From the NCBI GenBank assembly GCA_016788585.1, contig JAEURP010000007.1, positions 64,001 to 128,000 on the forward strand: a DNA stretch of 64,000 bases. The letters are read 5' to 3'. A model generated the notes under the pieces. That model did no database searches. It was not told where the DNA came from and was given only the letters and a program-made list of their open reading frames with translations. Positions 1 to 64,000 of this stretch are shown here, piece after piece. The position numbers and the translations under genes are program-made. Source of the DNA: Chthonomonas sp. (GTDB taxonomy: Bacteria > Armatimonadota > Fimbriimonadia > Fimbriimonadales > Fimbriimonadaceae). Numbering within the stretch: position 1 is the first letter of the stretch; each line of letters begins with the position of its first letter.

Positions 1-1443
1 GCGGTGGATCGCAAACAAGCCTATTGCGGACAGCGTCAACAGTACGAGCACGATCCATGCGCCTTCGTGAAACTTGGTCCCGAGAACCACGATGGCCACG
101 ATTCCTGTGCAAAGCCCACCGATGCCGTTGATCGCAATCTTCATCGGCCAGCCCGCACCCCGAACTTTCTGCCAATGCCGGACCATTCCCGTTTGTGAAA
201 GAGTGAACGCTGTGAAGACGCCGACGGCGTAAAGTGGAAGCAATAGGTCGAGCTGCCCTTTGAAATGGATAATCAGAGCCACCGCCAGCACGCCCAGCAC
301 AATAACACCGTTCTGGAAGACAAGGCGGTCACCCAGTCGAGCGAGTGGCCTTGGCAAGTAGCCATCACGAGCCAAGATGCTAGCCAGTCTTGGAAAGTCC
401 GCGAAAGCAGTGTTGGCCGCCAAGATGAGAATCACTGCCGTCGCCATTTGTATAAAGAAGAACCCAGCGGTGTTCTGACCATAGACGAAAGCTGCGATTT
501 GAGAAACTACGGTCCGATACTCTGGGTTGGCCGTGGCATAGAGGTTCAAAGTCGGCAGATGTTGCATTAGGAAACCGGTTCCAAGGAACATGGTTATCAT
601 CATTGCCGCAAGCCACCCAAGGCTCCTTGAGGCATTCGTAGCGGCCGGTGATCGAAACGCTGGTACACCATTGCTTATTGCCTCGACCCCCGTCAGTGCC
701 ACGCATCCAGCAGAAAATGCCCGGAGCAAGACGAAGATCATCGGAAATGCGGCTTCCTTTCCAATGACACCGGGGTCTGCATTTATGGCCTGAACCGGCG
801 CAGGCATCCCCCAAACCTTCACGACCCCAAGAATGATCATCACGACCATGCCAATAACAAAACCATAGCTCGGAAGGGCAAACAACATGCTTGATTCTCG
901 CAAGCCGCGCAGGTTCGCCCACATCAAAAGGCAAATGAAAGCAACGCTCAGGGGCACAAGAGCCCAATGCAGCGTAGGGAAAGCCGAGACGAGGGCGGCC
1001 ACGCCAGCTGCTACGCTCACGGCGACTGTCAATACATAGTCGATGAGAAGCGCAGACCCTGCAATGATCGCCGGACGCTCGCCAAGATTCTTGGACGCCA
1101 CGATGTACGAGCCGCCCCCATTTGGATACGCCCGAACCGTTTGTTGATAGCTAATAACAACCAGCAAATACAACGCGCAAACGGACAAGGTGATGGCCGG
1201 CTGAAGACCAATTGCAGTAGCGCTAGCCAAAATCAGGACACAAGTAATGGCCTCGGTCGCATAGGCCGCCGAGCTAAGAGCATCAGAAGCAAATACCGGA
1301 AGGCCGAAGAATAGCGAAAGCCGTTCGTGGTGAGCTCGAGCCGATGGTATGGGTTTGCCTAGCAATAGTTGCCGCACTTGAGCGACTCGAGATTCAGATT
1401 TTGGAAGTGCCACAGACCTATCCAAGATGACTTCAAAGCGCAT
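1..1443 (-). CDS. APC-family amino-acid permease (C-terminus beyond window)
   Basis: The minus-strand frame is open from 1443 to the window edge, giving 481 codons without a stop, so the gene is cut. The translation is very hydrophobic, with about ten or more membrane segments. It carries features of the amino acid/polyamine/organocation family: a small-residue first helix (SSAAYATEA), a glycine-rich stretch (PNGGGSYIVA), and the GTKFHEGAWIV loop typical of long APC permeases with an extra C-terminal domain. It should import or exchange amino acids across the inner membrane; the substrate cannot be told. ATG at 1443 is the longest sensible start; GTG at 1413 is an alternative and gives a more usual N-terminus. 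The missing end may hold a universal-stress-like domain, as in long members of this group. Confidence 0.85.
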   Translation of the reverse strand, partial: MRFEVILDRSVALPKSESRVAQVRQLLLGKPIPSARAHHERLSLFFGLPVFASDALSSAAYATEAITCVLILASATAIGLQPAITLSVCALYLLVVISYQQTVRAYPNGGGSYIVASKNLGERPAIIAGSALLIDYVLTVAVSVAAGVAALVSAFPTLHWALVPLSVAFICLLMWANLRGLRESSMLFALPSYGFVIGMVVMIILGVVKVWGMPAPVQAINADPGVIGKEAAFPMIFVLLRAFSAGCVALTGVEAISNGVPAFRSPAATNASRSLGWLAAMMITMFLGTGFLMQHLPTLNLYATANPEYRTVVSQIAAFVYGQNTAGFFFIQMATAVILILAANTAFADFPRLASILARDGYLPRPLARLGDRLVFQNGVIVLGVLAVALIIHFKGQLDLLLPLYAVGVFTAFTLSQTGMVRHWQKVRGAGWPMKIAINGIGGLCTGIVAIVVLGTKFHEGAWIVLVLLTLSAIGLFAIHR

Positions 1444-1797
1444 CAAGAACCCATCAAGACCCAGCGATCGATATCAAGAATTTATCAAGACTTGACTTGG
1501 TGGCCCGGATCAGGGTGCCACCGATTAAAGTCCACATGCCCCGGTCCCGCGCGATAGCAAGGGAGCTCGAACAGGAGAGGGGTTTGTAGGGCTGGGGTGA
1601 TTACAACTTCAGGGATTGCGGTGACGGAGGTGTATGATGGGTTGTGATGATCGAGAGTCGTCCCACATTCCCTGGCACACATGCCACTACCTTTCACCCC
1701 GGGCCACGCAAGTGGGCTACCGATGAAGGCGACACGACGCATGAGCTGGTTTCGCATAAATCTTGGAGTGCGGCGAGCAATCGCCGCTAGCCATGGC
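1444..1797. repeat. Gene-poor interval with repeat and hairpin
   Basis: No convincing gene lies between the permease start and the DUF429 stop. The interval holds a copy of a 25-base element at 1693-1718 (starts TTCACCCCGGGC, ends AAGTGGGCT) that recurs in the 33.6-34.0 kb island. It also holds a perfect hairpin at 1770-1787 with arms GCGGCGA and TCGCCGC around a GCAA loop. A 90-codon minus-strand frame at 1485-1757 spans these repeats and looks like chance or repeat-derived coding. The hairpin lies just beyond the DUF429 stop but has no T tract. Confidence 0.5.
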
Positions 1798-2490
1798 TCA
1801 GTACCACATCGCCATTCGGAGGCCAGTTGGGCTCATTTCGCACTCAGCAGGACACGTGAGGGCCTTACCCGCTGCGATCCTCCGGGCTGTCCATAGGGCG
1901 GCAAAGGCATCCAAAATGTCGTCATCGGCTACTCTCGATGGTACATATCTGGCTCGGATACCGGGGAAGGCGTCGGGGCCAAAGGTGGCTTCAACCAAGG
2001 CGATCCGCTCCATAAATCCGGAGCCGCTCTTCTTTGGGTGAACCATGGGAGTTTCAGCGTTCCACGAATTGAAGCAAAGTTCGGGATGGACCTCGTAGAT
2101 AATGTTTTGAAACTCGGGTCGGGCTCGCAGCAACTCATCCACTTCCCTCACCTTGAGGTAAATGCCAAAAGCCTGGGCAGGTACGCCCTTGCCATCGACT
2201 GATCTGGTAATCGCATCGGCAGTTTGACGATCCTTGGCCGCCAACGCGGGCAGAATTGGAGCAGGGAAGACCGAACTCTTTCGTTTGCCCAAAAGCTTTC
2301 TGGCCGCCACATCGCATTGTCGCGCGCCGGACTCGACTAAGCCGATTGGGATATCGATGGCCACGACCTTTGGCTGATAGTCATCAATGAACTGTTCGAG
2401 GTCAGAGACGTGATGCGAGTCCAGCCCTCCATCCACAGTTTGTGAGATCGCAATCCAGGCGTTCTTGCAGCCGTCCACTCCAACTAGCAT
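1798..2490 (-). CDS. DUF429 domain protein
   Basis: This 230-residue protein starts with MLVGVDGCKNAWI, the typical N-terminus of DUF429 proteins, which have an RNase H-like fold. Conserved-looking pieces follow: VAIDIPIGL around residue 45, and later EVHPELCFNSWN and ADDDILDAFAALWTA near the C-terminus. No biochemical role is established for the family; an acid-residue nuclease-like core is a structural guess. The frame is open 65 codons further upstream to 2685, but that extension overlaps the divergent E2 gene and matches nothing, so ATG at 2490 is chosen. It shares a 61-base divergent intergenic region with the E2 gene. Confidence 0.85.
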   Translation of the reverse strand: MLVGVDGCKNAWIAISQTVDGGLDSHHVSDLEQFIDDYQPKVVAIDIPIGLVESGARQCDVAARKLLGKRKSSVFPAPILPALAAKDRQTADAITRSVDGKGVPAQAFGIYLKVREVDELLRARPEFQNIIYEVHPELCFNSWNAETPMVHPKKSGSGFMERIALVEATFGPDAFPGIRARYVPSRVADDDILDAFAALWTARRIAAGKALTCPAECEMSPTGLRMAMWY

Positions 2491-2551
2491 TTGCAGACGG
2501 TACCTCCGAGACAAGAACCGAAACCTAAGACCCGAGTAAACTAGAGCCAGC

Positions 2552-3850
2552 ATGCCAACCGAGATTCTGATGCCCGAATTGGGCGAAGGCGTACACGAGG
2601 GCACCGTCAGCCGATGGCTGAAAAATGTCGGCGATTTCGTCAAGGAAGATGAGCCCGTCGTCGAGATCATGACCGACAAGGTCAATACCGAACTCGGCGC
2701 GCCTGCCAGCGGCTACCTGACTCAGATTCTTATTCAAGAAGGCGAACCTGTTGAGGTTTTTGCGGCGATGGGCATGATCGGCACCGAAGAGGAAGCCAAG
2801 AGTGGTGCTGCTGCACCTGCTCCGGCTACCCCCAGTGAACCCAAAACAGTCCCGGCAGCCGAGGAGCCAATCGCCTCTACGATTGAGATCGCCGATTCGA
2901 TGTTCAGCAATGTTGCTCATCAGAACGTTGTCGAGCCCGAGGGCCGAGTTTGGTTCACCCCGGTAGTTCGAGCCATCCAGAAGGAACATGGCCTTACGGA
3001 CGGTCAATTGCTATCCATCCAAGGCACTGGAGCCGACGGTCGAGTCACGAAGAAAGATGTTGAAGCCTTCCTGGGTGGAGCCAAGCCAGCATCGAAGCCA
3101 ACTGCGGCAGCTCCCGAGGTGAAAGCCGCACCGCCGATTGTCGCTGGCCCAGACCAAACCACCGAGAAGCTCGCCGGTATGCGGAAGATGATTGCCGAGG
3201 CGATGGTTCGCAGCCATGCGATCCCGACGGTCAGCACGATGGCCGAGGTGGACGTGACCAAGCTCGTCGCCTTCCGCGCCGAGAACAAGGAATCCTTCCC
3301 GGCTCAATTCGGCGTCAAGCTCACCTACACGCCGTTCTTCATCAAGGCGCTTGCTGAGGGGCTCATGGAGTTCCCACTCGTCAACGCTTCGCTTCAACCT
3401 GATTACACGCTCATCAAGAACAAGAATGTTCACATGGGTGTTGCCGTCTCGCTCGGTAAAAATGGCGATGAAGGCCTGATCGTTCCCGTGATTCGAGACT
3501 GCAACACGAAGTCCTTGATCGACATTGCTAAGGATTTGGAAGAGATCGCGGCCAAAGCTCGCTCGAACCAACTCGGCGTGGCTGATGTTCAGGGCGGCAC
3601 GTTCACTCTTACCAACCCTGGCTCTTACGGAGCAGTGCTCGGGACGCCGATGATCAACGCGCCTCAAGCGGCAATCCTTGGCACGTACACGATTAAGCAA
3701 GTTCCGGTGATCATCGACGGTATGATCGCGATCCGCTCGGTTATGAATTTGGTCCTGACGTACGACCACCGAATCATTGATGGCTCGGTTGCCGGCAAAT
3801 TCTTGTTAAGTGTGAAGAAGAAGCTCGAAAATTTTGAGTTTTTTAAGTGA
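2552..3850 (+). CDS. Dihydrolipoyllysine acyltransferase, E2 of a 2-oxo-acid dehydrogenase
   Basis: The E2 core subunit transfers acyl groups from E1 to coenzyme A in pyruvate, 2-oxoglutarate or branched-chain 2-oxo-acid dehydrogenase complexes. The 432 residues show the standard order. A lipoyl domain (1-78) has the lipoylated lysine at K43 in TDKVN. An Ala/Pro/Glu linker follows, then an E3/E1-binding domain at about 134-174 (FTPVVRAIQKEHGL, GRVTKKDVEAF), a second linker, and a catalytic domain from about 200. The active-site motif DHRIIDG places H406 and D410. The lipoyl motif and single lipoyl domain fit branched-chain or pyruvate E2 best, but the substrate is not certain. No E1 or E3 gene is adjacent, which is unusual for an operon gene. 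Confidence 0.93.
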   Translation: MPTEILMPELGEGVHEGTVSRWLKNVGDFVKEDEPVVEIMTDKVNTELGAPASGYLTQILIQEGEPVEVFAAMGMIGTEEEAKSGAAAPAPATPSEPKTVPAAEEPIASTIEIADSMFSNVAHQNVVEPEGRVWFTPVVRAIQKEHGLTDGQLLSIQGTGADGRVTKKDVEAFLGGAKPASKPTAAAPEVKAAPPIVAGPDQTTEKLAGMRKMIAEAMVRSHAIPTVSTMAEVDVTKLVAFRAENKESFPAQFGVKLTYTPFFIKALAEGLMEFPLVNASLQPDYTLIKNKNVHMGVAVSLGKNGDEGLIVPVIRDCNTKSLIDIAKDLEEIAAKARSNQLGVADVQGGTFTLTNPGSYGAVLGTPMINAPQAAILGTYTIKQVPVIIDGMIAIRSVMNLVLTYDHRIIDGSVAGKFLLSVKKKLENFEFFK

Positions 3851-3954
3851 TTTCGGTTAGGGTTTGTTCGGATTAGTTCGGGTGGTTCGGTTTTGACTAA
3901 CGAATCAAACCCAAACCAATCCTCACGAACCCAAACCAACCCCAACAAAAGACT
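3851..3954. repeat. Imperfect inverted G/T- and C/A-rich intergenic repeat
   Basis: Between E2 and ispH the left half is G/T rich (GGTTAGGGTTTG, TTCGGGTGGTTCGG) and the right half is C/A rich (CAAACCCAAACCAATCC, AACCCAAACCAACCCC), so the two can pair imperfectly. Similar CCCAAAC/CCCTAACC strings follow nadE at about 50049-50081, and a clean GGGGTTT array lies at 33339-33382. It may act as a weak hairpin between the two genes; no T tract is present, so a terminator role is uncertain. Confidence 0.5.
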
Positions 3955-4896
3955 GTGAACCAAATCATCCTCGCCGCACCAAGAGGCTTCTGCGCCGGAG
4001 TCGCATATGCCATTGAAGTGGTCGAGTTGGCTTTGCAAGTTCACGGAGCACCCCTGTATGTTCGCCATGCCATCGTGCACAACGAGTTCGTGGTTAAGAG
4101 TTTCGAGAAGCGCGGCGTGATCTTTGTGGAGACGATTGAGGAAATTCCAGAGGGTATGCCGGTCGTGTTTTCAGCCCACGGCGTCTCACCGGAGGTTCGA
4201 CAACAGGCTTCAGAACGCCACCTTAAGGTCATCGATGCGAGTTGCCCGCTCGTGATTAAGGTCCACAACGAGGCCAAGCGTTACTTGGCCCGCGACTACC
4301 ACTTTATTTACATCGGCCACGTGGGTCACGTCGAGGCCGAAGGCACGATGGGTGAGGCTCCGGGACGAATGGTCTTGGTGGAAACGCCCGAAGACGCCGA
4401 AGCGCTCGAAATTCCGCACTACGACAAGTTGGCAGTTCTTACGCAGACCACCCTAAGCGTTGACGAAGTAAATGCGACGATGGCGGTTCTTCGCCGCCGC
4501 TTCCCGCATTTGGAAACTCCGGCCAAGGAGGACATTTGCTACGCAACCACCAACCGTCAGGCTTCGGTGAAGGAACTGGCGAGAAAGTGCGACCTGGTGC
4601 TCGTCGTTGGATCCACAACAAGTAGCAATAGCAACCGCCTACGCGAGGTCGCCGAAGCTCACGGGGCGACGAGTTACTTGCTGATGTCGCCCGAGCAGGT
4701 TCAGCAAGAGTGGGTCGAGAAGCATCAGAGCATCGGAATCACGAGCGGCGCGAGTACTCCTGAGTCGCTCGTCGAGGCGATCATTGGCGAGCTCTTGCGG
4801 CTGAAGCCTGATGTTCCGGTCTCCGTTCTTGAGGTTGTGAAAGAGGACGTGCACTTTATGCCGCCGCGAAACCTCATCGAACTCGCGCTCAAGTGA
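3955..4896 (+). CDS. ispH: 4-hydroxy-3-methylbut-2-enyl diphosphate reductase (IspH/LytB)
   Basis: IspH is the last enzyme of the MEP isoprenoid pathway and reduces HMBPP to IPP and DMAPP using a [4Fe-4S] cluster. The 313-residue product has the three cluster cysteines in family context: C13 (RGFCAGV), C97 (DASCPLV) and C195 (DICYATTNRQ). It also has the substrate-site strings VHNEFVV, SAHGVSPEV, TQTTLSVDE and SSNSNRL, and the final GASTPE loop. Length is normal. The start is GTG at 3955; no ATG gives a complete N-terminus. It overlaps the stop of the convergent GH65 gene by 8 bases. Confidence 0.97.
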   Translation: MNQIILAAPRGFCAGVAYAIEVVELALQVHGAPLYVRHAIVHNEFVVKSFEKRGVIFVETIEEIPEGMPVVFSAHGVSPEVRQQASERHLKVIDASCPLVIKVHNEAKRYLARDYHFIYIGHVGHVEAEGTMGEAPGRMVLVETPEDAEALEIPHYDKLAVLTQTTLSVDEVNATMAVLRRRFPHLETPAKEDICYATTNRQASVKELARKCDLVLVVGSTTSSNSNRLREVAEAHGATSYLLMSPEQVQQEWVEKHQSIGITSGASTPESLVEAIIGELLRLKPDVPVSVLEVVKEDVHFMPPRNLIELALK

Positions 4897-6739
4897 CTGT
4901 GACTTTGTCGCCGACGATTTCGAGATCGTAAGTTCGCCCAAGAACCTTGACTCCCTTTATGGTCATGCGCTTCCACTTTGCGGGCAAGTTCGGATTGCAA
5001 CTGAGCCAATAGCCATTGCGCAAGGGTGTCTTCCACGCCGCCTTCCGAGGTTCTCCAAGGTCGATCCGAAGGCCCGCAAACCCGTAGAGCACCGTTTGAA
5101 GGCACCCTCCGGCACCCGTCGTGAAGTACGTGACATCCTTATTGCGCTTCTCACTAAACAGCATCAACGGATGCTGGGTGAAATCTTGCCAAGATTGCTT
5201 CCATGTCGCATAAGCTTTGTCTGATTCGCCTATGCGGGCATAGATAGTTGCGTGGACGCTATCGGTCATCGCTGGGCCATTCTTGATCACTTTGTCCGCG
5301 AAGCGATCGAGCATTACGCTTGCTTCGGCCTCGGCGGCTTTGAACTGCAGGGGATAGATCGCCAAGACTGCGGCCGCTTGCTTGTAGCTCTTAATGGCGT
5401 CGCCGTCGTACGTTAAGAACGACTGTTGGTCGCGGGGAAGCTTAAATAGGTCACGCCCCACTGCCATGTTTGCGACGAGGTTCGTATAGAGATCATTGTC
5501 GCCTATGTGAAACTCGTCTGGGCTCATGGTTCCCTTAAAATCCTGCCCAGTTGCGCGGTCCTCATAGAATGCTGCAACTGCCTTCCTCACGCTCTCCGCA
5601 TCGGCCCGCTCGACCAATCCGAGGGCGGCCGCTTGTTGCATCGCAAAGGAAACCGTTCCTGAAATATGGTGCTGATACTTGCTGGGGCCGGGCACGGTTT
5701 CTCGTCCAGAGACGCTCGATTCCCAGGGGTACATTGCCGCCAAGGGCTTCGCTGGCGCATTGCCTAAGTTTCCTTTTCCTGTTGGCCGTCCAGCCTTAGC
5801 CCAAGCGATGTAATTTTCTCGGGCGGCGCCTAGCTTCTCAAGTCGGTAAAGCGGGATCGTAGCGGCCGCATCAGGATCGAGCAGGGAAAGGGCAGGGAAG
5901 ACCCAAAGGTCCGCATCCCAAAAAACGTGACCGAAGTATTGCCGACTGGAAAGTCCCATCGGGCTGACCGCAATCTCATTGACGGGTTGAATGGCCGTTC
6001 GCAGATAGAAAAGGAAAGATCGGATAGCCTGTTGATCTTCAACAGGGCCTTCGATCAAAATGTCCGTCCTCCAAAAATCCTTCCAAAACAGCTCAGCGCG
6101 GTTTAGGATTGTATCGAAATCGTCCGGCGGCGGATTCCCATCATCGAAATTGGCGGGGACGTAATAAGTCTGATCGAACTCATCCTCGATGTACTTGTCC
6201 TTTCCGGGCGTCATTTGGGCAGTGTCTTTAGCCTTCATTGACCAGCGCTCGCCATAAACGGGTGAGCCAAACGGGTCGACGCACGCTTCGCGAACCACCA
6301 CAATTTGCCGACCCTTGTCCTTGTTGATCCAGCTTGTTTTCAACACGCCATTGCGAAGGTCAAGTTCTTGCCGATAAACCGAAGAGGAGTCGCGATGCAG
6401 CGGAGGAGGAGCCTCGCGACTCGTATACCAATCGGAAACAGGCACAATCCGTTCCTCACCATTTGGTTCATAGGATTCCAAGCTGAACGCCGGTAGTTGC
6501 GTGCCGCTTTCCAAGATCGGACTTCCTGAGCGAGAAATACGAACTCCAATTCTGCCGTTCCAGAGCAGTGCCGGCGTCGGCTCGCTGAAATCGGTGGTCG
6601 TTAGAACCCAAGGGTCGTTGCCACTCACTTGTTCACTTGAGCCAGTTGCTGACGTCGAGGGCCCTTGACAGCCCACCAAGACCAAAGGCAAGCCGACCAG
6701 TAAGAGTCGCACTGTCTCAAACTTTTTCACGGGCTGCAT
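4889..6739 (-). CDS. GH65-like glycoside hydrolase/phosphorylase lipoprotein
   Basis: The product looks like a GH65-family (alpha/alpha)6-barrel enzyme exported as a lipoprotein. The N-terminus is a short signal ending in LVLVGC (Cys 24 from the ATG at 6739), so it should be anchored in a membrane on the non-cytoplasmic side. Family strings are FWDADLWVFPAL (about 273-284), PWESSVSGRE (about 338-347) and PDEFHIG followed by DNDLYTN, which aligns with the PDEYH segment holding the GH65 general acid (E409 here). GH65 enzymes act on alpha-glucosides such as maltose, trehalose, kojibiose or glucosyl-galactosyl links. Substrate is unknown. GTG at 6712, four bases after the murQ stop, is an equally good start; ATG 6739 overlaps murQ by 23 bases. 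Its place after murQ suggests co-transcription with sugar salvage genes. Confidence 0.82.
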   Translation of the reverse strand: MQPVKKFETVRLLLVGLPLVLVGCQGPSTSATGSSEQVSGNDPWVLTTTDFSEPTPALLWNGRIGVRISRSGSPILESGTQLPAFSLESYEPNGEERIVPVSDWYTSREAPPPLHRDSSSVYRQELDLRNGVLKTSWINKDKGRQIVVVREACVDPFGSPVYGERWSMKAKDTAQMTPGKDKYIEDEFDQTYYVPANFDDGNPPPDDFDTILNRAELFWKDFWRTDILIEGPVEDQQAIRSFLFYLRTAIQPVNEIAVSPMGLSSRQYFGHVFWDADLWVFPALSLLDPDAAATIPLYRLEKLGAARENYIAWAKAGRPTGKGNLGNAPAKPLAAMYPWESSVSGRETVPGPSKYQHHISGTVSFAMQQAAALGLVERADAESVRKAVAAFYEDRATGQDFKGTMSPDEFHIGDNDLYTNLVANMAVGRDLFKLPRDQQSFLTYDGDAIKSYKQAAAVLAIYPLQFKAAEAEASVMLDRFADKVIKNGPAMTDSVHATIYARIGESDKAYATWKQSWQDFTQHPLMLFSEKRNKDVTYFTTGAGGCLQTVLYGFAGLRIDLGEPRKAAWKTPLRNGYWLSCNPNLPAKWKRMTIKGVKVLGRTYDLEIVGDKVTVT

Positions 6740-7529
6740 CCAGAACGGCCCGTACATTCCACTGATGCGCTTCAAGTTGGTCATTAGCTTCTATTTCGGT
6801 CAGATTGCTCAGTTCGCGCACAATTCTTACGCAGCGCTCCTTCAATTTTTGGTTCTTTGCCTTCACATCGACCATCAGGTTCTCGATCACCTTTCCGCTC
6901 AGGACCATGGCGATAGTACTGATCCGATTCAGAACAAGCTTCTGCGCAGTTCCTGCCTTCAGCCTCGTACTGCCCGTAAGCACTTCCGGCCCAGTCTCCA
7001 GAACGATGCCCAGATCTGCATCGTCGAGCAAAGGAGCGGCTTTGTTATTGACGACGGCGCAGGTCCAAATTCCCTTAGCCCGCGCATGTCGGATGGCTCC
7101 GATCACGAAGGGAGTTCGACCAGAGGCGGCCAACCCAATAACAATATCGTTTCGGCTGGCGCCAAGCTGATTTAGTAACTCAATTGGCGCGGTTGGGTCA
7201 TCTTCGGCATCCTCAACGGCCTGCCCCATCGCTGCATCGCCCCCGGCATGCAAAGCAACAAAACGGTCGGCATCGATGCCAAAGGTGGGGGGCATTTCAG
7301 CGGCATCCATTGCGGCGATGCGGCCGGAAGTACCGGCTCCAACATAGATGATTCGTCCGCCCGCCATAAAGGCCTTAGCCGCACGCTCTGCTGCGGTGGC
7401 AATTGGGGCTTCGGCGGCTTTGAGCGCTTTGAACACTGCCATCTCCTCCTCGTTCATGAGGCGCACCATCTCTTGGGCAGACATGCGATCCAAGCTAAAG
7501 GAGCGCGGGTTTCGTTTTTCAGTACTCAT
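6717..7529 (-). CDS. murQ: N-acetylmuramic acid 6-phosphate etherase
   Basis: MurQ cleaves the lactyl ether of MurNAc-6-phosphate to give GlcNAc-6-phosphate and D-lactate during peptidoglycan recycling in the cytoplasm. The 270-residue protein has the SIS-domain signature VGAGTSGRIAAMDAAEMPP with the catalytic glutamate in DAAEMPP. It also has the second sugar-phosphate loop (GLAASGRTPFVIGA), NNKAAPLLDDAD, the GPEVLTGSTRLKAGTAQK segment and the NLMVDVKAKNQKL tail. Its ATG overlaps the stop of the upstream kinase by four bases (ATGA), so the two are translationally coupled; the GH65 lipoprotein follows directly. Confidence 0.97.
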   Translation of the reverse strand: MSTEKRNPRSFSLDRMSAQEMVRLMNEEEMAVFKALKAAEAPIATAAERAAKAFMAGGRIIYVGAGTSGRIAAMDAAEMPPTFGIDADRFVALHAGGDAAMGQAVEDAEDDPTAPIELLNQLGASRNDIVIGLAASGRTPFVIGAIRHARAKGIWTCAVVNNKAAPLLDDADLGIVLETGPEVLTGSTRLKAGTAQKLVLNRISTIAMVLSGKVIENLMVDVKAKNQKLKERCVRIVRELSNLTEIEANDQLEAHQWNVRAVLDAAREKV

Positions 7530-8401
7530 TTTCGATGGATAGACCTGGCGATTTTCATAGCCCCTTCAATTGGAGTGAGCGGAGGGCAGTACGTGGGCAT
7601 CCGCAGATAGATGCCAAAGATCTTGGGAACATAGTGTGAGGCTTCCCAAAAGCCGCCCGAGAGGAAAACCTTGAACTGCCTTTCGGGAAAACCCTGATTC
7701 CGCATGTGCTCGAGCGTAAGGTCGGCCAAGGGCTGCATTGCTTCTCCGAGGATACTCTGGCACGGTTCATTCCCGTCGGTTGCCAGGGCCGCCACCCAAC
7801 TCCCAACCTGGGCAATCTCGGCTTGTGGAGAGGGCCGGCGGTAGATCTCCGCAAGCCACGTTGATACTCCCCCTGGGCCATATGTAGCATCCAACTTATC
7901 GAAGAGGTGTGGAAGTTCCGCGCCGGCTACCAGGAATCGCGCTAAGGCTGTACGGCCCGCAAAGAACCCGCTCCCGCAATCGCTGATCATCGGACCGCCG
8001 CCCCCAGATTTCACCATTTGGTTAGCGGAATCAAAACTACACACCCCCGATCCTGTGCCCGAAATCACGCAGACCGCATTGGGGTCGTTGCAAGCCGCTA
8101 GACTCGACAATGTATCGGGAAACGCGTGCCAACGACCGGGCACGATGCTTGCCAGAAGGGCCTCCGCATCGAGCTTGTCCTGCGCAGTCAGGATGCCAGC
8201 CATACAGATAACGCCGGTGCCAACCTCGTCGATGCCCGAGAGCACCTGTGTCAGGTTGGTAATAAGTTCATTTCTCGGGGTCGCTGCCCAATTCGCGGGC
8301 CCACCCACGGGTTCTGCGAGAACCGCCCCATCATCTGCTTCCAAGCGGGCCCGGCACTTGGTGCCACCACAGTCCAAGGCTAAAAAGGAAGTCGCTGGCA
8401 T
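7526..8401 (-). CDS. BadF/BadG-type sugar kinase, likely MurNAc/GlcNAc kinase
   Basis: The 291-residue ASKHA-fold kinase has the phosphate-1 motif ALDCGGTKCRARL near the N-terminus, a phosphate-2 region ICVISGTGSGVC at about 155, an adenosine motif FLSGGFWEAS, and a WLAEIYR helical piece. Proteins of this BadF/BadG/BcrA family include GlcNAc kinase and MurK, which phosphorylates MurNAc and GlcNAc. The coupling to murQ by a four-base overlap makes supply of MurNAc-6-phosphate to MurQ the natural role; substrate specificity is inferred from context. ATG at 8401 is preferred over an upstream TTG at 8425 because family members start just before the DCGGT motif. It diverges from the GT9 gene. Confidence 0.87.
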   Translation of the reverse strand: MPATSFLALDCGGTKCRARLEADDGAVLAEPVGGPANWAATPRNELITNLTQVLSGIDEVGTGVICMAGILTAQDKLDAEALLASIVPGRWHAFPDTLSSLAACNDPNAVCVISGTGSGVCSFDSANQMVKSGGGGPMISDCGSGFFAGRTALARFLVAGAELPHLFDKLDATYGPGGVSTWLAEIYRRPSPQAEIAQVGSWVAALATDGNEPCQSILGEAMQPLADLTLEHMRNQGFPERQFKVFLSGGFWEASHYVPKIFGIYLRMPTYCPPLTPIEGAMKIARSIHRK

Positions 8402-8451
8402 GTCAGAATCTTGGTCGTGATTCAAGTTCTACCTGGAATGGAGCTACTTCG

Positions 8452-9468
8452 GTGAGGCGATACAATGGCGAGAACCTTGGTTCGGCACCAAGAATCGCCG
8501 TCGTCGCAAATGACGCGATCGGCAATTTCGTTGTCGGCACTCCGCTGCTGCAAATGCTCCGAAGCAAGTGGAACCCGTCGGCCCTCGACTACTACGGCGG
8601 GACTCGAACTTGGGAGCTGATCGAAGCATCCGATTTGATCGACTTTGGCTATCCCCTGCATGGCGCCCCACCAAACAAGACCGCAGAGGCAATCGCGGAG
8701 CGTGCTGAAGACGGTGCTTATAGCTTGGTCGTAAACATGGAGTGGACTTGCTACGCGAAAGCCGCCACTGCCATGCTGGCTGGTGTCGAGACCTTTGTCT
8801 GCGGACCCTCTGTCGGCAATGGCGGTCGCGGCGACCTTGCGTTTGGCGATGATTCAATGGGCAAACTTTGGAGCGACCAAGAGTGGGTGTCGCCCGAAAT
8901 CACCAATCGCTATCCGCAGCTCAAGAGCGGGTTTATCGGCGAGATATTCTGCCGACTCGCCTATCTCGAAGGAGAGGTGCCAGGCTACCGGCTTCCCAAG
9001 AAAAGGGCGCCGATCGTGACCCCACCAGTTCTGATTGCGACGGCGGCCAGCCTGCCCGAGAAGCTGTGGACTCAAGAGAAGTGGATCGACGTCCTCGGGC
9101 GTTTTCACGAGCGGGGACTTGAAGTTGGGCTCATCGGGGCGCCGCCGGCGAGCCAGAGGCAGTTTTGGCAGGGCGATTCCACTGAAGGAGAGCTGGTCGA
9201 GCGCGGACTCGTTACGGACTTGAGAGGGAAGTTGAGCCTGCCAGAAGTTGTCTGGGCTTTGTCCAACTCGAAACTGGTCTTCTCGCTCGATAATGGTGTC
9301 ATGCATCTTGCTGCCGGTTCGGAGGCGCCAGTAGTCGGCCTTTTCAGAAAGAATATTGCTCGCCTTTGGGCACCGGCAAGGGTAAACGTAATCGAGCCAG
9401 AGAACAGGGATACCGTTGCCGAAATCCCAGTCGACACCGTCTGGTCAATAATTGAGAAAAATCTATGA
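8452..9468 (+). CDS. Glycosyltransferase family 9 (heptosyltransferase-like)
   Basis: The 338-residue product resembles ADP-heptose:LPS heptosyltransferases. It starts with a Rossmann strand and loop (IAVVANDAIGNFVVGTPLL), has a mid-domain PVLIATAASLPEKLWTQEKW where family members bind the donor, and ends with the GT9 signature FSLDNGVMHLAAGSEAPVVGLF. Such enzymes build the core of lipopolysaccharide or related surface glycans at the inner face of the inner membrane, which supports a diderm host. The acceptor is unknown. GTG at 8452 is used; the true start could be a few codons later. The stop overlaps the ATG of the amidase gene by four bases, so the two are coupled. Confidence 0.82.
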   Translation: MRRYNGENLGSAPRIAVVANDAIGNFVVGTPLLQMLRSKWNPSALDYYGGTRTWELIEASDLIDFGYPLHGAPPNKTAEAIAERAEDGAYSLVVNMEWTCYAKAATAMLAGVETFVCGPSVGNGGRGDLAFGDDSMGKLWSDQEWVSPEITNRYPQLKSGFIGEIFCRLAYLEGEVPGYRLPKKRAPIVTPPVLIATAASLPEKLWTQEKWIDVLGRFHERGLEVGLIGAPPASQRQFWQGDSTEGELVERGLVTDLRGKLSLPEVVWALSNSKLVFSLDNGVMHLAAGSEAPVVGLFRKNIARLWAPARVNVIEPENRDTVAEIPVDTVWSIIEKNL

Positions 9469-10112
9469 AACGACTTGCCTTTGGTCTTGTTGCATTGTCA
9501 CTTGCCGGCTGCGCTCTGGCACAGCAGCCGCTGGAGGATGCCCGCTATCGCCCCGGAAAGTTTAAAGTGGCATGGATCGAGTCGCCAAACTACAATTTGC
9601 GCCCGGTGGATACGGTGGTCGATACGATTATCCTTCACCACACGGCCGGTCCGACCACATCGAGTTGCGTCCGCTGGTTTGAGAACCCAGATAGCCAAGT
9701 GAGCGCCCACTATGTTGTGGGAAAGGACGGCAGCATCATTCAAATGGTTATTCCGTTCTATCGTGCATGGCATGCCGGGGTTTCGAAGGACATTCGAGGC
9801 AAAGAAAACCTCAATAATTTCACCGTCGGAATAGAAATCGTTCACACCGGAAAGGCCGATGAGGCTTATCCTGAGGACCAGGTGATGGCGGTGCGGCTAC
9901 TGTGCGGCTATCTCAGTCGAATCAAGTATCGAAACCAAATTGTCCAGATTGCTAGCCACGAGTTCATTGCCGTGCCGCCGGGACGAAAGCCGGACCCGAT
10001 CAACTATCCGTGGGAATCACTGTACGACCTCGCTGATGAACTTGGAATACGCCTGACCTACGGAAGGTCGGACCGAAATACTGTAATTCGCGAGCCTAAG
10101 AAGTCTTCCTAG
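9465..10112 (+). CDS. Secreted N-acetylmuramoyl-L-alanine amidase (Amidase_2/PGRP type)
   Basis: The enzyme should cleave the bond between MurNAc and L-alanine of peptidoglycan. The N-terminus is a signal with a lipobox-like LAGC at residues 13-16 followed by ALA-QQ, so it is either a lipoprotein or a processed periplasmic protein. The zinc site fits the T7-lysozyme/AmiD fold: the HHTAG motif (H58/H59), H165 (ASHEF) and D177 (GRKPDP), where many relatives have Cys or Asp. NNFTVGIEIVHTG is the central strand of the fold. It is coupled to the GT9 gene and lies opposite the MurQ salvage operon, so it may release muropeptides for recycling. Confidence 0.9.
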   Translation: MKRLAFGLVALSLAGCALAQQPLEDARYRPGKFKVAWIESPNYNLRPVDTVVDTIILHHTAGPTTSSCVRWFENPDSQVSAHYVVGKDGSIIQMVIPFYRAWHAGVSKDIRGKENLNNFTVGIEIVHTGKADEAYPEDQVMAVRLLCGYLSRIKYRNQIVQIASHEFIAVPPGRKPDPINYPWESLYDLADELGIRLTYGRSDRNTVIREPKKSS

Positions 10113-10666
10113 GCGGCGAGGACTTGATCCCAGCGGGCCTGATTGAGGCGGCTGAGCTCTTGCAGCTTGACGCCGACCCTAAAGAGGTTATCTTCGGGTC
10201 GGCAATATACGACAGTCGCCGTAAGGCAGAGTTCGCCAAAGTCGGTTGTTAGCCTCAGGTCAATATTTGCGCCGGTTTCCAGGCGGAAGTCGGTGAGCAG
10301 TCCCATTCCATTGGGTGCAAGGTCCATCACTTCGACCGGTGTCTCGATTTTTCCAGAAACGCGCTCGGACTTTCGCCGGGCCTCATGATTCGGTTCACCG
10401 ATGCGAATGAGTTCGGGCCAAGCAAAGGCACAGCGATTACCGTCGGTTCGGCCAATCGTTGTAATAAACGAGCAAGACCCTGCTTTTGAGCCCAAAAAGA
10501 CCTCTAGGCGCTCATTTTCCGCCGGCTTTTCGCCATCGATTGCAATGATGAGCTCCGTGCCGGTCTCTACAACCCATCCGTAAAACTCCTTTTGATCGCT
10601 TTCTCGTACCAAGCGACTTCGTGTCCCTTGGAATTTTTTGATCGCCGCTGAACTCGCAATCGCCAT
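10109..10666 (-). CDS. PilZ-domain c-di-GMP receptor-like protein
   Basis: The C-terminal half has the two PilZ ligand motifs: RRKSER at about 97-102 (RxxxR type) and DLAPNGMG at about 115-122 (D/NxSxxG type, with an unusual Pro-Asn in place of Ser). Beta strands typical of PilZ follow (IDLRLTTDFGELCL, ATVVYCRP). The N-terminal 90 residues may be a YcgR-like flanking domain. It probably senses cyclic di-GMP, but output partners are not visible. ATG at 10666 is chosen; the frame extends 23 codons upstream without a good match. It overlaps the convergent amidase stop by four bases. Confidence 0.8.
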   Translation of the reverse strand: MAIASSAAIKKFQGTRSRLVRESDQKEFYGWVVETGTELIIAIDGEKPAENERLEVFLGSKAGSCSFITTIGRTDGNRCAFAWPELIRIGEPNHEARRKSERVSGKIETPVEVMDLAPNGMGLLTDFRLETGANIDLRLTTDFGELCLTATVVYCRPEDNLFRVGVKLQELSRLNQARWDQVLAA

Positions 10667-10835
10667 TCTAAGGTGTATATCGGCATGATTCGAACAATAG
10701 AAAAGCCCCACAGCAAAAATCTCGCAAAAATCCAACGATCAATTTTGCGGGCGAACGCGTCTAAGTTTGCGGTATGTTGCGTACGCTGCTTTTAGCGGTG
10801 TTGCTATACTGCATTTGTCCAAGAGGTCATTCATA

Positions 10836-13800
10836 GTGAGTCATTTTTTGAAGAAGCTGTTGTGTGGCGCGGTCGCAGCCATTGCTGTTGTTGCCAACGC
10901 CTCGCCCTTTAGCCAGGTTCAAACGAGTCCGTCCGATTCAAAGGAGAACCCCGCCATTTCGATGGCGTTCGATAAGATCGGCCGTTCATTCGTTGAGAAT
11001 AAGGGCCAATGGGATCCCCGAGCTGTGATGGTTACGCGCCAACCCGGTTTGGATTTCTGGGTTACCAAAACTGGAATCGTTCTCGATGCCTACCAATTAG
11101 GGCAGCGAGAGTCGAATCCGCTTTCTCAAGCCATTAGCGGCGAATTTGGTCGACCAGACTTCCGCCGCGGTCATGTGATTAACATGTCCTTCGTTGGATC
11201 TAAGGGCGCCCGTAAGCTCACGGGCAGCGATCCGCTCTCAACCCGAATCGATTGGGTTCGCTTGGGTCGGCCCGACGTCAAGAGCGTCCCGGCCTATGGT
11301 GAAGCGACGGTTTCTGGCTTTCTTCCTGGTGTCGATGTCCGCTTCTATCGCGACCAAGGTTCCCCAAGGTATGACCTCGCCTTGGCAGCCGGCGTCAATC
11401 CAAGCACTGTTGGTATTAAGATCGAGGGTGCTGATGATGTGCAGGTTGGCCCTGATGGCTCGCTCAACATCTTGACCACCCTAGGCTGGATTCGCAACGC
11501 TGACCTCATTGTCTATCAAGGCTCGGGCTCACAGAGATCTTCGGTGACGGCCAACTTTGTAGTCGAGCCAGTCAAAGACGGATTCATTGTTCGGTTCTCC
11601 CTCGGCAAGTACGACACGACCAAGCCGGTTGTGATCGACCCGATCGTTTACGGCACGCACTTTGGTGGTGATGGCGGTGGCGAAGAAGTCATGCACGCCG
11701 CCTCCGATGGCGCCGGTAACACCTATTTCACCGGTACGACGACTTCGACCGACCTTCCGATCGTCATTGGCCCCTATGGCGTTGAACTCAAGGACGGCTT
11801 TGACGGATTTTTCGCTCAACTCACGGGCGACATCTATGACGCTGTCTATGTAGCCTATGTAGGCACTGGCTTCGATGACTTCGGTCGCTTTGTCGATGTC
11901 GATCAGTATGGAAACGTCTGGATGGGTGGCTCTACGATGGCCAACCGGTTCCCTGGTCGCATCAATATGACCATTGGTGTTCCGCAGGGTGCAACGGCTC
12001 CATGGGGCGGGACCTGGGGATTCACCTATGGCGGCATCAACACCGCCGACATCAGCTATCGCGTGACGGCAGCACAAATCAAGGCCGCTCTTGACGCTTT
12101 GCCAAACGCTCCAACTGGCGGCTTCACGGTCGAGCCTGTTGATGCCAATGGTAATGTGCTCCCTCCAGCGAGCCAGATGCCAAACGTTCGAATGCGAATT
12201 CGGTCGAACGACCCAACCGCCCGTGCTCTGCGCCTGCGACTGGGTAAGCGACCTTACCTTGTCACTCCAACTCCCGATCCGTCGGCGACTCAGGTGATTG
12301 CGGTCGATTTCACCGCCTTTGGCTTCTCGCCGCGAGGAGGAACTTTCCGCATTGGTGTCATCGACACCGGCACAGTTCCGACTTTTGCGCCAGCCCTTCG
12401 CTTCGATGCGAATGGCGCCGATGTTCAAGCTAATCTGCGATTGTTGGCCTTCTTGGCTGGCACCGCGCCTGTACGCGTTACCGCGACGAGCACGAATCGC
12501 CTGGTTTGGCCTCAGGTCGAGCCAGTGGAATCCGGCTTCCCGGTCACCGTCAACTTCTTTGATACCGCGAGTGCGCCGCAAGTCCGCCAGCCGATGCAGA
12601 TTAACGCAGAAGCCGTCGACTACGGCACTTACGCGATTTTGGATGCCGCTCCGCACACCTTCTTGACCCTGTTCAAGAGTACGGTTGGTGGCATTCAGGC
12701 CGCCGATGACAATGCGGCGGTTCCAACGGTCACGCGAATGATCAGCGGTGTTACACCGTTCGACTTCCACCCCGCTGGCTTCCCGCTGATGATGGACAAT
12801 GGTTCCATTGGCATCTCGGTTCGAAAGGTCACTCAGGCTCAAGGCAATGTCGAAATCGTAGTCGCTGGTAATGCGGCTGGAACAATTGCGACGTTCCCAG
12901 GAGACGGCAACAGCGCTCCAATAAATATTCCTGGAACGCCGCCTGCTCCGGGTCTTGCTCCAAACGCGACTCGATTCGGGTACTTCGTTACCTTCTTGTA
13001 CAACAACACGACCGGCGCCATCACGGTGGATAACAACCGATCGAAGTACATCGGAGGTACGGGCCAGACCACAATCAGCGGTGTCGAAATGGACGCCGAG
13101 GGTTCGATCTACCTCTGCGGTGGCGTCGAGCTACTCCTTGCCAACGGCACGGCTACGAACGCAAATCTTGGCGCAGCCAGCCCCGTCTTCCCGACGACTG
13201 CTGGAGGCTACGCTAACTCGAATCTGTTGCGACAAAAGGATGGTTGGTTCCGAAAGTACGATCCATCCGGCACTATGCTGATCTCGAAGGTCCTAGGCGG
13301 AAGCCAGATGGATCGCATCGAAGATATCGCCGTCGATACGGCTAGCAATATCTACCTGCTGTCGCGAACCACCTCATTCAACTTCCCGCGAACGGTCAAC
13401 GCCTTCAGTGAAATTTTCCCTGGCGGCGGAACTCTTCTCGCGGTAACCAAGGTGAACAGCACCGCGACGACGATCGCCTACAGCACTTCGCTGGCGACGT
13501 CCGTTCGGTCGCCTGACGACATCACGCCACCTCTTCCACCGAACGCCAATGCTCGATTCGATAATTACGATCTTGCGGTTGACGGAAAGGGCAATGCGTA
13601 CATCGCTGGCTACGTGACTCGGCCTCTCGTCGGGCCAATCCCCGTGCCGCTGACCCCGATCGCTCCGGCGATTCCAGATCAGTTGCCGGCGCTCGACAAC
13701 GTCATGCCAAATGGCGATACTGAGGGCTTCCTCACTGTTCTTAACTCGACGGGTGGTGGATTGCTCTTCAGCACGGTTGTGGGCGAGTCGGCCTCCGCCG

Positions 13801-15770
13801 ATTATGTCAACGGCTTGTACGTCGATCGAACTGACGCGGTCTACTTGGCCGGTTCCGAGTTTGTCACCGCCATCGGCCCGATCGGCCTTCCTGCCAACTT
13901 CCTATCGCCGTTCGCCTTCAAGGCGTTTCCCGACGGTTGGGATGGCTGGTTGGCAAAGCTTAAGGTCACGACGCCAATTCTCGCCGCTATCGCCACCGAC
14001 AAGGTGGACGTAGCGGGCGGCTTGGGATCGACGGTCCAGCTTCAGGTTCTCCTGCAGAGACCGGCCCCAGTTGGTGGCGCAACGGTGACCTTGCGACTCA
14101 GCAATCCAGCCGTCGCTCGATTCAACAACCCAGTATCTGGTCCGACGAATATTCTCGTTACGATCCCTGCTGGTGCCCAGACCTTCACCCAACCGGTGAT
14201 CATCCATACGAGGTTGGTCAATAACCCAACATTCGTGGATGTTCGTGCCGAACTGGATGGCGACTTCCTGCAGACGCGTCTCAACGTGTTCCCATGGATG
14301 GAGTCGTTCACTCTTGGTACGACCTCGATTCCTGGTGGCGAGAGCGTCAATGGAACGGTTACGATCTTCGAACCGGCTCCAGCTGGCGGTCTACCGGTGA
14401 CGCTGAGCGCCGATAGCGGCCTTGTGTCGTTCCCAGGTGGCACCACGGTTACGATCCCTGCTGGTGAAGAATCGATCTCGTTCGAGATTGCCTCTCAAGG
14501 AGTTAGCGCGAACACCGACGTAAACATCACGGCCTCGGCCGCAGGTGTCGGTATCACGCAGACCCTTCAACTCACACCTCCGGGCCTTGAACTTATCGAG
14601 GTTAACCCCGATCGTGTGACGGGTGGAGAGTCCACCACGGCTACCGTCCAAGTAGTGGGTATCGCTGGTCCAAGTACGTTTGTGCAAATTAGCTCAACCG
14701 GCGCACCAGTAACCATTACAAGGGCCGGTGAGGTAGTTCCGGTTGCATTGCCTGCACTGGTTCAGATCCCACAGGGCCAAAGCACGGTGTCCTTCCAGGT
14801 GAACACTTCGTTCGTCCCGTCTAACACCTCGGCCAACATCATTGCCACGCTTAACGGGGAATCGGCGTCAGACACGCTCTTTATTGAGCACGTCACGATC
14901 GTCAATGTCCTGCTTAGCACCAACACGTGCATTGGTGGAGACTTGGTGACGGGAACCGTCAACATCTCGGCTCCGGCCGGTTTGACGGGCATGGTGATTC
15001 CGCTTACCAATAGCAATCCTGCTGCTGGCACGGTAACGCCGATGACGATCAACATCCCGCCGGGCGCTACTTCTGGAAACTTCCAAATCCAGACGGTGCC
15101 AAGTGGATCAGTCCAACTGTTGACGGTCGCTACCAATAAGGCTGGTTACGTCAACAAGAACGCGACGCTAACGATCAATCCTCTCATTGTGTTCTTCAAT
15201 CTGTCGCTCAATCCAACGAGCGTTTCGGGTGGAGCACCGGTGCAGGGAACGATCTCGCTACCGTCGGCTTTGGGTATCAACCTCACCTTCACGTTGACAT
15301 CGAGCAATCCGCTCGTCACCTTCCCAGGTGGCGGAACGGTCACGATCCCCGCCGGTCAAACAACGGCGAACTTCGCGATCAACACTGGAGTCACTGGGGC
15401 CGCAACGGACGTGCTGGTAAGCGCGACCCTCTTCGGAGTCAGCCAATCGCAGATACTGCGAGTGCTACCTCCAGGCATCTCCAACTTCGTCATCTCGCCG
15501 AATTTGGTGAATGCTGGTACCCCGGCGACTGGTCTTATCACACTCGATCAGCCGGCGCCTCCAGGTGGATTGCTCATCAACCTGACCAACAACGAAGGGG
15601 CATTCGTGAGCCACCAGGCTTCGATTACTGTCCCGGCGAATCAAACCACTGCGTCATTCCCGATCTCGACGTTCCAAGTGACGCGACAGGTATCGGTGAC
15701 GTTTACGGCGACGATTCCATCGAGATCGCAAAGTTACAATGCGATCTTAACAATCAACCCGGCTCCGTAG
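10836..15770 (+). CDS. Giant secreted protein: SBBP-type propeller plus six beta-sandwich repeats
   Basis: The 1644-residue protein has a signal peptide (KKLLCGAVAAIAVVANAS). An N-terminal domain beginning FVENKGQWD and ending VVIDPIVYGT is the DUF7948-like module found in front of SBBP repeats. Propeller-like blades follow (YGTHFGGDGGGEEVMHAA, GNTYFTGTTTSTDLP, and later GNAYIAGYVT and DAVYLAGSEF). The propeller is interrupted at about residues 375-680 by a domain with VTAAQIKAALDALP. The C-terminal third, from about nt 13970, is six tandem repeats of about 96 residues. Each has a GG at the start (SIPGGESVNG, RVTGGESTTA, SVSGGAPVQG) and a TIPAG strand. A surface or matrix role is likely; no catalytic motif is seen. 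GTG at 10836, after AGAGGT, is preferred to TTG at 10767. No C-terminal sorting signal is present. Confidence 0.85.
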   Translation: MSHFLKKLLCGAVAAIAVVANASPFSQVQTSPSDSKENPAISMAFDKIGRSFVENKGQWDPRAVMVTRQPGLDFWVTKTGIVLDAYQLGQRESNPLSQAISGEFGRPDFRRGHVINMSFVGSKGARKLTGSDPLSTRIDWVRLGRPDVKSVPAYGEATVSGFLPGVDVRFYRDQGSPRYDLALAAGVNPSTVGIKIEGADDVQVGPDGSLNILTTLGWIRNADLIVYQGSGSQRSSVTANFVVEPVKDGFIVRFSLGKYDTTKPVVIDPIVYGTHFGGDGGGEEVMHAASDGAGNTYFTGTTTSTDLPIVIGPYGVELKDGFDGFFAQLTGDIYDAVYVAYVGTGFDDFGRFVDVDQYGNVWMGGSTMANRFPGRINMTIGVPQGATAPWGGTWGFTYGGINTADISYRVTAAQIKAALDALPNAPTGGFTVEPVDANGNVLPPASQMPNVRMRIRSNDPTARALRLRLGKRPYLVTPTPDPSATQVIAVDFTAFGFSPRGGTFRIGVIDTGTVPTFAPALRFDANGADVQANLRLLAFLAGTAPVRVTATSTNRLVWPQVEPVESGFPVTVNFFDTASAPQVRQPMQINAEAVDYGTYAILDAAPHTFLTLFKSTVGGIQAADDNAAVPTVTRMISGVTPFDFHPAGFPLMMDNGSIGISVRKVTQAQGNVEIVVAGNAAGTIATFPGDGNSAPINIPGTPPAPGLAPNATRFGYFVTFLYNNTTGAITVDNNRSKYIGGTGQTTISGVEMDAEGSIYLCGGVELLLANGTATNANLGAASPVFPTTAGGYANSNLLRQKDGWFRKYDPSGTMLISKVLGGSQMDRIEDIAVDTASNIYLLSRTTSFNFPRTVNAFSEIFPGGGTLLAVTKVNSTATTIAYSTSLATSVRSPDDITPPLPPNANARFDNYDLAVDGKGNAYIAGYVTRPLVGPIPVPLTPIAPAIPDQLPALDNVMPNGDTEGFLTVLNSTGGGLLFSTVVGESASADYVNGLYVDRTDAVYLAGSEFVTAIGPIGLPANFLSPFAFKAFPDGWDGWLAKLKVTTPILAAIATDKVDVAGGLGSTVQLQVLLQRPAPVGGATVTLRLSNPAVARFNNPVSGPTNILVTIPAGAQTFTQPVIIHTRLVNNPTFVDVRAELDGDFLQTRLNVFPWMESFTLGTTSIPGGESVNGTVTIFEPAPAGGLPVTLSADSGLVSFPGGTTVTIPAGEESISFEIASQGVSANTDVNITASAAGVGITQTLQLTPPGLELIEVNPDRVTGGESTTATVQVVGIAGPSTFVQISSTGAPVTITRAGEVVPVALPALVQIPQGQSTVSFQVNTSFVPSNTSANIIATLNGESASDTLFIEHVTIVNVLLSTNTCIGGDLVTGTVNISAPAGLTGMVIPLTNSNPAAGTVTPMTINIPPGATSGNFQIQTVPSGSVQLLTVATNKAGYVNKNATLTINPLIVFFNLSLNPTSVSGGAPVQGTISLPSALGINLTFTLTSSNPLVTFPGGGTVTIPAGQTTANFAINTGVTGAATDVLVSATLFGVSQSQILRVLPPGISNFVISPNLVNAGTPATGLITLDQPAPPGGLLINLTNNEGAFVSHQASITVPANQTTASFPISTFQVTRQVSVTFTATIPSRSQSYNAILTINPAP

Positions 15771-15785
15771 CCGGATGAGGTTACG

Positions 15786-15813
15786 CGGGTCTGGAGTTCA
15801 CGCTCCAGACCCG
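15786..15813 (+). other. Strong hairpin after the giant gene
   Basis: Arms CGGGTCTGGAG (15786-15796) and CTCCAGACCCG (15803-15813) pair perfectly around a six-base loop, 15 bases after the stop. No T tract follows, so it is more likely a 3' stabilising or pausing structure than a complete intrinsic terminator. The 55-codon gene lies 36 bases beyond it. Confidence 0.6.
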
Positions 15814-15848
15814 GAACCCCACCCCGCCTTCAAGCGTAAGAGATAGTG

Positions 15849-16016
15849 ATGGATCGTGTAGGAAGTTTTCTCCTTGGTCTTGTGACGGGCGCCGCCTTAG
15901 CGCTCGGCATCAAGAAGCTCATGGAAGAGGGAGGCTTGGACCTCCAAGACCTCGAAGCCAGCATCGGTGAGAAACTCGATGCCCTGGAAGGTCTTATCGC
16001 CGAACCGGTTGGCTAG
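15849..16016 (+). CDS. Small membrane-anchored protein, 55 residues
   Basis: This short frame starts at ATG 15849 behind a purine-rich site (GTAAGAGATAG). It encodes MDRVGSFLLGLVTGAALALG, one membrane helix with a GxxxG-like face. The charged stretch KKLMEEGG and an amphipathic helix (LEASIGEKLDALEGLIAEP) follow. The layout, one N-terminal helix and a cytoplasmic coiled-coil tail, resembles YtxH-like small membrane proteins. Function unknown. It ends in a four-base convergent overlap with the M28 peptidase. Confidence 0.65.
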   Translation: MDRVGSFLLGLVTGAALALGIKKLMEEGGLDLQDLEASIGEKLDALEGLIAEPVG

Positions 16017-17521
16017 TCCAACTTAACTCGGTCGGTTCTGTTCGCCAACTCCCAAAGGGAGGCATAGATTGTTTTCGTCACGACCTCCATCTTGTCGAAG
16101 TCGATCTTGTGAACTTCATCGCCCACTTGGTGGTAGTCCTCGTGGACGCCGTCAAAATAAAAGGCAATTGGAATCCCCTTGAGCGCATAGTTGTAGTGGT
16201 CGCTGCGCTCATAAATGTTCTCTCTATCGTTGGGATCGTCGTACTTGTAGCTGTATCCAAGATTGAAGTTCTTGGAGTTCACTGTTTGCAGGAAGTCGCC
16301 AAAGTCTCGGCTCAGCTTATAGGAACCGACAACATAAATCTGGTTCGGGCCTGAGAGCACCGAGTTTTTTGGGTTAGTATCGCCCGCCGGGCGGGAGCGA
16401 CCGATCATGTCGATATTGATCAGAGCGGTCAGGTCTTTCAGTGGAACCGTCGGGTTGTTGGTGAAATAGGCAGAGCCCCAAAGCCCCTTTTCTTCGCCAC
16501 AATGCCAGATGAAAATGATGCTTCTCTTGGGCCGGCGTCCCGTGGCAAAGGCATGTGCAAGCTCCAGAACCGCCACAGTGCCCGAGCCATCGTCGTCAGC
16601 TCCGTTAAAGATTCCATCCAGCCCGGGAGCAACCGATCGCATGCCAACGTGATCGATGTGTGCCGACACTCCGACGTACTCGTTGGAGAGCTCTGGGTCC
16701 GATCCCTTGACGATCGCCACGACGTTTTGGGTCTTAGGCGATACATCTTTGACCTTGGTTTCAAGAGAGATCATCTGATTGATCGCCACACCTTTGGGTT
16801 TGGCCTCATCAAAGCTGATTCCCTGCAGGAGCTTGGAGCCGAGTTGTGGACTCAAGGAAATGCTAGAGCGGGCTTGACGTCCCGGCCCGGCCCCTTGCCA
16901 AGCTGGTCGAGGTCGGCTAGCAGCTAAGCTTGAAGTCACGCTGGATTGCCAGTCGTCCGCGCCCTGCGTTGAGATTCGAATGATGCCAGCCGCCCCTCCA
17001 TCCTGGGCGATACGATCTACGCTTTTTGACCCGGCTGACCGGAGCAACTCTATCGGAGGATTGCCGCGTACGACGAGCACTTTTCCGCGGATATCCATTC
17101 CAATGTATGGATCAATGCCCAGTTCGGGAGCTTGGGCGCCGTGTCCCACATAGATGGCTTGCCCTTCGAATTTAGTCGCATTTCCCGTCGCCATAAATTC
17201 GCCATAGGCGTGTCGGGTTGACCCAATTGATAGGCTGGATCCTTCTGGATCCATTGCACGCCCCACAAGGGGGACATTTTGGAAGAACTTGCCACTGTCT
17301 CCACCCGGAGTGGCCCCCCAGAGCTTCAACTGGCTAGAAACGTAAAGCGTGGCAAGGTCGAGCCCGCGGCTGGGAGTATCTCGCCCTTCGAGAAGATCAT
17401 GCGCGATGAACTCAAGATGAGCAAGGAGATCGTTCTTGGTGATAAGGTCCATGCTCCCCACGGATTGGGCCAAAGCGGATTGCCCAAAGGCAAGAAGGAG
17501 GAGGCAAGGAATGGCTTTCAC
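16013..17521 (-). CDS. Secreted M28-family zinc aminopeptidase with PA domain
   Basis: The 502-residue protein has a signal peptide (CLLLLAFGQSALA), an N-terminal helical part, an inserted PA-like domain (about 110-185, VRGNPPIELL) and an M28 catalytic domain. The two-zinc site is readable: SAHIDHVG (His and Asp), NGADDDGSG (bridging Asp), WHCGEEKGLWGS (catalytic Glu and ligand Glu), INIDMIGR (Asp) and YHQVGDE (last His). It should remove N-terminal residues from peptides outside the cytoplasm. The start is GTG at 17521. An Arg/Pro/Gly-rich stretch at about 205-220 looks like a surface loop. Confidence 0.93.
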   Translation of the reverse strand: MKAIPCLLLLAFGQSALAQSVGSMDLITKNDLLAHLEFIAHDLLEGRDTPSRGLDLATLYVSSQLKLWGATPGGDSGKFFQNVPLVGRAMDPEGSSLSIGSTRHAYGEFMATGNATKFEGQAIYVGHGAQAPELGIDPYIGMDIRGKVLVVRGNPPIELLRSAGSKSVDRIAQDGGAAGIIRISTQGADDWQSSVTSSLAASRPRPAWQGAGPGRQARSSISLSPQLGSKLLQGISFDEAKPKGVAINQMISLETKVKDVSPKTQNVVAIVKGSDPELSNEYVGVSAHIDHVGMRSVAPGLDGIFNGADDDGSGTVAVLELAHAFATGRRPKRSIIFIWHCGEEKGLWGSAYFTNNPTVPLKDLTALINIDMIGRSRPAGDTNPKNSVLSGPNQIYVVGSYKLSRDFGDFLQTVNSKNFNLGYSYKYDDPNDRENIYERSDHYNYALKGIPIAFYFDGVHEDYHQVGDEVHKIDFDKMEVVTKTIYASLWELANRTDRVKLD

Positions 17522-17598
17522 GAGCGTAGTTTATCGTGGAAGTACGAATTGTGCTGGAAGCCTGGTTCCCAAGGGCTTCTGGTCACGTATGTAAGCCT

Positions 17599-18027
17599 AT
17601 GAAACAGTCGGTTCCACTCGGCATTCTCCGCATTGCTTCGGCTTTGATCTTCCTGCCAGCTGGTACCAGCAAGCTAATCAACTGGCCAATGGCCGCACCG
17701 ATGAATCCGGCTCCCGGCAGTCAGATATACATCGGCGCATGGATCGAAGCTGTTGGTGGGTTGCTGTTACTGCTTGGGCTTTGTACTAGGCCCGTGGCCT
17801 TTCTGCTGTCGGGAACGATGGCCGTGGCCTACTGGCAGTATCATGCGCTCGAAGCGCTGAAAGATAAGCCGGGACAGCCTGCTCTCCCCATCCACAGCGT
17901 GATTGTCCCATCCATGAATGGTGGCGTGGCAGCAGCGATTTTCTGCTTTGTATTTCTATATCTGACCATGACCGGCGGTGGCGCAATGAGTTTGGACGCC
18001 AAACTGGGAGCGAAGAAGTCTGGTTGA
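17599..18027 (+). CDS. DoxX-family membrane protein
   Basis: The 142-residue protein has four membrane segments with the DoxX-type pattern: ILRIASALIFLPAGTSKL, then a loop, GAWIEAVGGLLLLLGLCTRP, FLLSGTMAVAYWQYHA and a last helix before GGGAMSLDAKLG. DoxX proteins are small quinone-linked or redox-associated membrane proteins of mostly unknown role. The frame opens upstream at 17536 through the leader of the divergent peptidase, but ATG at 17599 gives a normal N-terminus. Confidence 0.88.
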   Translation: MKQSVPLGILRIASALIFLPAGTSKLINWPMAAPMNPAPGSQIYIGAWIEAVGGLLLLLGLCTRPVAFLLSGTMAVAYWQYHALEALKDKPGQPALPIHSVIVPSMNGGVAAAIFCFVFLYLTMTGGGAMSLDAKLGAKKSG

Positions 18028-18056
18028 CGGGCCGCCCATGGTTCGACGCATAGAGT

Positions 18057-18383
18057 GTGACGAATCTAGGAATTCTCGGCCGCATTCGGCTGATTCCAGC
18101 AAGGCGCTGGAAAATTCGACTCGATCAAGAGCCATCAGTTAGCGCCAGTGAGCATTCGATAAGGGCTACCACGGACGGGCTTCTAGCAACCTGGAAATGG
18201 GTGCATCATCACCTGGATCTGAAACTGGGGCCAGAAGTAGTTGCAACGCTCGACGGCATCGCGCTTCCAAACCACGAAGTTCGAGGCACGCTGGGCACGG
18301 AAGGGAAGTGGTGGCAATGCCATTTCATTATTAGCGTTCGCTCTGCCGGCGGCAACATTCGCTTGGCGGGAAGAATCTGGTGA
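18057..18383 (+). CDS. Hypothetical protein preceding NlpC/P60-like gene
   Basis: This 108-residue frame starts at GTG 18057 and ends in a four-base overlap (GTGA) with the next gene, the main evidence that it is real. It has no signal peptide or membrane helix. The C-terminal half (KWWQCHFIISVRSAGGNIRL) predicts beta strands. I do not recognise a family. Because it is coupled to a cysteine-peptidase-like gene, it could be a partner or inhibitor, but that is only context. Confidence 0.55.
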   Translation: MTNLGILGRIRLIPARRWKIRLDQEPSVSASEHSIRATTDGLLATWKWVHHHLDLKLGPEVVATLDGIALPNHEVRGTLGTEGKWWQCHFIISVRSAGGNIRLAGRIW

Positions 18384-18796
18384 GGAAAAACCTGATCGAT
18401 CTCGCAAGAAGCCGACTGGGTGAACCCTATGTTCTCGGCGCAAAAGTCCCCAAGCATGATCCTGATTGGCACGGGCCTTGGGACTGCGCCGAGTTTGCCA
18501 GCTGGTTGGTGTTCCAGTGCACGGGCAAACTGATCGGGGTCCGTAAGGGCGAAGCCTACACGGGCTTTTGGCAGGACGACTGCCGAAGGGGCATCGTAAG
18601 AGTGATTTCGGTGGCGGACGCAGCCAAGACTCCCGGTTGCTTCTTGCTCCGGTATCCCAACAAGCGGGTTCCAGGGCACATAGCGCTAGTTTCAGGACCA
18701 AATACGACTGTAGAGGCCCACTCGACCAAGCGAGGGGTGTGTCAGGCGAAGGTACTGGGAAGACGATGGGATTGTGGGATCAATATTAAGATTTGA
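18380..18796 (+). CDS. NlpC/P60-like cysteine peptidase, small
   Basis: The 138-residue protein matches a minimal NlpC/P60 or CHAP fold. ARSRLGEPYVLG is the lead helix and loop, C36 in GPWDCAEFASW is the nucleophile, H100 in PGHIALVSG is the general base, and H114 in VEAHS may be the third polar residue. It could cut a peptide or amide bond in peptidoglycan or another substrate. No signal peptide is seen, so export would need another route. It is translated from GTG overlapping the preceding gene. Confidence 0.72.
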   Translation: MRKNLIDLARSRLGEPYVLGAKVPKHDPDWHGPWDCAEFASWLVFQCTGKLIGVRKGEAYTGFWQDDCRRGIVRVISVADAAKTPGCFLLRYPNKRVPGHIALVSGPNTTVEAHSTKRGVCQAKVLGRRWDCGINIKI

Positions 18797-18803
18797 GAAT
18801 ATC

Positions 18804-18818
18804 TGAGAATAATTCTCA
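18804..18818. promoter_or_regulatory. Fur-family-like 7-1-7 palindrome
   Basis: TGAGAATAATTCTCA is a perfect 7-1-7 inverted repeat, the architecture of Fur-family operators (TGATAATnATTATCA). An extra TGAGAAT half-site lies directly upstream at 18794-18800, at the stop of the preceding gene. It sits 41 bases before the ATG of the ABM-like gene. The single-base centre argues against a transcribed hairpin. No Fur gene is in the window. Confidence 0.5.
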
Positions 18819-18859
18819 AAAGACAACATTATTGCTACAAAACCAACTATGCTTAAAGA

Positions 18860-19147
18860 ATGTTTACAGTGGTCTCCCGGTGGGAGTACGAGCCGGCAAG
18901 AGAGTCTGAAGTCATGGCGAAGGCCGACGAAACGCTCGACAAGATGAGAGGTTGGGCTGGGATAGAAGAGGCTTACAATGTGCTGGTCGCCCCTGGTGCC
19001 GTACTGGCAATCGTGACCTACACTGATGAACCGACCTACCAGAAACTCATTAAGGATCCGAATGGCCCCTTTGAGTCCCTGCTTTCAGAAAACAATTTGG
19101 AATCGATGACGACTTGGATTTGGTCTGAGTCAGGTCGTCGGGTTTAA
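18860..19147 (+). CDS. Small ABM-like (dimeric alpha/beta-barrel) protein
   Basis: The 95-residue protein begins FTVVSRWEYEPARESEV and has a central VLVAPGAVLAIVTYTDEP and a terminal TTWIWSESG. This is the strand-helix-strand pattern of antibiotic biosynthesis monooxygenase or EthD-like dimeric barrels. Such proteins include cofactorless monooxygenases and IsdG-type heme-degrading enzymes. The palindrome upstream resembles an iron-regulator site, which favours the heme or iron guess, but the residues that define IsdG are not clearly present. A TATGCT box 6 bases before the ATG suggests a leaderless transcript. Confidence 0.6.
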   Translation: MFTVVSRWEYEPARESEVMAKADETLDKMRGWAGIEEAYNVLVAPGAVLAIVTYTDEPTYQKLIKDPNGPFESLLSENNLESMTTWIWSESGRRV

Positions 19148-19189
19148 TCAGCAGGCCCAAGAGCTTGTCCTGGGCCCGCGCAAGTGAGT

Positions 19190-19681
19190 TTAGCCCATCC
19201 AGTGGACTTTGTCGTCGCCCAAGAGGCATTGAATGTAATTCAATTGGCCATCGTGGTACCAAAGGTGGCTCACCGCGATCTGGGCGAGCATAAACACGGG
19301 CATGTCCATCCCGAATGGCGCGGTAATGACCTTATTGAGGTCTTCGTCGCTGGTTGCCATCAATGCCGTTTGGAACTCACCGGCAACCTGGTTTAGGGTG
19401 GCCAGAGATGACTCTCTCGTTTGGCATAGTCCCTTGGTGCTCTCGAAGACGTCTTCTTCAGTGTCCGTGCGCACATTGCCCCTTAAGGCGTCGGTCATCC
19501 AAATGAGGAGCGAGAGGGCATCGCCGGTAAGTTCAGAGGCAGGCCGAGTGCATCCTCCAAAACTTTGATTCCATTTGTCTTCTGGGATGGCATTGACATC
19601 CGCTGTGTACATGCCAACAAGGGCATTGAGCCAGCCGGAGAGATAGGATCGGGCGTCCACGCCCTGAATTGTTGCGCTCAT
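19190..19681 (-). CDS. DinB-superfamily protein
   Basis: The 163-residue four-helix protein has the DinB/YfiT-like C-terminal signature AVSHLWYHDGQLNYIQCLLG, in which two histidines (HLWYH) are the metal ligands together with one from the first helices. DinB-fold proteins include thiol-dependent transferases using bacillithiol or mycothiol, but most are uncharacterised. It is one of three DinB-type genes in this window, together with 21314-21781 and 38751-39233. Confidence 0.8.
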   Translation of the reverse strand: MSATIQGVDARSYLSGWLNALVGMYTADVNAIPEDKWNQSFGGCTRPASELTGDALSLLIWMTDALRGNVRTDTEEDVFESTKGLCQTRESSLATLNQVAGEFQTALMATSDEDLNKVITAPFGMDMPVFMLAQIAVSHLWYHDGQLNYIQCLLGDDKVHWMG

Positions 19682-19718
19682 AGCGAGACAATGCTACCCG
19701 CCAGCCAATTGTCCAGAC

Positions 19719-21011
19719 CTACCGATTTCGACGCCTTCTTAGAATCACTACCAGGCCAGCGCCAAGTGAAATCAGGCTGACCGGTTCTGGTACGGGGGCA
19801 AGTCCTGATCCGGTGATGAAATAGGCACCCATATTGAAATAGCGGGCATTGGGCTCGTAACCACTGGTGTAGGCCCCGACACTGGTCACCTCCGCGTAAT
19901 AGTCACCCGCAGTCAGCGATCCCGTCCAGGTGTGGACCAAAGTGCTGGCACTTTCGGTAGCAACCCCAACAAGGCTGCCGCTCGAATTGAAAATTCGTAG
20001 AGAACTCCTCATTGTCGCACCGCCATCAGCCACACCGGCAATCAAAAATGAGGTGCCGTCATTGGCCGTAAGCGAGACCGTGCCCCCCAATGTCCGAAAC
20101 TTGAAGAAGTCCTTGGTGTAGGCATTTGCTCCTTCGGCGGCGTAGTTTGTTTCGGCACGTGGCAGAATCCAGCCCCGGTTTTGAGCGGCGTTCGAAGTCC
20201 CATTCGCCAAAACCGCCATCGGTGTCGCACTGGCCATCGTGTGCGAGATGCCGTCGTCGATTAGCGGTCCGATGTTGAGATTGTTGAGAAGGACCGCAAC
20301 GTCGTTGACATTGGTTCCTGTGGTTCCAACCCTCCAAGTCGCCCGCTGAGAATTGTAGGCAGTTCCCATGATAGGAGCGTAGCTTCCGTCGCCGCTGGCA
20401 CCACCGTTGCTGCTGTATTCGCCCCCGGTGTTTTCGTCATGTTGGTGAGGAAGCCCGAGATGGTGTCCGTCCTCATGGGCGGCCACGAAGCCCATGGCCT
20501 TTGCGCTTGTACCTGATCCTCCGGCTGGAAAGACCCAGTTCGTACGCCGCCCATTGGTCGTAGTGGCTTGTTCAGCGATTCCAACATAAGAGACTCCTCC
20601 GGCAGATCCGTACCACGAATTGGATCCTCCAAGGATTGTGTGGGTTAGGTACTGCGTGTTGTCATACCAAGTCTTGCGTTCAGCATGAGTCAGACCGGCG
20701 GGCGCCGGGTCAACTGTGGTGACATTAATGTTAAAACCGACAAAGGCTGCTGCGGCTCGTGCCCAAGTCTCCCGGATTCGTTGCATTTCTGCGCTCGTGA
20801 AAGTGGTGGCATCGCCGTCCAATGTGAAGGCGGGCACATTCCCGGGAGTGCGGTTTGCCCAAGTGCCTGAGTAATTGAAGCCCGCGAAGTTCAGGTAGAT
20901 CGTGTACTGTGCGCCAGGTCGGCTGCTAAGCGCCGGCGGAATAGGCTGCCCCCAGGCAAGCGTGGTCAGTAGCGCGCTAAGCGCAAACGCGGTTCGTAGA
21001 TTTCCCCTCAT
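19719..21011 (-). CDS. Secreted metzincin-type metalloprotease with PEP-CTERM signal
   Basis: The 430-residue protein has a signal peptide (about 1-21). Its catalytic domain contains HEDGHHLGLPH at 179-189, a complete HExxHxxGxxH metzincin zinc motif (H179, E180, H183, G186, H189). A C-terminal region (about 290-390) resembles a pre-peptidase C-terminal domain (SLTAGDYYAEVTSVG). It ends with VPEPVSLISLGAG, a membrane helix and RRRRNR, a PEP-CTERM tripartite signal. It should be exported, processed by an exosortase and retained at or released from the surface. A hairpin upstream encloses the ribosome-binding site. Confidence 0.85.
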   Translation of the reverse strand: MRGNLRTAFALSALLTTLAWGQPIPPALSSRPGAQYTIYLNFAGFNYSGTWANRTPGNVPAFTLDGDATTFTSAEMQRIRETWARAAAAFVGFNINVTTVDPAPAGLTHAERKTWYDNTQYLTHTILGGSNSWYGSAGGVSYVGIAEQATTTNGRRTNWVFPAGGSGTSAKAMGFVAAHEDGHHLGLPHQHDENTGGEYSSNGGASGDGSYAPIMGTAYNSQRATWRVGTTGTNVNDVAVLLNNLNIGPLIDDGISHTMASATPMAVLANGTSNAAQNRGWILPRAETNYAAEGANAYTKDFFKFRTLGGTVSLTANDGTSFLIAGVADGGATMRSSLRIFNSSGSLVGVATESASTLVHTWTGSLTAGDYYAEVTSVGAYTSGYEPNARYFNMGAYFITGSGLAPVPEPVSLISLGAGLVVILRRRRNR

Positions 21012-21012
21012 T

Positions 21013-21045
21013 GTGAATCCGTTCCTTGTTAGGTGACGGATTCAC
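21013..21045 (-). promoter_or_regulatory. Hairpin enclosing the ribosome-binding site
   Basis: GTGAATCCGT (21013-21022) and ACGGATTCAC (21036-21045) form a perfect ten-base inverted repeat with a 13-base spacer. It lies immediately upstream of the ATG of the metzincin gene. Read on the minus strand, the spacer contains AAGGA, the likely Shine-Dalgarno site, in the loop. This could control translation or be a protein-binding operator. Confidence 0.5.
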
Positions 21046-21079
21046 TGCTAGGGTTCGGTTCTACAAGATAATCCTGGTA

Positions 21080-21283
21080 TCAGTCGTTCAAAACGAAGGT
21101 GACTTTCAAGATGACTCGGTATTCGGTAACGACGCCATTTTCTACTGACACCTGCTGATCTTGGACCCAAGCCGACATGACATTGCTAAGCGTGTCATGA
21201 GCACGCTTGACACCCTGCTGAATAGCGTCTTCGAATCCCTTTGGCGAGGAAGCGGAAATCTCAATAATCTTTGCGACAGACAT
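21080..21283 (-). CDS. Dodecin family flavin-binding protein
   Basis: The 67-residue protein matches dodecin along its whole length. It begins VAKIIEISASSPKGFEDAI, has a central VMSAWVQDQQVSVENG with the tryptophan that stacks on flavin, and ends EYRVILKVTFVLND. Dodecins form hollow dodecamers that store or buffer FMN, riboflavin or CoA. It is a separate gene on the minus strand between the DinB gene and the metzincin. Confidence 0.93.
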   Translation of the reverse strand: MSVAKIIEISASSPKGFEDAIQQGVKRAHDTLSNVMSAWVQDQQVSVENGVVTEYRVILKVTFVLND

Positions 21284-21313
21284 ACTTCGTAGAATACCTA
21301 TCGGGCTTCGCTA

Positions 21314-21781
21314 TCAAGCCCAGTGCCAATCGCCGTCGCCAAGCATGGTCTGAATAAAATTGAACTGCCCACTGTGATACATTAAGTGGGTGCTGAGCAT
21401 GCTGGCTCGGTTATAGACCGTCCTCCCCGCGTCATCACCCTCGATTGGTTTGGAAAGCTCTTCTACAGTCATGGCATCCACAGTCTCCTTTGCTCGTTTG
21501 GCAGCGGCGTCAAAAGCAGCGATGATCTCTGACTTCTGATTGAAGTCGGCAGGAGCTTTAATCCAACCTTGGCTCGGATCGAATGGAGGTGGCGACTCGC
21601 CCCTCAGTAGGGCTCCAAAGTAGTCGTTAACCACGTTGAGCTCATAGACGATATCGGCAACCGTTCGAGCCTGCCCACCGAAACTCTTTGTGAATGCCTC
21701 TTCAGGAAGAGCGTTCAAGTCCTTTGAAACGATGTTAATGGCATTTTCTAGTGATGTTTTGGCCACTGTGGCAATATCCAT
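21314..21781 (-). CDS. DinB-superfamily protein
   Basis: The 155-residue protein has a helical bundle with FGGQARTVADIVYELN near residue 35, where a first metal histidine is replaced in sequence by other polar residues. The C-terminal THLMYHSGQFNFIQTMLGDG carries the paired histidines of the DinB fold. It shares the H-x3-H-x-GQ-x-N-x-IQ pattern with the protein at 19190-19681, so the two are probably paralogues. Substrate unknown. Confidence 0.8.
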   Translation of the reverse strand: MDIATVAKTSLENAINIVSKDLNALPEEAFTKSFGGQARTVADIVYELNVVNDYFGALLRGESPPPFDPSQGWIKAPADFNQKSEIIAAFDAAAKRAKETVDAMTVEELSKPIEGDDAGRTVYNRASMLSTHLMYHSGQFNFIQTMLGDGDWHWA

Positions 21782-21800
21782 GAAGCAATGCTACCTTGTG

Positions 21801-21838
21801 AAACAAAAGAAGCGACCGGCTGACATTCCGGTCGCTTC
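21801..21838 (-). terminator. Rho-independent terminator for the DUF4332 gene
   Basis: On the minus strand a perfect 11-base stem (GAAGCGACCGG with CCGGTCGCTTC) with an eight-base loop is followed by TTTTGTTT. It lies 19 bases after the stop of the gene at 21857-22261. Confidence 0.88.
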
Positions 21839-21856
21839 AGTAGATGAAAAGGACTC

Positions 21857-22261
21857 TTAGTGAGTGACGACTCGATCTAACGACTTAGCCTCTTCGACCC
21901 ACTTCTCGACCGCCCCCAACGAAGGGGTCGAGCGAACAAGGCTTTTTTCGGCATTTACCTCTTCCATTTTGGCGTGGAGATTTGCGGCATTTCGTTGGGC
22001 CAGTTCAGGCACGGAGTCGACGCCCGAAGCCTCTAGGAGGTCGGCGTATTCTGAACCGATGCCATGAACACGGGCAAGATCGGCTCGGTTGACCCACTTC
22101 AGGATGAGAGTATCAGAGATTCCAGAGCCCTCTGCGATCGAATCGCGCCCACTCTTTCCCGCGCCTTTTTCAAGCAAGTGATCGGTGGTGATGATGCCCA
22201 TGCCAGCAAGTTTTTCGGCAAATGCTGGTCCGATGCCTTCGATGTCTTTGATGTTAGCCAT
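21857..22261 (-). CDS. DUF4332 helix-hairpin-helix protein
   Basis: The 134-residue protein is built from two helix-hairpin-helix units. The first starts DIEGIGPAFAEKLAGMGI and the second RVHGIGSEYADLLEASGV. This matches DUF4332, a family of small proteins related to DNA-binding HhH domains and often found at the C-terminus of other proteins. A stand-alone form may bind DNA, but no nuclease domain is present. It lies 15 bases downstream of the OmpA-type gene on the same strand and is followed by an intrinsic terminator, so the two may share a transcript. Confidence 0.85.
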   Translation of the reverse strand: MANIKDIEGIGPAFAEKLAGMGIITTDHLLEKGAGKSGRDSIAEGSGISDTLILKWVNRADLARVHGIGSEYADLLEASGVDSVPELAQRNAANLHAKMEEVNAEKSLVRSTPSLGAVEKWVEEAKSLDRVVTH

Positions 22262-22276
22262 GATGTCGCTCGTTGT

Positions 22277-23530
22277 TTACTTTGCCGTTACCCGAATGGC
22301 GATTCGCCTATTCTTGGCTCGGCCCTCCTCAGTGTCATTACTGGCAACTGGGAAATCTGGTCCGTATCCCTCCGATTCAAGTCTTTCGGCTGCTACGCCG
22401 AAAGCAGCAAGCGCTACTAATACGGACTTCGCCCGATCGGCGGAAAGAGTTCTGTTCTGTTCAGGATCGCCGGTATTGTCTGTGTAACCCCCGATCTTCA
22501 AGTTGACTTGAGGATAGGCCTTAAGAATGGCTGCCAGTCGAACGATTTCGTCGTATGTGCCTGCCTTTAACGTAGACTTACCGGAATCGAATTTTAAGTC
22601 ACGAAAATTGAACCAGGTCGTCTCGTCAACAGGCTTGCTCTCATCGCTCAAGAAGGCCAAAAGCTCGCCCTCGATGCTGTTCCTAGCAGTCTTCATCTTG
22701 GTCCCGTCGGGAAGTTCAAACTCGGCAGGGCCTGTGGTGGTTTGATGTGTTGGATTCTCCGTGGATTTGGCCGGCTTTGGCTCAGAAGTCTCGGTGGAAA
22801 CCGGCGGCTTGTTTGGTTCAGGTGTCGCTGCTACCGCGGGCCTCGTAAACCACCAGATGACTCCAGCGACAACGGCTGCGCCAACAGCGGGCACCATCCA
22901 ATTCGAGCCTGCTGGTCGCTCCACAACCACAGGTTTTTGCTCAACTGTATCGGCGGGTTTTGCCTCATTTGGATCGACGACCGTCGGCATCGCGATTTTT
23001 GGTAGGTCGCTAAATCCAAGCAAGGCGCCCGCACCGGCGGGCAGGCCACTGAGGATATTGCCTTTCTGATCCGCGATGATAGTAGCGAGGCCCGCTGCGT
23101 CCATTCCTTCGTTAGCCGCCTTGTTTCCAAGGACCTTGCCGATCAAGCTCCCGACCAGCGCGAGGATCCCGCTCGCCGAAGAGAGTTTCACTCCGCTGAG
23201 CTTAGAAATAAGATCAGAGAAATCATCTTGCCGACCAGAAAATGAGCCGTCGAGGATACTCCGGGAAGCCTTGAGCTCCTCATTGTCACTTTCGCTGAGC
23301 AACCCCCCAAGTTGATCGGAGATGTTGCCGCTGGCCATGCTCTTGAACTGCTCCAACAAGCCGCCCAGCGCTTCCGGGTCATCGATCCGGGTGAGAATGC
23401 CTCCTAGGACAGTGGGAATAGCCGCTGAAATGGCTTTGCCTACCGCTTCCTCAGATTCTCCAAGCAATGAGCTCGCTTGGGCGGCCAGCATAGGGCCCGC
23501 GAGATCCTTCAATGATTCGACCAAATTCAT
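22277..23530 (-). CDS. DUF937 and OmpA-family domain fusion
   Basis: The 417-residue protein starts with a DUF937-like helical domain (about 1-160: LGESEEAVGKAISAAIPTVL and further Leu/Gly-rich helices). A membrane segment (NWMVPAVGAAVVAGVIWWF, about 220), a Pro/Thr/Glu linker and a C-terminal OmpA-type peptidoglycan-binding domain follow. The OmpA domain shows LKIGGYTDNTGDPEQNRTLS and RAKSVLVAL with the final NRRIAIRV. The domain order suggests an inner-membrane protein with a large N-terminal part inside and the OmpA domain outside, bound to the wall. ATG at 23530 is chosen; the extension to 23566 has no signal. Confidence 0.85.
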   Translation of the reverse strand: MNLVESLKDLAGPMLAAQASSLLGESEEAVGKAISAAIPTVLGGILTRIDDPEALGGLLEQFKSMASGNISDQLGGLLSESDNEELKASRSILDGSFSGRQDDFSDLISKLSGVKLSSASGILALVGSLIGKVLGNKAANEGMDAAGLATIIADQKGNILSGLPAGAGALLGFSDLPKIAMPTVVDPNEAKPADTVEQKPVVVERPAGSNWMVPAVGAAVVAGVIWWFTRPAVAATPEPNKPPVSTETSEPKPAKSTENPTHQTTTGPAEFELPDGTKMKTARNSIEGELLAFLSDESKPVDETTWFNFRDLKFDSGKSTLKAGTYDEIVRLAAILKAYPQVNLKIGGYTDNTGDPEQNRTLSADRAKSVLVALAAFGVAAERLESEGYGPDFPVASNDTEEGRAKNRRIAIRVTAK

Positions 23531-23656
23531 GCAATCACTTCGACAAGGATTTTGAGGCAGGCCCAAAACCGGGACCTACGATGATTATCGTCGCACACGC
23601 TTCCTCAAACGATAATTTACCAGCCAGCACAAATTTTGTCCTGAGATAAGCTAGAT

Positions 23657-24751
23657 TTATCTCATCTTCTTACCGCCCAGCATTACCTGCAGCGAGGTCT
23701 TTGTTTGGATTCTGGGCAGAGGTTGTGCCTTCTCCAAAGCAGCCCCCGGGCCGTAACCTGCCATCTGCATCATCGCCATGTCGGCATTCGCAAAAATCCC
23801 AGCTGGAATATCGACATTTGTCGCAGTTCCGGCCATGAATACTGTTTCCGTCACCTTTGCTCGGACTTCAGCCATTTGCATAAAGCCCCAGTTGTTCATC
23901 ATGCCGCCCTCTTCAAACTTCTCACTGGAAGACCAGATGATGACGGTGTTCTTGCCCTCCATACCAAATGCGCTCGCTTGCAGACCAATCGCATTCGGAA
24001 TCTGCTTCCAGGCAAAGCTAATCGCCTTCTTGAGATCGATTTTGTTTTCTAGGTTAGGCGCGGTGATGGCGATCGGGTCGAGAAAGTTGACATTGCTCGG
24101 CGCTTCGATATCGACATTGCCAGTGTAATTGGTGCTCAAGCTGTACTTGCCAACTAGAGAAGCCGAGCTGTCGATTTGCCCTGGTTGCTTGGGAGTGGGC
24201 CAGTAGGCCGTCGTCCATCCATCTTTGTAGTAATAGGAACTCTGACCGGCTTGAGCTTCGCGAGCTTGGTCCTTCATCGCCCGGCGTTGCTCTTCGGTTA
24301 GGCCATTCCAAGTAATCACTCTTGGCTGACCGGCCCGAACGGTCGTAGACGATCCCCAGTAGATCTTAATCGTAAATTTCTCCGGGTCTTTGTCTGGATC
24401 AAAGTCGCGAGGATTGGGCTCTGTCTTGCCAGCTTCGGCCCTGTAGAGATTGAGATCGAGCTTTGCGCCTTGCTTCAGCCCAGAGGGGGGGGCAACGCTG
24501 GCCGCGGCATCTTTCGGGGCAATCGAGGGCGACCAAAGGCGAATATTGAGCACCCGAGCGGCCTTGCCTGAGTACATCATCGCCTCCGGAGGAAGCTTGA
24601 TTCCAGGAGGCAGGTCGCCAAAGTCCATGACGGGCATGCCTGCCATTCGGCCTGCCTTCGTTTCGGCCAAGATCGCAAAGTAGGCTTGGTTTGATTGCGC
24701 GGGCAACATGGATGCGGCAAAAGCCGCCGAGAAGAGAATGGATTTCAGCAT
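23657..24751 (-). CDS. Secreted hypothetical protein
   Basis: The 364-residue protein has a clear signal peptide (FSAAFAASMLPAQS) and a strong ribosome site (TAGGAG) upstream. It is rich in Met, Ala and Pro. The middle (IKIYWGSSTTVRAGQPRVI) repeats a motif that looks like a beta-sandwich, and a later stretch (IPNAIGLQASAFGMEGKN) is like carbohydrate- or ligand-binding beta domains. No catalytic motif or family is recognised. Neighbours on the same strand are also exported. Confidence 0.7.
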   Translation of the reverse strand: MLKSILFSAAFAASMLPAQSNQAYFAILAETKAGRMAGMPVMDFGDLPPGIKLPPEAMMYSGKAARVLNIRLWSPSIAPKDAAASVAPPSGLKQGAKLDLNLYRAEAGKTEPNPRDFDPDKDPEKFTIKIYWGSSTTVRAGQPRVITWNGLTEEQRRAMKDQAREAQAGQSSYYYKDGWTTAYWPTPKQPGQIDSSASLVGKYSLSTNYTGNVDIEAPSNVNFLDPIAITAPNLENKIDLKKAISFAWKQIPNAIGLQASAFGMEGKNTVIIWSSSEKFEEGGMMNNWGFMQMAEVRAKVTETVFMAGTATNVDIPAGIFANADMAMMQMAGYGPGAALEKAQPLPRIQTKTSLQVMLGGKKMR

Positions 24752-24790
24752 TTTTTCTGGCTCCTAAAGAATAGTATAGACCCCTTGATT

Positions 24791-26383
24791 TCAGACCACA
24801 CGTACGAGTCGGCTCTGGGTGAATTCTTGTCCGTACATGTCGCGCGTGAGCACTTCAACACGGTGAGTTCCCACTCCAAGACGCGGCAGGTTGCCTACCC
24901 AAACGTGGTTGCTCTTTGTCGGATTTGGAAGCCGGTTGAAGCCTGGTGCGGGAGTCTTTCCTGCTTCAGACTGCTTCAGCCTGGCATAGTGGGGATCTTC
25001 CCGAACGGTGGCTGCCATTTTTGTCCAGTCGCCGTTATCGATCCGCATCTTGACCTCAGATCGACTGCTTCCAGCATAGACATTCACCACGACCTCCGTT
25101 TGCCGAACTGCGGTGATGCTGACCTCGTCCGGCATCCAAATCAACATCTGCTCGTCCTCTGGTCGGCTCGCGGCGCGGAAATGCTGTCGGTACTTTGTTC
25201 CTTCGAACTCCATGATCGAGTAACCATTTGGAACGCCGTCCGACATGGTTGCGTGGGGGATACCCCGCTCATCGGGGTTTCCTCCCCACCAGCAGCCGCA
25301 AACTGTCGCGTGATTCAAATGATGGTGGGGCTCCTTGCCGCGCCATCCGCTCTTGTCGTCAAAGAACATCTGCTCCATCACGTGGGTGTGAGCCGAAAGC
25401 GATAGCGTGTGCGGACGGTCGTCGATCAGGTGAAAGAGATCAGCCGCATTCTTGCAGTCGTCGAGGGGAATATGTAGCGCAATCACCACCAGCCGATCCT
25501 TCGGCACGAACTGAAGATAGTTCTTCACAAATTCGAGCTGGGCCTTTGGAATCTCGCCGTGGTAGCCCCCAGCGAGCCCATGCCACATAACGTCGTTGAT
25601 GGCGATGAAGTGGACCTTGGCATATTCCCAAGCGAAACAAACCGGACCGTAGTGCTTCTGATAGGTTTCGGTCGATAGCTCATTGCTTGGCGCGTCATAG
25701 TTGAGATCGTGGTTGCCAACAACGTTGTACCAAGGTATCCCTATTTGGGCGATCGTACGGTTTAAGCTTCCAAACAGGCTGAGGTCGTCAAAGAGTTCAT
25801 CGCCCAAATTCAGACCAAAAACGGCTCCAACCTCCTGTGCCTCGCGCGCTACCTGCGCAATGACATCGTGGGCCATGTAGTCGATTTCCCTTTGGTTCCG
25901 TGGTTGGGTATCGCCAAATAGAACCATGCGAAACTTCGATTCCTCATGCTGCTTTTTGAGAGGGAAGTCGATGCTGGAGGGCAAGGGCCCGGTCGGCTCA
26001 GATGCGGGGAATCGAAACTTTGGTGAGCCTGATGGCTTGTGAATGTAATAGAACTGCGGCAACTGGCATTCATCGACTGGTGGCCCCCATCCCGTGGGCT
26101 TCACGACGAAGATTACTGAGCCTTCCTTTACTGGGAGGCGCCACTTACCATCTCGGTCGGTGCGGACCACATCGACGCCATTTGAGACGCAAACTCCGCC
26201 GATGCCGGGGTTACCGTTCTTCTTGCCTGAGCCGTCCTTGTCGTGGAACACATAGCCTTCGGCAAACTGCTGCCCCTCCTGACCCACGGTGAAGACTCTG
26301 GCCTTGAGCAAAGGAGCGAGCGCAATCCCGGCGGCACCGAGCGCGGTGGTTCGAAGAAAGCTACGCCGGTCAATCAAGTGCAT
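24791..26383 (-). CDS. Tat-exported calcineurin-like phosphoesterase
   Basis: The 530-residue protein begins with a twin-arginine signal (DRRSFLRTTALGAAGIA). An N-terminal carboxypeptidase-regulatory-like beta domain (about 35-105, GYVFHDKDGSG) precedes a metallophosphoesterase core. The core shows MVLFGDTQPRNQ (first Asp), LNLGDELFDD (GD), VVGNHDLNYD (GNHD), VVIALHIPLDD (His) and LSAHTHVMEQ (GHxH-like, here AHTH). A C-terminal beta domain follows (about 430-530), as in the family with a calcineurin-like C-terminal module. Likely substrates are phosphodiesters or phosphomonoesters in the periplasm. ATG 26383 replaces an upstream TTG. Confidence 0.88.
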   Translation of the reverse strand: MHLIDRRSFLRTTALGAAGIALAPLLKARVFTVGQEGQQFAEGYVFHDKDGSGKKNGNPGIGGVCVSNGVDVVRTDRDGKWRLPVKEGSVIFVVKPTGWGPPVDECQLPQFYYIHKPSGSPKFRFPASEPTGPLPSSIDFPLKKQHEESKFRMVLFGDTQPRNQREIDYMAHDVIAQVAREAQEVGAVFGLNLGDELFDDLSLFGSLNRTIAQIGIPWYNVVGNHDLNYDAPSNELSTETYQKHYGPVCFAWEYAKVHFIAINDVMWHGLAGGYHGEIPKAQLEFVKNYLQFVPKDRLVVIALHIPLDDCKNAADLFHLIDDRPHTLSLSAHTHVMEQMFFDDKSGWRGKEPHHHLNHATVCGCWWGGNPDERGIPHATMSDGVPNGYSIMEFEGTKYRQHFRAASRPEDEQMLIWMPDEVSITAVRQTEVVVNVYAGSSRSEVKMRIDNGDWTKMAATVREDPHYARLKQSEAGKTPAPGFNRLPNPTKSNHVWVGNLPRLGVGTHRVEVLTRDMYGQEFTQSRLVRVV

Positions 26384-26590
26384 AGCCAGCAAGGTTACCT
26401 ACCAATAGGGACGATTTCGTCTTTTCTGGGGGAGGCAAGTTGCCTTTAATCAGACTCTAACGCTTGAAAGTGCGAAAGATCAAACAGAATTCTTGCGAGG
26501 CGGGAAACATCCACCGCATGGAACGTCAAAACATATACAGTATCCCGAGTGCGATCACGGGATATTGTGCTGTAATCCCCCCCTTTTGAC

Positions 26591-26619
26591 TTGTAGAATT
26601 GCTAGCCCTCAGATACGAT
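26591..26619 (+). promoter_or_regulatory. Candidate promoter of the dockerin-bearing gene
   Basis: TTGTAG (26591-26596) and TACGAT (26614-26619) are separated by 17 bases. The -10 ends 8 bases before the ATG at 26628, so the transcript would be leaderless or nearly so. No strong ribosome site is seen. Confidence 0.4.
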
Positions 26620-26627
26620 TAAGCCGC

Positions 26628-28484
26628 ATGTTTTCACGAGCTCCTTGGAGCCTGTTTTTTTGCGCGCTTTGCTTTGCCAACTGTGCCCAAGCACAATGGG
26701 TGAACTTCCCAACCGCAAAGTTCGGCGCAAGGCCAGGCAATGTCCAAAATGACGGCGCCACGCCAACCATAACCGAGAACTCCGTGATCAGCGTGCCAGT
26801 AGAAACCGGCTACGCCCTGACGAGCACCGTGAACCTTGTCAGCGGGACTTTTTGGACGAATGTCCTCGTCCCCAACACGAGCCTGACGGAGATTGGATTT
26901 AAGCTCACGAATGACGCTTGGCCAGGCCTTGCAACCTATGTTGGCCTTGGGACCTCTGCAGTAGGATCGACCGCGACAATTACGATATTGACCATCAGAA
27001 GCCTGGGTTCAAGTGGTAACTCGGCGTGGAGTAATTCGGCCACTCTGCGTCCAGGAACCTCGATTCCCTCAGGTTCGGAATGGACGGTCGAGTGCTACGA
27101 CGACAACGACAATAATCCGAATCAATATGATGCCTTTGGTAGTGGCATCTCGTTCAGCATTCCGGGCTCGCCAAACGCAAATCCCATTTCGACAATTACG
27201 CTCAGCGGTCAAACAAACTTCGTTGGACCCGCAGGCACATCAGGTAACTCATTCTATAGCGGTCTGAGCCCGCTAACAAAGACCCACAACATGGGCATCG
27301 GAGTTCGACTGCTGGGCGGCACTCTAACCTCGCTAATGGCCCCCACCTGGGCGGGCGAGGCGAGACTATTGCTAAGAAACAGTGCGTTGCCGAGCCAGCA
27401 TTACGAAGTCCAGCTCTCATCGCTGAACGACAGCTACCTCACGGCACCTTTGCCAACAGGGGCTTTCCGGCCTTGGCTCGCGAGCTCAGCAACCGGGGCA
27501 ACTCTGCCGGTGGGCTCATCATGGAGTATCGAGGCGTTCGACGACTTTGACGACGGCCCCGGTCCGGACTCGATCGGAACTGGCATCAGTTTCGACATCC
27601 TCGCCGGTGAGATACCTGTCTTTGTCCAAGACATACCCATCTCGAGCCCCAAGAACCTCGTCGATGCCTTCCCAGATCCAAACAACGGCAGCCTCCTCGC
27701 CGTCGCGGCGTTAAATCCGGCCCTCGCCAACTTTGTGGGCTTCACTGGTAGCTACAGCAAGGTCGCCGAGGACAATTGGGCATCCGACACAGTGATTGCA
27801 ATCACGAATAGCGCGATTCCCGGACGATCTGCATTTATTCAGCCCTTTACAAGTATTGGCAATGTCCCTCTCGCCACGACCACGGGCGTTTTATCGCTGA
27901 CCGGTAACCTCGTTGGTTCGAGTATCCCCGCCGGAAGCCAGTACCGACTCGAGTTTTCCGACGATGTACCAAGTCTTCCAACCGGCGCCGTCGAAGCGAT
28001 ATTGATGTCCGCCACGGTCACGCTGTATTCTTCCGTTCCCCTTCCGTCTGCCGGGCTAAACGGAACTCTGATCGTCGGTGGTCCGGCCGCATTCTCGTAC
28101 CCACGACCGGTTTCCTATTCGATTGTCAAGGGCACCCAAACCATTGCTTCGGGAACGATCGACGCCACGGGATCAAGCACTCCATTTAGCATTTTCATTC
28201 CGACAGCGCAGACAGGAGCCGCCGTGATTATCTTCGATGGGGGCTCTTACTTGCGACGCCGCGTCTCAATCTCGATGAACGGTGGCGTACAGTCTATCGG
28301 AGGAATTGCACTGCAAAATGGCGACATCGATCAGTCTGGCGAGGTCGATGCCACCGACCTCGACGCCGTGATCTCAAGTTTTGGAATGGTCGGAAACGTC
28401 CCTGCCAACGTGGATGCGAATGGGGAAGTCGACGCCGAAGACCTTAACATAGTGATCCAAGCCTTTGGCTCAGTCGATGAATGA
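26628..28484 (+). CDS. Secreted protein with type I dockerin-like repeats
   Basis: The 618-residue protein has a signal peptide (SLFFCALCFANCAQAQ). A series of beta-rich modules follows, each with a short acidic DDxDD stretch: ECYDDNDNNPN, EAFDDFDDGPGPD and EFSDDVPS. The C-terminus has two EF-hand-like loops, DIDQSGEVDATD and NVDANGEVDAED, each followed by a helix ending in FG. This is the calcium-binding repeat pair of type I dockerins, which bind cohesins in scaffolds, but no cohesin is recognised here and single dockerins occur on many surface proteins. No catalytic domain is visible. ATG 26628 is preferred over an upstream frame opening at 26493. Confidence 0.8.
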   Translation: MFSRAPWSLFFCALCFANCAQAQWVNFPTAKFGARPGNVQNDGATPTITENSVISVPVETGYALTSTVNLVSGTFWTNVLVPNTSLTEIGFKLTNDAWPGLATYVGLGTSAVGSTATITILTIRSLGSSGNSAWSNSATLRPGTSIPSGSEWTVECYDDNDNNPNQYDAFGSGISFSIPGSPNANPISTITLSGQTNFVGPAGTSGNSFYSGLSPLTKTHNMGIGVRLLGGTLTSLMAPTWAGEARLLLRNSALPSQHYEVQLSSLNDSYLTAPLPTGAFRPWLASSATGATLPVGSSWSIEAFDDFDDGPGPDSIGTGISFDILAGEIPVFVQDIPISSPKNLVDAFPDPNNGSLLAVAALNPALANFVGFTGSYSKVAEDNWASDTVIAITNSAIPGRSAFIQPFTSIGNVPLATTTGVLSLTGNLVGSSIPAGSQYRLEFSDDVPSLPTGAVEAILMSATVTLYSSVPLPSAGLNGTLIVGGPAAFSYPRPVSYSIVKGTQTIASGTIDATGSSTPFSIFIPTAQTGAAVIIFDGGSYLRRRVSISMNGGVQSIGGIALQNGDIDQSGEVDATDLDAVISSFGMVGNVPANVDANGEVDAEDLNIVIQAFGSVDE

Positions 28485-28491
28485 CGCGCCG

Positions 28492-29478
28492 CTACTTGCC
28501 AAAGGGCCAGTTCGCTTCCGTTCTTAGTTTAAGCTCTTCCTTGAACGCCGGATGGTCCGATTCACCCCAATGCTCAGTCCAAGCTGGGCGAGTGAGCCCC
28601 AGAATTGAGTGGAAGTGATAAAAGAACGCGTCGGGTTGCTCCATCCACGCGAAGTGTCCCGATTGGGCGACGAGGCTGATCTTCGCCCGAGGAACGTACT
28701 TATCTCGCAAGGCAAATGGCATTTCTGCACCGCAAGGGTCTTGGCGACCTTGAATCATTGAAACTGGGTACTTGTGGCCAGCTACCTTCCTAAGCTGGGC
28801 TTGGTAACTTTTATCATTCAGTATGTACCTTGCAAAGGCCCCAAAGACCCTTGGTGCGAATAGATCTGCGGGGGCATCATTTGCTAAGTTAAGTCCTTGC
28901 TCTGGGCGATAGAAGTAATACGGAATCAGAGTAAGTACTTGGCGGGAGGTCTTTTCGTCGGCGGACAGACTTTCGTCGAGTTCGATCTTCGTCAGTTCTT
29001 CCTCGACGGACTTCGGCAAGCGTAGATTATCGCTCAGAAATGTCCCGTCATGGCCTAGCCCGGGCACGCTAGTCAGAACCAAGTGCGCGACTGCCGAAGG
29101 GTACTTCGCTGCATAAAGCAGGGCCACGATGACGCCCCAACTTTGGCCAAATACGATCCACTTCTTGTGTCCTGTTGCTTTGCGCAGCGCCTCGATATCC
29201 TCAAGTGTTCCATCTAACGAGATGGTCCCCGATACGTCGCCCGACGTGTCCTTTAGCTGGCTCTTCCCCGTGCCCAACTGGTCAAACAAGTAAGTCTTCA
29301 CCTGCTCTCTCATCCCCCATCCAACGCCCCAAACAGAACGGCCACTGAAGCCAGGGCCGCCAGGAAGAGCGATCATCGGTTTGCCTGAGCCAATCGCTGC
29401 GGCGTGGATTGTGTATTGACCGCGATCCACGGAGACAGAGGTTGCAAGGGCGCCAGCCAAGAGCGATGTGACGATCAC
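28492..29478 (-). CDS. Alpha/beta hydrolase, proline iminopeptidase-like (S33)
   Basis: The 328-residue protein has an N-terminal signal-like helix (SLLAGALATSVS), an oxyanion stretch LPGGPGFSG, an FDQLGTGKSQ loop and the nucleophile elbow FGQSWGVIVALLYA (Ser in GQSWG). The acid is probably in QGRQDPCG and the base in VAQSGHFAWMEQP. The HGGPG-type sequence and GQSWGG-like elbow point to the S33 proline iminopeptidase group, which cuts N-terminal proline or acts as an esterase. It starts at GTG 29478, overlapping the stop of the DUF1905 gene by four bases. Confidence 0.85.
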   Translation of the reverse strand: MIVTSLLAGALATSVSVDRGQYTIHAAAIGSGKPMIALPGGPGFSGRSVWGVGWGMREQVKTYLFDQLGTGKSQLKDTSGDVSGTISLDGTLEDIEALRKATGHKKWIVFGQSWGVIVALLYAAKYPSAVAHLVLTSVPGLGHDGTFLSDNLRLPKSVEEELTKIELDESLSADEKTSRQVLTLIPYYFYRPEQGLNLANDAPADLFAPRVFGAFARYILNDKSYQAQLRKVAGHKYPVSMIQGRQDPCGAEMPFALRDKYVPRAKISLVAQSGHFAWMEQPDAFFYHFHSILGLTRPAWTEHWGESDHPAFKEELKLRTEANWPFGK

Positions 29479-29771
29479 GATAATGAGACGGCTACCGATA
29501 GGCGAAGGGACACGGTGTCGCCCAATTCGAGCCCCGCAGCGCGCTGAAGGGCGACCTTAATCGGCACGAAGTAGGAGCCATCCTTGGGAAATAGCGCCGT
29601 GTCGACGCGGTTCTCCCCGACTTCGACAGTGGCAGGAATGCAACCCCAGCCATAGGTCAGCAGATGGGCAACGCTTTTGATCTCGGCTCCAACCTCGATG
29701 GGAGCAGGGACGAACAGATAAGGTGGCGGCCCCCGCCACTCGACGATCTTGCCCTCGAACTCCCACTCCAT
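29475..29771 (-). CDS. DUF1905 domain protein
   Basis: The 98-residue protein matches DUF1905 along its length. WEFEGKIVEWRGPPPYLFV starts it, then YGWGCIPATVEVG and FPKDGSYFVPIKVALQRAAG. The family forms a small beta-barrel-like domain often fused to a YdeI-type domain, function unknown. ATG at 29771 is chosen because the open frame to 29852 runs into the divergent SRAP gene. It is translationally coupled (GTGA) to the hydrolase behind it. Confidence 0.88.
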   Translation of the reverse strand: MEWEFEGKIVEWRGPPPYLFVPAPIEVGAEIKSVAHLLTYGWGCIPATVEVGENRVDTALFPKDGSYFVPIKVALQRAAGLELGDTVSLRLSVAVSLS

Positions 29772-29816
29772 TCCTGAATTATGGGCCTTCGTGTAACATG
29801 AAGCGCTGCTAACCCA

Positions 29817-30506
29817 ATGTGTGCTCGATACGCCCTGTTTGGCTTTCAACAATCACTGCTCGGCCTCTTCGAGGCCGACGAAGAGTGGCTCGGTAGCCTT
29901 GCCGATAACTACAACGTCACACCGACAACCGTGGTGCCGGTGGGAATCCTCGAAGATGGGCATCTTAAGCTAGTGCCGATGGACTGGGGAATCGTCCCGT
30001 ATTGGGCCAAGGACTTCAAGTCGCATCGCCCGAAGCCGGTCAACGCGAAGAGCGAGACGGCGGCCGCCCTTCCTACTTTCAAAGGCTGTGTTGATCGCCG
30101 CCGCTGCGTTATCCCGCTGTCTGGATTTTTCGAATGGTCCGAAGAAGAGAATCAAGACAAGCCGTACAAGCAGCCTCACTACATCACGCGCAAAGACGGA
30201 CAACTCATGATCGCCGCTGGACTATTCGACACCTGGCATCGCGGCAAAGAGGATGAACGCACCTCCGCCACAATCCTAACGACCGAGCCAAACGAGTTCA
30301 TGGCGCGCCACCATGACCGCATGCCGTGCTTTATTGCGCCGGAAGACATCCGCGCCTTTTGCAGCAAAGACGTGCCATGGGAAGCTGCTCGGACGATGTG
30401 CAAGCCACTCGATGGAGACCAACTCGACAGTTGGTGGGTTACCCCTAGGATGAACAGCGTTCACTATCTCGAGCGCGATACAACTATCCCGGTCCAATCA
30501 GCGTAG
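29817..30506 (+). CDS. SOS response-associated peptidase (SRAP, YedK/HMCES)
   Basis: The 229-residue product is a SRAP protein. These proteins form a covalent link with abasic sites in single-stranded DNA to protect them. Cys 2 (MCARYALF) is the crosslinking residue after Met removal. N in YNVTPT, E in NAKSET and H in HHDRMP are the other active-site residues. SGFFEWSEE and the MPCFIAPED loop are standard. It stands alone between the DUF1905 gene and a small thioredoxin-like gene. Expression in response to DNA damage is expected for the family; no LexA-type site is recognised here. Confidence 0.95.
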   Translation: MCARYALFGFQQSLLGLFEADEEWLGSLADNYNVTPTTVVPVGILEDGHLKLVPMDWGIVPYWAKDFKSHRPKPVNAKSETAAALPTFKGCVDRRRCVIPLSGFFEWSEEENQDKPYKQPHYITRKDGQLMIAAGLFDTWHRGKEDERTSATILTTEPNEFMARHHDRMPCFIAPEDIRAFCSKDVPWEAARTMCKPLDGDQLDSWWVTPRMNSVHYLERDTTIPVQSA

Positions 30507-30513
30507 ATAAATT

Positions 30514-30789
30514 GTGAGTTCAGAAACCATCGAACCTGTCATCCGCGGCAATGCCCCGGTCCTCGAAGTGTTCACCGGCGGTTGCCGCCTTTGCGCTCAA
30601 GCGCTCATCGACTCATTAAAGCTGGCCGAGGAGCGAGGCTACAGCATTAAGGAAGACAAAATCGACGGGCCGCGGGCTCAATCGCTTGGCCTGCGCGCGG
30701 CTCCGACAATCGTCCTGAATGGCGAAATCCTGTTCCCGTACGCACCCTCATACGAGGAGCTTGCCGAGAAACTCCCAGCACTTAGCTAG
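30514..30789 (+). CDS. Glutaredoxin/thioredoxin-like small protein
   Basis: The 91-residue protein has the thioredoxin-fold start VLEVFTGGCRLCAQAL with a CxxC redox pair (CRLC). A cis-Pro segment (RAAPTIVLNGEILF) sits at about 62-75. Length fits a glutaredoxin-like or mercury/arsenic-related thiol protein. It starts at GTG 30514, eight bases after the SRAP stop, and may be co-transcribed. The oxidised target is unknown. Confidence 0.8.
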   Translation: MSSETIEPVIRGNAPVLEVFTGGCRLCAQALIDSLKLAEERGYSIKEDKIDGPRAQSLGLRAAPTIVLNGEILFPYAPSYEELAEKLPALS

Positions 30790-31058
30790 TTAGGGCGAGA
30801 ATAGCGAACAGGCTTAGCGTGGCGAACAAGTTTGCCTCGCATTTCCAATTCGCGTGACACAGAAACTGTGTACCAAGACACCGAGCCGTCGAAGTTTGGT
30901 AGCTCCTTTTCAACCAGCTTAACGAGGTCGCTAAACCGGATCGGCTCCGACCCCAACACGGCTAGGATCGCCTCCGAGACCTGATCGTATTTCGGAGCCG
31001 AAATCGTGATCGGCTTCTTCCATGTTGCACCGTTAATGGCGACCCGCTCTTTATCCAT
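30786..31058 (-). CDS. Small winged-helix-like protein (DUF6958-like)
   Basis: The 90-residue protein starts at ATG 31058, two bases after the stop of the next gene upstream, so the two are an operon. ISAPKYDQVSEAILAVLG, an acidic helix, and VSRELEMRGKLVRHAKPVRY suggest a three-helix plus wing fold. The pattern resembles DUF6958, but the assignment is loose. The frame extends to 31244 inside the upstream gene and that part is rejected. It overlaps the stop of the thioredoxin-like gene by four bases. Confidence 0.7.
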   Translation of the reverse strand: MDKERVAINGATWKKPITISAPKYDQVSEAILAVLGSEPIRFSDLVKLVEKELPNFDGSVSWYTVSVSRELEMRGKLVRHAKPVRYSRPN

Positions 31059-31060
31059 TG

Positions 31061-31537
31061 CTACTTCTGCCAAATGTCCCTGGTTTTGCCGACGTTCTCG
31101 GCAATCGTCTCCGCTCGCGTCTTCAGAATCGCATTGGTCACGCCGCGGTTCTCGACGGCAAGGGCCGCCATCAGCTTTCCGCCTTCTGTAATGTAGAAGA
31201 ATGTTGGCTGTACCTTTCCGTTCTGCTTCAAAAGCTGAAGGCACTTGTCATTGCCGGAAGTTGGCGCATCCCCAAGGTTTACCGTCAGCCAAATGTAACT
31301 GTTGCTGGGGCTGATCTCAAAACCTACCGGAATAGTTAGATCGTACTTCTCGAAGGTTACGGCGTACTTTTCTTTGCCTGCTTCCTTCACGATGTCATTG
31401 ACCTCGTAACCGAGTTGAACCAGAATCTCTCGAAGTTGCTTGCGGTCGATCGTCGAGCTAGTTTGGGTTGCAAAGCCAAACACCATTAGTGAACTAACGA
31501 GAAGAAGAAGAATTACAGAAAGCTTGTTCATGGTCAT
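31061..31537 (-). CDS. Secreted hypothetical protein
   Basis: The 158-residue protein has a signal peptide (MNKLSVILLLLVSSLMVFGF) and a body with alpha/beta pattern: DRKQLREILVQLGYEVND, then KYDLTIPVGFEISPSNSYIW and KAETIAENV-like helices. The layout resembles YbjN or type III secretion chaperone-like domains, but exported. Two ATGs, 31537 and 31531, are possible. It is followed two bases later by the winged-helix-like gene. Confidence 0.72.
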   Translation of the reverse strand: MTMNKLSVILLLLVSSLMVFGFATQTSSTIDRKQLREILVQLGYEVNDIVKEAGKEKYAVTFEKYDLTIPVGFEISPSNSYIWLTVNLGDAPTSGNDKCLQLLKQNGKVQPTFFYITEGGKLMAALAVENRGVTNAILKTRAETIAENVGKTRDIWQK

Positions 31538-31631
31538 TCGTGCCTCAGCAGAAGTGTACTGCCAAAGGACGCCCGGTCTCTGAAACCGTTACTCCGTTTC
31601 AGTATAAGTCCAAAATTGTGGCGGACTGAGT

Positions 31632-31964
31632 ATGATAGGCGGGATCGAAATGACTGCATCGAAAGCCCGCTCAATCGCAAAGCTCTTCGTGGCCTTGGCT
31701 ACTCTGACTTTGTTGGCGACCGGTTACTATGCCTTGGCGCAATCGGTCGATCTCCCCGGCGCGGCTGATCTCAGATCGCGATGGCAAACCCAAACGAGCT
31801 ACCGCGGAACCTCGGGTCACCGTTCGCATGGCAGGCGCGATGCCGGGCCTATCGAGTGCGGTCGCCTCGTTATGGTTGCCCTCGCCTTTGGCGCAGGCGC
31901 CTTGTCCTTCCGCCGAAAGGCGAAGACCGCATCTGCAACGCCGCCGCCCCCACCCATTGGTTAA
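31632..31964 (+). CDS. Small membrane protein with C-terminal helix and basic tail
   Basis: The 110-residue frame has an N-terminal hydrophobic segment (LFVALATLTLLATGYYALA), a charged middle with many Arg and His, and a second helix (GRLVMVALAFGAGALSF) followed by RRKAK and a proline tail. The helix plus basic tail resembles sorting-signal C-termini, but no VPEP is present. Start is ATG 31632 or ATG 31650. It lies six bases before the lipoprotein gene. No family is recognised, and a frameshifted or chance frame is possible. Confidence 0.45.
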   Translation: MIGGIEMTASKARSIAKLFVALATLTLLATGYYALAQSVDLPGAADLRSRWQTQTSYRGTSGHRSHGRRDAGPIECGRLVMVALAFGAGALSFRRKAKTASATPPPPPIG

Positions 31965-31970
31965 ACAAGA

Positions 31971-32429
31971 ATGAAAACTCTCCTTGCCCTAATCGCTCTC
32001 TCCACTGTCCTCGTCGGATGCTCGTCTCAGGCCCCCGTTACCGATAGCGACGCCCCGAAGCCAAAGGATTCGCCAATCTCCGGTAACGAGGCGACCGATG
32101 TCAGCCCGAAGGTGACGGAGGCTGATCTGCACATCAAGATCTATCCGAACAGCAAGATCATCAATGACCGGTCCATCACCGTCAAGACGCCGAATGAAGA
32201 GAACGCGCTCGCCGTCTTCACCACCGAAGACGCCCCCGCAGACGTCGTGAAGTTCTTCGAAGAACAGCTGCCCGGCAAGAAGTTCAATGAATTCAAAGGC
32301 GGCGACACGGTGACGAATATGCTCGCCGTGGACAATGCGGACGGCAGCAAACTCGCCGTCACGATCATTAAGAAGGCCGATGCCCCAACCGAGATTACGA
32401 TCGGCTATGGCAAAGTGAACAAGAAGTAA
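31971..32429 (+). CDS. Putative lipoprotein
   Basis: The 152-residue protein has a lipoprotein signal (LLALIALSTVLVGCSS, lipobox LVGC with Cys 17). A flexible Asp/Pro/Lys stretch and one folded domain (IKIYPNSKIINDRSITV, FEEQLPGKKFNEFKGGD, LAVTIIKKADAPTEITIGYG) follow. The C-terminal domain resembles small beta-sheet domains seen in other periplasmic lipoproteins of unknown role. It ends convergently one base from the stop of the putative protease gene. Confidence 0.78.
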   Translation: MKTLLALIALSTVLVGCSSQAPVTDSDAPKPKDSPISGNEATDVSPKVTEADLHIKIYPNSKIINDRSITVKTPNEENALAVFTTEDAPADVVKFFEEQLPGKKFNEFKGGDTVTNMLAVDNADGSKLAVTIIKKADAPTEITIGYGKVNKK

Positions 32430-32430
32430 T

Positions 32431-33312
32431 TTAGTACTTCGGTAAACCGGCAAAGTCGGAGCGAGCCTTCAGATAGCTCGCTTCGATTTTTTCATCCCAG
32501 CCGAATGCCTTGGTGTATTGCGCGCGAAGGTCGGCCCGGGCCGCCGCGCTAAAGAAGTGCAACACTTCGCCAAAGGTGGCCCGACGCGCATATTCCTTTG
32601 CCGGAACCCCATTGGCCAAGATGTCCTTCTTGGGAAAGTGCTTCGAAAGCAGCGTGAAGTAGCGATCGAAGACCGCCGCGCCGCCGTGCTTGTCATAAAT
32701 AGGGAAGAACCAATCGCGGAAGAAGTAGTACTTTTCCTTGTCGCCATAGTGGCTGTTTCGGCTGGTCTGCATCCTTTCAAACCAGTTTGCCGCCCATTCC
32801 TTTTTCCCTAGCTGCGTGTACATGTCGAAGATGAAAATCTCGGCCCACGGCCCATCGCCCCAGAACTCAAAGGTCGGCGATTCCTTCGTGTTCTTACTGC
32901 CGCCTTCCACGATGTGCGCGAGCTCGTGCGTGATCACCTCATAGTTCAGTTGCGCCGGCGAATGCCAGTTCCACGCGCCGCCCAGGTCGATCACATTGCG
33001 CCAGCCAAAGCCCTCGTCAAACCGATTATTGATCGTCGCATAGTTGAACTCCTTGTTCGCGTGGGCCACCACATAGATGCGCGGATCGGGGCCAAATGAA
33101 CCATAGGTCCGCTTCATCTTGCGCCAAACATCCTTGATGTAGCCGTTCATCCAGTCCACCTTCGGGTCCATCCCTTCGCCGAAGTAAACGGCGATCTCAT
33201 TGTCAAACGCTACGCGCGTCACCACCGGGCCATTGGGCCGGATGAAGTCTCGAATAGTCACCGGCGGATCGGCGGGCGCGAGAGCGACGCTGGAGAGGAT
33301 GGCGGCGAGCAT
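32431..33312 (-). CDS. Putative secreted zinc protease-like protein (HELAH)
   Basis: The 293-residue protein has a signal peptide (LAAILSSVALAPA) and the motif VITHELAHIVEGG at about 127-139, an HExxH zinc site. A downstream glutamate (PWAEIFIFDMY) is placed as in gluzincins. IYVVAHANKEFNYATINNRF and WFFPIYDKHGGAAVFDRYF are typical of eukaryote-like basic secretory or M1-related domains. No family is certain. An array of GGGGTTT repeats begins 27 bases upstream of its ATG. Confidence 0.72.
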   Translation of the reverse strand: MLAAILSSVALAPADPPVTIRDFIRPNGPVVTRVAFDNEIAVYFGEGMDPKVDWMNGYIKDVWRKMKRTYGSFGPDPRIYVVAHANKEFNYATINNRFDEGFGWRNVIDLGGAWNWHSPAQLNYEVITHELAHIVEGGSKNTKESPTFEFWGDGPWAEIFIFDMYTQLGKKEWAANWFERMQTSRNSHYGDKEKYYFFRDWFFPIYDKHGGAAVFDRYFTLLSKHFPKKDILANGVPAKEYARRATFGEVLHFFSAAARADLRAQYTKAFGWDEKIEASYLKARSDFAGLPKY

Positions 33313-33338
33313 GATCGGAGTTTAGCCTATTAGTTTTT

Positions 33339-33382
33339 GGGGTTTGGGGTTTGGGGTTTGGGGTTTGGGGTTTGGGGTTTGG
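33339..33382. repeat. GGGGTTT heptanucleotide tandem array
   Basis: Six perfect GGGGTTT units run from 33339 to 33380, followed by GG and two decayed units (TGTTCGG). Each unit has four guanines, so the plus strand could form a G-quadruplex. On the minus strand the array (CCCCAAA) is in the leader or promoter region of the putative protease gene. Confidence 0.9.
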
Positions 33383-33561
33383 TGTTCGGTGTTCAGTCTT
33401 CCTTCGTTCCTTCGTGGCATGGGTGTCGTTGTCTACAGGCATTGATCGGGTACGCCACACCCATGGCTCGCATGTTCCCCTCGCTTGCGCCCGCGTGGTT
33501 GACGCTGTCCCGAGCCAATCGCGGCGGAGGATAGGGGTTAGGGGTGAAGTTCCTTGTCTCT

Positions 33562-33583
33562 CCCCTCCCAAGCCTGGGAGGGG
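33562..33583. repeat. Hairpin in the repeat island
   Basis: CCCCTCCCA and TGGGAGGGG pair perfectly over nine bases around an AGCC loop. A G-rich stretch follows directly. It is intergenic and about 250 bases from either gene. It resembles the short palindromes of dispersed repeat families. Confidence 0.6.
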
Positions 33584-33643
33584 TCGGGGGAGGGTTGATG
33601 GCATACCACACGTTTTTCAACCCTCACCCAACCTCTCCCGGGT

Positions 33644-34017
33644 GCCCACTTGGGTGGCCGGGGTGAATGGGTTTTGCGTTCGCGAGCTGAGGGCGGGCCG
33701 CCATTCACCCCGGTTCCTTTAGGAACATTTCTCGCCCAATATTGGCGTCTCAAGCATCCATGAAGCTCCTTCGCCGGCCAGTTTTGGGGCTTCGTCGACC
33801 AATATGAGAGCTTCGTCGCTGTGTTTTGGGGCATCGTCGTTGAGGAAATCAATCTCGTCGATGCCTTTTCTGCCGCGGCATGAATGGTCGAACCATCGCC
33901 CGCCCCTCACGCCTCGTGGCCTTATGCCGTCGAAAGTTCCGGAGGAACCGGGGTGAATGGCGATGATCGAAAGTCTCGGGAACACCACCCCATTCACCCC
34001 GGGCACCCAAGTGGGCT
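33644..34017. repeat. Nested inverted-repeat element (MITE-like)
   Basis: Two pairs of inverted repeats are nested. The outer pair is 33644-33667 and 33993-34017 (one arm ACTTGGGTG..CCGGGGTGAA, the other TTCACCCCGGGCACCCAAGT). The inner pair is 33700-33726 and 33936-33962 (arm GCCATTCACCCCGGTTCC, differing only in the tip). The 210 bases inside contain two copies of TTTTGGGGC(T/A)TCGTCG. No gene is visible. The outer arm recurs at 1693-1718. Confidence 0.7.
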
Positions 34018-34077
34018 CCCGCCACCCGGCGCGAGGAATTCAATTCCGAGCAGCGAGATTTGCGTATCATGGTGCCG

Positions 34078-34494
34078 ATGCCTGCGAAAGTGGTTTTGTT
34101 TGTCTGCGTTCACAATGCGGGCCGGTCTCAAATGGCGGAGGCATTAACCAATGCCATGGCCCAAGAAATGGGCCTCGACGTGGTAGGGCTGTCAGCCGGG
34201 ACCGTTGGTGGTAAGACGCTGAACCCCATTGCGCTTGAAGCGATGGCGGAGCTCGGGATCTCGATGGAAGGGCAGAGCCCCAAGCTCCTGACGCAAGAAA
34301 TGGCCGACGCTGCCGACCGGATCATTTCGATGGGTTGCGGCGTGGATGCGGCGGCCTGCCCAGCGAAATTTATGCTGACCGAAGATTGGGGGCTCGATGA
34401 CCCAGCCGGGCAGCCCATAGAAAGGGTGCGGGAGATTCGCGACGACATCGCGATAAGAGTTCGAGCGATGCTGAGCGAATTCACGGTGAACTAA
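34078..34494 (+). CDS. Arsenate reductase-like low-molecular-weight phosphatase
   Basis: The 138-residue protein has the P-loop VLFVCVHNAGRSQMAEA (nucleophile C10, CX5R) of LMW tyrosine phosphatases. Two further cysteines lie in MGCGVDAAACP (C87 and C94), which fits thiol-cascade arsenate reductases of the ArsC thioredoxin or mycothiol type. The acid loop is TEDWGLDDPAGQP. It should reduce arsenate to arsenite, or dephosphorylate a protein. ATG 34078 gives the normal start; ATG 34069 is also in frame. No arsR, arsB or acr3 gene is adjacent. Confidence 0.83.
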   Translation: MPAKVVLFVCVHNAGRSQMAEALTNAMAQEMGLDVVGLSAGTVGGKTLNPIALEAMAELGISMEGQSPKLLTQEMADAADRIISMGCGVDAAACPAKFMLTEDWGLDDPAGQPIERVREIRDDIAIRVRAMLSEFTVN

Positions 34495-34508
34495 GTTCAA
34501 TTTACTGC

Positions 34509-34514
34509 TATAGT
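34509..34514 (+). promoter_or_regulatory. -10 box of a probable leaderless promoter
   Basis: TATAGT ends six bases before the ATG at 34521. A transcript from it would begin at or next to the start codon. A matching -35 is weak. Confidence 0.4.
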
Positions 34515-34520
34515 TCATTT

Positions 34521-36692
34521 ATGCGACCGTTGCTCGCCGCCGCCATTCTTTGTTTCTCAGTAAGCGCTTTTGCCGTTCTCGACGACCAACCGGGGCACTC
34601 TAAGCATGGCTCGGCCTTCGATTCTGGGATGCGCACGAAGCCCTGGGAGATCGAGGGAGTGGGGAATGCTCCGTTCCCGATTACGAGCAAGAACCCCGAG
34701 GTGCAAAAGTGGTTCAACCAAGGCAATGCGCTCTTGCATTCATTCTGGTTCGAGGAAGCCGAGCGGTCATTTCGATGGTGCCTGAAGCTCGATCCCGATT
34801 GCGCGATGGCTTACCTTGGGCTGGCAATGTGCGGATTCAACTGGTTCAGCATGGAGACGCCGGTTTTTGGCGACAAGGAGTTTGGCCGGTACAAGACCTT
34901 TCTGAAGGAAGCGGTGAAACGCAAAGACAAAGTGACGCCGCGGGAGCTGATGTACATCGAGGCCTATGAGGCGGCGACCGCGCCCAAGGAAAAGGAGCGC
35001 GTAAAGGTGATTATCGACCGACTGAACACGATTGCCGGGCAGTTTCCCGATGACTTGGAAGCACGGGCTCAAGCGGCGTTTTTCAATATCGGCAAGATCA
35101 GTGCGCGCGACAACGAAAAAGTTATTCAGAGCATTTTGGCGAAGAACCCCATGCACCCAGGTGCGCACCACGCCAGCATCCACAATTGGGATGGTCGCGG
35201 GCCGGTTGTCGCGCTCGATAGCTGCGTCAAGTACAGCGAGGCGGCACCTGGAATTGGTCACGCCATGCACATGCCGGGACACATTTATAGCAAGATCGGC
35301 ATGTGGCACGAGGCCGCGATTGCCATGGACTCGGCGACGCGCATCGAGCTTAAGTACATGAACGATCGTCTTGCATTGCCGTTCGAGACTTGGAACTATC
35401 CTCACAATCGAAACTACCTTTGCTACATTCAAGAGCAGCTCGGAAGGGTTCAGATGTCCCTCCAAGGCGCGCGCGATATGCTGACCGCGCCTCGGGATCC
35501 GGAATACAATGCCGGGCCATCGGGAATGATCAGCGGACAGGGCGGTGTGGCTCTTACCCGGGCGCTCATCAAGTTCGAGCGATGGGATGAAATCCTCGCT
35601 CCCGGTAGTGTGCCTTGGGACGACTCGAGTCCGGATGGTAAGTTCATGCGGGCCTTTACCGAGTGTTTTGCCTACATTGGGTTGGGCAAGACTGGAGAGG
35701 CACGCGACCGTCTGGATACGATGAAAAAGCTCCAGAAGGCAATATTTATGCCCTTCGGGCTTGAAATGGAGGTCGCCGAGGCACTAATCGGCCTCGCCGA
35801 AGGACGCAAGTCAACGGCGATGGCGCTTCTGACGAAGGCGGCCGATGACGACGATAAGCAGCGCAAGAACGGTGAGTTCTTCGCCAATGATCCACCTTTC
35901 ACGCCATGGACCGTGAACCGTATTCTTGGCGATGTTTTGCGTGCCCAAGGGGACCATGGTGCCGCGATCACGGCATATGAGAAGAGTCTGGTTCACGAGC
36001 CCAACGACGCCTTCACATTGAGCGGTCTTGCGCTTTCGCACCATGCACTTGGGAATATTGAGAAGGCTTCCTACTATGCTGGTCGGCTCGAGTATGTTTG
36101 GTCCGGTGCCGACGAGGGTCTGAAGTGGCTCACTGACGTGCGCAAGCTTGGTCTCAATGCCAAGCCGATCGCCGAGACACCGGCAAAGGAGCGGACCTAC
36201 AATCCGAAGAGTCTCGACAAGATCGGAACGACAAACTGGCGGCCCTTCGCGGCTCCGAAACTCGAAGTCAAGGACGTCGATGGCAAACCAGTTTCGCTAA
36301 AGAACTACGCTGGCAAGAACGTGATTCTCGTGTTCTTCCTTGGCGAGGCTTGCGTCCACTGCGTTGGTCAGCTCAAGTCCATCAACGACAAGATGTCGGA
36401 TTTCGAGGCGCAAGACACGGTGGTTTTAGGTGTCTGTAGCGCCTCGCCAGAGTCACTGAAGGCGTCGACCGCGCTTGGTGGCGTGGGTATCACCTTCCTT
36501 TCAGATACAGCCCACGAGAACGCACGCCGGTTTTCATCGTACGACGACTTCGAAGACATGGAACTGCACTCGACGATCTTAATTGACAAAGAAGGCAAGA
36601 TTCGCTGGAAGCGCACTGGTGGCGACCCTTTCATGAAGATCGACTTCCTGTTGAACGAGCTAAAGCGAATCAATCAGCTGACCAGATTCTAA
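34521..36692 (+). CDS. Secreted TPR protein fused to a peroxiredoxin/thioredoxin-like domain
   Basis: The 723-residue protein has a signal peptide (LLAAAILCFSVSAFA). Tetratricopeptide-like helical repeats follow (SFWFEEAERSFRWCLKLDP at 75-95, then many to about 540, including ALSHHALGNIEKASYYAG). A C-terminal AhpC/TSA-like redoxin domain runs from about 574 to 715. The domain has FFLGEACVHCVGQL, with C611 and C614 as a CxxC redox site. TILIDKEGKIRWKRTGG is the strand that ends thioredoxin folds. Fusion of TPR scaffolding and a redox domain in one exported chain is unusual. Substrate unknown. Confidence 0.85.
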   Translation: MRPLLAAAILCFSVSAFAVLDDQPGHSKHGSAFDSGMRTKPWEIEGVGNAPFPITSKNPEVQKWFNQGNALLHSFWFEEAERSFRWCLKLDPDCAMAYLGLAMCGFNWFSMETPVFGDKEFGRYKTFLKEAVKRKDKVTPRELMYIEAYEAATAPKEKERVKVIIDRLNTIAGQFPDDLEARAQAAFFNIGKISARDNEKVIQSILAKNPMHPGAHHASIHNWDGRGPVVALDSCVKYSEAAPGIGHAMHMPGHIYSKIGMWHEAAIAMDSATRIELKYMNDRLALPFETWNYPHNRNYLCYIQEQLGRVQMSLQGARDMLTAPRDPEYNAGPSGMISGQGGVALTRALIKFERWDEILAPGSVPWDDSSPDGKFMRAFTECFAYIGLGKTGEARDRLDTMKKLQKAIFMPFGLEMEVAEALIGLAEGRKSTAMALLTKAADDDDKQRKNGEFFANDPPFTPWTVNRILGDVLRAQGDHGAAITAYEKSLVHEPNDAFTLSGLALSHHALGNIEKASYYAGRLEYVWSGADEGLKWLTDVRKLGLNAKPIAETPAKERTYNPKSLDKIGTTNWRPFAAPKLEVKDVDGKPVSLKNYAGKNVILVFFLGEACVHCVGQLKSINDKMSDFEAQDTVVLGVCSASPESLKASTALGGVGITFLSDTAHENARRFSSYDDFEDMELHSTILIDKEGKIRWKRTGGDPFMKIDFLLNELKRINQLTRF

Positions 36693-36695
36693 GAT

Positions 36696-36731
36696 TTGGA
36701 GTTTTTGTCGCGAGTCCTGTAGGATAGGAGG
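36696..36731 (+). promoter_or_regulatory. Candidate promoter and ribosome site
   Basis: TTGGAG (36696-36701) and TAGGAT (36720-36725) are 18 bases apart. AGGAGG-like purines (36726-36731) precede the ATG at 36739 by seven bases, a good ribosome-binding site. The preceding gene ends at 36692, so this gene has its own leader. Confidence 0.35.
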
Positions 36732-36738
36732 ACTTGCT

Positions 36739-37791
36739 ATGAAGATTTCGCCTCTTTTTTCTCTGTTGGCTCTTGGACTCTGCGTGCCAGCTCACGCCGT
36801 TTGGTCGGTCACATTTCTGCATCCGGGCGGCACGTCGGTCTCGGCGGCCTTCGGTGGCTCAGGAACCGTCCAATGCGGTGTTGCCGTTGCCTCCGGTGTG
36901 CAGCATGCCAGCTACTGGAACAGCACGGCTGGTTCTTGGGTTGGGATGAACCCGGCCGGTGCAAATTACTCCGAAGCTTACGCAGCCTCGGGCTCGACGC
37001 AGGTCGGCTACGCCCACGTTGGCGTGACAACCAAGGCGAGTATGTGGTCAGGTAGCGCTGCGTCTTGGGTCGATCTCCACCCTGGTGGCCTCGGCTCGAT
37101 CGCTTACGGCGTTTGGGGCGGTAGCCAAGTAGGTGCCCATTACACATCGGGAACCGTGTACGCGGGTCATTGGGCTGGAACTGCCGGGTCGTTTGTGAAC
37201 ATAAATCCGACGGGTTCCACGGCCTCGACTGCTTATGCGGCGTTTGGCGGAACTCAGGTGGGATACAGTACGTTCGCTGGAGTTCAGGAGGCGGGACTTT
37301 GGAACGGAACGGCCGCGTCATGGGTGAACCTGCATCCCGGTGCGGCCACAGCCTCGCAAGCGCTTGCGGTCCACGGTTCGACCCAAGTTGGTCAAGCGTT
37401 TGTCGGAACCAACTATCATGCCAGTCTCTGGTCAGGGACGTCGTCATCTTGGGTTGATCTCAATCCAACAGGCGCCTCGCGATCCACGGCCCACGGCGTA
37501 AACGGAATCTACCAAGTTGGTGGGGCGATTATTGGTGGATCACAGCGGGCCAGTCTATGGAGCGGCTCAGCAGGCTCATGGTTCGACCTACACTCGGTCT
37601 TGCCGGCGAGCTTTAGCAACTCCGTGGCCCGGTCGATCACAACGGACGGCGTGAATTACTACATAAGCGGCTTGGGGAGAACGACCAGTGGCGACCAAGC
37701 CCTGCTCTGGGTGCAGCCTGTTCCGGAGCCCGGCACGCTGGTCGCCCTCGCCCTCGGTGCGGGTGCGATGCTCAAGAAGCGGAAAAGATAG
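36739..37791 (+). CDS. PEP-CTERM protein of tandem 43-residue repeats
   Basis: The 350-residue secreted protein has a signal peptide (LFSLLALGLCVPAHA). Seven imperfect tandem units of about 43 residues each carry the pattern ASLWSGTSSSWVDLNPTGA, then a Gly/Ala stretch ending QVG. They look like a beta-propeller or beta-helix built from short blades. The C-terminus is VPEPGTLVALALGAGAMLKK, a PEP-CTERM signal. Repeat expansion seems recent because units are similar in length. It probably is a surface or matrix protein. Confidence 0.85.
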   Translation: MKISPLFSLLALGLCVPAHAVWSVTFLHPGGTSVSAAFGGSGTVQCGVAVASGVQHASYWNSTAGSWVGMNPAGANYSEAYAASGSTQVGYAHVGVTTKASMWSGSAASWVDLHPGGLGSIAYGVWGGSQVGAHYTSGTVYAGHWAGTAGSFVNINPTGSTASTAYAAFGGTQVGYSTFAGVQEAGLWNGTAASWVNLHPGAATASQALAVHGSTQVGQAFVGTNYHASLWSGTSSSWVDLNPTGASRSTAHGVNGIYQVGGAIIGGSQRASLWSGSAGSWFDLHSVLPASFSNSVARSITTDGVNYYISGLGRTTSGDQALLWVQPVPEPGTLVALALGAGAMLKKRKR

Positions 37792-37844
37792 ACAAGGGCT
37801 TTGAGTTGCCTTATAATTCGTTGCATGAAACGCGTTTCATGCAA
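37789..37844 (+). promoter_or_regulatory. Promoter with palindrome over the start codon
   Basis: TAGACA (37789-37794) and TATAAT (37812-37817) are 17 bases apart, a near-ideal sigma-70 promoter. Position +1 would be at the ATG (37825). A perfect 24-base palindrome covers 37821-37844 (half TTGCATGAAACG), including the ATG, and may be a regulator site. Confidence 0.55.
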
Positions 37845-38223
37845 GATTGTTGTTTTAGGGATGGTGGTGGCCCTTGGGGGGCTCGCTGTTAACCTTGGTC
37901 ATGCGCAGGTAGTAACGCGACCCAACCAAACAAATGTGAGATTGGTTGCGGCCGATGTCCATCTTGTCCATTCTTTCGACAGCGTGTACAAGTACGATTC
38001 TAAATCAGGGGCAACTTGGCGCTTGAGTGTGCTGCCGGATGGTAAGTCTGGCTGGCAGTTGGTCGAAGAAGACGGTGAGGTGCCTAAGGGATCGGAGCCC
38101 CGTTACGAAGTCTGCGAAGGCAACAACACTTTCGGGTTTGTTATTCGCCTCGATCGGGTTACCAACCGCACCTGGTCTAGCTTTGCCGTTAATGGCAAGC
38201 CCCATTGGAGCGAAATCAAGTAA
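37825..38223 (+). CDS. Secreted hypothetical protein
   Basis: The 132-residue protein has an N-terminal signal (IVVLGMVVALGGLAVNLGHA). A short beta-rich domain follows (VHLVHSFDSVYKYDSKSGATW, then LVEEDGEVPKGSEPRY and FAVNGKPHWSEIK). Two cysteines lie close to the ends. No family is recognised. The frame opens upstream at TTG 37801, but ATG 37825 fits the promoter and signal. Confidence 0.7.
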   Translation: MKRVSCKIVVLGMVVALGGLAVNLGHAQVVTRPNQTNVRLVAADVHLVHSFDSVYKYDSKSGATWRLSVLPDGKSGWQLVEEDGEVPKGSEPRYEVCEGNNTFGFVIRLDRVTNRTWSSFAVNGKPHWSEIK

Positions 38224-38244
38224 GCAATCACTGCGGGGTGATCG

Positions 38245-38721
38245 TCATCCTCGGCGCGCTGCGTCGATGGTAGCGACGTCGATTTTTCGCATGTCCATCA
38301 TCGCCTCGAAGGCGCGCTTGGCTTCGTCGCCCCCGGCAACCATGGCTTCGGTGAGCGTGCGTGGCGTAATTTGCCAGGATAAGCCCCACTTGTCCTTGCA
38401 CCAACCGCACATGCTTTCTTCGCCGCCATTATCAACGATCGCGTTCCAATAGCGGTCGGTTTCTTCTTGATCGTCGGTTGAAATTTGGAACGAAAACGCT
38501 TCGGTTTGTACAAACATGGGGCCGCCATTCAGGCCCATGCATGGAACTCCCATCACTGTAAAGTCGACCGTGAGCACGTCGCCGGCTTTGCCGCTTGGAT
38601 AATCTGTTGGTGCGCGGTGGACAGCGTCGACGGTCGTGTTTGGAAAGGTCGCCGCATAAAACTCGGCCGCGCCGAGGGCGTCATTGTCGAACCACAGGCA
38701 AATCGTGTTCTTGGAATTCAT
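38245..38721 (-). CDS. VOC-family protein, PhnB-like
   Basis: The 158-residue protein begins NTICLWFDNDALGAAEFYAA and has DFTVMGVPCMGLNGGP and ERYWNAIVDNGG-like segments. It ends TEAMVAGGDEAKRAFEAM, the standard layout of PhnB-type proteins of the vicinal-oxygen-chelate fold (often called 3-demethylubiquinone methyltransferase-like). These proteins bind a metal or small molecule; function here is unknown. A decayed copy of its last 25 codons lies at 40046-40121. Confidence 0.87.
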   Translation of the reverse strand: MNSKNTICLWFDNDALGAAEFYAATFPNTTVDAVHRAPTDYPSGKAGDVLTVDFTVMGVPCMGLNGGPMFVQTEAFSFQISTDDQEETDRYWNAIVDNGGEESMCGWCKDKWGLSWQITPRTLTEAMVAGGDEAKRAFEAMMDMRKIDVATIDAARRG

Positions 38722-38750
38722 GGATCTGGAGTTTACGCTAACCTAACGGC

Positions 38751-39233
38751 ATGGATTTAGTTGAGCAAGCCAAGCGAGAAGCGATTAGCGGCATGGAGTT
38801 GTTCCTGCGCAATTTCTCTCATGTGCCCGAAGACAAACTGCATTGGACTCCCGTACCCACGGCAAAATCGGCGCTAAGAGTCGCCGCCCATGCAGCTCTC
38901 TATGCGGGGCGGTTCGCCGCGATGATCCGCGCACGTGCCGTACCCCAACCGGAGAGCTTAGAAAACTGGCTCGCCGAACAGAACGCCGAGGAGATCGCCA
39001 TCACAACCCGCGAGGAGATGGAAGCGGCGTTTCGAAAGGGAACAGCAGAGGTTCTTGAAGCGCTCGATGCGCTTGCGCCGAACGAGGTCGAAATGAGCTT
39101 GGATTCAGGGCAAGGCTGGTCCATGCCGATGACCCAACTAATGGCCCTTCCGGGTTGGCACGCCACGCTCCATCTCGGACAGATCGACTATCTGCAAACC
39201 TGTTGGGGCGATCTGGAGATTTACCTGGGTTAG
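38751..39233 (+). CDS. DinB-superfamily protein
   Basis: The 160-residue helical protein has MELFLRNFSHVPEDKLHWTP and ALRVAAHAALYAGRF near the N-terminus (the first metal histidine, H54-like). The C-terminal LPGWHATLHLGQIDYLQTCWGD has the paired histidines. This is the DinB fold in a divergent branch from the two paralogues near 19-22 kb. Function unknown; metal-dependent thiol transfer is a family possibility. Confidence 0.78.
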   Translation: MDLVEQAKREAISGMELFLRNFSHVPEDKLHWTPVPTAKSALRVAAHAALYAGRFAAMIRARAVPQPESLENWLAEQNAEEIAITTREEMEAAFRKGTAEVLEALDALAPNEVEMSLDSGQGWSMPMTQLMALPGWHATLHLGQIDYLQTCWGDLEIYLG

Positions 39234-39271
39234 TGCCCCCGAGAGAATGCATCACTCAGGGGCTCATTCGT

Positions 39272-39937
39272 TCAGGATCGTGCTCGGCGACGTCGGCGAG
39301 CCAAGAGCACTACTCCACTGCCAATTGCTAGCATGGTCGTAGGCTCGGGAACCGTGTTAATGGACGCGTACGTAGGCAGCGTGAAGAAATAGGTTCCACC
39401 CGGGCCACTGTAGTTGAAATCCAAGTCGTAGGTCAACTTAAGGAAGTTGCCTGCGCCACCGGCATAAGAGAAAGGCGCGGACGTGATTGAGTAGCCCAAT
39501 CCGCCATTATAGTAGTTGAATCCAGGACCACTATTTGCCCAAAGACCGGTTGAAATGTTGGAGGCCGGGGCTGTATCGACCGAACTATAGATTTGCCCAA
39601 ATGCGAGGCCATTGCCAACTGGATTGTTAATATAGTCCGTACCAGGCTGAGTGATTGTTGTCGTCATCGGCGGAATCCAAGCAGCCACTTGCAACGGCCG
39701 GACTGCAGTGAATCGGAGTAATGTGCCTGAATAGGTGCCAGGAGGCGCAGTTATTGTAACCGTTCCCGAAACAACTAGCCCAGTCGGTGTTGGCGCGACA
39801 GTGAGCGTACTGACAAGTGGCCCCGGTACCTGGGTGGTTGGGGCAACCGAAAAGTACGGCAATCCGGAGAACTGGGCATGGGCCAACGATGAAAGGGCGG
39901 AAACAGCCGCAACGATTACTAGTTTGTTCAATTTCAT
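39272..39937 (-). CDS. PEP-CTERM secreted protein
   Basis: The 221-residue protein has a signal peptide (LVIVAAVSALSSLAHA), a beta-rich body (TVAPTPTGLVVSGTVTI and further Gly/Tyr-rich strands). It ends with VPEPTTMLAIGSGVVLLARR plus more arginines, a PEP-CTERM signal. A strong ribosome site (GAGGAG) precedes the ATG. No enzymatic motif is seen, so it is probably an extracellular structural protein. Confidence 0.82.
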   Translation of the reverse strand: MKLNKLVIVAAVSALSSLAHAQFSGLPYFSVAPTTQVPGPLVSTLTVAPTPTGLVVSGTVTITAPPGTYSGTLLRFTAVRPLQVAAWIPPMTTTITQPGTDYINNPVGNGLAFGQIYSSVDTAPASNISTGLWANSGPGFNYYNGGLGYSITSAPFSYAGGAGNFLKLTYDLDFNYSGPGGTYFFTLPTYASINTVPEPTTMLAIGSGVVLLARRRRRARS

Positions 39938-40045
39938 TTCAACTCCTCAGAGACTAATTGGAAAGAACTGGCTTCCAAATGAACCCAAGTAATTGAACTA
40001 TAACAACATTTGCAGAAGAATCTGACACTGTTCAAGAAAAAGTAA

Positions 40046-40121
40046 CTAACCTCGCGGGCTGCCCCCTAGCCAAGCCGCCAGGAAGGCGTGCTTGGCTTCG
40101 TCTCCTCCTGCAACCTGAATC
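40046..40121 (-). pseudogene. Remnant of a PhnB-like VOC gene
   Basis: On the minus strand this short stretch reads KIQVAGGDEAKHAFLAAWLG, then GSPRG and a stop. It closely matches the C-terminal VAGGDEAKRAFEAM region of the VOC protein at 38245-38721, but has no upstream reading frame. It is bounded by the stop of the gene at 40122. This is the tail of a second copy that was lost. Confidence 0.7.
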
Positions 40122-40658
40122 TTAATGTTTAGGAACTCCGACCATCGACATCAGCGCCATCGTGGTCTTACCGCCGTTCTTCGTAATCCATGCGTCCATT
40201 TCGGGATTGGCATTCTTACCGTAGATGCGGTGCGAATAGACCATCGACGCGCCCTTGCCATTCGACAATACGAACCGTGCAAAGGCTGTCTCCGCAAACC
40301 CAGCGCGCTGGAAGAGAACCACGATAAGGTGCTCAGCGGGCTTCTTGGCCGTTCTGGGTACCGAATCGGTTTGTAGGATGATTCCTTTGTTGGTCTTGTA
40401 GGTGGTCAGCACCTTGTTGGCGATACTGGCGAGCGCTTCGCCTGTCTTCGCGGTTGGGTAGTCGTTGATCGTGAACATGTCCGTCCACTTCTGAAGATTG
40501 GTTTGACCTTTTGGTGTGAATTCGTGCAGGGTGCCCTTGGTGAAACGCTTGAAGTACCCCAGGTTCGAGAACGTGAAGGCTGGCTTGGGTTCCGCCTTCT
40601 GGGCCACCGCAACGATTGGGAGCAGGACGAAAGACAGAGTGACGATTCGGGGCACCAT
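40122..40658 (-). CDS. Secreted hypothetical protein
   Basis: The 178-residue protein has a signal peptide (IVTLSFVLLPIVAVAQ). Its body has LGYFKRFTKGTLHEFTPKGQ, an acidic helix, LIVVLFQRAGFAETAFARFV and MVYSHRIYGKNANPEMDAW. The fold could be a mixed alpha/beta domain. No family is recognised. It lies 12 bases behind the membrane protein gene on the same strand, so it may be in an operon. Confidence 0.72.
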   Translation of the reverse strand: MVPRIVTLSFVLLPIVAVAQKAEPKPAFTFSNLGYFKRFTKGTLHEFTPKGQTNLQKWTDMFTINDYPTAKTGEALASIANKVLTTYKTNKGIILQTDSVPRTAKKPAEHLIVVLFQRAGFAETAFARFVLSNGKGASMVYSHRIYGKNANPEMDAWITKNGGKTTMALMSMVGVPKH

Positions 40659-40670
40659 GGTCGAAGGATA

Positions 40671-41498
40671 CTACGAGGAAGCTTTATGCAATGCTACTAC
40701 TATCATTGCGAGCGAAACCGTGAACGAGAAGGGCGCCGCGCTCCCCACTCCCAGAGGCGCAATTGCCAGCAAGAAGACGCATCCACCGAAGGCGCCGAGC
40801 GCAAGGCAACGCCTGCCAAGAGCCCATGCCCCTGCAATGCAGAGTTGACCGATTCCGATCGCGGTGATGATTTGGGCGTTACTCTTGAGCGTCTCGGTGA
40901 CATAGGTGCGATACCATGGGATCAGCGCGAGGTCGGCGAATCCTTGGTATTCCAATGGCCGATTAATGCTAAGCCAAGTATTGTAAATGCCAGCATAGGT
41001 AAACAAGACCACGAACGCCCAGCGAGCCACATGGGGCCTAAGACCGGCAAGCAACAGCATTGCGGCCGCAACAAGATTACTGACAGCATAGGGCACCAGC
41101 CATTTCTGAGCCAGGCCCTGGTGCGCGATCGGGCCCGCAAAGAGGATCGTGAATGGTATGAGGATCCAAACGCGGCCATGCGACACCCGATAATCGGCGA
41201 AAATCTTCTCCCAGGGGTTCCCAAAGAGATAGTGACCGGCTATGGTCTCAAACAGCAACGTAAGTACAAGCCAGCCCGCCGCGACTGCCCAGGCGGATGC
41301 TAGTGAGGGGATGCCAATCCAACGAATCGAGAGAAAGGCGACCACCATAATGGTCGCGCTCAACAGCAGAGTGCTTAGAATATGGCCCGCTCTCTCGCCC
41401 AACTTCGGAATCAGGATAACTTCGCGGAATCCGCCGTTTAGCACAGCCAGAATAGCGATTCCAAACCAGACAGCAAAGGCCCTTCCGAGTAGATCCAC
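40671..41498 (-). CDS. Multi-pass membrane protein, two-part
   Basis: The 275-residue protein has about eight membrane segments. The first part (about 1-115: FAVWFGIAILAVLNGGF to AGHYLFGNPWEKIFADY) looks like a four-helix unit with a conserved GNPWE loop. The second part (about 130-275) is a further set of helices with an RRCLAL junction and resembles DoxX-like proteins. GTG 41498 avoids overlap with the upstream gene; TTG 41534 would overlap the S41 stop by 23 bases. I do not recognise the family. Confidence 0.72.
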   Translation of the reverse strand: MDLLGRAFAVWFGIAILAVLNGGFREVILIPKLGERAGHILSTLLLSATIMVVAFLSIRWIGIPSLASAWAVAAGWLVLTLLFETIAGHYLFGNPWEKIFADYRVSHGRVWILIPFTILFAGPIAHQGLAQKWLVPYAVSNLVAAAMLLLAGLRPHVARWAFVVLFTYAGIYNTWLSINRPLEYQGFADLALIPWYRTYVTETLKSNAQIITAIGIGQLCIAGAWALGRRCLALGAFGGCVFLLAIAPLGVGSAAPFSFTVSLAMIVVALHKASS

Positions 41499-41511
41499 GG
41501 TCCGATTATGC

Positions 41512-42978
41512 TCAGCGACCTCGATCTTTGCCAATCAACTCAAGTACTTTCGCTAATTCAACATCTTTGCCTTCCGCGACGTCCGATGACCTGGCGGTGA
41601 CGAAGACGTCAGGGTCGATGCCCTTATCGGGCCTCGCATCAGGGAAGAACTGCGCGATAAGCGGCACGTCAACTTCAATCTTGGAGTTCGGCAAACTTAG
41701 AAAGAAAAACGCTCCGCCATTGATGCCGCGCTGATTGCCTCCGGTCGGGCGGCCAATGAGCGTGCCAAGTTTGAGGCGCTTGATTTGGCTCGCAAATTCA
41801 AATGTTGCGCTACTATTCTCCGGCCCAACAAGGACAAACACTTTGCCGAGATAGGGAGCTTTGTCGGGAGATACGACCGAGCCCATCATGTCGCCGAACC
41901 GCGTCAGCCTGTAGAACCCATTTGGATCGGGTTGGGCCGTCTTTCCCCAGTCGAAGAATGAAGAGTCCCATGTCGAGAGATTTTCGCGGAGGTTCTGGGG
42001 CACCGTTTGATAGCTTGTGTATCTTTGGTAGTTTTCGGTCGCTAGTCTCTGCTTGAGAAGGCGAGGCAGAATGGCATCTCCGACGGAGTCTCCACCTTCG
42101 TTGCCTCGCAAATCAATCACGAGATAAGGGATCGATTTCGCAGCGAGTTCATCAAAGGACTGCTTGAGAAAAGTCTTCCAGTCCCACTTTCGGTTGTACA
42201 TCGCCCAAGTAGGCATAGCGAGGTGAGCGAAATCTGGCTTTGGGTAAGCCAAGGTCCACGCGGGGCTTGCAGGATCGGCCTTCTCTTGACCATTGCGGCG
42301 CTTGTCGGAAGCAATCATAGCTACCGAAACGGTCTCGCTGGCCTTTGCCTTGGGCTTGCGGATTTTGAGACGATAGACGTTTGTAGACGATGGATATTGG
42401 AGAGGGAAGAAAACATCGAAGGCTTCGTACCGTGAAGCTCCACCGACTTCTAGGTCGGCGATTCGCTTTGCGTCATTGGAGCCATCGGCTCTCGCGTAAG
42501 CCATCAGCGTGGACAGAATCTTGCCCGTTGCAACGCCGTCGATTTCAAGAACTTCGGTTCCTCGGGGAAGAGCCTGTTCAGACGAAAAGTCTTTTGTGAC
42601 GACCATGACTTTGTTGATCCACCGAAAGGTAAAGGGCACTTTGTTCGGCTGATCAAAGAGCGGCTTTGCAACCTCATCGGGCTGATTGAAGAAATTGGCA
42701 TAAGTGTGTCCGCACTTGATCTTGGCCAGAAACCGAGAGAACACGAGATACGAATCGGCGAGAGTTCGATCACGGGCGAATTCCTTTCTGAGGCCTCCAA
42801 GCAAGGAATCGATTTGGGCTGGTGTGTTGTAGCGGTAGAGCCCGGGGTGCAGGGTCTTGTATGTCGCTTCAAGAACAGCCACGTCCTGTAGAAGACTCTT
42901 TGAAGAAGTGTCCGTCTTTGCAACTGGAGCCTGACTAGATCCAATGAGCGCAGAGAGATAGACCCAAGTGGCAACCAT
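41512..42978 (-). CDS. S41-family tail-specific protease-like protein
   Basis: The 488-residue protein has an N-terminal signal-like segment (WVYLSALIGSSQAPV), a helical domain (KSLLQDVAVLEATYKTLHPG), a substrate-binding part (RGTEVLEIDGVATGK) and an S41 core. Core motifs are LVIDLRGNEGGDSVGDAI, FVLVGPENSSATFEFA (nucleophile Ser) and GTLIGRPTGGNQRG, ending PDKGIDPDV. This matches exported C-terminal-processing-like peptidases. The catalytic lysine usual in some members is not evident. The membrane-protein gene follows closely. Confidence 0.87.
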   Translation of the reverse strand: MVATWVYLSALIGSSQAPVAKTDTSSKSLLQDVAVLEATYKTLHPGLYRYNTPAQIDSLLGGLRKEFARDRTLADSYLVFSRFLAKIKCGHTYANFFNQPDEVAKPLFDQPNKVPFTFRWINKVMVVTKDFSSEQALPRGTEVLEIDGVATGKILSTLMAYARADGSNDAKRIADLEVGGASRYEAFDVFFPLQYPSSTNVYRLKIRKPKAKASETVSVAMIASDKRRNGQEKADPASPAWTLAYPKPDFAHLAMPTWAMYNRKWDWKTFLKQSFDELAAKSIPYLVIDLRGNEGGDSVGDAILPRLLKQRLATENYQRYTSYQTVPQNLRENLSTWDSSFFDWGKTAQPDPNGFYRLTRFGDMMGSVVSPDKAPYLGKVFVLVGPENSSATFEFASQIKRLKLGTLIGRPTGGNQRGINGGAFFFLSLPNSKIEVDVPLIAQFFPDARPDKGIDPDVFVTARSSDVAEGKDVELAKVLELIGKDRGR

Positions 42979-43006
42979 TGTTTGATTATGGGCCTTGATG
43001 GTGCGC

Positions 43007-44197
43007 CTACTTCGCTATGGCTGAGGAACAAATTCCGATGACGGCTCCGGCTGCGATAAGCCAAGCACTGTTGATCTTAAACCTTAGCAGCACTGCCAGC
43101 GAAGCTAGCGCAACCATGACCGAAGTTGCATCAACAAAAGCCGCCGACCCCATTTCAACCAAGACTGCGGCAATCAAGCCAAGGGCAGATGCGCTGACTC
43201 CATCCATGAATCCCGACGTGAGCTCTGAGGAACGAAGGGTCGTGAGCAGTTTCTCGCCGATGGCGACAAACACAAATGCAGGAAGGAAAATACCTACGGT
43301 GGCAGCAATGGCTCCCTGCCATCCGCACAAGATGTATCCGATAAACGTTGCGGTTGTAAATACTGGCCCAGGAGTGAACTGGCCAACTGCGACGGCGTCG
43401 AAGAGTTGGGCCTGGCTCAACCATTTCCATTGCAGTACAAGGTCGGCCTGCAAGAAGGAGAGCAGGACATAACCGCTGCCGTACAGCACCGAGCCAAGCT
43501 TCAGAAAGTAGAGAAAGACGTTAAGTGGAGAAGTGGAGAGACTAGTGCCGTTTGTGAGCTCCCATCCAAGGGGGATCACAGCGATAACCGAAATAGTGCC
43601 CAAAAGCAATAGGAGGGGCCGAATATCGGCCCAACGCCGATGGCTTTTTAGCGCCGTGCCTCCCAGCAGAAGCCCTGATCCAAAAATCAACAATAGTTCA
43701 TTGACTTTGAAAACTGAAAGAACAAAGGCGATGACAAGTACGAATCTCTTGGGCCAGGTCTCAACTACCTTGCTGACGAGGCTAAAGATCGCTTGAGCCA
43801 CAATTGCGACAACGACGGGTTTGATCCCGTAAAGAGCGCTCTGGACGGCAGGTAATCGCTGGTACTGCACGTAGGCCCAGGCAATCGCAGCCACTATGAG
43901 TGCGGCGGGCAAGATGAAGCAAGCCCCGGCAAGGAACATTCCAGGTACGCCACCGCGCCGCAGACCAACATGAATGGCGACTTCAGTTGAATTTGGGCCG
44001 GGGACCAGGTTTGCGGCGCCCATTAAGTCTGCAAGCTCCTGATGGGTGAGCCACTTTCGCACGCGAACGAATTCTTCCTCCATCATGGCGAGGTGAACTG
44101 CGGGGCCACCAAAGGCAGTCGAGCCTAGACGAAGAAAGACGGTCGCAATCTCGAACAAGTTGCCTGGGTTATTTGGTGCTTCAGGAAGCTCGCTCAT
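43007..44197 (-). CDS. Chromate-transporter family protein (ChrA, two-domain)
   Basis: The 396-residue membrane protein has two homologous CHR halves. The first has LRLGSTAFGGPAVHLAMMEE, LMGAANLVPGPNSTEVAIHV and FIGYILCGWQG-type helices. The second has FLKLGSVLYGSGYVLL, VGQFTPGPVFTTATFIGY and GIFLPAFVFVAIG. This is a long-chain ChrA, an inner-membrane transporter that exports chromate and sometimes sulfate-like anions. No chrB regulator is adjacent. It is separated from the divergent gene at 44258 by a short promoter region. Confidence 0.93.
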   Translation of the reverse strand: MSELPEAPNNPGNLFEIATVFLRLGSTAFGGPAVHLAMMEEEFVRVRKWLTHQELADLMGAANLVPGPNSTEVAIHVGLRRGGVPGMFLAGACFILPAALIVAAIAWAYVQYQRLPAVQSALYGIKPVVVAIVAQAIFSLVSKVVETWPKRFVLVIAFVLSVFKVNELLLIFGSGLLLGGTALKSHRRWADIRPLLLLLGTISVIAVIPLGWELTNGTSLSTSPLNVFLYFLKLGSVLYGSGYVLLSFLQADLVLQWKWLSQAQLFDAVAVGQFTPGPVFTTATFIGYILCGWQGAIAATVGIFLPAFVFVAIGEKLLTTLRSSELTSGFMDGVSASALGLIAAVLVEMGSAAFVDATSVMVALASLAVLLRFKINSAWLIAAGAVIGICSSAIAK

Positions 44198-44222
44198 GAC
44201 ACCTTGGATTTACCCTATGAAT

Positions 44223-44253
44223 TGACATATTTCTGGAACAGGGCTCTATAATG
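44223..44253 (+). promoter_or_regulatory. Sigma-70-like promoter, leaderless
   Basis: TTGACA (44223-44228) and TATAAT (44248-44253) are perfect hexamers but 19 bases apart. The ATG at 44258 is four bases behind the -10, so transcription probably starts at or inside the first codons. Confidence 0.5.
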
Positions 44254-44257
44254 CTTT

Positions 44258-46072
44258 ATGGTCGTCTCTGGACTGATCGCCGCGTGCATAGGACTCGTTT
44301 CTAGCTCACCGCCACGCCTCATTACTTTCTTTCCCAACCTTGGAGACGGGGTGCAGGTGCGGATGAATTTCCGCATGACGGAAGTCGCCAACGCGCCATG
44401 GCCGGAGGCCACGATCTCGTGTACTAACGCTTGCAACGGCGGTGTGCATACCACGCATGGTGAATGCGATTTTAGTTGCGACACTACTTGCGGTTCAGCG
44501 ATGGGGCAGCACATGCATATCCGTAACCTGTCGCCGAAATTTAGTTTGAACTTCAATGAGTCGTTTGGTAATTTCGAGGCGGGAGTCTGGCGGCTCAGTC
44601 GTAACGCCGACGTGAATCCAATGCGCGATATGCTCACCCAGCATCTCAACCGCATGCTTTCCATGTCTTATCCCAACGGCGAAGGCACGGTCAGTTGCAC
44701 GCAAGTTCATTGGAACAAGTCTCCCTGTGCGGAGTGGCTCAAGATTTACCCGTACAAGACCTACGAAATCGAAGCGGATTGTGACGCGGTGCGGATGGTT
44801 CGTGCCGGAGCGGATATTCAGACCACTCAAGGGCCGAAGGCGAAGATCAAGATCGGGACGCTGGTGCTGCCTACGGTGGGGGAAGACCCACTCAACGTGA
44901 TCACTCCGGCTTGCCTCTGCAAGGTGCCTTCGACGCCCGAAAACCAAGAGTTCGGATGGATTCCCGGCGGCGGCAACTTTGGAACCAAGACAGATAGCTA
45001 TGCGATCAACTGGGCGCCGGCCTCCTCGTGGAGTACGGCTGGACTAAATTTCAGTTGCCCGGACATGAACGGCTTCAATATCACGGCGGATGGGGGGACA
45101 GTGCCGATTCGCGGAGTGATCGGGCCCGGGGTCATTCTGGTGCCGGAAAACGCGAAGGTTCAGAACATGGGGATCGCTGAGTGGGTGCGTTTTGGCGGGC
45201 CCACTGCTATGACGCCGCAGTCACCGGCTGATGCGTTAGGTTTCAGCGGCTTGGTTGGCTATAACAAGACTGATGCTTCGGCCCCGATCGCCGCGAAAGG
45301 CTACGCGATGTGCCTCGATATGGATCGGCGTGAGCCTAATTCGGCCGACAAATTTAAGCTTGCGATCTGCGGGGACGAAACGCTAACTCGCCTCCTCATC
45401 CTCGGTGCCAAAGAACGGTTCAAGACTCCACGAGACCAAACGCGATTCTGGATTTATCGCAACGCCGCCAACTTGGAGGAGATGCGTAAGCGGCTACTTC
45501 CCGGTCCGCGAGAGGAAGATTATGTGCAAGCCTTGCACGAGGTAGCCACGGTCGGCATGGCCGACCTCAGCGATGCTAAGTATCGGCGGTGTTTCTCGCC
45601 TGAGTTGTTGAAGCGGCCGGGTGTTCCGCGGGCGACGGAGTGGATCCTGCAGACCTCGCTGCCATGGAACGCCCCCGCGATCGCGAGCTGGATTGGGAGC
45701 GCAGGGCCACTCTTCACGCAGCTCCTTGGAGCAGAAAGTAAGGCGGCTGATCGTGCTCACGCAGCGAGCATCGTTCGAGTGTTGGGAGCATCTGAGGATG
45801 CGGCTGTGCGAGAAGCTACCTTGAAGATGCTCGGGGAGTTAGGGGCGGAACATCGCACTAAGCTTGTTGCAGCCAAGGGGCTCAGCGGATTCGGTTCATG
45901 GCTGTCGACGCCAAATGTTGCGGGGGCTACGCACGGTCTGGCAGCGGCAAAAGTCGTTGGCGCGCAGCACTTCAAGGCGTACTTGAGCAATGTTTCGGAA
46001 GATCTGCCGGCGTCGCTAAAGCAAGAGGCGGCTTCGTTGCTGAAGAGCGCCGAGTCTGGGCAGTCTCAGTAG
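44258..46072 (+). CDS. Secreted Cys-rich protein with C-terminal HEAT-like helices
   Basis: The 604-residue protein has a short signal (VVSGLIAACIGLVSSSPP). The N-terminal half is Cys-rich, with CTNACNGGVHTTHGECDFSC and CDTTCGSAMG in residues 55-85 and later KSPCAEW, ADCDAVR, ACLCKV and FSCPD, so disulfides or metal binding are likely. From about 455 on, Ala/Leu-rich helices (ASIVRVLGASEDAAVREATL) resemble HEAT repeats. No catalytic motif or family is recognised. The His/Cys spacing could bind heme or zinc. It runs up to a tRNA-Glu gene on the other strand. Confidence 0.72.
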   Translation: MVVSGLIAACIGLVSSSPPRLITFFPNLGDGVQVRMNFRMTEVANAPWPEATISCTNACNGGVHTTHGECDFSCDTTCGSAMGQHMHIRNLSPKFSLNFNESFGNFEAGVWRLSRNADVNPMRDMLTQHLNRMLSMSYPNGEGTVSCTQVHWNKSPCAEWLKIYPYKTYEIEADCDAVRMVRAGADIQTTQGPKAKIKIGTLVLPTVGEDPLNVITPACLCKVPSTPENQEFGWIPGGGNFGTKTDSYAINWAPASSWSTAGLNFSCPDMNGFNITADGGTVPIRGVIGPGVILVPENAKVQNMGIAEWVRFGGPTAMTPQSPADALGFSGLVGYNKTDASAPIAAKGYAMCLDMDRREPNSADKFKLAICGDETLTRLLILGAKERFKTPRDQTRFWIYRNAANLEEMRKRLLPGPREEDYVQALHEVATVGMADLSDAKYRRCFSPELLKRPGVPRATEWILQTSLPWNAPAIASWIGSAGPLFTQLLGAESKAADRAHAASIVRVLGASEDAAVREATLKMLGELGAEHRTKLVAAKGLSGFGSWLSTPNVAGATHGLAAAKVVGAQHFKAYLSNVSEDLPASLKQEAASLLKSAESGQSQ

Positions 46073-46077
46073 TTTGT

Positions 46078-46154
46078 TGGTACTCCCGACGGGATTCGAA
46101 CCCGCGATCTTCGCCGTGAGAGGGCGATGTCCTAAACCGCTAGACGACGGGAGC
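46078..46154 (-). tRNA. tRNA-Glu (CTC)
   Basis: On the minus strand the cloverleaf closes. The acceptor GCTCCCG pairs with CGGGAGT, followed by A and an encoded CCA (46078-46080). The anticodon loop CTCTCAC sits between TCGCC and GGCGA, giving anticodon CTC for GAG codons. GGTTCGAATCC is the T arm. Confidence 0.95.
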
Positions 46155-46182
46155 ACGTAGGGCAGAGGATACCCTTTGGGCA

Positions 46183-46635
46183 TTATTTCTTACGCTTGAA
46201 GGTCACCGTTTGGCCCTGGCTTTGGGTCGTAAACTCGTCATTTCCGTTCCAAGTAATTGCCTGCGCTGGCTCGGCATTGATGTCCTTCATCAACTTGGCT
46301 TTCGCGTCGGGCGTGTTAGAAGCCTTGAACATCGCCTCAACCTGAGGCGGCATACCTTCGGTCTTCATGTCGACACTAGACACCGTGACCTTGAGCTTCT
46401 TCGCGGAGTCGTATTCCCACTTGCCGCCATTGGTAATCGTGAACGACCCCTGATTTGGAACCTTGGCGACGACCGTTCCCTTAAAGGTGCCGTCGGCGCC
46501 GTACGTCATTTCCATGTTGGCGGACATGCCGCTTACCGTCGAGGTGCCCGTCCACGTGCCCACGATGGGGTCGCCCGCTTGGCTGCAACCAGCAATAACA
46601 AGACCCGCAATGCAAAGAACAGCGAAATGGCGCAT
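46183..46635 (-). CDS. Putative lipoprotein
   Basis: The 150-residue protein starts at ATG 46635 with HFAVLCIAGLVIAGCSQAG, a lipoprotein signal with lipobox IAGC. The body begins VGTWTGTSTVSGMSANME, like a small lipocalin or beta-barrel domain, with TFKGTVVAKVPNQGSFTI and a lysine-rich tail. The nine-codon extension to 46662 is rejected because it spoils the signal. It is on the same strand as the penicillin-acylase gene, 14 bases downstream. Confidence 0.8.
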   Translation of the reverse strand: MRHFAVLCIAGLVIAGCSQAGDPIVGTWTGTSTVSGMSANMEMTYGADGTFKGTVVAKVPNQGSFTITNGGKWEYDSAKKLKVTVSSVDMKTEGMPPQVEAMFKASNTPDAKAKLMKDINAEPAQAITWNGNDEFTTQSQGQTVTFKRKK

Positions 46636-46649
46636 TTGCGAACTATACA

Positions 46650-48842
46650 CTAGGGACGCCACATTGGTTTGTAGGTCCAGCCTTTGTTGAGGGGCACTTG
46701 GTCGGCGCTGTGCGGACCGGTCTCGTTGACGCCGGGGCCGGCAACGGAGCGCGCGCTCTTATTCATCTCGATCACTTGAATGTACGTGCCACGGTTGCCG
46801 TATGGGATGACAGAGCCATCGGGCGCGCGAATGCCACCGGGGTTGTAGCTCCAGGTTTCGGGCTTGCCGCGTTGGCGGATGAGCCCTTCTGCGGCGGTTG
46901 TAAACGCTTTGGCGATGACTTCATTCACTGACCTACCATCAAGGTAGTCCACCTTTGTTTTCTTGTTGAGGGCCCTGTCGAGCGGGGAAGTCTGGATGAC
47001 GAGGTTTAGGTTTTGGGGCGAGAGGAAGGTGCCGAGCTTGGGAACGAAGACCACTTGCTTGAGCTGGCTGATGAAGGCCGCGTAGATGACGGCTGATTTG
47101 GAGCCGGTCTTGTTCCAACCGTCGTAGCTGAGAAGGATACTGGCGGCCAGTTTGAGGTCGCCATCGAACTTAGCGGGTGTGATCGCTTTGCGGATGAGGG
47201 GCATGAAACTGGTCCACGAGCCTTCATCGCGCTGCGCGATTCTTGTGGCGGCATCCTCTAGGTCTTTGACGGTTAGCTTGCCGCTGGGTAGGGATTGGCG
47301 GAGTGCGGTGACGCGGAAATGCTTGCCCCAGACTGGGGTGTCCCAGTTGGGCCACCAAGGTACGGGCTTGTTGTTCCAGTTGGTGATGAGGCCACCTTTT
47401 GGGTTGATGACTTCTGGGCCGAAGGTAAAGAGCTCGCGGTGCCAGTTTGGGCCAAATGGAGCAGGGAAGCGGCTGTCGTACGGACGTACCCTCTCCGGAA
47501 ACCATCCGCAGTACTTCCACCCAATGTCCCCGGCATCGTCGGCAACGAAGAAGTTAAAGCTAAGGGGAACGTCCATCTGCTCTATGGCTCCCTTCGCATT
47601 GGTCTGATTTGGTAGGGAAAAAATCTTGTTGAAGCCTCGGAGCTCTCGTTCCCACAAAACCGAGCGCTGGACATAGACTGCTTTCCCGACTCTAGAGTCG
47701 AGAAGCACTGGTCCGAGAGTGGTCCGCACTTGCTCAACATTGACTTCGGTGCCACCTTTGACTTTGAGGATGCCGTTTCGCTTTATGAATGGGCGAGTGG
47801 ACTCACCAAGCTTATAGGTGGCGTCATCGACTTTTGAGTAGCAATCAATATCGGCCATGTCGGCGACACCGCTGGTAAGCGTCCAAGCAAGCTTTTTCGT
47901 CGCCCCAATCAGGACGCCAGGAATTCCTGGGACGTCCATGCCAGACACGCTAAGTCCCGGAGCGCTAAGTGAAACTTCGTGGACCACGCTCGGATTGGTA
48001 TGCCCCATCTGCGGCGCACCGAGCAGAAGTGCATTGCCCGTCGCACTTCGTTCCTTCGAGACGACCATCGCGTAGCTGCCGGTTTTGTAGTTCACGCCAT
48101 GGGCTTCGGCGACGAGACGGCTGTCCTCCATCCCGGCGAGCCTCACGGCGGGTAGAAGTTCAAAGAGACTGGTTGGAGGAAGCGCCTTGAGTTGAGCCTC
48201 CGTTTGAACTCTGGTCGCGGGCTTTTCTGGGTAGTCGACTGGGAGAGGTGGGAGATCAGCCGTCACCGGCGACTCAGGATCGTTCCACCACGCAAGATCA
48301 TCCACCGCGTCGAGGTACTTGTCGCCGATCGGCTGTCCCTTCAGGTAGTACGTCAGCAGCAGATTTCTGAGTTCGCCCTCGCCGCCATTGCCGAACAGCC
48401 GAGCCATGCGGATGCAGATCGCAGCGGAATCAAGTTCAGTCCAAGGAGCTGGCTCAAATCCGTTCTTTGCGTAATCCGGAGGGAGAGTGCCATTCGCCCG
48501 ACGTTCAGCAATGCAGCGATTGATGCCTGCAGTGTAAACGGTGAAGATGCCTCGATCTCGACCGAGTTGCTTCAGCATCGTCTCCATCTCGGCATCGGAG
48601 TAACCGAGCTTGAACACCGACACGTCGCTGGCAATATAATCGCTACCAAAAGCCTCAGCCATGGTGCCGCGGGCAATGCGGCGGCTGAGTTCGAGCTGCC
48701 AAAGGCGGTCTTGGGCGACCGCGTAGCCCATGCCTTCATAAACTGCCGAGGCAGATGGGCCAGAAATCCGCGGGACGCCATAAGCATCGCGTTCAATCGT
48801 AAAGGGTTGGGTAAGAACGAGTGCGACGAGCAATGGGCCCAT
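46650..48842 (-). CDS. Penicillin acylase family N-terminal nucleophile hydrolase
   Basis: The 730-residue protein has a signal-like start (PLLVALVLTQ), then an alpha domain (PFTIERDAYGVPRISG, YAVAQDRLWQLELSRRIARG). The cleavage site is at about 254: YKTGSYAMVVSKERSATG, in which the Ser after Gly becomes the N-terminal nucleophile. The beta domain carries GNALLLGAPQMGH, GIPGVLIGATKKLAWTLT and the NNKPVPWWPNWD segment. Family members include acylases acting on penicillin G, cephalosporins and acyl-homoserine lactones. Substrate cannot be inferred. Self-processing and export are expected. Confidence 0.93.
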   Translation of the reverse strand: MGPLLVALVLTQPFTIERDAYGVPRISGPSASAVYEGMGYAVAQDRLWQLELSRRIARGTMAEAFGSDYIASDVSVFKLGYSDAEMETMLKQLGRDRGIFTVYTAGINRCIAERRANGTLPPDYAKNGFEPAPWTELDSAAICIRMARLFGNGGEGELRNLLLTYYLKGQPIGDKYLDAVDDLAWWNDPESPVTADLPPLPVDYPEKPATRVQTEAQLKALPPTSLFELLPAVRLAGMEDSRLVAEAHGVNYKTGSYAMVVSKERSATGNALLLGAPQMGHTNPSVVHEVSLSAPGLSVSGMDVPGIPGVLIGATKKLAWTLTSGVADMADIDCYSKVDDATYKLGESTRPFIKRNGILKVKGGTEVNVEQVRTTLGPVLLDSRVGKAVYVQRSVLWERELRGFNKIFSLPNQTNAKGAIEQMDVPLSFNFFVADDAGDIGWKYCGWFPERVRPYDSRFPAPFGPNWHRELFTFGPEVINPKGGLITNWNNKPVPWWPNWDTPVWGKHFRVTALRQSLPSGKLTVKDLEDAATRIAQRDEGSWTSFMPLIRKAITPAKFDGDLKLAASILLSYDGWNKTGSKSAVIYAAFISQLKQVVFVPKLGTFLSPQNLNLVIQTSPLDRALNKKTKVDYLDGRSVNEVIAKAFTTAAEGLIRQRGKPETWSYNPGGIRAPDGSVIPYGNRGTYIQVIEMNKSARSVAGPGVNETGPHSADQVPLNKGWTYKPMWRP

Positions 48843-48867
48843 GTCGCGTTTTTACCTTGTATTGGTG

Positions 48868-49062
48868 CTAGCGCAAGATGCGGCGGCTTCGTCCGCTAAT
48901 GGACTTTGGGGTGGCCACCCGGTACACGATGTACCCAATGCCAGCCAAAATGATCAGCGGCATGAGCCTAGCCAGGATGCCCGTGAGGACATTAAAGGCC
49001 CAGAGGCCAACTATGGCCAACACTATGACGGTGGCCGCCGTGCGAAGCAGACTTCTTTCCAT
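48868..49062 (-). CDS. Small two-helix membrane protein
   Basis: The 64-residue protein starts at ATG 49062 and has two membrane segments (TAATVIVLAIVGLWAFNVL and LMPLIILAGIGYIVYRVA) with a basic tail. No family is recognised. The frame extends to 49125 without a good start. It lies between the acylase start and nadE. Confidence 0.55.
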   Translation of the reverse strand: MERSLLRTAATVIVLAIVGLWAFNVLTGILARLMPLIILAGIGYIVYRVATPKSISGRSRRILR

Positions 49063-49178
49063 CGCTACACGTTCTACTCTAATACTAACGTCGGCAAACC
49101 GCCGACCTTTCGACAAAGAATACACGCAAAACTAGTAATTGGGGTGAAGGACCTATTCCACTTTGGTACCTTTAAGGC

Positions 49179-50045
49179 GTGGCTTTGCCCGTCTTTCGCT
49201 TTTCATCTCCGAGCCCGCTCGATGCGGATACGCTCAAAATCAACCCCGAACTGGTCGAGCGCTACCTCATTTACTTTCTAAGAGACGAGGTCATTCGCCA
49301 ACGGAAAATGAGCCGTGTAGTCCTAGGACTTTCGGGAGGATTGGATAGCGCCGTCGTGGCATATCTGGCCGCTCTTGCCTTCGGTCCAGAGAACGTTACG
49401 GCGTTCATGATGCCGTACAAGATCAGCTCGCCCACGAGCCTTGCCGATGCCTTATTAGTCGTTCAGCACTTGGGTATCGAGAGCAAGGTGATCGACATCA
49501 CCCAAATGGTCGATGGCTACGCTTCGACCTATGAGATTGGCTTATCTCCGACTCGACTCGGCAATATCTGCTCGCGATGCCGAACCGTGATTCTATTCGA
49601 CCAGAGCATGGAAGTTGGTGGCATTCCCCTCGGCACCGGCAACAAGAGCGAGCGGCTTCTAGGCTATTTCACCTGGCATGGCGATGATGCGCCTCCGGTC
49701 AACCCGCTAGGCGATCTCTTCAAGACCCAAGTTTACGAGTTAGCTAAGCACCTGGGGGTCCCGAACCAAATCATTGAGAAGCCGCCTTCAGCGGACCTCA
49801 TTCAAGGACAGACCGATGAGGGCGATTACGGCATCGGTTACGACGAGATCGACGTGATCTTGCATGCCCTCGTTCAGGGTTATACGAAGCAACACTTGCT
49901 GGAACTAGGGCTCGATGAAACCAAGTTTGATTTGGTGAATCGACGACTTCGCGGAACCCACTGGAAGCGACGGCCGGCGACAGTTGCGATGCTGAGTGAT
50001 TCGGCGGTTGGGGAGTATTACTTGAGGCCGGTGGATTATCGGTGA
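49179..50045 (+). CDS. nadE: NAD+ synthetase (ammonia-type)
   Basis: NadE amidates nicotinic acid adenine dinucleotide to NAD+ with ATP. The 288-residue protein has the ATP-binding SGGLDSA loop, GNICSRCRTVILFDQSM, GTGNKSERLLGYFTWHGDDA for the acceptor site and the KPPSADLIQGQTDEGDYG stretch. There is no glutaminase domain, so ammonia is used. It starts at GTG 49179 with a weak ribosome site (AAGG). It is a stand-alone housekeeping gene upstream of tRNA-Ser on the other strand. Confidence 0.94.
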   Translation: MALPVFRFSSPSPLDADTLKINPELVERYLIYFLRDEVIRQRKMSRVVLGLSGGLDSAVVAYLAALAFGPENVTAFMMPYKISSPTSLADALLVVQHLGIESKVIDITQMVDGYASTYEIGLSPTRLGNICSRCRTVILFDQSMEVGGIPLGTGNKSERLLGYFTWHGDDAPPVNPLGDLFKTQVYELAKHLGVPNQIIEKPPSADLIQGQTDEGDYGIGYDEIDVILHALVQGYTKQHLLELGLDETKFDLVNRRLRGTHWKRRPATVAMLSDSAVGEYYLRPVDYR

Positions 50046-50086
50046 CGCTAATCCAAACAAACCCTAACCAACCCAAACAAAAATCC

Positions 50087-50174
50087 TGGCGGAGCGGGAG
50101 GGATTCGAACCCTCGATACGTTGCCGCATACGCGATTTCCAATCGCGCTCCTTCGACCACTCGGACACCACTCC
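50087..50174 (-). tRNA. tRNA-Ser (GGA)
   Basis: The 88-base minus-strand gene has acceptor GGAGTGG pairing with CCGCTCC, discriminator G and an encoded CCA (50087-50089). The anticodon loop TTGGAAA lies between CGCGA and TCGCG, giving GGA for TCC codons. The long variable arm typical of type II tRNAs is present (TATGCGGCAACGTATC). Confidence 0.95.
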
Positions 50175-50246
50175 GCGCCAAGACATATTGTGGCTGAAAG
50201 CACCGCGCCTCTGCACCTTCAAGGCAATAGAACCGAATATCCTAGG

Positions 50247-51308
50247 GTGGTATTGGCAAATTCGACCTGGCCCGGCGTTGTTTCAGCGTTTCGCCCTCGA
50301 CTGAAGGTCGAAGGCGAGCCGGTCACCTTGCTTGAGGGAAACACCCCACTGATTGAATGCCCCCGTCTGGCAGATTGGGCGTGCCCAGGAGCCCGACTCT
50401 TCGTTAAGTACGAGGGGTTGAATCCGACCGGTAGCTTCAAAGATCGCGGCATGACCTCTGCCATCACCCAGGCCGTTCATGATGGGGCCCAGGCGGTCAT
50501 CTGCGCGAGCACGGGCAATACGGCCGCAAGCGCGGCAGCGTACGCCGCTCGCGCTGGGCTCAAGTGCATTGTTCTCATTCCTCAAGGGAAGGTGGCAATG
50601 GGCAAACTCGCGGGCTCTGTCGCGTACGGCGCCGAGGTCATTCAAATCGATGGCTCATTTGATGATGGGCTTAGGCTCGTCCGGGAAATCTCAGATCGAA
50701 CACCGATTGCCTTGGTGAACAGTGTCAATCCGGCCCGATTAGAAGGCCAGAAAACTGGAGCCTTTGAAATCAATGACGCCCTTGGGCAATCACCGGACTG
50801 GCTTTGCTTGCCGGTCGGAAACGCGGGCAACATTTCAGCCTACTGGGTAGGCTTTTCGCAAGACGCTAACGAAAGAGCTTTTGGCAAGCCGCAACTGTTG
50901 GGTGGACAAGCGGCGGGCAGCGCCCCAATCGTGTTGGGTCATGTTGTCGATCGCCCCGAGACGATTGCAACGGCAATCCGAATTGGAAATCCAGCGCGGT
51001 GGTTCCAAGCCAAGGAGGCGCTTGCCGATTCGGAAGGACAGCTTTGGCGTGTCACCGACGACGAAATCCTCGAAGCCTATGGCTTGCTATCGCGGAAAGA
51101 AGGTGTTTTTTGCGAGCCGAGCAGCGCCGCTGGAGTCGCCGCGCTCCGCAAGAGCGTCGTTGCTGGCGAATTGACTCCAGAAGGGCGAACAATTGTCGCC
51201 ATCCTAACTGGGCACGGTCTTAAAGATCCTGATGCCCCCCTGGCGTCGTTCAAAGAGGTCCGTGCGATCGGAGCCAACTACGACGAAATCATGAAGGTGA
51301 TCGGATGA
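50247..51308 (+). CDS. thrC: Threonine synthase
   Basis: ThrC converts O-phosphohomoserine to threonine with PLP. From GTG 50247 the protein is 353 residues. The PLP lysine is in PTGSFKDRGM, the phosphate-binding loop is ASTGNTAAS, NAGNISAYW and GGQAAGSAPIV are substrate-contact regions, and ILTGHGLKDPD is near the end. The open frame extends back to 50121 through the tRNA-Ser gene on the opposite strand, and those codons are not credible; TTG 50253 is another start. Its stop overlaps the next ATG by four bases, so thrC and thrB are coupled. Confidence 0.93.
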   Translation: MVLANSTWPGVVSAFRPRLKVEGEPVTLLEGNTPLIECPRLADWACPGARLFVKYEGLNPTGSFKDRGMTSAITQAVHDGAQAVICASTGNTAASAAAYAARAGLKCIVLIPQGKVAMGKLAGSVAYGAEVIQIDGSFDDGLRLVREISDRTPIALVNSVNPARLEGQKTGAFEINDALGQSPDWLCLPVGNAGNISAYWVGFSQDANERAFGKPQLLGGQAAGSAPIVLGHVVDRPETIATAIRIGNPARWFQAKEALADSEGQLWRVTDDEILEAYGLLSRKEGVFCEPSSAAGVAALRKSVVAGELTPEGRTIVAILTGHGLKDPDAPLASFKEVRAIGANYDEIMKVIG

Positions 51309-52240
51309 TCCAGATTCGTCTACCCGCGACGTCGGCAAACCTCGGCCCCGGCTTCGACAGCATGGGAATTGCCCTCGATCTTTGGAATTCATTTGAGCTG
51401 AATCTGTGCGGCCCACCAGGGACGGTCAGCGTGAAGACCGAAGGCGAAGGCGCCGACTGGTTGCCTTCAGATTCGAGCAACTTAGTCGCCCAAACGATGA
51501 TCGAAGAGACTTGGCCTGGCACGATGCCAACGGATCTCGGCATCGAAATTGTCTGCCGTAATTCCATACCTGCCGCGAGCGGTTTGGGCTCGTCATCTAC
51601 TGCGACCTTGGCAGGGCTCATTTTTGCCTCGGCTCTGGCCGCTCGGGCGATTGACCGAGACCACGTTCTTGAAGCCGTGCGTCACGAGCAAAACCTAAAC
51701 CGCGTACTCGGACGAGCGATCAAACTCGAAGGCCACGGGGACAATGTGGCACCTGCGCTTTTGGGAGGCCTGATTCTTGTCGTCTCGAATGGCGCGCCGA
51801 TTGCTCGTCCAGTCGAGTTTCAGCCGCTCGAAGTAGTCGTATGCGTACCCAACTTTCGCTTTCTGACCACGGAAGCTCGCGCTGCGTTGCCGGGTGAGTA
51901 CAGCAAATCCGATGTTGTCCATAACATCGGACATTCACTGTTGGTACTTGAGGCGCTCCGAACCGGCGACTTAAGTCTCCTGGGTAAGGCGATTGGTGAT
52001 CGCATCCACGAGCCGTTTCGTATGCCGCTCATTCCTGGCGCTACTCAAGCTCGCCAGGCAGCCCTCGATTCGGGGGCGGTCGCATCGTGTCTTAGCGGCG
52101 CTGGGCCAGGCATGATCGCTTTTTGCAAGTCAGATCATCAAAAGATTGGAGATGCAATGGTCGCGAGTTTTGCCGCCGCGGGCTTAACTGCCCGAAGCTG
52201 GATTTTGAAGACCTCGAGCATTGGCGTTCAATTTGGCTGA
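51305..52240 (+). CDS. thrB: Homoserine kinase
   Basis: ThrB phosphorylates homoserine to O-phosphohomoserine, the substrate of ThrC. The 311-residue GHMP kinase has RLPATSANLGPGFDSMGIAL at the N-terminus and the ATP loop SIPAASGLGSSSTATLAGL. It also has ALLGGLILV in the middle, and a C-terminal ASCLSGAGPGMIAFC motif. It starts at ATG 51305, overlapping thrC by four bases (ATGA). Confidence 0.95.
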   Translation: MIQIRLPATSANLGPGFDSMGIALDLWNSFELNLCGPPGTVSVKTEGEGADWLPSDSSNLVAQTMIEETWPGTMPTDLGIEIVCRNSIPAASGLGSSSTATLAGLIFASALAARAIDRDHVLEAVRHEQNLNRVLGRAIKLEGHGDNVAPALLGGLILVVSNGAPIARPVEFQPLEVVVCVPNFRFLTTEARAALPGEYSKSDVVHNIGHSLLVLEALRTGDLSLLGKAIGDRIHEPFRMPLIPGATQARQAALDSGAVASCLSGAGPGMIAFCKSDHQKIGDAMVASFAAAGLTARSWILKTSSIGVQFG

Positions 52241-52287
52241 GCCATTCGCGAGTAGCGTTAGCTGGGGTAACTTAACGTCCACCCCAA

Positions 52288-53661
52288 ATGGCTCTTGCAG
52301 GCATCATTCTCGCCGCCGGTAAAGGAACCCGAATGAAATCGGACCTGCCCAAAGTCCTGCATTTGTGTAACGGGCTGCCGATGGCTGAACTTGTCGGCCG
52401 AGCGCTTCGGGCTTCGGGAGTCACCGATTGCGTGGTTATCGTTGGGCACGGTGCCGATCAGGTCAAGCAAATCCTTGGTGACAAGAACTACCGATTTGCC
52501 GAGCAGAAGGAGCAACTAGGAACGGGGCATGCCGCGTTGATGGCGCACGATGCGCTGAAAGATTTTCAAGGCGATGTCATTGTGACGGCGGGCGATACGC
52601 CGCTCCTCACAGGCGAGGCGCTGAAGTCATTGGTCGAAGCACACCAGGATGCCCACGCGACCTGCACGGTTGCGAGCTTCTTTGCCGCGAATCCTCAGGG
52701 CTACGGACGTATTCGCCGGAACGACGACGGCAAACCGACCCACATTGTCGAGGAGAAAGACGCGACTCCTGAAGAAAAGACCATTCAAGAGGTCAACAGT
52801 GGTGTTTATTGCTTCGACGCTCAGGCCCTCTTCGATATCTTGCCGACCCTCAACAACCAGAATTCGCAAGGTGAGTACTACCTGACCGATGCCTTAGCCG
52901 CCTTTGCACGCAACGGGAAAATGACTCACGCGGTGGTGCTGGAGGAAGAGCTCTTTATGGGTGTAAACGATCGGTGGCAGCTTGCAGAGGCGAGTCGGCT
53001 CCTGAATCAATCGATCCTGAAGAAGCATGCCGAGGCCGGTGTCATGATCGTCGATCCGAACACCACTTGGATCGGTCCTGGCGTGAAGATTGGTAACGAG
53101 ACGATCATCGAGCCAATGACCTCCATAACGGGTGACAGTACGATCGGGCGAAATTGTCACATTGGGCCAAGCACCAAAATCGACGATAGTGATCTCGACG
53201 ACGAAGTGAAGGCTTATATGAGCTACATCCATGGGGCCAGCATGCAAAAGGGAAGTCGTTGCGGGCCTTATGCGCACTTGCGGCCGGGGGCGATGATCGG
53301 CGAGGGTGCGAAGGTTGGAAATTTCGTTGAGATAAAGAACGCGAAATTTGGTCGGAAAGCGGCGGCCAATCACTTAACCTATATTGGTGATGCGGAAATT
53401 GGCGACAACACCAATATTGGGGCGGGAACGATCACTTGCAATTACGACGGATTCAACAAGAGCCGAACGAAAATCGGTAACAATAGTTTTGTGGGATCAA
53501 ACTCTACGCTGGTAGCACCCATTACCATCGGTGAAGGCGCATTTGTGGCAGCGGGGAGTGTGATCACAAAGGATGTGGGCGACGATGCCCTGGCAATAGG
53601 TCGGGCTCGTCAGGAGGAGAAGGAAGGATGGGCCAAACGCTGGCGGGACAAGAACTCATGA
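52288..53661 (+). CDS. glmU: Bifunctional UDP-GlcNAc pyrophosphorylase / GlcN-1-P acetyltransferase
   Basis: GlmU makes UDP-GlcNAc for peptidoglycan and surface glycans. The N-terminal nucleotidyltransferase (1-230) has IILAAGKGTRMKSDLPKVLH, the QLGTGHAAL substrate loop and TAGDTPLLT. The C-terminal left-handed beta helix (about 255-445) shows hexapeptide repeats, the acetyltransferase active-site GPYAHLRPG, and NYDGFNKSRTKIGNNSFVGS. The 457-residue length is normal. It is coupled to the next gene by a four-base overlap. Confidence 0.97.
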   Translation: MALAGIILAAGKGTRMKSDLPKVLHLCNGLPMAELVGRALRASGVTDCVVIVGHGADQVKQILGDKNYRFAEQKEQLGTGHAALMAHDALKDFQGDVIVTAGDTPLLTGEALKSLVEAHQDAHATCTVASFFAANPQGYGRIRRNDDGKPTHIVEEKDATPEEKTIQEVNSGVYCFDAQALFDILPTLNNQNSQGEYYLTDALAAFARNGKMTHAVVLEEELFMGVNDRWQLAEASRLLNQSILKKHAEAGVMIVDPNTTWIGPGVKIGNETIIEPMTSITGDSTIGRNCHIGPSTKIDDSDLDDEVKAYMSYIHGASMQKGSRCGPYAHLRPGAMIGEGAKVGNFVEIKNAKFGRKAAANHLTYIGDAEIGDNTNIGAGTITCNYDGFNKSRTKIGNNSFVGSNSTLVAPITIGEGAFVAAGSVITKDVGDDALAIGRARQEEKEGWAKRWRDKNS

Positions 53662-54632
53662 TCAATCTTCCCGAAGATCTTTCGGGAATGAAACTCTTTG
53701 TTGGCAATGCCCACTTGGAACTCGGGAAACGTGTTGCCAAGAACCTCGGCATCGAACGGGGTCTAATGCGTTGCAAGCAGTTCAGCGACGGCGAGATTCA
53801 GCTGATGATCGAAGAGAGCGCCCGTGGCAACGACGTGTTCATCCTTCAGCCGACCTGCGCGCCGACGAATGACAACTTAATGGAGTTGCTCATCATGCTG
53901 GACGCATTCCGACGAGCCAGCGCCAGCCGAATCACGGTCGTCATGCCGTACTATGGTTATGCGCGGCAGGATAAGAAGACTAAGCCTCGCGAACCAATCA
54001 CTGCCCGCCTCGTGGCCGACCTCATCACCCAAGCGGGCGCAATGCGTATCGTCGCAGTCGATCTGCATGCCGAGCAAATTCAGGGATTCTTCGATATTCC
54101 GGTCGATCACCTTTACGCCGGTCCCATCTTGGGTGAGTATCTGGTCGAGCAAGGCTACGCCGAAAACCCCGATGTGATCGTCGTGTCGCCAGACGTGGGT
54201 GGGGTGCCTCGGGCGCGTTCGTTGGCCGAATTGCTTAAGTGCAGTCTTGCGATCATTGCCAAGCGCCGCCCCGAGCCGAATCAGGTGGACATCGTCGAAA
54301 TCATTGGCGACGTCGAAGGAAAGGTCTGCGTGATGATCGATGACATGATCGACACTGGGGGGAGTATTCGCCATGGCGCGGATGAGTTGCTTCGACGAGG
54401 CGCCAAAGAGGTCATCGCTTGTGCAACTCATGCGGTCTTCAGTGGGGACGCTGCTCAGATGTTGCAAGACAGTCGAATCAGCAAAGTCATCGTGACCGAT
54501 ACCACCCCAATCACGCCCCAAAAGAGTTTTCCAAAGCTGACGGTTTTGGAGTGCGCTCCGTTGCTGGGAGAGGCCATCCGGCGAATCCATATGAATGAGT
54601 CGGTTAGCACGCTCTTCAAAGAATGGCGCTAG
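53658..54632 (+). CDS. prs: Ribose-phosphate pyrophosphokinase
   Basis: Prs makes PRPP from ribose-5-phosphate and ATP for nucleotide, NAD and amino acid synthesis. ATG 53658 overlaps the glmU stop (ATGA) and gives a 324-residue protein. Motifs are FSDGEIQLMIEESARGNDVF, MPYYGYARQDKKTKPREPIT, VSPDVGGVPRARSLAE (catalytic region) and the PRPP loop VMIDDMIDTGGSIRHG. The glmU-prs pair is a frequent arrangement in bacteria. An upstream ATG at 53628 lies inside glmU and is less likely. Confidence 0.96.
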   Translation: MINLPEDLSGMKLFVGNAHLELGKRVAKNLGIERGLMRCKQFSDGEIQLMIEESARGNDVFILQPTCAPTNDNLMELLIMLDAFRRASASRITVVMPYYGYARQDKKTKPREPITARLVADLITQAGAMRIVAVDLHAEQIQGFFDIPVDHLYAGPILGEYLVEQGYAENPDVIVVSPDVGGVPRARSLAELLKCSLAIIAKRRPEPNQVDIVEIIGDVEGKVCVMIDDMIDTGGSIRHGADELLRRGAKEVIACATHAVFSGDAAQMLQDSRISKVIVTDTTPITPQKSFPKLTVLECAPLLGEAIRRIHMNESVSTLFKEWR

Positions 54633-55075
54633 AGTGGACCATCGATCTTGGTGCTCAAGAACCAAGAAAGCGGGCGGTTGTTGGCGCGGTGGCGATCGGA
54701 GTTGGGGCCCTTGGAGTGTTGGTGGTGACCCCTTGGCTCGCTCTCACGGGTTTTGCCCTCATCATTTTGAGCAACTCAGAGGTGTTCCTAAAGCAGTATT
54801 ACAAGATAACTGAGAACGGAGTTGAACGTAAATGCGGTCTCTCGACTACGGCGATGGAATGGGAACAGATCAAGTCGGTTCGAGAGGATTCGGACGGCGT
54901 TAAGCTGTCACCTTTTGAGTCGAGCCGACGTTCTGACCCCTTTCGCGGCGTCTATCTGAGGTTTAGTCAAAACAACCGAGAGGCCGTATTGGCTAAAATC
55001 CACGAACATTTTCATGGCGACCCGAGCATTTTGGGAGGAGGACTTGACGGAGGAGGAGCTGGACAAGCTCTGTAA
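54623..55075 (+). CDS. Membrane protein with PH-like domain
   Basis: The 150-residue protein has two hydrophobic segments (AVVGAVAIGVGALGVLVV and WLALTGFALIILSN). A bacterial PH-like beta domain follows (YYKITENGVERKCGLS, then EWEQIKSVREDSDGVKLSP). This layout is common among small YdbT/YokB-like membrane proteins of unknown role. It overlaps the end of prs by ten bases and the next gene by 62 bases, so it is probably translated as part of the glmU-prs run. Confidence 0.72.
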   Translation: MALEWTIDLGAQEPRKRAVVGAVAIGVGALGVLVVTPWLALTGFALIILSNSEVFLKQYYKITENGVERKCGLSTTAMEWEQIKSVREDSDGVKLSPFESSRRSDPFRGVYLRFSQNNREAVLAKIHEHFHGDPSILGGGLDGGGAGQAL

Positions 55076-55367
55076 GAGAGCTGCGCACGAAGTTACCAAG
55101 CGCCGCCTCGAAGCTCCCGCCATCATGCTTTTGGAAATGCACAAGCCTATCGCCAACTTCAACGCTCACCTGGCTCTTGGCGCAGCCGGGTTCTTGGCGC
55201 CGATCGTTGGTTTTGAGCTTTTTAACGATCTCACACGTCTCTTAGCGAAAAGAGATAACATTGACCGTCTCTTGGAGGAGATTGAGTCGCAAGCTGCGAA
55301 CCGGGGCAAACCGGGCGCTGATGAAAGGGCTGAAACCCCATGCAATACTACGACACAGGCTGGATAA
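55014..55367 (+). CDS. Hypothetical helical protein
   Basis: The 117-residue frame starts at ATG 55014 inside the end of the preceding gene and ends 28 bases into the DUF6754 gene. A later start (TTG 55044) would reduce the overlap. It has acidic and basic helices (WEEDLTEEELDKLCKRAAH) and one hydrophobic stretch (AHLALGAAGFLAPIVGFELF). A long helix follows and the end is low complexity. No family is recognised. The frame and overlaps suggest a real, coupled gene, but it is less certain than its neighbours. Confidence 0.55.
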   Translation: MATRAFWEEDLTEEELDKLCKRAAHEVTKRRLEAPAIMLLEMHKPIANFNAHLALGAAGFLAPIVGFELFNDLTRLLAKRDNIDRLLEEIESQAANRGKPGADERAETPCNTTTQAG

Positions 55368-56305
55368 GCATCTTGATTGTCTTAATGTTTGTGAGCTTTG
55401 TGCTCTATAACATTCGGAGAGCCAAGACAAAAGGAGATAAAGTTTACGTTCGGCGCATTGCCGGACTCAACGCCATCGATGAGGCGATTGGCCGGGCCAC
55501 AGAAATGGGCCGCCCCGTGCTCATGGTGCCGGGGCTTGGCGCGCTTGACGCCATCGCGGTGCAGGCTATCAACATCTTTGGGCACGTGACGGCAACGGCG
55601 GCTCGCTTCGCCACGCCGATCAGACTGTGCTGCGGCGATGCTGCGGTTTACACCGTGGCACAAGAGGTGATCAGCGAGGTCTATCAACGCGAGGGCCTCA
55701 GCGATCGTTTCGATCAAGATTCGGTTCGATTTATCTCGGACCGGCAATTTGCATTCGCGACCGGTGTCTCAGGTTTGATTCACCGCGAGAAAGTGGCGGC
55801 TGCATTCTTGTTGGGCACTTTCTACGCGGAGGCCCTGATCTTTGCTGAGACCGCGAACTCTATCGGAGCGATTCAAGTAGCTGGTTCAACTTCAAACACC
55901 CAGACTCCTTTCTTCATTGCGGCATGCGACTACGTTCTCATCGGAGACGAGTTCTATGCCGCTTCAGCCTACTTGAGCCGCGAGCCTGTCCTCACTGGCG
56001 CGCTCGTGGGCCAGGACTGGATCAAGATGACGATGATGAGCATGGTCCTCATCGGCGCCTTAGCTAATACGTTCGAAATGGTTTCGCAAAAACAAACCGC
56101 CGATGAAGTCGAAGTAGTGACACCAACTGCGGACAGGGCGGGATATGCGCCTGGAACAACCATCGAATACAAGTTAGAGCCTTTGAGCGAACCGCGGACA
56201 AAGCGGTCGAGTGAGTTATGGACAAGCCGGCTGTTCAATCAGAAGTCGGCTCCCACTCCCGAGCGAGAATTGGCGGAACCAGCAAAGACAGGAGGTGGCG
56301 AGTAG
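55340..56305 (+). CDS. DUF6754 membrane protein
   Basis: The 321-residue protein has an N-terminal membrane helix (SILIVLMFVSFVLYNIRRA) and a core matching DUF6754: GRPVLMVPGLGALDAIAVQA, AARFATPIRLCCGDAAVYT, RQFAFATGVSGLIHREK and TFYAEALIFAETANSIGA. A second part follows with FFIAACDYVLIGDEFYAASA and a hydrophobic segment (MMSMVLIGALANTF). The C-terminal 60 residues are disordered and charged. The family has no known function; it is a membrane protein usually found with other membrane proteins. It begins the four-gene operon to 59081 and abuts the next gene without a gap. Confidence 0.8.
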   Translation: MQYYDTGWISILIVLMFVSFVLYNIRRAKTKGDKVYVRRIAGLNAIDEAIGRATEMGRPVLMVPGLGALDAIAVQAINIFGHVTATAARFATPIRLCCGDAAVYTVAQEVISEVYQREGLSDRFDQDSVRFISDRQFAFATGVSGLIHREKVAAAFLLGTFYAEALIFAETANSIGAIQVAGSTSNTQTPFFIAACDYVLIGDEFYAASAYLSREPVLTGALVGQDWIKMTMMSMVLIGALANTFEMVSQKQTADEVEVVTPTADRAGYAPGTTIEYKLEPLSEPRTKRSSELWTSRLFNQKSAPTPERELAEPAKTGGGE

Positions 56306-57208
56306 ATGCTAAATCTCTTGGCCCAGACTGAAATGCCGCCGTTCGCGGCAGAAGGCGGTTCCGATCAAGTTAAGCAGTTTGCGCTTTACACGCTGATTGC
56401 CGGGTTCCTCCTGGTTGCGGCGATGTCCTTCGTCCCAACGAAGCTAAGGCGACCCATAGTGGTGGGGGCGACATTCTTGGCGGGCTTCTATTACGTGCTG
56501 TTATGGCTGTGGCCAAAGCCGGTGAACTTTGCACCCGAGCAAAAGCCGCAGGGCTCTGAGCACGTCGGTGTCTGGCTCACGAATGCGCTCCCAGGTGTGA
56601 GTAGCATCACCCAGACTCTCACAGCGTTGCTTCTCGGATTGGGTGTGTATTCAGTACTTCGGTTGCACGGCACCAAGCTGATTAAGAAGCAGAAGGACTG
56701 GGCGTTTAGCTTGGTCTTGCTGATTAGCATGCTCACCATGGTCACCATTGGCTATGTCGACTACAGCGAGCTCAAGAACAATCCAGATAAGGTGAATCAG
56801 GCCAGTTGGGGATTCTTCCAATACGCCAAGGACTTCCTGTTCGATGGCATGTTGCAAGCGATGGACGCTGCCATGTTTTCGAGCATCGCGTTCTTTATCC
56901 TTTTCGCGGCTTACCGGGCGTTCCGAATTCGTTCGATCGAGTCCACGGTTTTGCTGGCCACAGCTCTGATCGTGATGCTCTCGCTGATGGGGCTTGTCGA
57001 ATACGCGCTTTCAAAGCAAGTCATCGACTCGATAACCGGTGGCGACCCCGGTCACTTCATGAACAACTTTGCCCTCAATCAAGTCCGCAACTGGATTCAG
57101 ACTTATGTTCAAGGTCCGGGCATCCTGGCCCTTACTTGGGGGATCGGCATCGGCTCGCTGAGCATGGGACTTCGGTTGTGGCTCAGCCTGGAGAAGACAG
57201 GAGGTTAA
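56306..57208 (+). CDS. Seven-helix membrane protein of the DUF6754 operon
   Basis: The 300-residue protein starts directly after the DUF6754 stop. I count about seven membrane segments (for example FALYTLIAGFLLVAAMSFV, VVGATFLAGFYYVLLW, FSLVLLISMLTMVTIGYV and STVLLATALIVMLSLMG). A loop of about 30 residues after the fourth helix is acidic (YSELKNNPDKVNQASWGFF). I recognise no family or transporter motif. Its contact with the operon neighbours suggests it is the membrane core of a complex. Confidence 0.7.
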   Translation: MLNLLAQTEMPPFAAEGGSDQVKQFALYTLIAGFLLVAAMSFVPTKLRRPIVVGATFLAGFYYVLLWLWPKPVNFAPEQKPQGSEHVGVWLTNALPGVSSITQTLTALLLGLGVYSVLRLHGTKLIKKQKDWAFSLVLLISMLTMVTIGYVDYSELKNNPDKVNQASWGFFQYAKDFLFDGMLQAMDAAMFSSIAFFILFAAYRAFRIRSIESTVLLATALIVMLSLMGLVEYALSKQVIDSITGGDPGHFMNNFALNQVRNWIQTYVQGPGILALTWGIGIGSLSMGLRLWLSLEKTGG

Positions 57209-57212
57209 TCCA

Positions 57213-58169
57213 ATGGAGAAGTTACTTAACATCAACCGCTACGCGATGTACCTTCTGCTGTGCGTCGTCGTGACGATTCCATTCTTCTTGCCTCCCTCGG
57301 CAACGGTCATTCCAACACTAACGAATCCAAATACGCAGGACCTCTACATCAACATGATGCAGATTCCGGAGGGTAGCACGGTCATCATCGAATCTGACTG
57401 GACGGTTTCGACCCGAGGCGAAAGCGCTGGACAATTGGAGGCATTTCTAAAGATATGTCGCCACCGCAACCTCAAGTTTGTCCTCCTAAGTGGAGCCGAC
57501 CCGCAGGCACCTCAAGTGGCCCTTAACACGGTTAAGCGGCTAAATGCTCAGTTCAAGGACGCGGGCTTGCCGGAGTTTAAGCCTTGGGATGACTATCTCG
57601 CTGTAGGCTTGTTCCCAGACCCGGCGGCATTTTGGCAGACAGTGAGTGCAAACATTCGAACTTCGTTTGCCGGTAAGACTGCTTACGACCCTGCGGCTGG
57701 GCAACGACGAAGCGTTTATGAGTCTCCGGTGCTCAAGAACATCAAGACGAACAAGGATCTTGGTATGGTCGTTATCATCACCGCTTCGGCTTCGCTTGAT
57801 ACCATGGTTCAGCGCATGTCCGGCAAAGGCACGAAGCTGGCGCCTATGGTGACAGGTGTCATGGCTCCAGAAGCCATGGTGTATTACGCGAGCGGTCAGG
57901 TGGTTGGGCTATCCAACGGCCTTCGAGGCGTCGTTGAGCTTGAAACGATGATGGCGCGCGGTGTGAACTACAGCGCCGACAGTAAAGAGCCCTTCGTTAA
58001 GGCGCCGCAATTCCCTGGCAAGATTGAGCCACTACCGGAGGGGCTAAAGCCACTCGATCGCGGTATGAGCTACTTCGCCTCGCTTCACGCAGCGTTGATT
58101 CTCATGATTCTCGCCGTCGTACTCGGAAACATTGGCCTTCTGTACCAAAACAGAAAGGGGAAGAGCTAA
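57213..58169 (+). CDS. Bitopic protein with extracytoplasmic Rossmann-like domain
   Basis: The 318-residue protein has one N-terminal helix (AMYLLLCVVVTIPFFLPP) and one C-terminal helix (ALILMILAVVLGNIGLLYQN). A soluble domain of about 230 residues lies between them: GSTVIIESDWTVSTRGE, RNLKFVLLSGADPQAPQ, DLGMVVIITASASLDTM and EAMVYYASGQVVGLSNGLR. Alternating strand and helix suggests an alpha/beta fold related to ligand-binding or sensor domains. The gap to the previous gene is four bases. Unknown family. Confidence 0.68.
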   Translation: MEKLLNINRYAMYLLLCVVVTIPFFLPPSATVIPTLTNPNTQDLYINMMQIPEGSTVIIESDWTVSTRGESAGQLEAFLKICRHRNLKFVLLSGADPQAPQVALNTVKRLNAQFKDAGLPEFKPWDDYLAVGLFPDPAAFWQTVSANIRTSFAGKTAYDPAAGQRRSVYESPVLKNIKTNKDLGMVVIITASASLDTMVQRMSGKGTKLAPMVTGVMAPEAMVYYASGQVVGLSNGLRGVVELETMMARGVNYSADSKEPFVKAPQFPGKIEPLPEGLKPLDRGMSYFASLHAALILMILAVVLGNIGLLYQNRKGKS

Positions 58170-58172
58170 GCC

Positions 58173-59081
58173 ATGAACTTTGAATTCGCAAAAGTCGCGG
58201 TCGGCGTTGTTGCCACCCTTGGTCTCTACAGTGTTCTGTATCGCGAGAACAAGTTCTATCGCCTCATCGAGCACATCTACATTGGTTTGGCGGTGGGCTT
58301 CTCCATCGTCGCTCTTTGGGTAGAAACGCTCGAGTCTTCCTGGTGGAATCAGATGGTTGGGACCGCAGCTGTTCCGGCAACCGCTACGGCGCCCGCACAG
58401 CCGTCGACGCCTGGGTACTACTTGTTCGCCTTGCTGGTCCCCATTGGATTGCTTGGCTACACGGTTTTCAGCAAGAAGAACAACTGGATGAGCCGTATTC
58501 CGATTGGAATGTTGCTAGGTTTTTGGGGTGGTCAGCAACTTCAAGTTTTCTGGCAAACCTACAGTCCCCAGCTCCAATCCGCAATGAAGCCGGTGTTGCC
58601 GACGACGACAAGCTCGGTCTTCATGCCGAGGTCTATCGAACTCAGCAATGTCGCGGTCAATGAGATTTCCACGGCGACCCAACTTCCGCCGAATGTCGTT
58701 ACCGACCTCTCGCGGAACTTCCGTCTGAACACAGACATGGTGGCGAATTTTGCCCAGCAAAACAATGTGAGCCCGGAGAGCGTGCAAGCGGCAATGGGCG
58801 CTATGGCCGGCAGAGTTGGCGGCGAAGTTTACATGAGCCAAGCCATCAGCAATATCATTTTCTTGCTGACATTGCTGAGCGTGCTGACCTACTTCCTCTT
58901 CAGCTTCGAGCAGAAGGGCAAGTTCATTAACGGCTTTACGCGACTGGGTCGCTGGTTGCTCATGGTTGGCTTCGGCGCTATCTTTGGTTCAACCGTCATG
59001 GGGCGATTCGCCCTCTTGATCGATCGCATGTACTTTGTGATCATCGAGTTCTTCCAAGGCCTCCGCTCGCTAGGCGGATAG
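58173..59081 (+). CDS. Membrane protein with large soluble loop
   Basis: The 302-residue protein has about four N-terminal segments (VAVGVVATLGLYSVLY, IYIGLAVGFSIVALWV, FALLVPIGLLGYTVF, PIGMLLGFWGGQQLQV). A loop of about 100 polar residues rich in Asn, Thr and Val follows, then two C-terminal segments (FLLTLLSVLTYFLF, LLMVGFGAIFGSTVMG). It is the last gene before the terminator, three bases after the preceding stop. No family is recognised. Confidence 0.68.
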   Translation: MNFEFAKVAVGVVATLGLYSVLYRENKFYRLIEHIYIGLAVGFSIVALWVETLESSWWNQMVGTAAVPATATAPAQPSTPGYYLFALLVPIGLLGYTVFSKKNNWMSRIPIGMLLGFWGGQQLQVFWQTYSPQLQSAMKPVLPTTTSSVFMPRSIELSNVAVNEISTATQLPPNVVTDLSRNFRLNTDMVANFAQQNNVSPESVQAAMGAMAGRVGGEVYMSQAISNIIFLLTLLSVLTYFLFSFEQKGKFINGFTRLGRWLLMVGFGAIFGSTVMGRFALLIDRMYFVIIEFFQGLRSLGG

Positions 59082-59097
59082 AGTCAAGCAAGTCAAA

Positions 59098-59131
59098 GCC
59101 GCCCACCGAGTTCGGTGGGCGGCTTTTGTTT
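59098..59131. terminator. Rho-independent terminator
   Basis: A perfect 11-base stem (GCCGCCCACCG with CGGTGGGCGGC) with an AGTT loop is followed by TTTTGTTT on the plus strand. It ends the four-gene membrane operon. The minus-strand ltaE gene ends five bases further on and, lacking a T tract on that side, benefits less. Confidence 0.92.
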
Positions 59132-59135
59132 GCCT

Positions 59136-60146
59136 CTATGGTTGGCTTTCGGTGAAGGCTTTGACCGCATGTTCGACCATTTCATCTGAAATGTCGTAAT
59201 GAAACACGCATCGAACTCTGTTCTTGCGAAAGGCCATGCATCGGACGCCGTTCTGTTCAAGGTGCGATACCCAAGCAGCGGCCGGCTGCTCGGTGTCTAC
59301 CATTACAAAGTTCGTTTGAGCTCTTGCAGAGAGTCCTGGCTTTCCATCGAGGGCCCCTGCAAATGCGCGGGCGCGATCATGGTCTTCTGAAAGTCGGTGC
59401 CGCACCGAACGTAATCCAACCAGTCCGGCGGCTGCAAGCAAGCCCGCTTGACGCATCCCTCCACCTAGTCTCTTTCGCCACTTGCGGGCCTTAATGATAA
59501 ACTCCGCCGGGCCACAGAGGACAGACCCCACTGGGGCGCCCAGCGCTTTGCTAAGGCAGAAATTGACCGAGTCGAATGGATCCGCCATTTCCTTTGGCTC
59601 GCAACCGATGTCGGTGCATGCGTTAAACATCCGTGCGCCGTCCAGGTGGAGCCAGATGCCGTACTCATCGGCGATTCGTCGGTATTCTTGGGTCACGGAA
59701 ATCGGAACGACCGATCCACCGGCCCGGTTGTTTGTGTTTTCGACTCCAATAAACGTCGTCCCAGGAGTGTGCAAGCTGGTGACCTGAATGCGTGATTCGA
59801 CTTCGCCCGGATCCATCACGCCGTTGTCGGCAGGACACGTACGCGTGGTGACTTGCGCAATGACCCCCGGGGCCCCAACTTCATAGTAAAGCATGTGGGC
59901 CTCCTCTTCGAAAAGGGCACAATCACCACGTTCGGTTGCGGAGGCAAGGGCGAGTTGATTACCCATCGTGCCACTCGGAACGAAGACAGCGGCCTCTTTG
60001 CCCAGCAGGTCAGCCGAAAAGGCCTCAAGCTCCATCACCGTCGGATCATCACCGAGAACGTCATCGCCTAATGCTGCCGAACGCATTGCCTCCCACATTT
60101 CGGGAGTGGGTTGAGTGACGGTATCGCTTCGTAAATCGACAATCAT
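59136..60146 (-). CDS. ltaE: Low-specificity L-threonine aldolase
   Basis: The 336-residue PLP enzyme splits L-threonine or L-allo-threonine to glycine and acetaldehyde. It has the start [19 protein letters not shown], the [11 protein letters not shown] loop, [21 protein letters not shown]-like ([12 protein letters not shown]) and the PLP-lysine region [18 protein letters not shown]. The [15 protein letters not shown] segment is also standard. ATG 60146 overlaps the stop of the exonuclease-like gene by four bases. Confidence 0.94.
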
Positions 60147-60919
60147 TGAGCGCTCTTACTGAATAGGGATGGCGTTGGACCAAGGCAATAGCGCTTCATG
60201 CCATCGTAGGCGACTTCGGCCAGCCGCTCCATGTTGACGCAATCTTCTCGGTTGTAGGCGATGAGCGTCTCCATAGCGCTCTCGTCGCCGCGCAGGTACC
60301 GCCGCCACAGCCAGATCGCATCGCGGCCCGTTAGTCCAGCCGTCTCAGGCGACCTCTGGATTCCAAGGTGTGCTTCGATCTTCTTGAGGCCTCCGCGATA
60401 ACCTAGCCTCTTCAATGGGAGCATCAGGTCCAAATGGATATGATCGAAAACGACATCCCGAAAACGGCGTTGCAGCACGGGAACGTCGAATGAGAACCCA
60501 TTGAACGAGACGATCATGGAATAGTTCGTGATTAGGTCTCGAAATCGCTCAAGATCGTGCCCCTTGATTAAGGCTACAAACTGAGATCCGTCGTAGGCGC
60601 CGATGGTTGTAATCGAGTCTGATGAGTTCGTGCCGTCGGTCTCGATATCGAGGTAGAGGCAAGAGTCTTTGAACTCTTGCCATGCTCGCCAAGATTCAGC
60701 AAGCCCTAGTGTCTTCGCAAAATACTGGTGGTGCTTGGCTTCGAGGGCCTGCTTCGATTGTCGGATCTGCTCGATAACGAGCGACCTGGAAGCCCCGCCG
60801 ACGGAATAGCGATCCGGCTCTGCCAAAAAGTCGTCCCATGTCTCGCATCCGTGTGCCCAAAGGGCGGCTTCGGTTTGCCGGCCAATTCCTTGGATATGCG
60901 AGAACGTACGAGTGAGCAA
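60143..60919 (-). CDS. RNase H-like DEDD exonuclease protein with HhH region
   Basis: From TTG 60919 the protein is 258 residues. The N-terminal part (FSHIQGIGRQTEAALW) is helix-hairpin-helix-like. The core has the DEDD residues: LYLDIETDG (Asp and Glu), IVSFNGFSFDVPVLQRRF (Asp), and YNREDCVNM (last Asp). HLDLMLPLKRLGYRGGLK is the conserved middle motif. This matches YprB-type ribonuclease H-like domains of unknown substrate. It lies one base behind the secreted-protein gene and overlaps ltaE. The longer frame to 61093 runs inside the neighbouring gene and is rejected. Confidence 0.82.
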   Translation of the reverse strand: MLTRTFSHIQGIGRQTEAALWAHGCETWDDFLAEPDRYSVGGASRSLVIEQIRQSKQALEAKHHQYFAKTLGLAESWRAWQEFKDSCLYLDIETDGTNSSDSITTIGAYDGSQFVALIKGHDLERFRDLITNYSMIVSFNGFSFDVPVLQRRFRDVVFDHIHLDLMLPLKRLGYRGGLKKIEAHLGIQRSPETAGLTGRDAIWLWRRYLRGDESAMETLIAYNREDCVNMERLAEVAYDGMKRYCLGPTPSLFSKSAQ

Positions 60920-60920
60920 A

Positions 60921-61490
60921 TTAGGTTCTTGTCTTTGGCGTCTCGCGTCGCTGGGGTTGCGGAACCGGTGGAGCCTTCCGTTCTGGCAGAGGGTATTCGA
61001 ACGAGCCAGTCGCTGGCCACGCCATCCTCTTTGCCGGATCGTCGTACCAAAGCCAGCCAGATTCGAAAGTTCCTGGTTTGGTAGCGCTCTCATAGTATTC
61101 GCCTGTCAGTCGGACGCGACCCGCGCCGTACCACACGGCCGAAAAGTCGCGACCAAACCACTGTAGGGCCTTGAAAGTGCCAACTAAGACAATCTTGCCT
61201 TTGCCGTAATAGAGTTCTCGCTCCCGATTTGGGGCATGATATTGGCGGACCAAGTTACCGCTAATGGTGTACTTGCCCTTGAATCCGTGGAGGAGCAACG
61301 AGCCCGAATAACTGATTTCAAGCCGGCCTTGGCCATTGTAAAACTTGCAGCTTCCGATCTTGGTTGCCAGATGCAACGTGCCGAAGTCGGGCTTCGGGGT
61401 TACACCGGCGCGCTGGGCAGGAGTGGCGGGTTGGGCAAGGGCGGCTTGCCAAAGTCCAAGGAGCATCAAGATCAGAACGGCATGCTTCAT
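60921..61490 (-). CDS. Secreted hypothetical protein
   Basis: The 189-residue protein has a signal peptide (LILMLLGLWQAALA). A repetitive beta body follows with G-rich units: SCKFYNGQGRLEISYSGSLL, GFKGKYTISGNLVRQY, ELYYGKGKIVLVGTFKALQW and VWYGAGRVRLTGEYYES. A stacked beta-strand or beta-helix fold is likely. The tail is proline and arginine rich. No family is recognised. It precedes the exonuclease-like gene by one base and is divergent from ccmE. Confidence 0.72.
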   Translation of the reverse strand: MKHAVLILMLLGLWQAALAQPATPAQRAGVTPKPDFGTLHLATKIGSCKFYNGQGRLEISYSGSLLLHGFKGKYTISGNLVRQYHAPNRERELYYGKGKIVLVGTFKALQWFGRDFSAVWYGAGRVRLTGEYYESATKPGTFESGWLWYDDPAKRMAWPATGSFEYPLPERKAPPVPQPQRRETPKTRT

Positions 61491-61550
61491 TTCGGGCTGG
61501 AACCATTGTATCTGAAGCCGAGCATTCCAAGTACAATAGACATTAAGGCA

Positions 61551-61922
61551 ATGAACCTGAAGCTAATTCTGCCGCTTGTTTTGGGGTCGATCGCAATCAC
61601 GGGAATGGTGTTCACCTTTGTATCCCAAGCTAGCCCCTATGTGAACATTGCCGAGGCGAAGAAGAGCACCAACGATAGCATGCATTTGCCCGGCGAGATG
61701 GTGAAGTCCACCGTTCAGGTGTCGGCTAGGGAGCGGATCGTAAGCTTCGTTCTTGTGGATGAAACCGGAGCCAAGGTCCCGGTGGTTTACAAAGGGAGCC
61801 CTCCTGCAAACATGGGCGAGGCGACCAAGGTGGTCGTAATTGGCAAGATGCAGGGGGATGTCTTCGAAGCAGATCGAATGCTCCTCAAGTGTCCTTCGCG
61901 GTACGAGGCAGGGAAGTCTTGA
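61551..61922 (+). CDS. ccmE: Cytochrome c maturation protein CcmE, CxxxY type
   Basis: CcmE carries heme covalently from CcmC to the CcmF heme lyase in the periplasm. The 123-residue product has an N-terminal membrane anchor (ILPLVLGSIAITGMVFTFV) and an OB-fold beta body (GEMVKSTVQVSARERIVSFV, then VPVVYKGSPPANM and VVVIGKMQGDVFEADRML). The heme-binding motif is LLKCPSRY (CxxxY); most CcmE use HxxxY. This Cys form is known in some archaea and Deltaproteobacteria. ATG 61551 is chosen; the frame opens at 61236 but crosses the divergent promoter region. Confidence 0.88.
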   Translation: MNLKLILPLVLGSIAITGMVFTFVSQASPYVNIAEAKKSTNDSMHLPGEMVKSTVQVSARERIVSFVLVDETGAKVPVVYKGSPPANMGEATKVVVIGKMQGDVFEADRMLLKCPSRYEAGKS

Positions 61923-61927
61923 CCTTC

Positions 61928-61932
61928 GGAGG
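61928..61932 (+). promoter_or_regulatory. Shine-Dalgarno site placing a CTG start for ccmF
   Basis: GGAGG lies eight bases before CTG 61941, an ideal spacing. No ATG, GTG or TTG is in frame between the ccmE stop and the first membrane helix of CcmF. Confidence 0.6.
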
Positions 61933-61940
61933 CGCCTGAC

Positions 61941-64000
61941 CTGGAACCCCATCCGACGATCGATTGGGCCCCACTGCCGGCCAATACTGGCCTGCTGGAA
62001 TTCGCTGGACGCGGGCTGATCATTCTTGCCGCAACTCTCTTCGTACTTTCAATTCTGTGCCATCTCTTGACCAAGCCAGGATCGAGAGGAGAGTGCTTTG
62101 CCCGAGGAACCTTCGTTGCGGGGTGCTTCGGTGTATTTCTGGCCTTCGGTCTTGTGGGCTACCTCGTCATCAACCGGCAGTACCAGTTTCAGTACGTTTT
62201 TTCGCACAGCGATAACTGGTTACCCATCGGTAGCCGCTTTGCGGCCATTTGGGGTGGGCAAGAGGGAAGCTTTTTGCTCTGGGCGGTCACGAGCGGGCTG
62301 TTTGGTGTCTTGTCCGTGCGCTCAACCAGTGTCTACCGCCGGTGGTATACGGTCATATTTGCGACCTTTATGGCGGGCTTGACGGGCATTCTCGCCTATG
62401 AATCGCCTTTCGCGCTCTGGCAGGCCCCAGAAGAACTGGCCAAGGCGGCGGCAGGAAAGATGCCGCCGGATGGGGCTGGGCTCACGCCTGCGCTAATTAA
62501 CTACTGGATGCAGATTCACCCGCCGACCATCTTCGCTGGATTTGGCGGTCTTACGGTCGTGTTTTCCATCGCCGTTGCCGCCCTCATCCACGGCGACATG
62601 AAGAGTTGGCTCAAGGTCGTACGGCCTTGGGCAATCCTTTCGGCCACACTAATGGGTGTCGGCTTATGCATGGGCGGATTCTGGGCCTACGAGACCTTAG
62701 GGTGGGGAGGATTCTGGATGTGGGATCCAGTCGAAAATGCCGCTCTTATCCCATGGCTCGTCATGATCGCCTTCATCCATGGCATCTTCATACAGATCGC
62801 GCGCGGCACTTGGCGCATCGCTAATGCCGTCCTCGGCGCGTCGACTCTTCTTTCGTTCATGTACGGCACGTTCCTGACGCGTTCAGGGTTCCTTGGTGAC
62901 ACGAGTGTGCATAGTTTTGCCAGCATGGATCGAGGCGCGCTGTACATCCTCATCGGCCTGAGCCTGGCGTGCCTTCTCTCAGTTGTCGTTTGCGGAGTGC
63001 GTCGCTATCGCATTGATCGAAGTCATTCAGCTGGACCGTCGGAGAGCGCCGGGTTCGACCGTGGAGCCGCCTATTCCTTCGGAATCACATCTTTGCTCCT
63101 CCTCGCAATTGCCAGCGGCATCGGAATGAGCGTCCCGCTAATCATGTCGCTTCAAGGCAAAAAGCCCAGCGTCGTCGAAGAACATCTATACAACCAAGTA
63201 TCTCCGTGGCTCTTTGTCCCAATTGTTGTCTTGATGGGTATTGGGCCGCTGCTCTCGTGGCGAGGGTCGAGTCCAAAGGAGCTTTGGGCGAAGATCAATA
63301 CCCCGCTCGCTCTGAGCCTCGGCTTCTTGGGGATCGGAATGTTCCTCATGCGCACAGTGCCGTTTGGCATGGCACCGGAGCCAGCCCAAACCATCAAGGT
63401 TCCTTGGGGAACGCTACCCTTGATTCCTTGGATCCTGTTTCTTGGTTGGCTTTGCTTGTTTGGAGTGCTCTCGAATGTCATTCGCTTGGTCGAAGTGCTA
63501 CGCAAGGCACCGATGCAAGCCGGTGCTTTTCTATCCCACATTGGCGTGGTCATCGCGGTTCTTGGCCTTATCGTAAGCCGAGGATTCGAGAAGAAAGTGG
63601 AGTTCAGCGCCCAAATGAACAAGCCCGGTCAGGCGCTGGGCTACACCGTCGACGTCATCGGAATCTCAGGCAAAAACTATATGGAGCGCGAAAACAAGCT
63701 CCACGTCACGCTAGAAGGGCGAGGCGAGAAGCTGAATGCCCACCCAACGCTTTTCTACACCGAAAGCGGAAACGCCGAGGAACCGAGCCCAACCGTCCGG
63801 CCATTCATCTTCCATCGGCCGATGCACGATCTGTATTTGACCGCCTATCCATTGGTTCTCGATGCGACCGAGCCGACTGAATTTAAGGTGGGGCAGCGCA
63901 GCCGATTCGAAGGCCACGAGATCCGATATGTGAAGATGGAGAGGCAAGGTGAGGCTGGCATGTCCGGAACGCGGTTTTCTGCATTGCTCGAGGTCACCGA
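61941..64000 (+). CDS. ccmF: CcmF heme lyase, partial at window edge
   Basis: CcmF attaches heme from CcmE to apocytochrome c. The frame is open to the window end (686 codons seen, no stop). It has many membrane helices (LIILAATLFVLSILCHLL, FGVFLAFGLVGYLVI) and the NWLPIGSRFAAIWGGQEGS segment. YWMQIHPPTIFAGF and the WWD-type heme-handling motif WGGFWMWDPVENAALIPWL follow, then TFLTRSGFLGDTSVHSFAS. The C-terminal soluble part at about 63600 on (SGKNYMERENKLHV) looks like the usual periplasmic domain. It is in the same frame as ccmE, 18 bases after its TGA. No ccmA-D is visible here. Confidence 0.9.
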   Translation, partial: MEPHPTIDWAPLPANTGLLEFAGRGLIILAATLFVLSILCHLLTKPGSRGECFARGTFVAGCFGVFLAFGLVGYLVINRQYQFQYVFSHSDNWLPIGSRFAAIWGGQEGSFLLWAVTSGLFGVLSVRSTSVYRRWYTVIFATFMAGLTGILAYESPFALWQAPEELAKAAAGKMPPDGAGLTPALINYWMQIHPPTIFAGFGGLTVVFSIAVAALIHGDMKSWLKVVRPWAILSATLMGVGLCMGGFWAYETLGWGGFWMWDPVENAALIPWLVMIAFIHGIFIQIARGTWRIANAVLGASTLLSFMYGTFLTRSGFLGDTSVHSFASMDRGALYILIGLSLACLLSVVVCGVRRYRIDRSHSAGPSESAGFDRGAAYSFGITSLLLLAIASGIGMSVPLIMSLQGKKPSVVEEHLYNQVSPWLFVPIVVLMGIGPLLSWRGSSPKELWAKINTPLALSLGFLGIGMFLMRTVPFGMAPEPAQTIKVPWGTLPLIPWILFLGWLCLFGVLSNVIRLVEVLRKAPMQAGAFLSHIGVVIAVLGLIVSRGFEKKVEFSAQMNKPGQALGYTVDVIGISGKNYMERENKLHVTLEGRGEKLNAHPTLFYTESGNAEEPSPTVRPFIFHRPMHDLYLTAYPLVLDATEPTEFKVGQRSRFEGHEIRYVKMERQGEAGMSGTRFSALLEVT

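Follow-up and report, generated by a model that had tools for sequence, protein, structure and literature searches.

The DUF6754 membrane module of Armatimonadota and other bacteria: a candidate ATPase-coupled machine of the diderm envelope

Introduction

In the PilM-N-O-P and GspL platforms, a cytoplasmic protein of the ASKHA type is linked to proteins of the inner membrane that extend domains into the periplasm. The four-gene module analysed here, A-B-C-D, resembles these platforms in outline at most. No relation of A or C to their components was found in sequence or fold, and no pilus or secretion genes were found among its neighbours. A second relevant system is TonB-ExbB-ExbD, with which the module shares the outline of a complex in the inner membrane and a presumed action on the outer one, and whose genes adjoin A-B-C-D in WOR-3 and in Fermentibacteria-type loci. 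However, the A-D proteins have no match to its families, and the energy source that we propose for them is ATP instead of proton flow. The third comparison concerns MutL/GlmL (PF13941), a family of the ASKHA superfamily. The putative partner ATPase of the module exceeds the cut-off of this family and has kept the ATP-site motifs, but it differs in its length of about 600 residues, in an extra C-terminal region and in being coded together with a membrane complex in genomes that lack the mutase.

DUF6754 (PF20539), of which gene A is a full member, is described by Pfam as one domain of unknown function. In the open-access library that we searched, DUF6754 is not treated in any paper, nor are the four-gene module and its partners, and nothing relevant turned up on PF20539, PF13941 and related subjects. 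Within the literature thus covered, the A-D module is undescribed.

Results

The conserved block and its limits

The analysed window is a stretch of 64,000 nucleotides from a Chthonomonas sp. genome (Armatimonadota). An initial annotation had noted four abutting membrane genes in front of a strong terminator and proposed them as a candidate undescribed complex. The block comprises the following features:

PH, 54623-55075, plus strand: first gene of the conserved block; homologues adjoin the block in 62/120 loci
S, 55014-55367, plus strand: small conserved protein; homologues in 69/120 loci
A, 55340-56305, plus strand: DUF6754 protein (PF20539, 7.9e-91); AlphaFold2 model with pLDDT 88, topology predicted from the family
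B, 56306-57208, plus strand: predicted polytopic membrane protein (family hydropathy); in 116/120 loci
C, 57213-58169, plus strand: AlphaFold2 model with pLDDT 94, topology predicted from charge and hydropathy; in 113/120 loci
D, 58173-59081, plus strand: predicted polytopic membrane protein (alignment); in 110/120 loci
Terminator, about 59096-59125, plus strand: intrinsic hairpin with T-rich tail behind D (fold energy)

The open reading frames of A-D are present as annotated, arranged head to tail on the plus strand from 55340 to 59081 with gaps of 0, 4 and 3 bases. The terminator was likewise borne out: the segment 59082-59135 folds with -33.9 kcal/mol (z -7.1) and none of 200 shuffles was equally good, while a simple consensus terminator scan missed the hairpin. 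Gene A scores 304 bits against PF20539 (cut-off 27), in agreement with its assignment to DUF6754; B, C and D reach no Pfam-type family over the curated cut-off. As an account of A-D the four-gene extent holds, but the limits of the block had been drawn too narrowly, since PH and S also belong to it and the conserved block begins at 54623. PH is a small protein with a pair of membrane helices and a weak match to a PH-like domain of the bacterial type (bPH_6, E=0.0021, under the family cut-off). S has 117 amino acids as called from its first ATG, and its true start may lie later; as called, the frames of PH and S overlap each other and A. The called frames of prs and glmU, upstream of PH, overlap too, so that the transcript possibly starts further upstream. 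A scan of 54000-60500 for promoter-like sites found none.

Gene order, duplication and spread

We compared 120 loci, composed of 38 long Armatimonadota loci, 80 from a scan of GTDB genomes and two fetched for MutL alone. A is present in 118 of them, B in 116, C in 113 and D in 110, in a nearly invariant order, and contig ends explain at least some of the missing genes. Locus L091, from Chthonomonas calidirosea, is among those that carry the module. The scan gave at least 583 matches and its taxonomic range is a lower bound; according to the record titles, A-B-C-D occurs at least in Armatimonadota, WOR-3/Stahlbacteria, Poribacteria, Fermentibacteria, Latescibacterota, Edwardsbacteria, Coatesbacteria, Zixiibacteriota, Eisenbacteria, Neomarinimicrobiota, Muiribacteriota, CSSED10-310 and UBP7. 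Shared order in distant phyla had been set beforehand as the check on the idea that the four proteins are parts of one membrane machine, and the order A-B-C-D recurs in more than 110 of the 120 loci.

Six loci carry two or three tandem A-B-C-D sets, in which all four genes are similarly diverged (41-63% identity), indicating that the set was copied as a unit. Given the recurrent order and the tandem duplication of whole sets, A-B-C-D is well supported as one module by comparative genomics, and its products very probably form one complex, as had been suspected from the packing of the genes. Single genes are doubled in tandem as well, A alone in two loci (L060, L069) and C alone in one (L061), which hints at A and C subunits being present in more than one copy. 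Three consecutive sets, some with an incomplete B call, were seen in L210, L211 and L214, whose WOR-3 genomes have six to seven DUF6754 copies overall.

Of 291 Armatimonadota genomes, 252 carry DUF6754 (181 of the 194 good ones). In the WOR-3 group it was detected in 94 of 100 genomes, with up to seven copies, and in the 14 model genomes used as controls it is absent. Two small genomes of the window's own family (G132 and G133; 1.5 Mb, 97% complete) have neither DUF6754 nor MutL nor BL. The latter two genes are found in one locus with the block, in the order PH-S-MutL-BL-A-B-C-D, in deep Armatimonadota families and in Fermentibacteria, while the Neomarinimicrobiota order is MutL-BL-S-A-B-C-D.

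Predicted anatomy of the four proteins

The topology of A-D was derived from family-wide hydropathy and charge. For A, two membrane helices are predicted to enclose a Rossmann-like domain on the cytoplasmic side (pLDDT 88), and many relatives carry a signal peptide and an FN3 domain on the outside. Many polar residues of A are invariant (R52, E55, Q136, R149, E164, Q188, D197, E204, D226 and K229). They are located in the cytoplasmic domain and at the edge of the membrane, which would fit a ligand site or a coupling surface. B, initially described as a seven-helix protein and a possible pore or core, has a conserved core of six predicted helices. The model of C (pLDDT 94) predicts a Rossmann-like domain on the outside, consistent with the extracytoplasmic domain assigned to it, for which ligand binding had been suggested as a possibility, but this domain is flanked by one membrane helix at each end, and the protein is therefore not bitopic; E70 is invariant and D127, Q229 and E244 are nearly so. 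D had been drawn with membrane helices at both ends of a polar loop. The loop exists, but the alignment places it as an insertion of about 71 residues before the last two helices, absent from most relatives, and the protein is predicted to have six helices.

The view that none of the four belongs to a known transporter, secretion system or respiratory complex was upheld by family, PDB-profile and Foldseek searches. Sequence-to-PDB profiles of A, B, C and BL matched nothing except the FN3 domain of A's relatives. With Foldseek, A and C were compared with the PDB and A also with viral models, and no hit reached E<=0.001. Matches of A to RCK, SIS and generic Rossmann folds were too weak to use. 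A-D have no match to MotA_ExbB, ExbD or TonB domains. A role in anti-phage defence was discarded, as A-D had no match in the PADLOC library.

The invariant polar residues in the cytoplasmic domain of A and in C, which suggest ligand sites, would also suit a signalling or sensory complex, in which the outer domain of C binds a ligand, the cytoplasmic domain of A signals, and the part played by MutL and BL is that of a switch instead of a motor. The weak, non-significant RCK and SIS matches of A would fit such a complex, as would a DUF4388 gene adjoining A-B-C-D in WOR-3 and a response regulator behind BL, seen in the window's genome. However, A-D lack any kinase, cyclase or known receptor domain, and a machine would account at least equally well for the near-universality of the module within phyla and for the copying of complete sets. 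We thus regard a signalling role as unlikely.

Neighbouring genes

For the preferred reading, an inner-membrane machine of the envelope, the neighbourhood of the module provides hints. In 11 loci, the distance between A-B-C-D and a TonB-dependent receptor is 0.2-1.8 kb. ExbB/ExbD lie about 3-4 kb off in nine loci, and TonB occurs in four. WOR-3 sets occur in three settings, which adjoin (i) DUF4388 and ExbB-ExbD-ExbD, in some cases with TonB, (ii) an SLBB/Poly_export protein, a TonB-dependent receptor and a patatin-Omp85 protein, or (iii) a Wzi capsule protein. In Fermentibacteria-type loci, the receptor follows D at a distance of 0.2-1.1 kb, with ExbB/ExbD 3-4 kb off in three of them, and in one Latescibacterota locus Wzi is only 35 bases from the block. 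Outer-membrane neighbours were thus found in these three groups of loci and none near the window, where A-D are surrounded by housekeeping genes (glmU, prs). Since the 17 genomes counted have only 0-8 TonB-dependent receptors each, adjacency by chance in two separate phyla looks unlikely; this association with outer-membrane genes was spotted after looking, comes without a proper p-value, and clade-mates are not independent. Together with the membrane topology, the neighbours point to the envelope of diderm bacteria. A roadblock/LC7 identity considered for the proteins beside DUF4388 found no Pfam support.

In three clades, phospholipid genes (CdsA, lipid kinase, PlsX-FabH) adjoin MutL or the complete block:

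L055, 1-1254: phospholipid genes
L063, 1-1419: phospholipid genes
L137, 1877-3643: phospholipid genes
L190, L192 and L201-L204: phospholipid genes

CdsA and the lipid kinase adjoin the locus in Neomarinimicrobiota and in a single Armatimonadota family, and PlsX-FabH adjoins S-MutL in WOR-3. Such neighbours could speak for an inner-membrane complex that handles phospholipids, either in transport or in the control of synthesis, with MutL as its ATPase. Yet they amount to three clade-level events among 154 loci, the neighbours elsewhere are unrelated housekeeping genes, and A-D contain no recognised lipid-binding family, which makes this reading quite unlikely.

MutL and BL as partners

The envelope machine that we favour would include MutL and BL. 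In the window's genome, both are separate from A-D, contig 25 carrying MutL and contig 16 carrying BL, and in most Armatimonadota they are not linked to A-D; S adjoins MutL in many genomes in which MutL stands apart. Behind BL of the window's genome, at a distance of one base, follows an OmpR-type response regulator (L163, 6970-7641). MutL of this genome scores 423.5 bits against PF13941, over the curated cut-off. BL has about 375 residues with a short biotinyl/lipoyl-like match and a tail that we read as KOW-like. An acceptor lysine was sought in 20 BL sequences and no invariant or nearly invariant lysine was found, so that BL failed the test for a biotinyl/lipoyl carrier. A resemblance of BL to RnfC received no support from a profile search.

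Across the 291 Armatimonadota genomes, the phi coefficients are 0.58 for A and BL, 0.60 for A and MutL and 0.74 for BL and MutL, values that are inflated by incomplete assemblies and shared ancestry; six weak near-threshold MutL matches were inspected for this count and five of them scored as absent. DUF6754, MutL and BL are missing together from 20 of the 291, including genomes that are 97-99% complete. In 45 DUF6754 genomes outside the best-sampled Armatimonadota loci, BL was found in 43 and MutL over the cut-off in 44, a few of these matches being fragments or a fused paralogue. One part also occurs without another, as in G004 (MutL and BL, no DUF6754) and G078 (the reverse), and several of the genomes with one part missing are fragmented assemblies. 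Paralogous MutL-BL fusion proteins of 900-1,100 residues are encoded at the following positions:

L174, 4822-7671: MutL-BL fusion
L175, 3786-6545 and 17484-19499: MutL-BL fusions
L176, 1814-4546: MutL-BL fusion
L177, 6803-9724: MutL-BL fusion
L178, 4511-7228: MutL-BL fusion
L179, 5197-8169: MutL-BL fusion

Some genomes have the fused paralogue beside a separate pair of MutL and BL.

Among 41 MutL sequences, the ATP-site motifs are kept almost throughout (phosphate-1 in 40, phosphate-2 in 41, adenosine in 38). The catalytic subunit of glutamate mutase, GlmE (PF06368), is absent from the window's genome and exceeds its cut-off in one of the 291 Armatimonadota genomes and in none of the 194 good ones. 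A service of MutL to glutamate mutase was hence rejected, and the name 'glutamate mutase L' misleads here, as the mutase itself is absent. With no mutase to serve and intact ATP-site motifs, we read MutL as the probable ATPase of the A-D system. In L159 (G212) and L160 (G004), MutL is shorter and higher-scoring, with frames of 467 and 483 residues; these copies may differ from the 600-residue type of the system and be true accessories of glutamate mutase.

That MutL and BL instead serve vitamin-B12 or some other metabolism, with A-B-C-D as a separate complex and co-occurrence due to shared ancestry, would suit the family name and the unlinked genes of the window's genome, but is very unlikely given the near-absence of the catalytic subunit, the joint loci of MutL, BL and A-D in several phyla and their joint absence. 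Returning to the envelope machine, we consider it likely from the genomic associations that MutL, BL and S are parts of it.

Discussion

Our interpretation builds on gene order, whole-set duplication, co-occurrence, the MutL-BL fusion, ATP-site motifs and the predicted folds of A and C. From these we infer a physical complex, the use of ATP, the direction of coupling and a role at the outer membrane, each with its own degree of confidence. PH, S, MutL, BL, A, B, C and D probably constitute an eight-protein machine with A-D as its membrane core. A-B-C-D would assemble in the inner membrane as one complex with some 16 predicted helices, with the Rossmann-like domain of A in the cytoplasm and that of C on the outer face. 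On the cytoplasmic side, MutL would be the ASKHA-type ATPase and BL a barrel-sandwich/KOW-like adaptor, while S and the PH-like protein would be accessory. MutL would bind and hydrolyse ATP, BL would carry the resulting conformational change to the cytoplasmic domain of A, and the membrane core of B and D would relay it to C and, where present, to the outer FN3 domain of A. In consequence, envelope components would be moved, loaded or energised.

We lean, with some reserve, towards an ATP-driven machine, and see a service to the outer membrane as possible, at somewhat below even chances. Taken as a whole, an ATPase-coupled inner-membrane machine for the diderm envelope is an even call, in which the module is well supported by genomics and the motor and task are our interpretation. 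More tentative is the proposal of a new class of ATP-driven envelope machines, in which a MutL-like ASKHA ATPase and a barrel-sandwich adaptor might power a DUF6754-B-C-D core for outer-membrane transport or assembly in diderms of about a dozen poorly studied phyla, in some of them in multiple copies.

The module appears to be core equipment in the two sampled phyla, where nearly every genome has it, and is found in none of the 14 model genomes. For these bacteria, the inherited annotation 'glutamate mutase L' is misleading, and several unnamed families are joined into one candidate machine with a probable ATPase. If its role in the envelope is true, the machine would represent an as yet unrecognised route by which diderm bacteria supply their outer membrane or energise it.
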